Program-made: the position numbers and the translations under genes | Part shown: positions 1 through 35,114 of the stretch, piece after piece | Layout of the letters: each line of letters begins with the position of its first letter | How positions within the stretch are numbered: position 1 is the first letter of the stretch | The notes under the pieces: model-generated | The model's input: only the letters and a program-made list of their open reading frames with translations | Databases searched by the model: none | Told to the model about the DNA's origin: nothing | Assembly: GCA_030426475.1 (NCBI GenBank) | Contig: JAUHYR010000022.1 | Coordinates: forward strand, 1-35,114 | Reading direction: 5' to 3' | DNA length: 35,114 nucleotides | From: Bacteroidia bacterium | GTDB lineage: Bacteria > Bacteroidota > Bacteroidia > Flavobacteriales_E > Vicingaceae

Positions 1-1
1 T

Positions 2-796
2 AAGAGAAGGTATGCGGTTGACGGTGAAGCTCCTAGACATTATATCGATATTGATGTTTATGCACCCGAAGGAGCCAATCCGTTTGACTCTATGCCCAGA
101 AAGTGGTATGATGCAGTAGCAAAATATACAGAAGACACTTTGCAAGCTTATGGTATAGTTCCATGGCATATTGATGTAATGGTAAAACGATTAACTCAGG
201 CGTTTAAAGACAAAGACTTAGACAGAATACTTTTTTTAAGTGCCGATTTGGGGCATTATGTGGGCGATTCGCATGTGCCGTTGCATACTACTGTAAACTA
301 TAACGGACATTTAACCAACCAAAGAGGCATACATGCTTTTTGGGAATCGAGAGTGCCGGAACTAAATGCCGATGATTACGATTACTTTGTGGGAAGAGCC
401 AAATACATTAAAAATCCATTAGATTATGCTTGGGAAACGGTAGAAGAAAGCCATTGGCAAAAAGATTCTGTGTTAAAATTTGAAAAAGAGCTTAGCGAAG
501 AGTTTTCTCCCGACCAAAAATATGTGTTTGAAACCAGAGGAACCGTTACCATGAAACAATACTCACAGCCATTTTCTGATGCCTATGATAAAAAGCTAAA
601 CGGTATGGTAGAGCGCAAACTAAGAAAATCCATTATTGCGGTGGGAAGCTTTTGGTACACCGCCTGGGTAGATGCCGGACAACCTGATTTAACCTCTTTG
701 CTCAACCAAAAAGTTTCCGAAAAATTTAAAGAAGAAATAGAAGAGCTTAATAAGAAATACGAAGCAGGAAAAATTCACGGTAGAGACCATGAGTAA
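2..796 (+). CDS. Zinc-dependent phospholipase C / S1-P1 nuclease-like protein, 5' truncated by window edge
   Basis: The reading frame is open from base 2, so the gene begins upstream of the window; an internal Met at 92 is not the start. Metal-site motifs are visible: APRHYID at nt 29-49, and GHYVGDSHVPLH at nt 251-286, the H-x3-D-x-H pattern that binds the zinc cluster in the zinc-dependent phospholipase C / S1-P1 nuclease superfamily. The mostly helical sequence and length fit the Bacteroidota members annotated as zinc-dependent phospholipase C family. The signal peptide and N-terminal ligands are outside the window, so export is assumed from the family. The last residues are charged and lysine/glutamate rich. 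Whether the substrate is phospholipid or nucleic acid cannot be told from the sequence. Confidence 0.8.
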   Translation, partial: KRRYAVDGEAPRHYIDIDVYAPEGANPFDSMPRKWYDAVAKYTEDTLQAYGIVPWHIDVMVKRLTQAFKDKDLDRILFLSADLGHYVGDSHVPLHTTVNYNGHLTNQRGIHAFWESRVPELNADDYDYFVGRAKYIKNPLDYAWETVEESHWQKDSVLKFEKELSEEFSPDQKYVFETRGTVTMKQYSQPFSDAYDKKLNGMVERKLRKSIIAVGSFWYTAWVDAGQPDLTSLLNQKVSEKFKEEIEELNKKYEAGKIHGRDHE

Positions 797-798
797 AA

Positions 799-812
799 TG
801 TCATGCTGAGCA
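799..812 (+). repeat. Short match to a common Bacteroidota interspersed sequence
   Basis: The 14-mer TGTCATGCTGAGCA just after the first stop codon resembles the opening of an intergenic repeat (TGTCATGCTGAGC...) that I recall from many Bacteroidota genomes. Only this fragment is present; the following bases do not continue the usual pattern. It may be a decayed copy or chance. Confidence 0.25.
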
Positions 813-859
813 TTTGATATTAAGAGGAGAAAGCGAAGCTTTAGGTAATATTAAAAGCA

Positions 860-1147
860 TTATTCTTTTACAAAAACAAAAATCTCTTCGTTTTCCTTTT
901 TCATTAAATACTTTTCACGGGCATATTTTTCAAGCTTTACCGGGTCGTGAAGTAAAGCCTCCAGTTCATCTCTGGTGTAAATAACTTCCTGCTCGTAAAA
1001 ATCTTTATCCTCTTCCAGTTGATTGATTTCCTGCTTGAATTCGTAATGGCGGATAAAGTTGTTTTGGTCAAAAAAGAATAGCCATACAAATACCGCTATA
1101 GAGGTAAGTATATATTTGTTTTTGATATACGGCCAGTACTTTTTCAC
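860..1147 (-). CDS. Septum formation initiator family protein (DivIC/FtsB-like)
   Basis: Small bitopic membrane protein of 95 aa. A short cytoplasmic N-terminus (KKYWPYIKNK) is followed by one membrane segment (about residues 12-27), then a coiled-coil region rich in Glu/Lys and a C-terminal segment with the pattern DPVKLEKYAREKYLMKKENE. This is the FtsB/DivIC arrangement, in which the protein joins the FtsL-FtsQ/DivIB subcomplex of the divisome. I chose the GTG at 1147 as start because family members begin at the KKYWPY segment. A TTG at 1165 would add six residues but lies upstream of the candidate promoter -7 element at 1152-1159. There is no good downstream ATG. It is monocistronic here. 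Confidence 0.82.
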   Translation of the reverse strand: MKKYWPYIKNKYILTSIAVFVWLFFFDQNNFIRHYEFKQEINQLEEDKDFYEQEVIYTRDELEALLHDPVKLEKYAREKYLMKKENEEIFVFVKE

Positions 1148-1151
1148 AATA

Positions 1152-1159
1152 CAAAAATA
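1152..1159 (-). promoter_or_regulatory. Candidate promoter -7 element for the DivIC-like gene
   Basis: CAAAAATA on the plus strand reads TATTTTTG on the minus strand, an exact match to the Bacteroidota TAnnTTTG element. It ends only 4 nt before the GTG start, so the transcript would have almost no leader. In such AT-rich DNA this could be chance. Confidence 0.3.
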
Positions 1160-1352
1160 GAGCAAATAGAAAAAATACTTACCACTTGTTACTAAAGTTA
1201 TTTACTATTGAAGGTTAATTACATAAAATAGTTGCATGACTCCTAAAAACCGACTAACTTGCGATAACTATTGCTAAAGCAAACCTGTGCTGAATTTATC
1301 TCAGTATTAAAACTTACTTTGGCTTTTTTGTTAGTGATAATAGGACATCAGT

Positions 1353-2531
1353 ATGAAAGATCACATTCCAATATATACGCATCTTACAATAACACCTAAT
1401 AATGGCGGCAGTCTTAAAAAATATTTTAATGCCATCAAAAGAGATTTGCCCAAAAAATGGGTATTAGAAAAAGACAAAATATATAAAGACACAGACACCT
1501 TCAGAATTTTAGATGACGTCTTTTGTTTGAAAAATCCACCATTCAGAGATGTAATTCAAAAAATGGATTTACATGGATACATTTATCTTGGACTGACCGA
1601 TGACTCCATAAGTTTACTTAGGATTGAACTTAGTGTTGATTTGCCAAAAGAGAAGTCAATAGAAATAATTGGTTATATTATTCATTCGCTTCACGAAGAT
1701 GTTTTAAAACCGAAGAAGTATTATCCGGACTTTAATCACAAATTTGAATTCGGAGGTCCTAGGGATGAAAATTGGTTTTCGAACGACCTTAGGGATGAAC
1801 GATCAATTAAACTTCACTCTAAGTCTGACCATAAGACATATTTTCTCTCCAAAAGTGAGAAAGTAAAGATTGCTGATAAAAACATTTCTTATACAGCTCC
1901 AAATAATATTTCATTGTCTTTAAGTTTGATGAAAAAATCATTAAATGAAGCTCGTAAGATTTACAAACGTTTAATACTTAAAGTACCAGGAAAGAAAGTT
2001 GAAATCAAAAGCGAAATAAGAGCCGAATTATATAATTATTTTGAAATTTTACAGACGAGTATAATATTCTCTTATATCGCAATAGAAGGGTTCTCAAATG
2101 CTGTCATCCCTGAAAATTATTTACATGAACGCGTTAATGAAAAAGGCATAAAAGAGACTTTGACCAAAGAAAATATAGAACGATGGATGTCAACTAGTGA
2201 GAAAGTTGGAACCATCTTACCGTTGATTTTGAAAACATCTGACATTAGGGCGGAAAATTACTGGGCAACCTTTAAGGAACTGGAACAATTAAGAAATGAT
2301 ATTGTACATCAAAAGACTATTGAAAAAGGAACTAAACTAGACACTAAGGTTTTTAATCAAATGTTAAACCCAAAGGTTTTTGAAAGAATTGCATCTTCTA
2401 TAAAAGTCATTGACTTTTTTTACAAAGTCGACAATGCACATCCTTATTTTCCTCTCGGTTTTGGCATCGCAACATTTCAAGTACACAAAATTGAAAGTAT
2501 GGAAAAACACTTTAAAGTAATAGAAGAATAA
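1353..2531 (+). CDS. Uncharacterised protein with C-terminal HEPN-like domain
   Basis: A 392-aa soluble protein with no signal peptide or membrane segment. I do not recognise the N-terminal ~200 residues. The C-terminal half is helical and carries ELEQLRNDIVHQK, where R314-N315 and H319 form an RX4H motif. This motif is characteristic of HEPN domains (higher eukaryote and prokaryote nucleotide-binding), many of which are RNases in defence or toxin systems, while others are non-catalytic. The preceding helices (residues ~225-255, FEILQTSIIFSYIAIEGFSNA) fit the first helix pair of ApeA/HEPN-like domains. It stands alone, with 205 bp before it and a large inverted repeat (2555-2616) after it, between genes of unrelated function. 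No partner antitoxin or NTase is adjacent, so a defence role is only an inference. A TTACTTTG box at 1314-1321 may be its -7 element. Confidence 0.55.
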   Translation: MKDHIPIYTHLTITPNNGGSLKKYFNAIKRDLPKKWVLEKDKIYKDTDTFRILDDVFCLKNPPFRDVIQKMDLHGYIYLGLTDDSISLLRIELSVDLPKEKSIEIIGYIIHSLHEDVLKPKKYYPDFNHKFEFGGPRDENWFSNDLRDERSIKLHSKSDHKTYFLSKSEKVKIADKNISYTAPNNISLSLSLMKKSLNEARKIYKRLILKVPGKKVEIKSEIRAELYNYFEILQTSIIFSYIAIEGFSNAVIPENYLHERVNEKGIKETLTKENIERWMSTSEKVGTILPLILKTSDIRAENYWATFKELEQLRNDIVHQKTIEKGTKLDTKVFNQMLNPKVFERIASSIKVIDFFYKVDNAHPYFPLGFGIATFQVHKIESMEKHFKVIEE

Positions 2532-2554
2532 CATTGGACATACTACCACTAACA

Positions 2555-2616
2555 GCGGCTTGGTGTTATGGCGGTTGACAATAGGTTAAAAGAATGCGGC
2601 ACAAACGCCAAGCCGC
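2555..2616. repeat. Long imperfect inverted repeat (13-bp arms) after the HEPN-like gene
   Basis: Left arm GCGGCTTGGTGTT (2555-2567) pairs with right arm AACGCCAAGCCGC (2604-2616): 12 Watson-Crick pairs and one T-G wobble, with a 36-nt loop. An alternative pairing is GCGGTT (2571-2576) with AACCGC (2618-2623). It starts 23 bp after the stop codon of the HEPN-like gene and is clearly richer in G+C than its surroundings. No T-run follows, so it is a poor intrinsic terminator. The structure recalls repeat or attC-like elements found next to accessory genes, but a paired GTTRRRY core on the distal side is absent. Confidence 0.7.
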
Positions 2617-2724
2617 AAACCGCTACCGCAACTCTCTCAACTGACCAACATCATTTTTCAATTGTAACATAAGTTACTTTTTAAGTAGCACACTACACCT
2701 ACTTTAGCCTACAAATTAATAGGT

Positions 2725-4326
2725 ATGAAAAAGGTGTTATTTATTTTAGGTGTGTCTTTGTTAGCACAGCTTGGGTTTTCGCAAGGCAATTTTAATTATG
2801 ATGTATTGCTTGAGCCAATTAGTGTTCCTAATCTGCAAGGTTTGCATTCGTACGCCTTTACTCAACATAATGGCAAATGGCTTTTAATTGGCGGCAGAAA
2901 AGACGGAGTGCATGCCCGTCAGCCTTTTGCGGCATTTCCTCAAAGTCAAAATAACACCACTATTTATGTGGTAGATGTAAATGCCAAACAAGTTTGGTCA
3001 ACGTCTTTAACCACTTTGCCAACAGGTATTCAGGAGCAACTTCAATCTACCAATATGAACTTTTATCAAGACGGAGATTCGTTATACATTATTGGTGGTT
3101 ATGCTTATTCTGCTACTGCAACCAGTCATATTACCTTTGCTAATTTAACTTCCGTAAATGTGCCGGGTGTTATTAATGCAATTGTAAATAATACTTCTAT
3201 CACTTCTTATTTCAAGCAAATTACCGATAATAATTTTGCGGTTACAGGCGGTCAATTAGGAAAAATAGGAAACACATTTTACTTGGTGGGCGGTCATCGG
3301 TTTGACGGACAGTACAATCCTATGGGAAATCCAACTTATACCCAAACTTACACCAATCAAATCAGAAAGTTTACCATAAACAATAGTGGTTTTCAGTTAA
3401 GCTATTCAAATTATTCCACAATTACTGATGCTGTTCATTTAAGAAGAAGAGATTATAATTTATTACCACAAATTTTCCCTGATGGTTCAGAGGGATATAC
3501 TATTTCTTCAGGTGTTTTCCAATCTACCGTAAACTTGCCGTTTCTTTATCCTGTTGATATTACTGCTAACGGTCATACACCTCACACAGGATTTAACCAA
3601 TACTTGAGTAATTACCATAGTGCAACAGCTTGTTTGTATGATAGTGTGGCTAATAATATGCATTCTATTTTCTTTGGCGGTATGAGTCAATATTATTACC
3701 AAAATGGTACGTTGATTCAAGATAATCAAGTGCCATTTGTAAAAACCATTAGCCGATTAACTAGGTTGGGAGACAGTACTTTGTTGGAGTTTCAAATGCC
3801 TGTGGAAATGCCTGCTTTAAAAGGAGCTAGTGCCGAATTTATTCCAAATGAAAATTTACCGCATTACAGCAATGAAGTAATTAAGCTAAGTGCAATTCCT
3901 CAAGACACTATTTTAATTGGTCATATTTTTGGTGGAATTTCTAGTCCTAGCCTTAATCCGTTTAGCGGAAATCAAACCAGCACAACTTCAGCCGATACTA
4001 CTATTTATGCTGTTAAGTTGATTAAAAACACTACCGTAGGAGAGTTTAAGATTAATGGTAATAATCCTTACACATTTGAGGTTTTTCCGAACCCTGTGGA
4101 CAAGGAAATAAATCTTATTTACAACTTAGACAAAAATGTAGAGGTTCATTATTTAATTTCAAATACACTGGGGCAACTTATAAGTAAAGGAAAGTTTGAA
4201 TCGGCTCAAATAGGGGAGAATAATCAGCAATTGGAGTTAGTTGAAAATATTGGTACTCAGCTATTATTTGTAACCTTGGTTTTTGACAATAAATACTTTG
4301 TCACCAAAAAAATTACCAAAAAATAG
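2725..4326 (+). CDS. Kelch-type beta-propeller protein with T9SS C-terminal sorting domain
   Basis: A 533-aa exported protein. An N-terminal signal peptide ends near residue 20 (GFSQ). Several GG-containing beta-propeller blades follow: WLLIGGRKDG (~54), LYIIGGYAY (~117), FYLVGGHRFDG (~183) and IFFGGMSQYY (~315), typical of kelch repeats. The last ~85 residues, starting at EVFPNPVDKEINL, are a type A T9SS sorting domain (FPNP...LGQLIS...KYFVTKKI), so the protein should cross the outer membrane through PorK-N/Sov and be attached or released at the cell surface. It is the first of four genes in the same direction with gaps of 29, 39 and 9 bp, suggesting an operon of cell-envelope proteins. Its ligand is unknown. 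Confidence 0.78.
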   Translation: MKKVLFILGVSLLAQLGFSQGNFNYDVLLEPISVPNLQGLHSYAFTQHNGKWLLIGGRKDGVHARQPFAAFPQSQNNTTIYVVDVNAKQVWSTSLTTLPTGIQEQLQSTNMNFYQDGDSLYIIGGYAYSATATSHITFANLTSVNVPGVINAIVNNTSITSYFKQITDNNFAVTGGQLGKIGNTFYLVGGHRFDGQYNPMGNPTYTQTYTNQIRKFTINNSGFQLSYSNYSTITDAVHLRRRDYNLLPQIFPDGSEGYTISSGVFQSTVNLPFLYPVDITANGHTPHTGFNQYLSNYHSATACLYDSVANNMHSIFFGGMSQYYYQNGTLIQDNQVPFVKTISRLTRLGDSTLLEFQMPVEMPALKGASAEFIPNENLPHYSNEVIKLSAIPQDTILIGHIFGGISSPSLNPFSGNQTSTTSADTTIYAVKLIKNTTVGEFKINGNNPYTFEVFPNPVDKEINLIYNLDKNVEVHYLISNTLGQLISKGKFESAQIGENNQQLELVENIGTQLLFVTLVFDNKYFVTKKITKK

Positions 4327-4355
4327 AAATAAAACGATTACATTTGGCTTCAACA

Positions 4356-4721
4356 ATGAAAAGAGTTACAGCCATATTTTTTGTATTTATTTTTCTGCTG
4401 CAATTGGCGGTTAGCTTTTCGTATGTAATATGGTATGAGGTAAATAAAACCTATGTGGCTACCGAACTATGTGAAAATACTGACAAACCCGAACTCCATT
4501 GTGATGGTAAATGTTACCTGAAAAAGAAGTTATCGCCCGCTAAAGAGGATTCTACAAAAAAGCAGAGTACTGATACCATTTCTTTTCAGTTATTCTTTTT
4601 TAATGATGTTGCCGATATTAGCTTTTATTCCGGTTTTGATGTATTAGAAAGTGGTTTTTTATCTAAAGAAACGATTCATATTTCTTTTGGCTTAGCACAG
4701 CCTCCCGAGTTGATGGTTTAA
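4356..4721 (+). CDS. Small membrane-anchored protein with conserved Cys motif (function unknown)
   Basis: A 121-aa protein. The start is taken at the ATG in front of KRVTAIFFVF; an in-frame TTG 12 nt upstream is less likely. A hydrophobic N-terminal segment (residues 5-23) may be a signal peptide or anchor. Then comes the signature ELCENTDKPELHCDGKCYL, with three cysteines and one histidine. I have seen this C-x6-11-H-C-x3-C-type signature in Bacteroidota proteins near envelope or metal-related genes, but no function is established to my knowledge. The remainder is Lys/Ser-rich and then hydrophobic (QLFFFNDV). The Cys/His cluster would suit binding of a soft metal ion such as copper, which is inference only. 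Third and fourth genes of the cluster also carry Cys or His motifs. Confidence 0.6.
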   Translation: MKRVTAIFFVFIFLLQLAVSFSYVIWYEVNKTYVATELCENTDKPELHCDGKCYLKKKLSPAKEDSTKKQSTDTISFQLFFFNDVADISFYSGFDVLESGFLSKETIHISFGLAQPPELMV

Positions 4722-4760
4722 TCTAAAACAAACAACTCAAAAATTACTTAAACTTTTTTA

Positions 4761-5675
4761 ATGAAACATATCCTATTGATATTGTTGTTCTTTGCAGCAA
4801 TACATTCTTCAAATGCTTGTGATATCTGTAATGGCGGACAAGATAACCTTATTGGTTTTTTACCCAACCCAACCAAGCATTTAATAGGTTTAAAATATAG
4901 CTATAACAGTTATCGTGTTACACATCCTGCCTTATCAGAATTTTGGGAGCCTGAGGTTTCTTCTCAGTATTTTCATTCAACCAAACTGATGGCGAGAGTG
5001 AAGCTATTCAATCAATTTATGATTAGCGGTAGCTTACCTTACCATTTTCGTTCTTGGAGTGAAGATGGTATCACAAATCAATTAAGTGGCATTGGAGATG
5101 CTCAATTAATGGCTAACTATGCTAAGGTGGCATATTTAGATTCTACTCAACAAAACAGATTAGTATTTATACTTGGAGCGGGAGCAAAATTGCCTACGGG
5201 TGAGTGGACCAGTCTGGGGGAAGACGGAGATCCTATGCCAAGAGGTTTTCAATTGGGTAGCGGCTCTTATGATTTTTTAACCAGTGCAAGTATTTTGCTA
5301 AAGTTGAAAAAATGGGGAATAAGCAATGAATGTTCTTATCAACTTACTTCCGCAAATGCGCATGGTTATAAGTTTGGAAATTCATTTCAAAATCAATTGC
5401 TGTTTTTTAGAACATTAGAACTGAGAAATACCAAGTTTATCCCTCAAGTAGGAGGAACACTTTTTATCAACCAAAAGGATGATGAAAATGTTCGTTACTC
5501 AAGTATTGTAAATGAATCGGGAGGTGAATATTATGGTGCCGTTTTAGGTGTAGATGTAAACTATAAGGTTGTTTTGTTTGGGGTTAACTATACTTTACCG
5601 ATAAATCAAAACCTTTCTGACGGATATCTGGAAAACACTCAGAAATTGAATGTAAAACTTACTTACTTATTTTAA
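4761..5675 (+). CDS. Putative outer-membrane beta-barrel protein with CDIC motif
   Basis: A 304-aa protein with a signal peptide cleaved near residue 19 (SSNA|CDIC). The mature N-terminus starts with CDICNGG, a CxxC pair. The rest alternates polar and aromatic/hydrophobic residues in ~10-residue strands (HLIGLKYSYNSYRV, RVKLFNQFMISGSLPYHF, RLVFILGAGAKLPTGEW) and ends in a strand with terminal Phe (KLTYLF), the usual outer-membrane barrel signature. The GIGDAQLM...LGAGAKLPTGEW stretch resembles the transporter/phenol-degradation MetA-like barrel family. The CxxC at the mature end is unusual for a barrel and may bind metal or form a disulfide. It is 39 bp after the preceding gene and 9 bp before the next. 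Confidence 0.6.
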   Translation: MKHILLILLFFAAIHSSNACDICNGGQDNLIGFLPNPTKHLIGLKYSYNSYRVTHPALSEFWEPEVSSQYFHSTKLMARVKLFNQFMISGSLPYHFRSWSEDGITNQLSGIGDAQLMANYAKVAYLDSTQQNRLVFILGAGAKLPTGEWTSLGEDGDPMPRGFQLGSGSYDFLTSASILLKLKKWGISNECSYQLTSANAHGYKFGNSFQNQLLFFRTLELRNTKFIPQVGGTLFINQKDDENVRYSSIVNESGGEYYGAVLGVDVNYKVVLFGVNYTLPINQNLSDGYLENTQKLNVKLTYLF

Positions 5676-5684
5676 AGGATAAAG

Positions 5685-6173
5685 ATGAAGAACAATATTT
5701 TAAAATTTACGTTGTTGCTTTTTATGGCTGCATTAACTATTGTAGGTTGTAAGAAAAAGGAAGGATGTACCGACCCTGCTGCGCCCAACTATGATGCAGA
5801 GGCAAAAAAGTCTTGTAAAGATTGCTGTGAAGACTATTCTTATGGTACGCCTGTTCAAGATACGGCATCAATTAATTTGATTAGTCCAACAGCCGGAGCA
5901 ACTTATAATAATGCTGATACAGTTTATGTCACCGCTTCCATTACAAAGTCTAAAGAAATGCACGGATATGAATATACGTTGAAAAAGGTAAGTGATCAGT
6001 CATTAGTTACTTCAGGAAGTAATCAAAGTCACTCCAAAAGTTATTCTATCAATGATTTTTGGGTAAATAATGTTACGGCACATACCGAAATGGAGTTGAC
6101 ATTAACCGTTTTTCTTGACCATGACCATAGCTCCGATCAAATTATTAAACGAACAATACATTGTCATCCGTAA
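5685..6173 (+). CDS. Cys- and His-rich lipoprotein of unknown function
   Basis: A 162-aa lipoprotein: the hydrophobic leader ends in the lipobox IVGC (Cys22), followed by Lys-Lys-Lys. The mature protein begins with a cysteine cluster (EGCTDPAAPNYDAEAK, then SCKDCCED) and then an Ig-like beta domain (SINLISPTAGATY... ) with the histidines HSKS, AHTE, DHDHSSD and the C-terminal HCHP. CTDPxAxNYD is a recurring Bacteroidota motif, usually near lipoprotein N-termini. The protein is probably anchored in the outer membrane facing the periplasm or surface, working with the barrel protein encoded 9 bp upstream. Metal handling is a guess from the Cys/His content. Confidence 0.6.
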   Translation: MKNNILKFTLLLFMAALTIVGCKKKEGCTDPAAPNYDAEAKKSCKDCCEDYSYGTPVQDTASINLISPTAGATYNNADTVYVTASITKSKEMHGYEYTLKKVSDQSLVTSGSNQSHSKSYSINDFWVNNVTAHTEMELTLTVFLDHDHSSDQIIKRTIHCHP

Positions 6174-6187
6174 TGAATTAATGGACA

Positions 6188-6919
6188 TTAGTAAAACACA
6201 CCTATAAGAGTTACTATTCCAATAATAAAGATTAGGATTAGTGAGTAGAGTTTAAACCTTTCTTGTGATATTTTGGTTAAAATTCTTTTTCCGATATAGG
6301 TGCCAACAAACCCTATTAAAAAGAGAAAAGGAATGTAAATCAGTTCACTTTTGTGAATATATCCATTGAAAAAATATACTACTGTTCTACTAAAATCAAC
6401 ACCAAAATCTATAAAAGCAGATGTTGCTATAAATATACTTTTTTCAAGATTAAAGGCAGCCATTGTTAGTCCTCTCACCGCACCACCTGTTCCTAAAAAT
6501 CCTGCCAAGAAACCGGATAAAACCCCTCCTGCAACTGCCTCTTTATTGCCATCATTTATTTTTAGTTTGGGCTTTACAATGAACAATAAACTCAATGAAA
6601 TCAAGAAAATGCTCAGGCTGAGTTCTAATATTTTGGAATCGAAATAATGGGTAAGTATGCCGCCAATTATTACAAATGCTATTGCCGGAATACCCATATA
6701 CAAAATAAGCCGTTTGTTTATTCCTTTTCGGAACAAGCCTATTTTGCTAATGTTACTGGATAAATGAAATAGGGCAGTTAATCCTAAAACCGTTTGAAAA
6801 TCAAAATAAAAATTAGCAATGGGAACAAAGAAAACGGAAGATCCAAATCCTCCGATTGTACCAATAATCTCTGCTAATAAAGCAAGGAGAAGAAAACCAA
6901 TATTTATAATGTTATTCAA
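6188..6919 (-). CDS. TauE/SafE family (DUF81) membrane permease
   Basis: A 243-aa polytopic membrane protein with about eight hydrophobic segments. The N-terminal GTIGGFGSSVFFVPI and the mid-protein SGFLAGFLGTGGAVRG are the two inverted-repeat glycine-rich motifs of the TauE/SafE family, which exports sulfite, sulfoacetate or related organic anions. No ATG exists before residue ~75, so the start is a TTG directly after the TAG stop of the upstream peptidase gene and in the same frame. Translation is therefore probably by reinitiation or coupling. The substrate is unknown. It is the second gene of a two-gene minus-strand unit and converges on the lipoprotein gene ending at 6173. Confidence 0.8.
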   Translation of the reverse strand: MNNIINIGFLLLALLAEIIGTIGGFGSSVFFVPIANFYFDFQTVLGLTALFHLSSNISKIGLFRKGINKRLILYMGIPAIAFVIIGGILTHYFDSKILELSLSIFLISLSLLFIVKPKLKINDGNKEAVAGGVLSGFLAGFLGTGGAVRGLTMAAFNLEKSIFIATSAFIDFGVDFSRTVVYFFNGYIHKSELIYIPFLFLIGFVGTYIGKRILTKISQERFKLYSLILIFIIGIVTLIGVFY

Positions 6920-9142
6920 CTATTTCTTTTGAACAGGTGCTTCAGGTATTAGCGGAATATTTCCTATTCCTGCTCTTTGATAGTTTGGTTTCACTAATTT
7001 CATTTCGTCAATCAAATGAGTTGCTCCGGCATATTTATCAATGATAAATAATACATATCTGATATCGCAGGTAATGTTTCTGCACATGTCAGGGTCGTAC
7101 ATAATATCGCTCATGGTTCCTTCCCAGTTTCTATCAAAATTACAGCCCAATAAGTTGCCGTAGGCATCAATCACCGGACTTCCCGAATTACCACCTGTAG
7201 TATGATTTGAGCCTGTAAAGCAAACTCTTAATTCACCGTCAACGGCATATTGCCCGTAATCTTTATTTTTATGTAGTTCTAAAATTTTTGCAGGTAAATC
7301 AAACTCCTCATCTCCGGGAACATATTTTTCTATTACTCCGTCAAGGGTAGTATAGTTTAAGTATTTTACACCGTCTCTTGGTTCATAGTCATCTACTTTG
7401 CCATAGGTTACTCTTAGTGTGCTGTTAGCATCAGGGTAAAGTCTTTTTTCAGGATAGATAGCCATTATGGCTTCTAAATATTTTCTGTTTAATATTTCGA
7501 GTTTTACTTCTTTATTTTCAATACCCGGTTTTACGTTGTTAGTGTAATTGTCAAAACAACTGGTCATTGTTTGCCATGCCATGTCAGCTTTTAATTTTTT
7601 AACCGTTTTTTGATTTAAGTTGTCTATTAAATCATTTATTTTTTCAGGGTTTGAAAAAGCAGATTTATCGTATAGTTTATTGGCGTAAGCCTCATAGCTG
7701 CCTTTATATTTTGTTTGTACCGTATTAAAAAAGTCAGGCTCTAAACTATTAAAGTCATTATCATATTTGGTAAATAATGCAATGAATAATTTTTTGTCGG
7801 TAGGTAAATGATAATCCTTAAAGTGTGCTTTTACATGACGTTTTAAATTTTCTTTATCACTTTCAGAAAGTTCATTTCCGCTTTCTAACTTAGAAACGGC
7901 ATCTCTAAATCTACTGGAAAAACGGATGATTTCCACTGAACGCCAGCATACTTCAATAAAGTAGTTATAAGCTAGTTCGTATTGCTCACTTTCTTTATAA
8001 GTTTTTTCAAATTCTGGCAATAGAATTTCATATTCTTCTTTCCATTTTTTATTGGAATTAATTTTTGCCAAAAAGTCTGCTTCTCTTTCTTTTTTTATTT
8101 GTACACCGTTAATTCTGTGAATACCCCTGTTTTCTCCTTGCCATTTTTTCCAATAGTTAGCTGTTCCGGCATATTTTGCAGCGTATTTTATTTTTACTTC
8201 ATCATCAGCCATCATATCTTTCCACATAATATCCAGCGCAACATCTCTTATGGCAATACTTGCAGGATTAATAACATTTACAATTTGATCAACTGCAAAT
8301 GAGCTAAGGTACTCTTGCGTCCTTCCGGGAAACCCATAAACCATAGTAAAATCTCCTTTCTCCCCACCGGTAAGCGAAATAGGAAAGAAGTGTTTTGGTT
8401 TGTAAGGAACATTATCGGGTGAATATTCTGCAGGTTTGTTGTCTTTATCGGCATAAATTCTAAAAAGAGAAAAATCGCCTGTATGTCTTGGCCACATCCA
8501 GTTGTCGGTATCACCGCCAAATTTACCAATTGAAGAAGGCGGAGCGCCTACTAAACGAATGTCTTTAAATGTTTCTGTTACGAATAAATAATATTCGTTT
8601 CCGGCAAAGAATGGTCTGATGTAAGCATCGTAGTGAGTGTCTTTGGTTGATAACGAAACAACTTTTTTAGAGTTTTCTACTATTTTCATGTAGCGCGCAC
8701 CTTCTTCCATATCATCACTAACTCCCGCTAATACTTGTTTGGTTACATTTTCAATTCTGACAATAAAAGTGGCTGTTAATCCTTCGTTAGGAAGTTCATC
8801 TGCTTTTTTCATTGCCCAAAAACCATTCGTTAGTAAGTCATTTTTTACGGAACTATGTTTTTGAATTTGTCCATATCCGCAGTGATGATTAGTTAATAAT
8901 AATCCTTCTCCTGAAATAACTTCACCCGTACAAAATCCGCCAAAAGAAACTATGGCATCTTTTAGGCTTCCTTTTTCTACTGAATACAAGTCTTCTGCGG
9001 TTAATTTTAATCCCATTTTTTGCATTTCAGCTTCATTCAACTGTCCTAATAATAAAGGAATCCACATTCCTTCGGTAGCAAATGTTCCGGTGATTAAATA
9101 AAATATTGAAATAATAATCAATCCTGCTTTTTTCATCTTCAT
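6920..9142 (-). CDS. S46 family dipeptidyl-peptidase, DPP11-like (Asp/Glu-specific)
   Basis: A 740-aa secreted or periplasmic serine exopeptidase that releases dipeptides from the N-terminus of oligopeptides. A signal peptide covers residues 1-23. The chymotrypsin-like triad is visible: His87 in TNHHCGYG, Asp223 in WPRHTGDFS and Ser653 in GGNSGSPV; an alpha-helical cap lies between about 300 and 580. Arg671 in NFDRNWEG lies 18 residues after the catalytic Ser, the same spacing as Ser655/Arg673 in Porphyromonas gingivalis DPP11, where that Arg recognises acidic P1 residues; DPP7 has Gly there. Hence DPP11-type specificity is inferred. The ATG at 9142 (MKMKK) is chosen over a TTG at 9175 that lies upstream of a TATCTTTG promoter element. 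It runs directly into the TauE-like gene. Confidence 0.88.
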   Translation of the reverse strand: MKMKKAGLIIISIFYLITGTFATEGMWIPLLLGQLNEAEMQKMGLKLTAEDLYSVEKGSLKDAIVSFGGFCTGEVISGEGLLLTNHHCGYGQIQKHSSVKNDLLTNGFWAMKKADELPNEGLTATFIVRIENVTKQVLAGVSDDMEEGARYMKIVENSKKVVSLSTKDTHYDAYIRPFFAGNEYYLFVTETFKDIRLVGAPPSSIGKFGGDTDNWMWPRHTGDFSLFRIYADKDNKPAEYSPDNVPYKPKHFFPISLTGGEKGDFTMVYGFPGRTQEYLSSFAVDQIVNVINPASIAIRDVALDIMWKDMMADDEVKIKYAAKYAGTANYWKKWQGENRGIHRINGVQIKKEREADFLAKINSNKKWKEEYEILLPEFEKTYKESEQYELAYNYFIEVCWRSVEIIRFSSRFRDAVSKLESGNELSESDKENLKRHVKAHFKDYHLPTDKKLFIALFTKYDNDFNSLEPDFFNTVQTKYKGSYEAYANKLYDKSAFSNPEKINDLIDNLNQKTVKKLKADMAWQTMTSCFDNYTNNVKPGIENKEVKLEILNRKYLEAIMAIYPEKRLYPDANSTLRVTYGKVDDYEPRDGVKYLNYTTLDGVIEKYVPGDEEFDLPAKILELHKNKDYGQYAVDGELRVCFTGSNHTTGGNSGSPVIDAYGNLLGCNFDRNWEGTMSDIMYDPDMCRNITCDIRYVLFIIDKYAGATHLIDEMKLVKPNYQRAGIGNIPLIPEAPVQKK

Positions 9143-9158
9143 CAATTTTTGAGTTCTA

Positions 9159-9166
9159 CAAAGATA
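9159..9166 (-). promoter_or_regulatory. Candidate promoter -7 element for the S46 peptidase unit
   Basis: CAAAGATA on the plus strand reads TATCTTTG on the minus strand, an exact TAnnTTTG match, 16 bp before the chosen ATG at 9142. A clear TTG -33 element at the usual 17-23 bp spacing was not found. Confidence 0.5.
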
Positions 9167-9216
9167 AAATAACAAAAAGACTATATTTTCCGCTCATCAC
9201 ATTCTTTAAAAAGTAT

Positions 9217-9224
9217 TAGCTTTG
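9217..9224 (+). promoter_or_regulatory. Candidate promoter -7 element for the 9243-11874 gene cluster
   Basis: TAGCTTTG matches TAnnTTTG exactly and lies 18 bp before the ATG at 9243. It is divergent from the S46 promoter element 50 bp away. No good -33 TTG is seen. Confidence 0.45.
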
Positions 9225-9242
9225 TTGTATAAAATATGATTA

Positions 9243-9647
9243 ATGACGGCTTCTGAACAAATATTAGAACTTGCTGATTTACAAAAGCAAATAGAAAGCA
9301 TAATTGGCAGCGATGCTACTCAGGTAATTTTTGATTATCATGAAAAAGAGGGGATAGTATCTTTAGATGTAATTACTGTAAATCCCAGACACAGACAATC
9401 GTTTTTGTTTCACTCTGTTGAGGGAACTAATAAGTTAGATGCATTGAAAAAGATACTAGAATATGTAAAAACATATAAAGAAAAGGAAAACTCATATACT
9501 ATCCAGTGGTGTTTGAGAGGGTCGGAAGAATTGCAAACGTCTTACTTTCGTTCAAAAAATATTTTAGAAGCGATAAATAAGCTTCAGTACGGAAGAGAAC
9601 CTAATTCTATTCAAATATTTAGTGTGGTATTGAATCCAATTTCATAA
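9243..9647 (+). CDS. Conserved small protein of unknown function
   Basis: A 134-aa soluble protein without signal peptide or membrane segment. It alternates helices and strands (QILELADLQKQIESIIG, QVIFDYHEKEGIVSLDV, HSVEGTNKLDALKKILEYV, YTIQWCLRG, IQIFSVVLNPIS). I do not recognise a named family. The stop codon overlaps the start of the thioesterase gene by one base (TAATG), so the two are very likely translated in a coupled way. The pairing with an acyl-thioesterase and a membrane phosphotransferase-fold enzyme hints at an envelope or lipid-linked role, but nothing in the sequence proves it. Confidence 0.7.
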   Translation: MTASEQILELADLQKQIESIIGSDATQVIFDYHEKEGIVSLDVITVNPRHRQSFLFHSVEGTNKLDALKKILEYVKTYKEKENSYTIQWCLRGSEELQTSYFRSKNILEAINKLQYGREPNSIQIFSVVLNPIS

Positions 9648-10042
9648 TGTCAAAAACAAAAATTCAAATTCGGTTTTCAGATATTGATGTAATGGGGCAT
9701 GTAAATAATGCTATCTACTTAAATTACTTTGAACAAGCCAGAATGGAGTTTTTTTCTCAGTTTATTCCAAAGGATTGGGATTGGTACAAAAACGGACTTT
9801 TATTAGCCAAAAATGAAATTGAATATTTTTTTCCTATAGCTCTTAACGATGAAATTTATATTGAAACCAAGTGCATCAAAATTGGCAACAAAAGCTTTGA
9901 CTTAGAATATAATTTGTTTAAAGGAGATAAACTTTGCTGTAAGGGCAAATCAGTATTGGTTTGTTTTGATTATACTATTAAGCAAACCATAAACATACCT
10001 ACTGAATGGTTGGAGCATTTAAATACATTAAAAATAGCTTAG
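9647..10042 (+). CDS. Acyl-CoA thioesterase, hot-dog fold (4HBT/YbgC-FadM family)
   Basis: A 131-aa cytoplasmic hot-dog enzyme expected to hydrolyse acyl-CoA thioesters. The N-terminal block RFSDIDVMGHVNNAIYLNYF is the family hallmark; Asp14 corresponds to the catalytic Asp17 of 4-hydroxybenzoyl-CoA thioesterase. The central helix (EQARMEFF) and beta strands (IEYFFPIALNDEIYIETK, SFDLEYNLF, CKGKSVLVCFD) complete the fold, and the length is typical. It overlaps the preceding gene by one base and the following gene by 37 bases. The precise acyl substrate cannot be deduced. Confidence 0.87.
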   Translation: MSKTKIQIRFSDIDVMGHVNNAIYLNYFEQARMEFFSQFIPKDWDWYKNGLLLAKNEIEYFFPIALNDEIYIETKCIKIGNKSFDLEYNLFKGDKLCCKGKSVLVCFDYTIKQTINIPTEWLEHLNTLKIA

Positions 10043-11874
10043 TATTAAATTTTATTGCTCATTACTTTTTGTGGGTGATAGTTTTTTTAATCAGCCGAAT
10101 TGTTTTTTTGTTGTATCATTTTTCGGATGTATCAAATGACTCTTTTTCAGAAATAATATATTCCATATTTATTGGATTGAAACTTGACTTTTCAGCGGCA
10201 GTTTATTTTTCTGCGATACCCTTTTTATTTCTGCTTTTGCTTTATGCATTTAATTTTTCTTTCATTAAAAAGATGCTACTTGCGTATTACTTTATTGTTG
10301 GTTTTGCTTTAGGATTATTAATTTTTTCCGAATTAGAGCTTTATTCGGCATGGGGATATAAAATGCATTATAAGGTATTAAAACATTTAGCAAATCCTTC
10401 TGAGGTATTTGGCACGGCTAGTTTTATGCAAATTGTTTTAGGTTTTGCCGGAGCTCTTATTTACGGTGGAGGATTATTAATTATTTCGAACAGAATTACC
10501 GGGTTTGCCAGTAAGTTTAGCTGGAAAGAAGTAATCACATATTTCACGGTTATTCCCATTATTTTATTTATAGCGTTGAGAGGTGGATTAAATCAAATTC
10601 CAGTACAAGTAGGAGATGTATTTTACTCTAAAAACAATACGCTGAATTATGCGGCAACTAATTCTGTGTGGTATTTTGGGCACAGTATACTAGAAAATAC
10701 GAGTGATATAGATGAAAGTAAATATCAGTTTTACTCTCATGAAGAAGCAAAATCTATCGTTAATGATATTTATAAATGTTCAGATGATAGTATTTCCTCT
10801 CCTCTAAAATCTAATCGTCCAAATATCGTTTACATTATTTTAGAAAGCTGGACAGCGGATCTTATTGAAGTTTTGGGTGGTGAAAAACGAGTTACTCCGT
10901 TTTTTAATTCTCTTTCGGAAGAAGGTATATTGTTTACCAACTTTTATGCAAGCGGAGAACGTTCTGATCAAGGAATTGCAACAATATTAAGTGGATTTCC
11001 GGCACAGCCTACTACATCTATTATTAGCCAGACTTCAAAGTATGAAAAACTTCCATGCGTCAATAGAGATTTTAAAAGTCAAGGATATTCTTCTCTGTTC
11101 GTTTTTGGCGGGCAATTGAATTATGGAAATATTAAAAGCTATTTAGTGTATAACCAATTTGACAAATTAGTTGAGGAAAGTGATTTTGATGCAGAGGACA
11201 ATTTGCATGGAAAATTAGGTTGGCAAGATGAAGTTGTGTTTCCAAGGTTTTTAAGTGAAATAAACGAATTAAAAGAGCCATTTTTTGCTAATGTATTTAC
11301 ACTTTCTACTCATGAACCATTTGATATTCCTAAAAACAATTTTATTGACTGGAAAGGAGAATATCCCGATTATATAAACGCTGCTTATTATGCTGATAGT
11401 TGTTTAAAGTACTTTTTTGAGCAAGCTAAAAAGCAAGAGTGGTATCAAAATACGTTATTTATTTTGGTAGCCGATCACGGTCATCATTCTCATAAAAAGC
11501 ATGATTTCTTTTCTCCTGAATATCGAAAAATCCCTTTGTTATTGGTTGGAGATGTTCTTCAAGATACATTGAAAGGAGTGAAGATTAATGTTGCTAAATC
11601 ACAATCAGATATTTCTGCTTCTATACTTAGTTTTATGGGAATGGACAATTCTCAATATATCTATAGTAAAAACCTTTTAGATACTAACTGTAATTCATTT
11701 GCCTACTACAGCCATATTAACGGGTTTGGCTGGGTAGAAGAAGATGGTTATATGGTTTATAATATAATGACCGAAAAATATTTACATTCTTCATCAGAGG
11801 AGTTTGAAAAGAAAAATTCTCAAAAAGGGAAGGCCTATTTACAAGTTTTAATGGATGATTATTTTAGAAAGTGA
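10006..11874 (+). CDS. LTA synthase family (sulfatase-fold) membrane protein
   Basis: A 622-aa inner-membrane enzyme: about five membrane segments in residues 14-190, then an extracytoplasmic alkaline-phosphatase/sulfatase-fold domain from ~270. Metal-site and active-site signatures are NIVYIILESW (Glu280), ASGERSDQG (Ser320 as likely nucleophile, where LtaS has Thr) and LVADHGHHS with Asp and His ligands. Gram-negative members transfer phosphoglycerol or phosphoethanolamine-type groups or hydrolyse phosphodiesters on envelope glycans or lipids; the substrate here is unknown. The only plausible Met start lies 37 bp inside the thioesterase gene; the next in-frame Met would cut off membrane segments. 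The TGA stop abuts the stop codon of the convergent siaC-like gene with no bases between. Confidence 0.85.
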   Translation: MVGAFKYIKNSLVLNFIAHYFLWVIVFLISRIVFLLYHFSDVSNDSFSEIIYSIFIGLKLDFSAAVYFSAIPFLFLLLLYAFNFSFIKKMLLAYYFIVGFALGLLIFSELELYSAWGYKMHYKVLKHLANPSEVFGTASFMQIVLGFAGALIYGGGLLIISNRITGFASKFSWKEVITYFTVIPIILFIALRGGLNQIPVQVGDVFYSKNNTLNYAATNSVWYFGHSILENTSDIDESKYQFYSHEEAKSIVNDIYKCSDDSISSPLKSNRPNIVYIILESWTADLIEVLGGEKRVTPFFNSLSEEGILFTNFYASGERSDQGIATILSGFPAQPTTSIISQTSKYEKLPCVNRDFKSQGYSSLFVFGGQLNYGNIKSYLVYNQFDKLVEESDFDAEDNLHGKLGWQDEVVFPRFLSEINELKEPFFANVFTLSTHEPFDIPKNNFIDWKGEYPDYINAAYYADSCLKYFFEQAKKQEWYQNTLFILVADHGHHSHKKHDFFSPEYRKIPLLLVGDVLQDTLKGVKINVAKSQSDISASILSFMGMDNSQYIYSKNLLDTNCNSFAYYSHINGFGWVEEDGYMVYNIMTEKYLHSSSEEFEKKNSQKGKAYLQVLMDDYFRK

Positions 11875-12240
11875 TTAAATAGCTTCGACTTTAAAGGGAA
11901 GGTCAAAAAAGGTACTAAATTCTTGCCCTTTTGCTTTAATCAAATCATCTCCTTTATCATATTTCCATACTATAAGAATGTTTTTACCATTTTGGTGAAA
12001 AGTTTCTAAGGAAGATATGAGGTTAATCAGTTGTTTGGTCGATGCAGAATTAAAGTACTCTAAGTCAATTTCAAAACGAACTACTGAGGTTGACTTTTCA
12101 ATAAATGAGTAAGTACTTTTAAAAATAGGGTTAAAAAAACTTATGGCATTTTCAGGAAAAGCTCTTCCCTTTAATGAAATTTTTGATTCACTTTCATTAA
12201 TTAAGAATTCAGGAGTTTCTTCTGTGGCTTCTATTTTCAT
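11875..12240 (-). CDS. siaC-like: SiaC-like regulatory phosphoprotein (DUF1987)
   Basis: A 121-aa protein of the SiaC/DUF1987 family, a small STAS-like partner-switching protein. Typical family blocks are visible: EFLINESESKISLKGRAFPEN near the N-terminus, FEIDLEYFNSASTKQLINL in the middle and ILIVWKYDKGDDLIKAKGQEF towards the end. In Pseudomonas aeruginosa SiaC is phosphorylated on Thr68 by the kinase SiaB and dephosphorylated by the phosphatase SiaA; the dephosphorylated form binds and activates the diguanylate cyclase SiaD. Thr68 is present here at exactly that residue number in NSASTK, with Ser65 and Ser67 next to it. Its ATG overlaps the TAA of the siaB-like gene (TAATG), so the two are made together. 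No siaD gene is nearby. Confidence 0.88.
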   Translation of the reverse strand: MKIEATEETPEFLINESESKISLKGRAFPENAISFFNPIFKSTYSFIEKSTSVVRFEIDLEYFNSASTKQLINLISSLETFHQNGKNILIVWKYDKGDDLIKAKGQEFSTFFDLPFKVEAI

Positions 12241-13319
12241 TAGTTCATCGAAAAACTTACCGCTAAGTTATAAATAAAATTATTGTCTTCGTTTTCACTA
12301 CTCTTAAAATCAAACTTGATATTGTTTTTCCCTGCATTTTTAATGATTTCTATTAAACCTACTTTGGAAGAAATTTGATTTGAGGGAAGGATAGTTTTTA
12401 ATCGTTTCTTATATAAATCACCTAAGCTTTCTTCGTCTAATGAAATCAGATAATTGAATTCATTTTCTAATTCTGGTTTTATGGAGCCGGATACTAAGTT
12501 GGAAAATTCAATAACAAGATTATTATCATGTTCCTTTATAGTGAATGTGCCTTCTTTCTTATTTTCTTTTTCTAATGAATGTCTAGAAATATTTTGGAGT
12601 GCTTCAATTGCCACTAAGTACATTTTTTTACTATTACTTTTTGAAAAGTTGGACGGTAGGTAGTTAGCCTCAACTATACTTAGAATAGGTAGAATGGTAT
12701 TTTGTTTAAAATCACCTTTGTAAAAAAACAATGTGTTTTTTGCCAGCATTTTAGAGTATATTTTTTTAAAGTTAAAAATTAATTCGTTTGATGTACTTTC
12801 TTCATCTTCATTTGATAAGTTAAGAGTAGTTAAAAAATGAAATAAATAGTCTCCGGATTCTGATTCAGTAAAGTCAAAAATGAGTTTGTTGTTAGTTTTT
12901 CTGGCTATTTCTATTAGCCCTAGTCCTGCTCCACCTTTGTCAGATATTTCTGAATTTTCAAGTTCTTTTAAATACATTTTCTTTAATTCATCTTTATCCA
13001 GTTCATTAATGGTTGAAATAGCATTTTCAATTTTTTGTACTTTTTCTTTCTTGATTAAGTTAATTGAAAAAATATAAAAAACATTTCCAGCCTTTTTTAG
13101 GAGAAAAAAATCATTATTTTCTATTTTCTCCAAGTTATCTGAATGCCTAATTACATTTTGGAAACATTCAGCTATAAGAAATGATATTTTCCTATTGCTT
13201 TTCCCTGATTGTAAATTACTTGCCTGATTACTAGAAAGGTCAATTAAAAGGTTGGTTATTTTGTCATCAAATTGCCCTAAATAGGCTAAATTAAAATCAT
13301 CTTGATTGTTAAGATTCAT
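12240..13319 (-). CDS. siaB-like: Tandem SiaB-like protein kinase (two DUF6272/HATPase-like domains, second degenerate)
   Basis: A 359-aa protein, about twice the length of single-domain SiaB (~180 aa). Domain 1 (~1-170) has an ATP-binding N-box, AECFQNVIRHS (Glu51, Asn55, His59), and a glycine box, DKGGAGLGLIEIARK (127-141). Domain 2 (~180-359) repeats the pattern with the N-box IEALQNISRHS (Glu239, Asn243, His247), but the matching segment ISSKVGLIEIIKN (316-328) has lost all but one glycine. Related spacing (N-box to G-box ~75 residues in both) and the shared GLIEI and F/KFDF ends show the halves are homologous. Domain 1 is probably the active Ser/Thr kinase for SiaC and domain 2 a regulatory or dimer-like partner (inference). 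The ATG at 13319 is preferred to the TTG just before it. It starts 32 bp from the divergent phosphatase gene. Confidence 0.82.
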   Translation of the reverse strand: MNLNNQDDFNLAYLGQFDDKITNLLIDLSSNQASNLQSGKSNRKISFLIAECFQNVIRHSDNLEKIENNDFFLLKKAGNVFYIFSINLIKKEKVQKIENAISTINELDKDELKKMYLKELENSEISDKGGAGLGLIEIARKTNNKLIFDFTESESGDYLFHFLTTLNLSNEDEESTSNELIFNFKKIYSKMLAKNTLFFYKGDFKQNTILPILSIVEANYLPSNFSKSNSKKMYLVAIEALQNISRHSLEKENKKEGTFTIKEHDNNLVIEFSNLVSGSIKPELENEFNYLISLDEESLGDLYKKRLKTILPSNQISSKVGLIEIIKNAGKNNIKFDFKSSENEDNNFIYNLAVSFSMN

Positions 13320-13330
13320 CAATAATTATA

Positions 13331-13338
13331 TATCTTTA
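13331..13338 (+). promoter_or_regulatory. Candidate -7 element for the SpoIIE phosphatase gene
   Basis: TATCTTTA matches five of six fixed positions of TAnnTTTG (final A for G). A TTG at 13306-13308, inside the start of the siaB-like gene, is 22 bp upstream, within the usual -33 spacing. An opposing TACCTTTA lies on the minus strand at 13344-13351. AT-richness makes both uncertain. Confidence 0.25.
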
Positions 13339-13351
13339 GTGTTTAAAGGTA

Positions 13352-15577
13352 ATGAAAATATATATTTTTAAAATAACATTCTTTTCTATTTTCCTTCATT
13401 TAATTTGTTTTCAATCCTTTTCTCAAAGCAAGGAAATAGTTAGTGCTATTAATTCTGGTGAGCATGATTCTATTATAACAAGGTTGTATATTGTATATGG
13501 TGACACATTGACTAAGAATAAACAATTAGAGCAGGGTTATAGAAGTTATTTAGAGGCATATAAGTATTCTGAAGACATTCATAAACCTTTAAATACGCTG
13601 CAACAGGTTATGGATAGAATAGCGTTTAACTTTCATATCCACTCAACCAGAGATTCTTTTGTAATATTATATGACGAGTTTGTTCTAAAGCATCCTGATG
13701 TGGAGTTAAACTTTCCCAAGGCAGTTTATTTTCTAGCAAAACTTGAGTTAGGACATACTTCATATAAAGATAGTGCATTAACATTTTCTGAAGACTTATT
13801 TGCGAGAGGCGATACCACCGGAGGGTTGAATCTATTAAATCATATTGCAAGCTATGAAAGGAAAAACGGTGATTTTGAGAAAGCATTGTCTATACTAAAT
13901 AAAATTATCGATTATTATGCTAAGAGCGGTAATGAAGTTCAGCTAGGTAGAATGTATCTAAATATTGGAAACCTCTTTTTGGAGATGGGTGAATTAAACT
14001 CTTGTTTCGAAAGTTATAATAAAGCATATACTATTCTTAAGGAGCAAAATGATCCATATGCAATGGCTTATATTAATAACAGTTTTGGTAATTATCATAT
14101 TGAGTCAAAAAACTTTAAAAAAGCGAGACACCATTACTCAAAGGCTGTAGAGTATTGTTTAAAAACAGACAATCAACAATTTTTAGGCTTATTATATAAT
14201 AATATAGGTGTGGTTGATGAAAGAGAATATAAATATCAATCAGCGCTAGAGAACTATTTTAATTCGCTTAAAATTAAAAGGATATATTCATCTATTACTG
14301 ATATTATTTCAGCATATAAAAATATCGGTAATCTGTATAGAAAATCAAAGGATTATAAAAAAGCACTGATTTATACTGACTCTGCATTAACTATTGCAAA
14401 GTCAATTAATTCTTTTAGGTATATAAGTAGTTGTTATAGAGATTTGGCAGAACAATACTACGAGCAAAGAAAGTATAATGAGGCTTATGATAATTTAAAA
14501 TATTACCTGCAATATTCAGATTCTCTTAAAAATGAGGAAACTCAAAAAAATATTGAAAAACTCCAAGCTGAATTTAGTTCTAAAGAAAGAGAAAGGGAAA
14601 TCAAGCTTTTGAAACAGGAAAATGAACTTTCGGATTTGAGGCTTGCAAAAAAAGAAAATGAAATTCAGCAACAAAATTATTTAGTATACTCTATAATTGG
14701 ATTTGTTGTGCTTGTGCTGATTATTTTATTTGTATTGTACTACAATTATCGACTTAAAATAAAAAGTAATAATGAGTTAGAAGAGAAAAATTATATTATT
14801 AAGAAGCAGCATAATAAAATAGTAGAGAGTATTAATTATGCTAAATATATTCAAAATGCATTTTTGGTTAATGAACAGAAATTAGAAGAGAAGTTTAGTA
14901 ATCTATTTTTATATTTTAAACCTAAAGATATTGTTTCAGGAGATTTTTATTATGTTGATGAGCATGGTGATTATACTTATTATATAGTTGCAGATTGTAC
15001 AGGACATGGTGTTCCAGGAGGATTTATGAGTACCATAGGAACAATGCTCTTAAAGAATATATTTTCTACCAATAATTTTCCAAAACCATCAGAGATTCTT
15101 ATTGAATTACATGAAGGTATAGTTAGTGTGCTAAACCAATATAGTATGTCGGCATTGTCATTAGACGGGATGGATATATCTATTGTGAGACATAAAAAGA
15201 ATAGTAATGAATTATGTTTTTCTGGTGCTATGTTGCCCATGTTTTTGGTTTTTAATGATTCATTTGAAATGTACGAAGGTAATTTAAGGGGTGTTGGAGG
15301 ATATATGATAAAACCTTCAAAAAATGAAGAGTATAGAGATACAATCGTAGAGTTAAAAAGTGGAACTTCCGTTTATTTATGTTCAGATGGATACCTTGAT
15401 CAGTTTGGTGGTCCTGATGGGAAAAAATTTAATTTAATTCGATTTAAAGAGTTGTTAATAGAAGTTTCATCTTTACCTATTGAACAAAGGAAGTCGATAG
15501 TTGCTAACCGAATGAAAGACTGGATGGGTGATAGGAATCAACTAGATGATTTATGTCTTTTAGGGATTCAGTTTTAG
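13352..15577 (+). CDS. TPR sensor - transmembrane - SpoIIE/PP2C phosphatase (SiaA-like)
   Basis: A 741-aa signalling protein. Signal peptide (1-25); periplasmic TPR array (~130-390, clear units such as GRMYLNIGNLFLEMGEL and AYKNIGNLYRKSKDYKKAL); coiled coil (395-440); one membrane helix (~443-466); cytoplasmic coiled coil (470-495); SpoIIE/PP2C domain (~515-741). Metal-binding acidic residues are in SGDFYY (Asp531), ADCTGHGVPGGF (Asp548), LCSDGYLDQ (Asp679) and LDDLCLLG (Asp732/733), so the phosphatase should be active. By analogy with SiaA it would dephosphorylate the SiaC-like protein in response to a signal sensed by the TPR region. It is divergent from siaB-siaC with only 32 bp between start codons. 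Its 3' end overlaps the convergent gene at 15560 by 18 bp. Confidence 0.87.
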   Translation: MKIYIFKITFFSIFLHLICFQSFSQSKEIVSAINSGEHDSIITRLYIVYGDTLTKNKQLEQGYRSYLEAYKYSEDIHKPLNTLQQVMDRIAFNFHIHSTRDSFVILYDEFVLKHPDVELNFPKAVYFLAKLELGHTSYKDSALTFSEDLFARGDTTGGLNLLNHIASYERKNGDFEKALSILNKIIDYYAKSGNEVQLGRMYLNIGNLFLEMGELNSCFESYNKAYTILKEQNDPYAMAYINNSFGNYHIESKNFKKARHHYSKAVEYCLKTDNQQFLGLLYNNIGVVDEREYKYQSALENYFNSLKIKRIYSSITDIISAYKNIGNLYRKSKDYKKALIYTDSALTIAKSINSFRYISSCYRDLAEQYYEQRKYNEAYDNLKYYLQYSDSLKNEETQKNIEKLQAEFSSKEREREIKLLKQENELSDLRLAKKENEIQQQNYLVYSIIGFVVLVLIILFVLYYNYRLKIKSNNELEEKNYIIKKQHNKIVESINYAKYIQNAFLVNEQKLEEKFSNLFLYFKPKDIVSGDFYYVDEHGDYTYYIVADCTGHGVPGGFMSTIGTMLLKNIFSTNNFPKPSEILIELHEGIVSVLNQYSMSALSLDGMDISIVRHKKNSNELCFSGAMLPMFLVFNDSFEMYEGNLRGVGGYMIKPSKNEEYRDTIVELKSGTSVYLCSDGYLDQFGGPDGKKFNLIRFKELLIEVSSLPIEQRKSIVANRMKDWMGDRNQLDDLCLLGIQF

Positions 15578-15889
15578 TCTGGTAACTCCATCCATAAACA
15601 GTAAAACCAGTAGTGGTATAAAGTAAATAAGGTTGGCTGAAAAGTTTTTTAATGCTAAATAAAACCAGCCAAAATCAATTTTAGTTTCAGAAGAATTAAG
15701 AAAAACAAACACTGTAATTCCGACAAATAAAATGGCTAGCGTAAACCAAATGCCATTTGGGATAATAGGCTTATAATCCTTTTTTACTTCTAGTTGATTA
15801 CTAATATGTTGAATGGTTTTACTAGTGAAATCGGCAGGAGCCTTTTTCATTACTATTGATTTCATTAAATCATCAAATTCCTGTTCCAT
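15560..15889 (-). CDS. Small two-helix membrane protein downstream of ECF sigma factor (possible anti-sigma partner)
   Basis: A 109-aa protein: a polar N-terminal region of ~45 residues (EQEFDDLMKSIVMKKAPADFTSKT) followed by two membrane helices (about 47-66 and 82-99). It is encoded 2 bp after the sigma-factor stop; the ATG at 15889 is preferred to a TTG six bases earlier. The position and layout (soluble N-terminal segment, then membrane helices) match those of membrane anti-sigma or sigma-accessory proteins, but no zinc-binding HxxxCxxC motif is present, and I cannot assign a family. The C-terminal 18 bp overlap the end of the convergent SpoIIE gene. Confidence 0.6.
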   Translation of the reverse strand: MEQEFDDLMKSIVMKKAPADFTSKTIQHISNQLEVKKDYKPIIPNGIWFTLAILFVGITVFVFLNSSETKIDFGWFYLALKNFSANLIYFIPLLVLLFMDGVTRLKLNP

Positions 15890-15891
15890 AA

Positions 15892-16416
15892 TCAACTGTT
15901 TATTTGCATGGTTAAAAATACTTCTTTTAATTTTTCTCTGCTTCGCATTAGCTTTACTTTTACATTTGACTCAGTTAAATCGGTTATTTCAGCTACCTCT
16001 TTAATGGATTTTTCATCTAAATAATATAGCGAAACAATTATTCTATCTTCTTCACTTAAAGTTTTAAGAGCCGATTTTACAGCAAGCTCTTTTTCTACTT
16101 TGTCACTATCTTCTTCAATAAATGAGTGATTAGTATTAAGTTCGATAGTATTGTTTTTTCTACTTTTTTTATAGTTGAGAGCAGAGTAGTAGGCTATTTT
16201 ATACAACCAGGTAGAAAACTTAGATTCATTTTTAAAACTACTCAGTTTGTTAAAAGCTTTTAAGAAGCTGTCTTGCGCACATTCTTCAGCGTCTTGTTCG
16301 TTACCCAATATCTGAAAAGATATGGAGTAAACCATATCTTTATACAGGTCAACAATAGTGACAAAATTGTTGGATTTTCCTGCTAGTACTTCTTGTATAG
16401 CTTGTTCTTCACTCAA
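15892..16416 (-). CDS. ECF RNA polymerase sigma factor (sigma-70 family)
   Basis: A 174-aa extracytoplasmic-function sigma factor. Region 2 (~18-88) shows LYKDMVYSISFQILGNEQDAEECAQDSFL and the -10-recognition segment KFSTWLYKIAYYSALNYKKS. Region 4 (~112-166) shows LSEEDRIIVSLYYLDEKSIKEVAEI and the helix-turn-helix TESNVKVKLMRSREKL. There is no ATG before residue 28, which lies inside region 2.1, so the start is the TTG at 16416. That TTG overlaps the TGA stop of the upstream gene (TTGA), a coupling arrangement. The sigma is flanked by a DUF6249 protein and a small membrane protein, a conserved three-gene order in Bacteroidota. Target promoters are not evident. Confidence 0.9.
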   Translation of the reverse strand: MSEEQAIQEVLAGKSNNFVTIVDLYKDMVYSISFQILGNEQDAEECAQDSFLKAFNKLSSFKNESKFSTWLYKIAYYSALNYKKSRKNNTIELNTNHSFIEEDSDKVEKELAVKSALKTLSEEDRIIVSLYYLDEKSIKEVAEITDLTESNVKVKLMRSREKLKEVFLTMQINS

Positions 16417-16757
16417 GCTTTAGTAGAGTTGTTTTTTTTGTCAAGCATATAAAAAATAACCAAACCAATGCCACCAAATAAAAAGGCCATTGAAATTAAT
16501 GCCAAAACATTATTCATACCTAAATATTTGTGTAATAAAAACCCCACAAATAAGCCGAAGGCTGCACCAATAAATAGTAGACCGTTTTTCAGTGATTTAC
16601 TTCCGCTGGCATCAGCTTCTTTTCCTTCATTTGGATTCATTCCTTTTTCAATCATGGCCATTTTTTCTCTGTTACTAGCTATTCTGTTAACGTAAATAAT
16701 ACCAAATGCCATTGCAAATGCTCCAAGTGGTACTAAAATTCCTATCATTTCTTCCAT
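16413..16757 (-). CDS. DUF6249-type small membrane protein
   Basis: A 114-aa integral membrane protein with three predicted helices: residues ~4-22 (ILVPLGAFAMAFGIIYV), ~57-77 (NGLLFIGAAFGLFVGFLL) and ~84-106. A basic/acidic loop with REKMAMIEKGMNPNEGK lies between helix 1 and 2; this REKxAMIEKG segment is the hallmark I associate with DUF6249. It is first in an operon with the ECF sigma factor and probably acts in the same envelope-stress circuit, although its biochemical role is unknown. Its stop codon overlaps the sigma start. A GTACTTTG-like box on the minus strand in the 144-bp leader could be its promoter. Confidence 0.72.
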   Translation of the reverse strand: MEEMIGILVPLGAFAMAFGIIYVNRIASNREKMAMIEKGMNPNEGKEADASGSKSLKNGLLFIGAAFGLFVGFLLHKYLGMNNVLALISMAFLFGGIGLVIFYMLDKKNNSTKA

Positions 16758-16901
16758 TTTTTTATTTTTAATTGGTTTATGCTAATTAGACAACTCTCTC
16801 TTTCAATCGGTTACAAAGTACTGAAATATTTTTTGAACTATAATTTAACTTATTGGTTTTCAATTTAATATTTTTAACCTGTAATAACTAAAATTTAAAA
16901 T

Positions 16902-17897
16902 ATGGAATATAGAAGATTAGGTAAAAGTGGGCTTCAACTAAGTGAACTCTCTTTGGGTAGTTGGTTGACTTTCGGTAAGCAAATTGGAAACTCTATTGCT
17001 GAAGATTTAATGAAGTTAGCTTATGACAATGGCGTAAACTTTTTTGATAATGCCGAGATATATTCTAGAGGTGAATCGGAAAAAGTAATGGGGAAAATTT
17101 TAAAGAAGATGAAATGGGATAGAGATACTTACACTGTTTCCAGTAAAGTATTTTTCGGTTACCAAGGATTGGTTGATTCTAAACCGACTCAAAAAGGTTT
17201 ACATAGAAAGCATGTGGTAGAAGCTTGTGAACAAGCTTTGAAAAGATTACAGGTTGATTATTTAGACCTTTATTTTTGTCATAGACCCGATAAGCAAACG
17301 CCAATTGAAGAGACCGTTTGGACAATGCACAACTTGATTACACAAGGAAAGGTTTTATACTGGGGAACTTCAGAGTGGAGCGCACAAGAAATTATGGAAG
17401 CCCACACGGTTGCTAAACAACATCATTTAATTGGTCCAACAATGGAACAGCCTCAATATAATATGGTTACCCGTGATAAGGTAGAAGTTGAGTTTTCTCA
17501 GATATACAAAACGGTTGGTTTGGGAACAACTATATGGTCTCCTTTAGCATCCGGTTTGCTTACGGGAAAGTATAACCAAAAAAAGCAACCAAAAGATACA
17601 AGACTTGGCATGGAAGGCTTAGAATGGTTGAGAGATAAAACTTTGGTGAAAGAAAATTTGAAAAAAGTTGAGAAACTTGAAAAGCTTGCAAAAGAATTAA
17701 AGCTTAGTTTGCCTGTGTTAGCAATTTCTTGGTGTCTTAAAAATGAAAATGTTTCTACAGTAATGCTTGGAGCAAGTAAAACAAGCCAACTGAAAGAAAA
17801 CTTTAAGGCCGTTGAAGCAAAAACAAAATTAACAGAAGATGTAATGCAAAAGATAGAGAAGATATTAGATAATAAACCTGTTGCGCCAACATTCTGA
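16902..17897 (+). CDS. Aldo/keto reductase, potassium-channel beta-subunit type
   Basis: A 331-aa cytoplasmic NADP(H)-dependent oxidoreductase with the (beta/alpha)8 fold. The catalytic tetrad is intact: Asp49 and Tyr54 in FDNAEIY, Lys82 in SSKVFFG and His127 in YFCHRPD. EYRRLGKSGLQLSELSLGSW at the N-terminus and the C-terminal cofactor segment VSTVMLGASKTSQLKENF are typical of the Kv-beta/YghZ subgroup of aldo/keto reductases. The natural substrate is not predictable. It is a single gene with its own 144-bp leader and a perfect-palindrome terminator immediately after it. Confidence 0.9.
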   Translation: MEYRRLGKSGLQLSELSLGSWLTFGKQIGNSIAEDLMKLAYDNGVNFFDNAEIYSRGESEKVMGKILKKMKWDRDTYTVSSKVFFGYQGLVDSKPTQKGLHRKHVVEACEQALKRLQVDYLDLYFCHRPDKQTPIEETVWTMHNLITQGKVLYWGTSEWSAQEIMEAHTVAKQHHLIGPTMEQPQYNMVTRDKVEVEFSQIYKTVGLGTTIWSPLASGLLTGKYNQKKQPKDTRLGMEGLEWLRDKTLVKENLKKVEKLEKLAKELKLSLPVLAISWCLKNENVSTVMLGASKTSQLKENFKAVEAKTKLTEDVMQKIEKILDNKPVAPTF

Positions 17898-17902
17898 GTA
17901 TA

Positions 17903-17934
17903 AAAAAAGCCTTTCGAATTCGAAAGGCTTTTTT
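17903..17934. terminator. Perfect-palindrome bidirectional terminator
   Basis: A 32-bp perfect palindrome centred on GAATTC: six A, then GCCTTTCGAATTCGAAAGGC, then six T. The hairpin followed by a T-run works on either strand, so it can terminate both the aldo/keto reductase transcript (stop 17897) and the converging lolA-ftsK transcript (stop 17952). Confidence 0.92.
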
Positions 17935-17951
17935 GTAATATAAAATAACTA

Positions 17952-18611
17952 TTATCTTAAATCAATGACTTCTACATCCGGATGTTTAGTGGTGTCAAAT
18001 ACAAATTTGCTGTCATCCATTGTTTTGTCCGCTTCAAATTTATTGATGGAGTAAGTGTAAGTTGAACCATCTTTGCCTTTAATCATAATTTTATTGATAA
18101 TCATTTCTGTTTTATCAATTGATAATCTAACAGTGTGATAAGGTTTTTCTGCCGGTTTTTTAGGATAAAGATTAATTAACTCATAAGTTTTTCCATTTTT
18201 TTCAAGGGTTTTAATGTGTTTGTAATTAAAACCTGTTTCGTAAATGGTAAATATTTTATTTGGGTCTATATAGTCTTCGGTACTTTCACCTTCAGCCGGA
18301 ACGTCAGAAATTTGAACTTCTTTGGCGTCTTTCATATATGTCCAAATCGTTTTTCCATCACAGATGATTTCTTGTCCGCCAAGAGATAAATAATACTTTT
18401 CTCCTTTAGAATAAATAAAGCCTTTTTGTGTTTCAGAAACTTTTTCAGCTTCATTTTCAAGGCTAAATTCAAACTCTGCATAAATGGTTTTATGTGCTTT
18501 TGTTTTTTTGCTTAATTCATCCAGAATTGCTTTTGCCTTAGTGTCTTCTTGTGCGTAAGTATTAGCGGTAAATAAACCAATTAAACCTACTATCAATCCA
18601 ATTTTTTTCAT
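17952..18611 (-). CDS. lolA: LolA-like outer-membrane lipoprotein carrier protein
   Basis: A 219-aa periplasmic carrier expected to shuttle lipoproteins from the inner-membrane LolCDE complex to the outer membrane. A signal peptide ends near residue 20 (ANTYA|QED). The half-barrel strands are recognisable: TIYAEFEFSLENEAE, KGFIYSKGEKYYLSLGGQEIICDGKTIWTY and KKIFTIYETGF-like segments, matching Bacteroidota LolA. The ATG at 18611 lies 17 bp after the ftsK stop on the same strand, so it is probably co-transcribed with ftsK, an order also seen in related genomes. Confidence 0.88.
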   Translation of the reverse strand: MKKIGLIVGLIGLFTANTYAQEDTKAKAILDELSKKTKAHKTIYAEFEFSLENEAEKVSETQKGFIYSKGEKYYLSLGGQEIICDGKTIWTYMKDAKEVQISDVPAEGESTEDYIDPNKIFTIYETGFNYKHIKTLEKNGKTYELINLYPKKPAEKPYHTVRLSIDKTEMIINKIMIKGKDGSTYTYSINKFEADKTMDDSKFVFDTTKHPDVEVIDLR

Positions 18612-18628
18612 TTTACAAAGATGTTAAA

Positions 18629-21034
18629 TTATTCAATTCCCGAAAGGTCTTTCAAAAACTGTTCCAAAGATAATTCATCTGCAATTAATACTTGCCTTGC
18701 TTTACTTCCTTCAAATGGGCCAACTATTCCTGCAGCTTCTAATTGATCTATTATTCTGCCTGCTCTGTTATAGCCAAGCTTTAATTTTCTTTGAATTAAT
18801 GAGGTAGAACCTTGTTGTGCTTGTACAATAACTTTTGCGGCTTCTTCAAATAAAGTATCTCTCTCATCCAAGTTTACTTCACCTGCAGAAGAACTTCCAC
18901 CCTCTGGGGTATATTCAGGTAATAAATGTGCACTAGAGTAAGCTCTTTGTGAACCTATAAAATCACAAATTTCTTCCACTTCAGGAGTATCAACAAATGC
19001 GCATTGTACTCTTGTTAAGTCGCTTCCCTGAGATATTAGTAAATCACCTCTACCAATTAATTGTTCGGCACCACCACTGTCTAAAATGGTTCGTGAATCT
19101 ATTTGTGAGGTAACTCTAAAAGCTATTCTGCCAGGGAAGTTAGCTTTAATTACACCTGTTATAATATTGGCAGATGGTCTTTGTGTGGCAATAATTAAAT
19201 GTATGCCAATGGCTCTCGCAAGTTGTGCTAAACGGCAAATGGGTGTTTCTACTTCTCTACCGGCAGTCATAATTAAATCTGCAAATTCATCTACAACCAA
19301 CACTATATAAGGTAAAAAGCGGTGTCCTTTTTCGGGATTTAATTTTCGGGCAATAAACTTTGCATTGTACTCTTTAATATTACGAACCATTGCATTTTTT
19401 AATAACTCATAACGTTCATCCATTTCAATACAAAGCGAATTAAGTGTATTAATTACTTTTTGATTATCTGTAATAATAGCATCTTCAGTATCCGGTAGTT
19501 TGGCTAAAAAGTGTCGTTCTATTTTATTGTAAAGTGTAAGCTCTACTTTTTTAGGGTCAACCAATACAAACTTTAATTGCGAAGGATGTTTTTTGTACAC
19601 CAAAGAGGTTAGAATTGCATTTAATCCAACTGATTTTCCCTGACCTGTGGCTCCTGCCATCAATAGGTGAGGCATTTTGGTTAAGTCGAATACAAAATTT
19701 TCGTTGGAAATGGTTTTACCAATTACTACAGGCAATTCCATTTTAGCATTCTGAAACTTTTCTGATGCAATTACCGAACGCATGGAAACAATTTGAGGAT
19801 CTTGGTTGGGAACTTCTATACCTATTGTTCCTTTGCCCGGAATTGGGGCAATAATTCTAATGCCTAATGCAGATAAACTTAAAGCAATATCATCTTCAAG
19901 GTTTTTTATTTTAGAAATTCTTACACCCGGAGCCGGTACTATTTCATACAATGTAACGGTAGGACCAATTGTAGCTTTTATTTTTTCTATTTTAATGTTG
20001 TAATTCTCAAGCGTGCCGACAATTTTGTTTTTGTTTTCTTCAAGCTCTTCTTTATTAATGCTTACACCTTGAGAGCCATAATCTTTTAATAAATCTATAT
20101 GTGGAAATTGATAGGATGATAAGTCCAGCGTTGGGTCATACTCTCCAAACTCTTCTATTTTACTGTTCAACTCATCATCCGAAAGAATTTTTTCTTTATC
20201 CTCCACTTTTTCTACAGAAAAGCCAATGCCTTTTTCATCTACCTCATTAATTTCTATTGGTTCTTCCTCTATTTCTTCTTTCGGTTCTTCTATAACTTCT
20301 TCCTCTTTTATTTCTTCCTCAGATTCTTCATTTTCAATATTTTCTTCTGTCTCAATTAATGTGTTTTTTAGCTCATCTGTGTCCTCTTCCAATTCTTCCG
20401 AATCTTCCTTTTCTTCAGATTTAAATAAGTTTTTAATGTTTTCTATATTCAGACTAAAGGTTACAATGGCATATATGCTAGCCGAAAATATTAGTATTGC
20501 TCCTGTACCCACATTGCCTGCAAAACTTACCAGCCAATTATTAATATGATAACCAAATGCACCTCCTAAAATGGGGTTTACAGTTGAAAAGAATCCTAAT
20601 GCTACTGACCACCAAATAATATGGAAAAAACTGTGCTTGTAGGTTTTAATGATTGGTAGAAACGAAACTCTGATAGATAATGCTGCTCCGGTAATCAAAA
20701 ATAATAGGACAAACAAAAATGAAATTACCCCAAACCATTTGTAAATGAATTGGTGAGCCAAGGCAGCACCTAGTTTTCCTAGCCAGTTTTCCACTACTAT
20801 AGAGCTGTCAAAAAAGTATTCGGAAAAAGAATAGGCAAGCTTGTCTTGGTCGTTTTGCCATGTGAAAAGATAAGAAATAAAAGATATCAACAAGAAAAAA
20901 GAAAATAGAACTAAAAACAAGCCTAAAAATTGCAAGAATTTTCCGCCTTTAATATCCCATTTAGGAATAGTAAAGAGTTTACCTTTTTTCTTCTCTTTCT
21001 TGGTTTCGGCTGCTTTGTACTTATTCTTGGCCAT
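18629..21034 (-). CDS. ftsK: DNA translocase FtsK/SpoIIIE
   Basis: An 801-aa septal DNA motor that clears and segregates chromosome termini. Four membrane helices lie within residues ~36-200; an acidic linker (~207-300) is extremely Glu-rich; the RecA-like motor follows, with Walker A GATGQGKS (461-468), Walker B VLVVDEFADL (579-587) and the conserved ATQRPSANIITGVIKANFP. The winged-helix gamma domain (LIQRKLKLGYNRAGRIIDQLE, ~746-765), which reads KOPS and activates XerD, is present, so the protein is full length. The Gln in Walker A is usual in Bacteroidota. The ATG at 21034 (MAKNKYK) is preferred to a TTG at 21061 that overlaps a TACTTTTG promoter element. Confidence 0.95.
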   Translation of the reverse strand: MAKNKYKAAETKKEKKKGKLFTIPKWDIKGGKFLQFLGLFLVLFSFFLLISFISYLFTWQNDQDKLAYSFSEYFFDSSIVVENWLGKLGAALAHQFIYKWFGVISFLFVLLFLITGAALSIRVSFLPIIKTYKHSFFHIIWWSVALGFFSTVNPILGGAFGYHINNWLVSFAGNVGTGAILIFSASIYAIVTFSLNIENIKNLFKSEEKEDSEELEEDTDELKNTLIETEENIENEESEEEIKEEEVIEEPKEEIEEEPIEINEVDEKGIGFSVEKVEDKEKILSDDELNSKIEEFGEYDPTLDLSSYQFPHIDLLKDYGSQGVSINKEELEENKNKIVGTLENYNIKIEKIKATIGPTVTLYEIVPAPGVRISKIKNLEDDIALSLSALGIRIIAPIPGKGTIGIEVPNQDPQIVSMRSVIASEKFQNAKMELPVVIGKTISNENFVFDLTKMPHLLMAGATGQGKSVGLNAILTSLVYKKHPSQLKFVLVDPKKVELTLYNKIERHFLAKLPDTEDAIITDNQKVINTLNSLCIEMDERYELLKNAMVRNIKEYNAKFIARKLNPEKGHRFLPYIVLVVDEFADLIMTAGREVETPICRLAQLARAIGIHLIIATQRPSANIITGVIKANFPGRIAFRVTSQIDSRTILDSGGAEQLIGRGDLLISQGSDLTRVQCAFVDTPEVEEICDFIGSQRAYSSAHLLPEYTPEGGSSSAGEVNLDERDTLFEEAAKVIVQAQQGSTSLIQRKLKLGYNRAGRIIDQLEAAGIVGPFEGSKARQVLIADELSLEQFLKDLSGIE

Positions 21035-21058
21035 AATTCTGAAACGGCAATTAATCTT

Positions 21059-21066
21059 CAAAAGTA
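21059..21066 (-). promoter_or_regulatory. Candidate promoter -7 element for ftsK-lolA
   Basis: CAAAAGTA reads TACTTTTG on the minus strand, an exact TAnnTTTG match 24 bp before the ftsK ATG at 21034. No convincing TTG -33 box was seen. Confidence 0.45.
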
Positions 21067-21170
21067 TAAATCATTAATATTAGAATAGTGCTTGAGGTAA
21101 AAGGTTTTCAACAATATTGGACGAATAAAACAAAATCAACAATGTGTCGTTATCAAAATTGGTACAATAC

Positions 21171-21202
21171 TTGAAATTTGATAAATTATACTATTACATT
21201 TG
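21171..21202 (+). promoter_or_regulatory. Candidate promoter (TTG-N21-TACATTTG) upstream of the YwqK-like gene
   Basis: TTG at 21171-21173 and TACATTTG at 21195-21202 are separated by 21 bp, within the 17-23 bp seen in flavobacterial promoters. The -7 element ends 4 nt before the ATG at 21207, so the mRNA would have almost no leader. Confidence 0.5.
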
Positions 21203-21206
21203 TTTA

Positions 21207-21980
21207 ATGTTAATACGAATCGCCACTATATTAATTTTATCCACCTCTTTTTGCTTTGCTCAGCAAGACACTATTAATATTGCCGATAAGTCAGGGAAAA
21301 AACAAGGTAAATGGATGAAGTTTTATAAAAACGGCAATCTTAGGTATGTGGGTCATTTTCAAAATGATATTCCTATTGGTAAGTTCTATTATTATTACGA
21401 AGATGGTAAGCCGCAAGGTTTAATTACTCACAAAAATGCTGATGTATCTTACGCTTTGTTGTTTCATTACAACGGCAATCCAATGGCTCAAGGCAAGTAT
21501 GTACACCAAAAAAAGGATAGTACCTGGGAATATTATAGCTATCATCAGGGTGTGGTGGTTTCCCGGGAAAATTACAAAGGAGGAAAACTTTACGGTAAAT
21601 CATTTATTTATTACCCTAACGGACAAATTTACCAGGAGAAAAATTATGATAATGATTTGGAGAATGGCGAAGTACTTCAGTTTTATGAAAGTGGAAAACC
21701 CAAAATGAAAGCGAATTACTCAAACGCTTTTTTAACCGGACAAGCCTTGTATTACTATGAATCGGGTGGTATTTATATAAAAGGAAATTACGAGAAAGAT
21801 TACAAACAGGGACTTTGGATTTATTATGATACAAAAGGAAATGTAACCAAGAGGGAGATGTACGAAAAAGGAAAATGCAAAGAATGTAAAGAAGAATTAA
21901 TAAATGACGACCCGAAAGATTGGATTAAAAAAGACTGGCTTGATGTTGAAGATATGACCAAAACCGATTTAAAAGACTAA
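21207..21980 (+). CDS. YwqK-like MORN-repeat protein, exported
   Basis: A 257-aa protein with a signal peptide (about 1-18, ending CFAQQ) followed by at least seven ~23-residue repeats of the type G-x-W/F-x2-Y/F-Y-x2-G (GKWMKFYKNGNLRYVGHF, GKFYYYYEDGKPQG, GKSFIYYPNGQIYQEKNY, GEVLQFYESGKPKMKANY, GQALYYYESGGIYIKGNY, GLWIYYDTKGN). These are MORN-like beta-hairpin repeats of the YwqK family. Databases label many such proteins as antitoxins, but here the export signal and absence of a toxin argue against that. The ATG at 21207 is chosen because it begins the signal peptide; a GTG at 21144 would bury it. It is followed by a lipoprotein gene 19 bp on. Confidence 0.8.
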   Translation: MLIRIATILILSTSFCFAQQDTINIADKSGKKQGKWMKFYKNGNLRYVGHFQNDIPIGKFYYYYEDGKPQGLITHKNADVSYALLFHYNGNPMAQGKYVHQKKDSTWEYYSYHQGVVVSRENYKGGKLYGKSFIYYPNGQIYQEKNYDNDLENGEVLQFYESGKPKMKANYSNAFLTGQALYYYESGGIYIKGNYEKDYKQGLWIYYDTKGNVTKREMYEKGKCKECKEELINDDPKDWIKKDWLDVEDMTKTDLKD

Positions 21981-21999
21981 TTATTAGTAAATTTACGCT

Positions 22000-22698
22000 A
22001 TGAGAATATTTTATTTACTCCTTTTAATAATTGCATTTACAGCATGTAAGAAAAAAGAACCCGGACAACCTGTTTCCAGTCCATCATTAGGCTATGATTA
22101 TTTTCCACTTCGTACTCTAGATTTTAGAGTGTATGACGTAGATTCTATAATCTACAATGATTTTACGCAAACGATAGACACATTTCATTATGAAATAAAA
22201 GAGAAAGTAGATATTAATTTTACTGACGGAGAAGGAAACTCTGCATTTAAAATTGTGCGATTCATAAAATATACTGATACTACTGACTATGTTGCAGTAG
22301 ATAATTGGTCTGCAAACTTTACGGCAAACACTTGCGAAAGAGTAGAGGAAAATATTCGTTATGTAAAACTTAATTTGCCACCTAGTAATGGAAAGGAATG
22401 GGATGGAAATGCTAAAAACTCATTGGATACATGGAAGTATAAATATAAAGACATCCATACTGCTAAAACTATTGGTGCATATAGTTTTGATAGTACAATT
22501 ACCGTTATTCAACATGATGATGAAAACAAAATTTTAACTCAACGAATTTATGCTGAAGAACAATATGCCAAGCATGTGGGATTATACTACAGAAAGTATA
22601 CTAACTTAAAAAAGACTTATGATACTCAATCCGGAACATACAAAGCTACCAGTGGTTTCGATGTTGAAATGCGTTTAAAAAGTCATTACGTTCAATGA
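22000..22698 (+). CDS. Lipoprotein of unknown function
   Basis: A 232-aa lipoprotein: a short leader ends in the lipobox FTAC (Cys16), followed by KKKEP. The mature part is rich in beta-strand residues and aromatic/acidic pairs (YDYFPLRTLDFRVYDVDSIIY, DNWSANFTANTCE, HVGLYYRKYTNLKKTY). It resembles the many small Bacteroidota lipoproteins whose N-terminal YFPL... segment precedes a beta-sandwich, but I cannot name a family. The last four bases (ATGA) overlap the start of the subtilase gene, so the two are translationally coupled and probably act at the same envelope location. Confidence 0.72.
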   Translation: MRIFYLLLLIIAFTACKKKEPGQPVSSPSLGYDYFPLRTLDFRVYDVDSIIYNDFTQTIDTFHYEIKEKVDINFTDGEGNSAFKIVRFIKYTDTTDYVAVDNWSANFTANTCERVEENIRYVKLNLPPSNGKEWDGNAKNSLDTWKYKYKDIHTAKTIGAYSFDSTITVIQHDDENKILTQRIYAEEQYAKHVGLYYRKYTNLKKTYDTQSGTYKATSGFDVEMRLKSHYVQ

Positions 22699-24335
22699 AG
22701 CGGATAATCTTTGTTTTATTGTTCTCCTTTCTAACTACAATCAGTTTTTCTCAAACGGTTTACAAATGGCGTGTTTATTTAAAAGATAAAAATGGTTCAG
22801 CATATAGTATATCTAACCCAAAGCAGTATTTATCTCAGCGCTCAATAGACAGAAGAGAAAGGCAGGGTATTTCTATTGATAATACAGACTTGCCTGTTAA
22901 TTCAGTATATATATCACAAATTTTATCTACAGGAGTTACTTATATCTGTAAGTCGAAATGGCTGAACACAGTTGTTGTAGAAGGAGATTCCACACAAATG
23001 CTAACCATTAAGAATAAATCGTTTGTGTCTTCTGTTAAAATGGTTTATAACCCTAATCCCGATAGATTTACTGAAAACAGAAAATTTGAAGAGGAATCAA
23101 ATTATACTAGTAGTGAGACAGATTATGGAGTAGCTAATTATCAAATTGAAATGCTAAACGGAAAATTCCTTCATAATGCCGGTTACAAAGGAGAAGGAAT
23201 GCTGATAGCTGTTATGGACGCAGGTTTTCCTGAGGTAAATACACAAGCAGCATTTAAACATTTATGGGATAACAATAGAGTAATAGCGTATTGGGATTTT
23301 GTGGATAGAGATAATTCTGTGTTTGAAGGAAGTAGTCATGGATTAAATGTTACATCAACAATGGCGGCAAAGTCAGGTGATTTGTTTACCGGAACTGCCC
23401 CTGAAGCAAGCTATATGTTTTTTAGAACTGAAGATGCGCCAACTGAAAATTTAGTAGAAGAAGACTATTGGGTGGCAGCAGCCGAAATGGCTGACAGTAT
23501 TGGTGCAGATCTTTTTAATACTTCTTTAGGCTATACGACTTTTGATGACACATTGATGAATTTTAAATATTCTGACATGGATGGAAATACCGCTTTCATT
23601 ACCAGAGGAGCAGATATGGCCGCAAAAAAAGGAATTTTGGCTGTAAACAGTGCCGGAAATTCGGGTTCATCTTCTTGGTATTATATTGGTGCACCTGCAG
23701 ACGGTGACAGTGTTTTTGCTATTGGTGCTGTGGGAATTGACGAAACTGCTGCTCCATTTACTTCAAGAGGTCCAACATATAACGGTAAGCAAAAACCAAA
23801 TGTGAGTGCATTAGGCTGGGGAAGTGCAATATTAGTAAATGGAGGTGGAGCTGTTTACGGAAACGGAACTTCTTTCAGTTCTCCAATAATGGCAGGAATG
23901 GTGGCTTGTTTCTGGCAAGCTTTCCCTGAATTAAATAACTATGAAGTGATGCGAGCTATTGAATCTTGTTCTCATTTATATCCAAACCCTGATTATGATA
24001 TTGGTTATGGAATTCCTGATTTTTCTGAATGTTTTTTAGAGCAGTGGCAGATAAAACTAGAGAGCAACGAAGACCAAATAGTACGTTATTTTCCTAATCC
24101 GTTTTCTGATAAACTTTCGTTAATATATTACTCAACAGAAGAAGAGCAGATTTATGTTGACTTAATGGATGTTACCAATAAAGTAATATTTACTCAAAAT
24201 AGAGGTGTGGGAAAAGATTCCTACAATTTTATTTCGTTTAATAATTTAGCTAACCTTGAAGATGGTGTTTACTTTTTAAGAGTTAGAACTTCAAAAAGTA
24301 AGTTTGTAAAGAAAGTGGTTAAAATGGTGGAGTAG
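22695..24335 (+). CDS. Subtilisin-like serine protease (S8) with T9SS sorting domain
   Basis: A 546-aa secreted protease. Signal peptide (1-19), N-terminal prodomain (~20-150), catalytic domain (~160-445) and C-terminal T9SS type A domain from ~462 (VRYFPNPFSDKLSL to VKKVVKM). The triad is Asp175 in AVMDAGF, His215 in SSHGLNVTSTMA and Ser393 in GNGTSFSSPIMAG, with oxyanion Asn322 in NSAGNSG. The Asp motif reads DAG rather than DSG/DTG, as in other Bacteroidota S8 proteins. The product should cross the outer membrane through the T9SS. Its substrate is unknown. It is coupled to the upstream lipoprotein gene and its stop is 5 bp from the convergent symporter gene. Confidence 0.9.
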   Translation: MKRIIFVLLFSFLTTISFSQTVYKWRVYLKDKNGSAYSISNPKQYLSQRSIDRRERQGISIDNTDLPVNSVYISQILSTGVTYICKSKWLNTVVVEGDSTQMLTIKNKSFVSSVKMVYNPNPDRFTENRKFEEESNYTSSETDYGVANYQIEMLNGKFLHNAGYKGEGMLIAVMDAGFPEVNTQAAFKHLWDNNRVIAYWDFVDRDNSVFEGSSHGLNVTSTMAAKSGDLFTGTAPEASYMFFRTEDAPTENLVEEDYWVAAAEMADSIGADLFNTSLGYTTFDDTLMNFKYSDMDGNTAFITRGADMAAKKGILAVNSAGNSGSSSWYYIGAPADGDSVFAIGAVGIDETAAPFTSRGPTYNGKQKPNVSALGWGSAILVNGGGAVYGNGTSFSSPIMAGMVACFWQAFPELNNYEVMRAIESCSHLYPNPDYDIGYGIPDFSECFLEQWQIKLESNEDQIVRYFPNPFSDKLSLIYYSTEEEQIYVDLMDVTNKVIFTQNRGVGKDSYNFISFNNLANLEDGVYFLRVRTSKSKFVKKVVKMVE

Positions 24336-24340
24336 ATATT

Positions 24341-26032
24341 TTAAATTCTACCTAAAATACCTTCACTAATATTTACAATGTGGTCGCCAATTCTTTCTAT
24401 ACTACCATATAAATCTTTGTAGAATAAACCGCTTTTGAAACTATACTCTCCACTTTCAGTTTTCTCAATATGGTCTTTTCTAATTAAGTTTCTCAAAGAG
24501 TTTATTTCAGATTCAGTTTTATTCACTTTATCTAAGTCTATAGAAATATATTCTGAGTTTAGGTTGGTAAGCATTAGGTTATATGCTTTGTCTACTAAAT
24601 CAAACAATTGGATAATATATTCTCTTTGCTCAGGAGTAAACCAAACTTTTTCTTGGTTTTTCTTTTCAATAGTTAAAGATAACTGATAGTTTATATCGCC
24701 AATTCTTTCCATGTTAGCAATAATTCTAATCATGCCTCTAATTTCTTTTGAAGTACTTTCTGATAAATTATTTTGCGCAACCTTTGTTAAATAATCAGCA
24801 ATTTCTGCTTCCACTCTGTCCGTAATATCTTCATACTTTTTAATTCGGGAAAGAAGAACTTCAAACTCTTTTTTGTCATGTGTAGTCATGAGAGTTTTTA
24901 CAAAACCAGTTTGTTTTTTAATGATATTTCCAAATTTCGAAACTTCCTTTTTGGCTTCCAAAATAGCCAATTCAGGTGTAGAAAGCAGCCCTGTGCTAAT
25001 ATATTCAAGATGATATTCTTCATCAATTCTACCTTTAGAAGGAACGAGTTTAACAGCTACCTTAACTAGAATGGGTACGAACCATATCAATAATAAAACA
25101 TTGGAAAGGTTAAAAGCTGTATGAAAATAAGAAAGAGCGTAAGGAACCATTTCAGGGTTTGAATAAGCATCTCCGTTACCCATCACATTCATGGAAAACT
25201 CATTAATCATATCTCTGAATGGGGAGAAAATAAAAACCATCCATGTTACTCCGATAATATTAAACATGGAGTGAATTTTGGCGGAACGTTTTGCATGTAC
25301 ATTCGCAGGAATAGATGCTATTTCAGCGGTAATGGTAGTTCCGATATTTTCACCTAAAATCATTGCGGCAGCCATATCGTAGCCTATCCAACCTTGTGAG
25401 CACATTACTAAGGTAAGCGTCATTGCAGCACTAGAAGATTGAACAGTAATGGTTAATAATGTTCCAACAAGGATGAATAATAATACACTCCATATTCCAA
25501 GATGTGTATAGTCAGATAAAAATGCTAAAACATCAGGATTACTTTTTAAGTCAGGAACCGCATCTTTTAAAAAACTTAAACCCAAGAATAAAATTGAAAA
25601 TCCTAAAATAAATTCAGCCCAATACTTTACTTTATTGTTTTTTGAAAATAGCATTGGTACACCTACAGCCATTAATGGAAGCGAAAGTGCAGCAATTTTA
25701 ACTTTGAATCCTAAGTAAGTCACTAACCAGCCTGTAATAGTGGTTCCTATGTTTGCACCCATCATAATTCCGGCAGACTGTACTAATGTTAATAGACCTG
25801 CATTTACAAAACCAACTGTCATTACTGTTGTTGCAGAAGAAGATTGTAATAATGCGGTAACTGAAAAACCTGATAACACTCCGAAGTAACGATTTTTTGT
25901 CATTCCTCTGAGTATATTTCTTAATCCGTCTCCGGCAGCTTTTTGAATACCTTCACTCATTATCTTCATCCCGAAGATGAAGAATGCCAATGCTCCTAAT
26001 AATTGGATTAAATCTAAAATTCCGAAACTCAT
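24341..26032 (-). CDS. Na+/phosphate cotransporter family protein with C-terminal PhoU domain
   Basis: A 563-aa NptA/YjbB-type symporter for low-affinity, high-capacity phosphate transport. Two inverted-repeat motifs are clear: SVTALLQSSSATTVMTVGFVNAG and LTITVQSSSAAMTLTLVMC, each followed by a GxNIGTTIT motif (MGANIGTTITGW and LGENIGTTITAEI). About eight membrane helices end near residue 325; residues ~345-563 form a helical PhoU-like domain containing RMIRIIANMERIGDINYQL and GSIERIGDHIVNI. It lies 5 bp after phoU and is last in the phosphate operon, so high- and low-affinity uptake are encoded together. Confidence 0.9.
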   Translation of the reverse strand: MSFGILDLIQLLGALAFFIFGMKIMSEGIQKAAGDGLRNILRGMTKNRYFGVLSGFSVTALLQSSSATTVMTVGFVNAGLLTLVQSAGIMMGANIGTTITGWLVTYLGFKVKIAALSLPLMAVGVPMLFSKNNKVKYWAEFILGFSILFLGLSFLKDAVPDLKSNPDVLAFLSDYTHLGIWSVLLFILVGTLLTITVQSSSAAMTLTLVMCSQGWIGYDMAAAMILGENIGTTITAEIASIPANVHAKRSAKIHSMFNIIGVTWMVFIFSPFRDMINEFSMNVMGNGDAYSNPEMVPYALSYFHTAFNLSNVLLLIWFVPILVKVAVKLVPSKGRIDEEYHLEYISTGLLSTPELAILEAKKEVSKFGNIIKKQTGFVKTLMTTHDKKEFEVLLSRIKKYEDITDRVEAEIADYLTKVAQNNLSESTSKEIRGMIRIIANMERIGDINYQLSLTIEKKNQEKVWFTPEQREYIIQLFDLVDKAYNLMLTNLNSEYISIDLDKVNKTESEINSLRNLIRKDHIEKTESGEYSFKSGLFYKDLYGSIERIGDHIVNISEGILGRI

Positions 26033-26037
26033 ATTAT

Positions 26038-26709
26038 CTAGTTAATTTGATCTTTTTGATGCTTTAAAACTTTTGCTTCTAGGTAAAAAATAATTTCTTC
26101 AGAAATATTTTTGCAAAGATCACCAACTCTTTCTAATTTCCTAATAATAGATAATAAATACATGTATTCGTAGGTTTTTGAGGTGTTTGCCTTAATAAAA
26201 CCGGCTGTTTTTTTCGGTGCTTCAATATTGATTGTATTCATGGTCTGGTCTATTAAAAACACCTCTCTTGATAAATTCGTATCTTCTTTTAAAAATGCTC
26301 TCATTGACAAGTCAATCATCATTAAGGCAGTGTCAAACATTTCTTCAAATCTAATTTCTTCTAATTCTTCTTTTGAGAACGATTCATTTACCTGTAATAT
26401 ATATTTGGCAATTCCATCAGCATGGTCACCAAGTCGCTCTAAGTCAGAATTAATTTTAATACTGGCCAAGATAAATCGTAAATCAATAGCTACAGGCTGA
26501 TATAGCGCTAAAATATTTTCACATGCCCTATCAATTTCTAATTCCATGTTATTCACCATTTTTTCTTTTACCCTAATTTCCTCTGCAATAGCTTTATCTT
26601 GTGTTAAAAAAGCTGTTTTACATTCGGTTAATTGGTGTTTAACTAATAACATTAAATCTTTCATTTTTTCTTTTAGAGAAAAAATATCTGAACTGAAGTT
26701 ATTTTTCAT
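26038..26709 (-). CDS. phoU: Phosphate signalling complex protein PhoU
   Basis: A 223-aa all-helical protein with two PhoU repeats. The metal-binding motifs are visible: LRFILASIKINSDLERLGDHADGIA in the first repeat and YLLSIIRKLERVGDLCKNISEEI in the second. PhoU damps Pst transport and represses the PhoR-PhoB response when phosphate is plentiful. It lies 38 bp after pstB and 5 bp before the Na/Pi symporter gene. No phoR or phoB gene occurs in this window. Confidence 0.95.
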   Translation of the reverse strand: MKNNFSSDIFSLKEKMKDLMLLVKHQLTECKTAFLTQDKAIAEEIRVKEKMVNNMELEIDRACENILALYQPVAIDLRFILASIKINSDLERLGDHADGIAKYILQVNESFSKEELEEIRFEEMFDTALMMIDLSMRAFLKEDTNLSREVFLIDQTMNTINIEAPKKTAGFIKANTSKTYEYMYLLSIIRKLERVGDLCKNISEEIIFYLEAKVLKHQKDQIN

Positions 26710-26747
26710 GATAACAAATTAGAAAATAAATATAGTTAATTAAGAGA

Positions 26748-27569
26748 TTATCCAAACCTACCGGTTATATAGTTTTGAGTTTTCTCTTGTTTTGGTTTTG
26801 TGAAAATAGTTTTTGTTGAGTCGTATTCAATAAGTTCACCCATATAGAAAAAGGCCGTCATGTCACTAATTCTGGCAGCTTGCTGCATATTGTGAGTAAC
26901 AATAACTATGGTATATTGCTTTTTTAATTCAAACATTAGTTCTTCAATCTTAGCTGTAGATATTGGGTCTAAGGCTGAAGTCGGCTCGTCCATTAATATT
27001 ACGGATGGTTCTACTGCCAGTGTTCTGGCAATACAAAGTCTTTGTTGTTGTCCTCCGGATAGAGCTAAAGCTCCTTTTTTCAGATTGTCTTTTACTTCAT
27101 CCCATAAAGCAACTTGTTTCAAACTTAATTCAACTCTTTCTTCAATAAATTTTTTATCCTTAACGCCTTGAATTTTTAATCCATAAGCAACATTGTCAAA
27201 AATTGATTTAGGAAAAGGATTTGGCTTTTGAAATACCATTCCAACTTGTTTTCTTAACTCTTCAACCACTACACTCTTCCAATATATTTTTTTACCATCA
27301 ATAAGAATTTCACCTTTCATTTTAAAACCGTCAATGTAGTCGTTCATTCTATTTAAACATCTCAGAAAGGTTGATTTTCCACAGCCTGATGGCCCGATAA
27401 AAGCAGTAACTGAGTTTTCGTAGATATTCATATTTATATCTTTCAGTGCTTTAAACTCACTATAAAATACATCAATATTTCTAGCTTCAATCTTTACGGT
27501 TTTAGATAAATTTTCTACCTCATCGGTAGATATTTTACTCTCTTCTTTTATATTAATTGCTGTCGTCAT
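26748..27569 (-). CDS. pstB: Phosphate ABC transporter ATP-binding protein PstB
   Basis: A 273-aa cytoplasmic ATPase of the Pst high-affinity phosphate importer. Walker [10 protein letters not shown] (59-67), Q-loop FQKPNPFP (113-120), ABC signature LSGGQQQRL (170-178), Walker B ILMDEP (191-196) and the switch His in [11 protein letters not shown] are all intact. The CLNRMND segment after Walker A is a PstB hallmark. An N-terminal extension of ~28 residues ([15 protein letters not shown]) precedes the ABC fold. It is 1 bp from pstA. Confidence 0.97.
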
Positions 27570-27570
27570 T

Positions 27571-28428
27571 TTACCATTTAACTTTTTTCTGCCATCTATT
27601 TCTTAAATAAACTGCTATACCATTCATTACAAATGTAATGGAAAGTAATATTAAAATAGCAGCTGCCGCATTTACTATAAAACCATGTTGTGGTCTTGAA
27701 ACCCAATTGAATATTTGTATTGGAAGTACTGTAAATTCATCCATAGGTGATTTGGCTACAAATGGAACATACGCTAATGCTCCAACAACAATAAGTGGAG
27801 CTGTTTCACCTATTGCTCTTGAAATGGAAAGTATAACACCGGTTAGGATGCCTCCCATTGAAGCAGGCAATATTTGTGACCATATAGTTTGCCACTTTGT
27901 AGCACCTAATGCAAAGGCAGCTTCTTTAATTGATTTTGGAACAGCTTTGATTGCTTCTCTTGTAGAAACAATTATTATAGGTAAAATTAGTAGTGATAAT
28001 GTAAAACTTCCGGCAAGTAAACTTCCACCTAATCCCATAATTCTAACAAAAATTTCTAAACCTAGTAACCCGTAAATAATTGAAGGTACGCCAGCAAGGT
28101 TAGCAATATTTATTTCTAAGATGTTAGATAGCCAACCTTTTTTAGCATATTCTTCTAAATATATTCCAGCACCAACTCCAAGTGGAAATGCAACTAATGT
28201 GGTTAAACCTAAAATCCATAACGTTCCTGTCCAGGCTGTTAGAATTCCTGCTTTTTCCGGTTTTCTGGAAGGTAGATTATCTAGAAAATCAAAGCTTAAT
28301 CTTGAAATACCATCAGCAAAAATATTTCCAATAAAAATACAAAGTATAACTATCCCGAAAAGTGTGGCTAGAATTCCAAATATTAGAAAAGCCTTATCAA
28401 TGAGTCTATTTTTAGTAGCATTAGTCAT
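27571..28428 (-). CDS. pstA: Phosphate ABC transporter permease PstA
   Basis: A 285-aa inner-membrane permease with six membrane segments. The EAA-type loop that contacts PstB is visible as [57 protein letters not shown] is the PstA-typical stretch. The start overlaps the end of pstC by 8 bp, and the stop is 1 bp from pstB, so all three are coupled. Confidence 0.95.
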
Positions 28429-29299
28429 ACTTTTCCTGATATTTTTTCTTAATGTAAAAACTAATGTTGTTTAAAATAAAAGTGAATAAAAAAAGCGTTA
28501 TTCCGGCAGCAAATATGGTTTTATATTCTAATGAGCCATGCGGTACATCTCCCATACTAACCTGAACTATGTAGGCAGTGATAGTTTCAATGGGAACAGT
28601 TGGGTCTAGAGTTAATCTTGGTTGTTGTCCCGCAGCAATGGCAACAATCATTGTTTCGCCAATTGCTCTGGATAAGGCAAGAATTATAGAAACAACAATT
28701 CCTGAAGATGCTGCAGGCACTGTTACTTTAAATGCAGTTTGAAATCTTGTAGAACCCATACCATAAGCCGCTTCTCTTAATGATTTTGGTACGGCATATA
28801 ACGCATCTTCACTAAGTGAAGAAATAAATGGAATAATCATAATACCCATTACAATACCTGCAGAAAGTGAGTTAAATCCTGACATTTCAGGGAAAAACTT
28901 TTGTAGAAAAGGACTAACAACTAAAAGAGCAAAAAAACCATATACAACAGTCGGCACAGCTGCAAGTACTTCTAAAAGTGGTTTAAATATATTTCTAAAA
29001 CTTTTAGGAGCATACTCACTAAGATAAATGGCAATCGTTAAACCAATTGGTAGTGCTACTGAAATAGCAATGAATGTAGTAAGCAAAGTTCCACAAACTA
29101 GCGGAAGAATTCCAAAATGCTTATCCGCAAAAAGAGGTGTCCATTCTTTATCGGTAAGAAAATCAACAATTGAAACTTCTTTAAAAAAACCTACGGCTTC
29201 AACCAGTAAAACAAGTATAATTGAAATTGTTGTAAAAACAGTGATTGCTGCACATAAGAACAGCAATCTCTCAATAATATATTCTCTGGTTTTATTCAT
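28421..29299 (-). CDS. pstC: Phosphate ABC transporter permease PstC
   Basis: A 292-aa inner-membrane permease, six membrane helices. Family blocks: TDKEWTPLFADKHFGILPLVCGTLLTT, YLSEYAPKSFRNIFKPLLEVLAAVPTVVYGF and the EAA loop EDALYAVPKSLREAAYGMGSTRFQTAF. It forms the channel with PstA. It is 22 bp after pstS and overlaps pstA. Confidence 0.95.
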   Translation of the reverse strand: MNKTREYIIERLLFLCAAITVFTTISIILVLLVEAVGFFKEVSIVDFLTDKEWTPLFADKHFGILPLVCGTLLTTFIAISVALPIGLTIAIYLSEYAPKSFRNIFKPLLEVLAAVPTVVYGFFALLVVSPFLQKFFPEMSGFNSLSAGIVMGIMIIPFISSLSEDALYAVPKSLREAAYGMGSTRFQTAFKVTVPAASSGIVVSIILALSRAIGETMIVAIAAGQQPRLTLDPTVPIETITAYIVQVSMGDVPHGSLEYKTIFAAGITLFLFTFILNNISFYIKKKYQEKYD

Positions 29300-29321
29300 T
29301 TAATATCAATAATGTATGATA

Positions 29322-30290
29322 TTATTTAGTCGAATTAGAACCAGCTGTAAATGAATTGAATTTTTCTTTTTGTTTGTTTATTTCAGCTTCTGGTAAAGGA
29401 ATATAACCTACTTCTTCAGAAATTGAAGTTACATTCTCTAAATAAAAATTCACAAATGTTTTTACCTCTTCTCTCTTGGCAGACTTATTTGAAACGTAAA
29501 TAAATATTGGTCTTGATAAAGGTGCGTAGCTTCCGTTTGCTACAGTCTCCATTGTGGGTAAAACACTTCCCGAACCATTGTTAACTCCAACTAACTTTAA
29601 TTTATCTTTGTTTTCTTCATAATATGCTAATCCAAAAAAGCCTAAAGCAAATTTATCTGAAGAAATGCCTTGAACTAATACATTATCATCTTCACTTGCT
29701 GTGTAGTCTCCTCTGCTAGCACCACTTTCTCCAACAATAGCTTCGGTAAAATAGTCATAAGTACCAGAAGCTACACCAGGGCCAAATAAATGAATTTCTT
29801 CTGCCGGCCACTCAGGTCTTATTTGATTCCATTTCATTATAGCTCCTTGAGCAGCTGGTTCCCATATTTTTTTAAGCTCTTCAATAGTAATGTCTGCCAC
29901 CCAATCATTTTGCGGGTTTACTAATACTGCCAGACCATCATAGGCAACAGATAATTCTATATAATTGATTCCATTTTCTTTACATTGTTCAGCTTCACTA
30001 TCTTTAATTGAACGAGACGCGTCATTAATATCGATTTCGTTTCTAACAAATTTTTTGAAACCTCCACCGGTTCCTGATACCCCTACAGTAACTTTAACTT
30101 CAGGAGCTACGGCTCTAAATTCTTCAGCTATTGCTTCGGTTATTGGATAAACAGTACTTGAACCGTCAATTTGAATTTGCCCGGAAAGAGTAGTTTCTTC
30201 TGTTGTATTTTCTTCAGTTGATTTTTGACCTCCACAAGCAAATAATGAAATTAGCAAGGAAGAAAAAAGAATAGCTTTAATTGTTCGCAT
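29322..30290 (-). CDS. pstS: Phosphate-binding lipoprotein PstS
   Basis: A 322-aa substrate-binding protein of the Pst importer. The leader ends in the lipobox LFAC (Cys19), so the protein is lipid-anchored, followed by a Glu/Thr-rich spacer. Phosphate-binding loops are recognisable: DGSSTVYPI near the N-terminus, GVSGTGGGFKKF and ASRSIKDSE, plus GVASGTYDYF and SGASRGDYT in the second lobe. It is first in the minus-strand operon, preceded by a TAACTTTG -7 element and 11-bp-spaced repeats that look like Pho boxes. Confidence 0.95.
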   Translation of the reverse strand: MRTIKAILFSSLLISLFACGGQKSTEENTTEETTLSGQIQIDGSSTVYPITEAIAEEFRAVAPEVKVTVGVSGTGGGFKKFVRNEIDINDASRSIKDSEAEQCKENGINYIELSVAYDGLAVLVNPQNDWVADITIEELKKIWEPAAQGAIMKWNQIRPEWPAEEIHLFGPGVASGTYDYFTEAIVGESGASRGDYTASEDDNVLVQGISSDKFALGFFGLAYYEENKDKLKLVGVNNGSGSVLPTMETVANGSYAPLSRPIFIYVSNKSAKREEVKTFVNFYLENVTSISEEVGYIPLPEAEINKQKEKFNSFTAGSNSTK

Positions 30291-30314
30291 TTATTTTTTG
30301 TTTTAAAATTTATG

Positions 30315-30322
30315 CAAAGTTA
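30315..30322 (-). promoter_or_regulatory. Candidate promoter -7 element for pstSCAB-phoU
   Basis: CAAAGTTA reads TAACTTTG on the minus strand, an exact TAnnTTTG match 24 bp before the pstS ATG. No TTG -33 box occurs at 17-23 bp, as expected for an activator-dependent promoter. Confidence 0.55.
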
Positions 30323-30350
30323 GACCAACTTATCACCGATTGAAATTACC

Positions 30351-30381
30351 AATATTAAGTTTATGTTAATTCTATGTTAAT
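30351..30381 (-). promoter_or_regulatory. Candidate Pho box for pstS: three half-sites at 11-bp spacing
   Basis: TATGTTAAT occurs at 30362-30370 and again at 30373-30381, exactly 11 bp apart; a weaker AATATTAA lies one further 11-bp step away at 30351-30358. PhoB boxes consist of 7-bp direct repeats with 4-bp AT spacers (11-bp period), and the core TGT-x-A is shared with the E. coli CTGTCAT half-site. The array lies upstream of the pstS -7 element. Confidence 0.6.
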
Positions 30382-30439
30382 GTAAGTAATGTAAAGATAG
30401 TCAGACTTTTACATGTATTTTCACTTCTTTTTGTTTTCT

Positions 30440-30480
30440 AATATTAACATTATGTTATCCTTTTATTTTTGGTAGGTTAA
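30440..30480 (+). promoter_or_regulatory. Candidate Pho box for the porin gene: half-sites in 11-bp register
   Basis: AATATTAA (30440-30447) and TATGTTAT (30451-30458) are 11 bp apart, and TAGGTTAA (30473-30480) lies a further 22 bp on, in the same register. The last half-site ends 16 bp before the TACATTTG element of the porin gene. These are the same half-sites found on the pstS side. Confidence 0.5.
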
Positions 30481-30496
30481 CAGAAGATTGAAATTT

Positions 30497-30504
30497 TACA
30501 TTTG
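30497..30504 (+). promoter_or_regulatory. Candidate promoter -7 element for the phosphate porin gene
   Basis: TACATTTG matches TAnnTTTG exactly, 30 bp before the ATG at 30535. The nearest TTG upstream is 25 bp away, outside the normal range, which again suggests an activated promoter. Confidence 0.5.
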
Positions 30505-30534
30505 CGACCATAAAAATTATTAAATGAAATTCTT

Positions 30535-31755
30535 ATGAAAAAAGGAACTCTTATTATTTTACTTTTATTTGTATTTACTGGTTTATTTTCACAAAACACT
30601 ATCAATGATAAATTTGGAAAGGGTTTTGTAATTATGGCAAAAGACTCATCTTTTAAAATGAGAGCCGCAATGCGTTTTCAAAATTTGTTTATTGTAGAGT
30701 CTCCTATTGTAAATGACGAAGTGAAGTTTGATCAGGCATCTTCAAATTTTTTAGTAAGAAGAGCCAGATTGAAATTTGACGGCTATGCCTATTCACCTAA
30801 ATTGGAATATAAAGTGGAGTTAGGTTTATCTAACAGAGACATAAGTAATATTAGTCCTGAAACAAGAAATGCTCCCGGAATTATCTTGGATGCATTGTTA
30901 AAATGGAAATTTGCTAAAAACCTTGAATTATGGGTCGGACAAACAAAGCTTCCTGGAAATAGAGAACGTGTTGTTTCATCTGCAAATCTTCAGTTTGTTG
31001 ATAGAAGTATTGTAAATAGTGCTTATAATATTGATAGAGATATGGGGTTTCAATTGAGACATAAATTTAAAGCTGGCAATATGGTTTTCAAAGAAATGGT
31101 TTCTTTTTCGCAAGGAGAAGGAAGAAATATTACTCAAGGAAATTTAGGTGGATATGACTATACGGGAAGAGTTGAGTGGTTGCCTATGGGAGATTTTCAA
31201 AGTAAAGGTGATTATGTTGGAAGTGCCATTAAAAGAGAAGAAAAGCCTAGATTGGCTTTAGGGTTGACTTATGACTATAATGATAGAGCAGCTAAAGAAA
31301 GAGGACAATTGGGCGGCTATGTTTATGATAAAGTTTCAGTAACTGAAAAAGAATATCATTCACTTTATTCTGTGATGGCAGATATGATGTTTAAATACCA
31401 AGGATTTTCTTTAATGGCTGAATATGTTGATAAAGATGCTACTAATGGCTCTGTATTAAAAGATACTTTAGGAAATAGTTTCACTTATAGAACCGGAATG
31501 GGCTTTAATATACAAGGCGGATATATGTTTAAAAATAATTGGGAAATAGCAGCCAGATATAGTGTAATTGAACCAAGAAAAGATACTAAAAGAGCAGATG
31601 AAAGACAATATACTTTTGGTGTTTCAAAATTTATTGTGGGGCATAGTTTAAAGGTACAAACAGATGTTTCTTATACAGAAGAGAAGGCTCAAGGTGGTGC
31701 TGTTTATTATGGAGACGGATTAATGTACAGGCTACAGATAGATATACATTTCTAA
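30535..31755 (+). CDS. Phosphate-selective porin (OprO/OprP family)
   Basis: A 406-aa outer-membrane porin. Signal peptide (1-19, ending LFSQ); then alternating beta-strand segments (FKMRAAMRFQNLFIVE, FLVRRARLKFDGYAYSPKLEYKVELGLS, LELWVGQTKLPGNRERV, FQLRHKF, GFNIQGGYMFKNNWEIAARYSVIEP) and a C-terminal strand ending in IDIHF. NLEL-type WxGQxKxPxxRER is the hallmark of the OprO/P family. Placed divergently from pstS with Pho-box-like repeats between, it should admit phosphate or polyphosphate to the periplasm for PstS. Confidence 0.9.
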   Translation: MKKGTLIILLLFVFTGLFSQNTINDKFGKGFVIMAKDSSFKMRAAMRFQNLFIVESPIVNDEVKFDQASSNFLVRRARLKFDGYAYSPKLEYKVELGLSNRDISNISPETRNAPGIILDALLKWKFAKNLELWVGQTKLPGNRERVVSSANLQFVDRSIVNSAYNIDRDMGFQLRHKFKAGNMVFKEMVSFSQGEGRNITQGNLGGYDYTGRVEWLPMGDFQSKGDYVGSAIKREEKPRLALGLTYDYNDRAAKERGQLGGYVYDKVSVTEKEYHSLYSVMADMMFKYQGFSLMAEYVDKDATNGSVLKDTLGNSFTYRTGMGFNIQGGYMFKNNWEIAARYSVIEPRKDTKRADERQYTFGVSKFIVGHSLKVQTDVSYTEEKAQGGAVYYGDGLMYRLQIDIHF

Positions 31756-31777
31756 CAAACTTTGCGTAAATAGTTTT

Positions 31778-31804
31778 AGGGAAGCTGAAAGGTTTCCCTT
31801 TTTT
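31778..31804 (+). terminator. Intrinsic terminator of the porin gene
   Basis: Stem AGGGAA (31778-31783) and TTCCCT (31794-31799) with a 10-nt loop, followed by a six-T run (31799-31804). It lies 22 bp after the porin stop and partly overlaps the stop codon of the convergent gene at 31803. Confidence 0.8.
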
Positions 31805-32294
31805 ATTTGAGTAAATATTCTTCCGGAATTATTGCCCCATTAGCATTACTTGTCCACATTACACTTACGATCCACCAGCGGTTATCTTTGTAAATTAGTT
31901 GTAAAGCATTAATTCCTTTTTCCTCATGGTCGTTTTGTTTTGCATAATAACTCTGAAAAACCTGAGCGATACCGTTATATTCATCTACAGTTTTTGAGAT
32001 TTCTTTTTCAAGAAAACCATTTTTTTCATATCCCGGTCCGGCTTTTTCAATAAACTCCTCTATGCTAAATGTGGCTATTTTTGTAGTGGTATCATTAATG
32101 TGAAACACCGCATTAAATTTAGCGGTTGGTAAAAACAAACTCTTAAACTTTTCCCAATCTCTCTTTTCGCCTTTTTCACCTGAAATGATGGAAAGTACTT
32201 CATTAACTATTCCATCAATAGAGGTATAGCATGAATCGTTTTGTGAAAAAATAAGAGTTGGCATAAATAATAGAACTAAAAAAAGTCGTTTCAT
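31803..32294 (-). CDS. Exported NTF2/SnoaL-like protein
   Basis: A 163-aa protein. The ATG at 32294 (MKRLFLVLLF) begins a signal peptide that ends at FSQ (residue ~18); a longer TTG-type start would mask it. The mature domain fits the small alpha+beta NTF2/SnoaL-like fold: a helical start (IDGIVNEVLSIISG), WEKFKSLFLPTAKF, FSIEEFIEKAGPGY and strands ending QLIYKDNRWWIVSVMWTS. Such domains act as small-molecule-binding or accessory proteins; no function can be assigned. It starts 1 bp after the stop of the PLP-enzyme gene, so the two form an operon. Confidence 0.72.
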   Translation of the reverse strand: MKRLFLVLLFMPTLIFSQNDSCYTSIDGIVNEVLSIISGEKGEKRDWEKFKSLFLPTAKFNAVFHINDTTTKIATFSIEEFIEKAGPGYEKNGFLEKEISKTVDEYNGIAQVFQSYYAKQNDHEEKGINALQLIYKDNRWWIVSVMWTSNANGAIIPEEYLLK

Positions 32295-32295
32295 A

Positions 32296-33456
32296 TTAAA
32301 TTTTTTCAAGTGCTTGTGATAAGTCATTTATAAGTAAACTTGGGTCTTCTAAGCCAACATAAAGCCTAATCATATTGGCAGGATGAGGCGTTTTATGATA
32401 GCTTTTAGAATCATGCAATGTGGCTATTGGAAATTGTAATGACTCGTAACCACCCCAACTACAAGCAAGTAAAAAGTAGTTCAAGCTGTTACTAAAGGTT
32501 TCTACTTTTTTAATATCATCTGTTTTTAAATAGATAGTCATCAATCCACCGCAAGGTTTCATTTGTTTTTTTGCTAATTCATATTGAGGATTTTTCTTTG
32601 AGAATGGGAATATCACTTTTTCAATTTTAGGGTGATTTTCTAAAAACTCTAAAACCTTCATGGAGTTTTCTAAAACAGTTTTTAGTCTAACCGGTAAAGT
32701 TCTTAATCCTCTCAAAATAAGCCATGCCTCAAATGGTCCGATAATTCCGCCTAGCGTCATAAACTCATTCGCCATAATATTTTCTACTCTTTTTTTAGAA
32801 GCGCAAAGAACACCTGCTACCAAATCGCTATGCCCGGAAAGGTATTTGCTTGCCGAATGAACAATTATATCTATTCCATAATCAGCAGGGTTTTGACAAA
32901 GAGGAGTGGAGTAGCTATTGTCGCATACAGTAGTTATATTTTTAGATTTTGCCAGTTTAGTAACAGCTTCTAAATCTTGTAACTCAAATGTCATTGAATT
33001 AGGTGTTTCTAGAAAAATGAGTTTGGTATTTTCCTGAATAGCTGCTTCAAAATTTTCCACCTTTGTTCCGTCTATCATGGCAGTGGTTACTCCATATTTT
33101 GCCAGTAAAGTATTTAATAAATAATTGGTCCAGCTATATGGACTTTTTATACAAACAACATGGTCTCCCTGTTGAACTTCATTCATTACAGCGGCTGCAA
33201 TAGCGGCACTTCCGCTTGCAAACACCAAGCTGTCTTCGGTATGCTCGAGTGCAGCTAATTTTTTTCTTAAAATGCCTACTGTTGGATTGTAACCTCTGCT
33301 ATAAAACGGATGTTCAAATTCTTTTTGTAAGCATTGGCGCATTTTATCCACAGTTTTAAAACAAAAATTACTGGATTGCATAATTGGCGGAGATACTGAG
33401 TTATAATATTCCTCTCTGTTTTCTCCTAAATGGTTAATGATATCGCTAATTTCCAT
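32296..33456 (-). CDS. Cys/Met-metabolism PLP-dependent enzyme (cystathionine gamma-synthase/lyase family)
   Basis: A 386-aa cytoplasmic fold-type I pyridoxal-phosphate enzyme. Motifs: YSRGYNPTVGILRKKLAALE (phosphate-binding Tyr/Arg, 52-71), VFASGSAAIAAA (78-89), Asp179 in VCDNSYSTPL (pyridine N contact) and Lys204 in HSASKYLSGHSD (Schiff base). The C-terminal domain contains CSWGGYESLQFP and IRLYVGLEDPSLLI, characteristic of the family. Members catalyse gamma- or beta-elimination/replacement on cystathionine, homocysteine or O-acylhomoserine; which one applies here cannot be said. The PLP-pocket blocks are intact. It is divergent from the queuosine transporter with only 34 bp between start codons. 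Confidence 0.88.
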   Translation of the reverse strand: MEISDIINHLGENREEYYNSVSPPIMQSSNFCFKTVDKMRQCLQKEFEHPFYSRGYNPTVGILRKKLAALEHTEDSLVFASGSAAIAAAVMNEVQQGDHVVCIKSPYSWTNYLLNTLLAKYGVTTAMIDGTKVENFEAAIQENTKLIFLETPNSMTFELQDLEAVTKLAKSKNITTVCDNSYSTPLCQNPADYGIDIIVHSASKYLSGHSDLVAGVLCASKKRVENIMANEFMTLGGIIGPFEAWLILRGLRTLPVRLKTVLENSMKVLEFLENHPKIEKVIFPFSKKNPQYELAKKQMKPCGGLMTIYLKTDDIKKVETFSNSLNYFLLACSWGGYESLQFPIATLHDSKSYHKTPHPANMIRLYVGLEDPSLLINDLSQALEKI

Positions 33457-33490
33457 GAAGTTTACTAGTTTTATTGCATAAATGTAAGCA

Positions 33491-34261
33491 ATGATTTATT
33501 CTGATGATGCACCGCTCAAAATAAAGTGGCGCAGAGAAGTAGTGTTTTTGGTTTTAGCCGGATTGTTCTTGGGTTCACTAACCATGTTAAACATTTTAGG
33601 AATAAGTCGTTTCATTGATTTGTCTTTTGAAGTTTTTGGGTTAAAAGTTCCTTTTATTCTTGCTGTTGGCGTATTACCTTATCCAATCACCTTTTTATGT
33701 ACTGATTTTATTAGTGAAATATATGGGAAGAAACGGGCTAATTTAGTAGTTTGGATTGGTCTGCTTTTAAATATGTGGGTATTGTTTGTGTTGTGGCTGG
33801 GCGGTAGTTTAGATGCTCCTGAAACGCTTACAAATGAGGGTGCTTTACCTCTTTTGATTGATGAAAATGGTATGGCATCCGCTCCACATGGATATGCTTT
33901 TTACGAAATTCGAAAACTAACTTTTGGGGCAACATTTGCCAGTATGATAGCCTATTTGTCTGCACAATTTATTGACGTACATGTATTTCATTATTTAAAG
34001 AATTTAACCAAAGGAAAAATGTTGTGGCTACGAAATAACGGCTCTACTTTAACCAGCCAATTAGTAGATTCGGTAGCGGTAATTTTAATTACACATTTTT
34101 ATGCCCATGCTTTGCCCATTAATGAAGCAGAACCACTAATGGGACAGTTACTTATTTTTATTTTTTCTGGATACATTTTTAAAATGGTGGTAGCTTTATT
34201 AGATACTATTCCGTTTTACTTGGGAACTAGCTTTTTGAAAAATTATTTGAGAGTTCTTTAA
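33491..34261 (+). CDS. Queuosine precursor transporter (YhhQ/VUT family)
   Basis: A 256-aa inner-membrane transporter with about six membrane helices. The block VLPYPITFLCTDFISEIYGKKRAN (residues ~61-84) is the family signature; LRNNGSTLTSQLVDSVAV near residue 180 and the C-terminal KMVVALLDTIPFY complete it. YhhQ-type proteins import preQ0/preQ1 for queuosine modification of tRNA. The stop is 1 bp from the stop of the convergent gene. No preQ1 riboswitch fits in the 34-bp upstream gap. Confidence 0.9.
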   Translation: MIYSDDAPLKIKWRREVVFLVLAGLFLGSLTMLNILGISRFIDLSFEVFGLKVPFILAVGVLPYPITFLCTDFISEIYGKKRANLVVWIGLLLNMWVLFVLWLGGSLDAPETLTNEGALPLLIDENGMASAPHGYAFYEIRKLTFGATFASMIAYLSAQFIDVHVFHYLKNLTKGKMLWLRNNGSTLTSQLVDSVAVILITHFYAHALPINEAEPLMGQLLIFIFSGYIFKMVVALLDTIPFYLGTSFLKNYLRVL

Positions 34262-34262
34262 C

Positions 34263-35114
34263 TTATTTAATCAAATACATTTTACCGAACCCTCTGTGGA
34301 AGTATTGGTCGGCATTGGTTTCTCTGTGCTCAATAACTTGACCGTTTAATCTGGTGTTTACTTTATACAAATAAAGTCCGTTGGCTAGCTGGTCGCCAAA
34401 ATCATCTTTTCCGTCCCAGCAATAATCGGTAATGTTTTTACCTATTCGTATTTGCTCAAAGTGAGTTAACTCAATTGTTCTAACTAATTTACCGGTAACG
34501 GTTAAAATTTGTATTTGTATGTTATCAGGAGCTTCAGAGCCGGTTAGCGTAAATACAAAATGGGCACAAGTGCTAAATGGATTAGGATAACTCATTACAT
34601 TAGTAATGGTAGATTTATTTATTACTTCAAAACTAATAGTGTATTCGTAATCACCGGATAAGTTATCTGATTTATCTTTTGCTTGAACAATTAGTTCATA
34701 CTTTCCGTCAACTTTTAAGTGTGGATTGTATTCCACTTTAGCTGAGTTATTTGGAAGAGAAGCCGGATAAAATTTCATAATATCATTACCATTTCCATCT
34801 TTAAAGTAAATACGTTTTTGATTTCCGCCTGGGTCTTTCAAGTAAATTTCAAAATCTGCGGTGTCATCAAGAGGTAAGTATTTATTTTCGTCATCAAGCG
34901 TTATCAAAATATTAGGTTTTGATGAGACTAACTCACCATCAAGAATATGTACTCCATCAAAGGTTACATCTAAAATAGGGTTTAAATCATCTCCCGTAAC
35001 ATGAAAATTTAAGGTTCCAATATTATTAAAGTGAAATTGCTCTAACTGGTCATTATTAGGGTTTACTTCAATAAATAATTGATAATTGCCATCCAACCCT
35101 TTTGATGAAAATGT
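34263..35114 (-). CDS. C-terminal part of a PorU2-like C25 peptidase/T9SS protein, 5' truncated by window edge
   Basis: The last 284 codons of a large gene that continues beyond base 35114 (the frame remains open to the edge; a TTG near 35096 is not a start). Visible parts: a CARDB-like Ig strand region (DGNYQLFIEVNPNNDQ), LDVTFDGVHILDGELVSSKPNI, a second beta-sandwich (DLxxKPG...FKDGNGNDIMKFYP), and a terminal FlgD/T9SS-like domain (MSYPNPFSTCAHFVFTLTG, ILTVTGKLVRTIELT, DYCWDGKDDFGDQLANGLYLYKV). This combination matches the C-terminus of the C25-peptidase-containing PorU2 proteins of Bacteroidota. The peptidase domain is outside the window, so the assignment rests on the tail only. Confidence 0.7.
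   Translation of the reverse strand, partial: TFSSKGLDGNYQLFIEVNPNNDQLEQFHFNNIGTLNFHVTGDDLNPILDVTFDGVHILDGELVSSKPNILITLDDENKYLPLDDTADFEIYLKDPGGNQKRIYFKDGNGNDIMKFYPASLPNNSAKVEYNPHLKVDGKYELIVQAKDKSDNLSGDYEYTISFEVINKSTITNVMSYPNPFSTCAHFVFTLTGSEAPDNIQIQILTVTGKLVRTIELTHFEQIRIGKNITDYCWDGKDDFGDQLANGLYLYKVNTRLNGQVIEHRETNADQYFHRGFGKMYLIK

Follow-up and report, generated by a model that had tools for sequence, protein, structure and literature searches.

A probable Sia-type partner switch without SiaD in a Bacteroidia bacterium, and an ABC exporter as its candidate output

The window, a stretch of 35,114 nucleotides from a bacterium of the class Bacteroidia, encodes a PP2C phosphatase, a SiaB-family kinase and a SiaC-family switch protein side by side. 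We propose that these three genes form a partner switch of the Sia type that controls something other than c-di-GMP, and that the best candidate for this output is an ABCG-type exporter encoded elsewhere in the genome. Taken as a whole, the model stands evenly balanced between right and wrong. Its parts differ in strength. Judged from its sequence, the triad very probably works as a Sia-type kinase/phosphatase switch, and its output almost certainly does not run through GGDEF/SiaD. That the exporter is the output has a little less than an even chance for the core SiaC of this lineage, and is rather unlikely for the SiaC of the window itself.

Results

The triad

The switch protein (siaC, 121 aa, 11875..12240, minus strand) matches PF09345 (E 3.3e-30, 104.7 bits against a cut-off of 24.5). 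It aligns without gaps to SiaC of Pseudomonas aeruginosa (6kko) in phmmer (E 4.3e-13). Directly upstream lies siaB, as in 102 of the 128 siaC genes surveyed, and its stop overlaps the start of siaC. The siaB product (360 aa, 12240..13322, minus strand) matches 6kko_A, passes the NCBIfam model SiaB_fam_kinase (NF038262, 175.4 bits against a cut-off of 85) and aligns with PF19788 in two stretches (E 2.8e-48). The initial annotation was right to call this protein a SiaB-type kinase, but it missed that there are two SiaB domains in tandem.

The two domains are not equally well preserved. Domain 1 (12840..13211, minus strand) keeps the GGAGLG box, Asn56 and the catalytic Glu52, which aligns with Glu61, the catalytic residue of P. 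aeruginosa SiaB (PMC7647112). Domain 2 (12282..12647, minus strand) retains the Glu and Asn in the alignment, and its ATP-lid glycine box is mostly gone (SSKVGLIEI). Domain 2 is possibly a pseudokinase or a regulatory half. A structure prediction of the tandem protein from its single sequence was uninformative (pLDDT 32).

The phosphatase gene (741 aa, 13352..15577, plus strand) is divergent from siaB, with the two start codons about 30 bases apart. Domain searches and a hydropathy scan give the following order: a hydrophobic N-terminal signal, a TPR array, one TM helix (residues ~443-467, 14678..14752, plus strand), a coiled coil and the SpoIIE/PP2C catalytic domain (14969..15574, plus strand; PF07228 in the search of the own genome). 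The best PDB match is the PP2C domain of SiaA (6k4e, E about 6e-34 to 2.4e-34), and the alignment to it retains the active-site motifs GDFY, DCTGHG, SDG and DD. PADLOC returned generic TPR and ATPase matches only. Both the triad as first annotated and the periplasmic TPR array of its phosphatase hold up, the former through PF09345, PF19788 and 6k4e, the latter through the TPR repeats, the TM helix and the SpoIIE domain. We regard the predicted Sia-type switching by the triad as well supported by homology.

The phospho-acceptor position

P. aeruginosa SiaC is phosphorylated on T68, a residue that reaches in between the stalk helices of SiaD (PMC7647112, PMC8457831). This Thr68 had been annotated as conserved in the window. 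Both the gap-free phmmer alignment and a MAFFT alignment of 20 SiaC proteins show otherwise: the residue in the Thr68 column is Ser65 (codon 12046..12048, minus strand; YFN-S-AST against YLN-T-SSI in P. aeruginosa). Residue 68 of the window protein is a threonine by number only and aligns with Ile71 of P. aeruginosa. Hence the supposed conservation was a coincidence of numbering.

In principle, Ser65 could be phosphorylated. Serine also fills the Thr68 column in SiaC proteins that are paired with stand-alone stalk proteins (loci L054, L061 and L062), and thus Ser65 leaves a Thr68-type chemistry possible.

Other triads and the ECF operon

The genome contains three SiaC loci, four SiaB loci and 35 SpoIIE phosphatase domains. 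In the SiaC tree, the protein encoded on C128 is of the core type, and those of C107 and the window are paralogues. Such numbers are compatible with a module that only buffers phosphate among many PP2C phosphatases and SiaB kinases and has no dedicated target, and some SiaC paralogues of the order even carry Ile, Leu or Val in the phospho column. Yet triads of the window type recur as a unit across families: L063 comes from another family, and L115 from a different genus of the window's own family. In both the phosphatase is convergent, whereas it is divergent in the window. Because they recur with a different gene order, the triad is more than a chance arrangement, and its presence in different families speaks for a dedicated function. 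We consider pure buffering improbable. The SiaC proteins of the window and L063 are sisters in the tree (support 0.89). The SiaC of L115 falls outside this group, which suggests that its triad may have been assembled separately.

An ECF operon (15560-16757, minus strand) converges on the phosphatase gene, as the initial annotation had it, and the 3' end of the operon overlaps that gene by 18 bases. SiaC might act on this operon like an anti-sigma antagonist, whose fold it shares (PMC7647112). The ECF sigma gene itself (15892-16416) converges on the phosphatase, and another ECF sigma gene lies near the siaC of C128. Across 11 loci, however, ECF genes are found at scattered positions relative to siaC, and the window-type triads of L063 and L115 have no ECF gene in the same place. 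We found no link between the triad and the ECF operon, and an ECF target appears very improbable.

GGDEF proteins are nearly absent where SiaC is universal

GGDEF (PF00990) has no match in the window, as first annotated, and none in the whole genome (97.7% complete). The initial annotation had named a SiaD-like diguanylate cyclase elsewhere in the genome that binds this SiaC as one finding that would overturn its reading; the genome-wide search found no such cyclase. The same holds for most of the order. All 46 genomes of the window's order contain SiaC, usually in multiple copies, and GGDEF occurs in three of them, or in one of the 32 genomes of good quality. Two of the three positive genomes (G276 and G283) are fragmented assemblies of lower completeness, and hence we treat their GGDEF matches with caution.

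Across the phylum, SiaC is present in 14 of 247 Bacteroidota genomes, or in 13 of 246 when the window's order is left out. Five of the SiaC genomes belong to the window's class, and none of these has a GGDEF match. In the other nine, which come from other classes, GGDEF is matched at least once, but in five of these the match is single and weak. The SiaC alignment A2 was too divergent for scanning the genome collection. A literature search on DUF1987/DUF6272 in Bacteroidetes returned no paper.

The docking stalk is found in other classes

In eight of the nine SiaC genomes of other classes, a protein with a SiaD-type SiaC-binding stalk adjoins siaC. The helical stalk is N-terminal in these neighbours, and a D and a Q are present in every copy. 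The published contacts between SiaD and SiaC are S82, D83 and Q86 of the stalk motif ISDRYQ (PMC8457831). It is at this motif that our stalk profile and the SiaD stalk align, with weak significance (E 0.033). The profile matches eight of the nine genomes with E < 1e-26, the exception being G109.

What the stalk is attached to varies. It is fused to GGDEF (L049, L052), to a HisKA kinase (L050, L051), to PP2C (L056) or to a TM segment (L060). At L054, L061 and L062 it stands alone, with AAA+ neighbours at L061 and L062, and G133 and G125 carry a second, unlinked copy with a class III cyclase. One stalk on many domains suggests that outputs are swapped freely outside the window's class.

Within the class, the profile gives no credible match in the five SiaC genomes or among the genes flanking siaC. 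The stalk is undetectable in the 46 genomes of the order (best E 0.027). A stalk protein elsewhere in the own genome was rejected as well, with no match to profile A1 at E<=10 and none to profile A4 at E<=0.1. Weak matches in G146 and G186 turned out to be OmpA-type coiled-coil lipoproteins. Since the genome has neither a GGDEF protein nor a detectable stalk, a SiaD target is very unlikely. The first reading of the locus, a SiaABC-like switch without a SiaD output, is thereby strengthened at the level of both the genome and the order.

Alternatively, the triad may have a private target, another protein whose helical docking site has diverged beyond the reach of the stalk profile. Encoded elsewhere in the genome, this target could be, for example, a transcription regulator, a histidine kinase or a PP2C protein. 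The variety of stalk fusions outside the class fits this alternative. So do the YFN residues near the SiaC contact site, which are kept across the window's class, and the status of the window SiaC as a separate paralogue. But no credible stalk is seen in the own genome, in the order or beside the siaC genes of the class, and we regard a private target as unlikely, if worth keeping in mind.

An exporter accompanies SiaC

Around the 128 siaC genes, the most frequent neighbour family besides siaB is an ABC + ABC2 exporter of about 1,030 aa. It is of the ABCG type and has a cytoplasmic head that is TerB-like and FHA-like. Of 87 core siaC loci, 29 have the exporter gene beside siaB-siaC, at most four genes from siaC, and the genes upstream and downstream vary among them. 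Crocinitomix algicola also encodes a core siaC (L176). Exporter and siaC are convergent in most loci and co-directional in family f9, where siaA-siaB-siaC-exporter follow one another on one strand. In the genome studied here (G000), the exporter is intact (C35, locus L244, 748-3804) and adjacent to none of the siaC genes.

A profile of the exporter head matches five of 247 genomes and no others, and these are the five SiaC genomes of the class Bacteroidia. A naive Fisher test of exporter against SiaC presence gives 1.4e-10, which is overstated because four of the five positive genomes are those in which the exporter was first noticed beside siaC, and three of the five come from one family. Hence the independent parts of the association are the unlinked presence in G000 and the absence from the 242 other genomes. 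The f9 genome G076, which lacks the exporter, is also outside the SiaC-positive set. The f9 genomes contain one SiaC but three exporters each. The SiaC of the window, a paralogue of the Ser type, is distinct from the core SiaC next to which the exporter is found.

Exporter and SiaC might be inherited together simply because both contribute to one physiological process, such as export to the surface or envelope, and never touch. That the two genes are mostly convergent, in separate transcription units, and unlinked in this genome is what one would expect in this case. Yet the exporter stays adjacent to siaB-siaC while the flanks on both sides change, and in f9 all four genes share one strand. 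Co-inheritance without contact therefore seems unlikely to us.

The exporter head

FHA domains commonly bind phospho-Thr. An AlphaFold2 model of the head (residues 1-256) has a pLDDT of 83. Its helical half (residues 1-142) resembles the TerB-family structure 2h5n (Z 10.3), and TerB (PF05099) is matched by 18 of 19 head members (best E 6e-8; 28.1 bits against a cut-off of 24.4 for L155). The beta half (145-240) matches tens of FHA chains with Z 5.5-6.9, which is under the guide value of Z 8; nearly all rows are FHA, and the rmsd is mostly 2-4. None of the 19 members has a Pfam FHA match. In the conserved columns of the FHA-like half, inspected by eye, only an NG motif is clear, and the canonical phospho-Thr pocket (GR, SxxH, N) is not evident. 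For this reason we do not claim that the head binds phospho-Thr.

By eye, the stalk motif bears a likeness to the exporter head (VKxxKI). In hhalign, however, the two profiles show no similarity (probability 0.4). A contact between SiaC and the exporter would thus need to be of another kind.

Discussion

A possible mechanism runs as follows. With its periplasmic TPR array the phosphatase would sense a signal, and the array would control the cytoplasmic PP2C domain across the membrane. By homology, the tandem SiaB kinase would phosphorylate Ser65 of SiaC, and the phosphatase would remove the phosphate. Unphosphorylated SiaC would then bind its target. As output of the SiaC network of this lineage, SiaC may gate the activity of the ABCG-type exporter. 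In this scenario, SiaABC has been rewired from a second-messenger enzyme to direct phospho-control of an exporter through its TerB/FHA-like head, a step that we put forward tentatively and hold for somewhat doubtful. In the literature that we searched, exporter control as an output of partner switching is not described.

Our results suggest that SiaC serves as a general connector and that lineages differ in the output attached to it. All genomes of the window's order carry the switch, yet the stalk was not found there and c-di-GMP synthesis is nearly absent. If the exporter is the target, then it would be a transporter gated by partner switching.

How does the triad compare with known systems? 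In SpoIIAA/SpoIIAB/SpoIIE and RsbVWU, a kinase and a PP2C phosphatase set the state of a small switch protein, and the unphosphorylated form of this protein binds the target. The triad is similar in having a switch protein set by a kinase and a PP2C phosphatase. It differs in that the switch belongs to the SiaC family, and we do not claim a sigma-factor system as its target.

As in SiaABCD of P. aeruginosa (PMC7647112, PMC8457831), the PP2C phosphatase, the SiaB kinase and SiaC adjoin, the catalytic residues are kept, and the phospho-acceptor position is kept as Ser. Unlike SiaABCD, the window system has neither SiaD nor a stalk with the SDxxQ motif, its kinase is duplicated, its sensor is a periplasmic TPR array, and Ser replaces Thr68. 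All three proteins also score below the NCBIfam equivalog cut-offs (SiaA 167.5 of 700 bits, SiaB 65.6 of 225, SiaC 78.8 of 150).

For the candidate exporter, the comparison is with Rv1747 of M. tuberculosis, an FHA-FHA-ABC-ABC2 exporter under the control of the Ser/Thr kinase PknF (PMC3908365, PMC5549992). We do not claim that the exporter is of the Rv1747 type. Its head consists of a TerB-like and one FHA-like domain in which a phospho-Thr pocket is not evident, and the kinase is of the SiaB type. Like Rv1747, however, it has a putative FHA-like head on ABC-ABC2 and would be linked to Ser/Thr phosphorylation.

SiaB and SiaC genes in the window's own genome

The ECF sigma operon beside the triad (15560-16757) encodes a DUF6249 protein, the sigma factor and a 111-aa protein. 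It is convergent with the phosphatase gene, and the gene ends overlap by 18 bases.

At L032 (contig C45, 6227-8630) the same genome carries another tandem SiaB kinase without SiaC. The genes for RNase Z and for a STAS protein resembling anti-sigma antagonists run in line with it. The glycine box of its second domain is eroded too, as in the window kinase. At L030 (contig C128, 1133-5395) the core siaB-siaC pair adjoins a MerR/B12-domain regulator, an ECF sigma gene and apparent carotenoid synthesis genes.

The genome (2.87 Mb) encodes 35 SpoIIE/PP2C domains versus 3 SiaC proteins, a ratio as if numerous sensors converged on few switch proteins.

SiaC and stalk proteins in other genomes

Several SiaC paralogues of the order have Ile, Leu or Val at the alignment column of Pseudomonas aeruginosa SiaC Thr68 (L107, L109, L114, L117, L120, L124, L125, L127, L130, L135, L141 and L144). 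Where neighbours were read, a LytTR response regulator precedes these paralogues and is itself usually preceded by a LytS-type histidine kinase; a DUF4924 gene is close by.

One contig titled Candidatus Saccharibacteria (L168), possibly mis-binned, encodes a core SiaC of Bacteroidota type that shares 74% identity with the C128 SiaC.

Outside the window's class, G109 (L055) is the sole SiaC genome with neither a detectable stalk protein nor the exporter. Two further loci encode a class III nucleotide cyclase fused to the SiaC-binding stalk (L075, 3964-4944; L076, 3888-4835). Both lie outside the window's class and may represent a branch of the switch that works through cAMP/cGMP.
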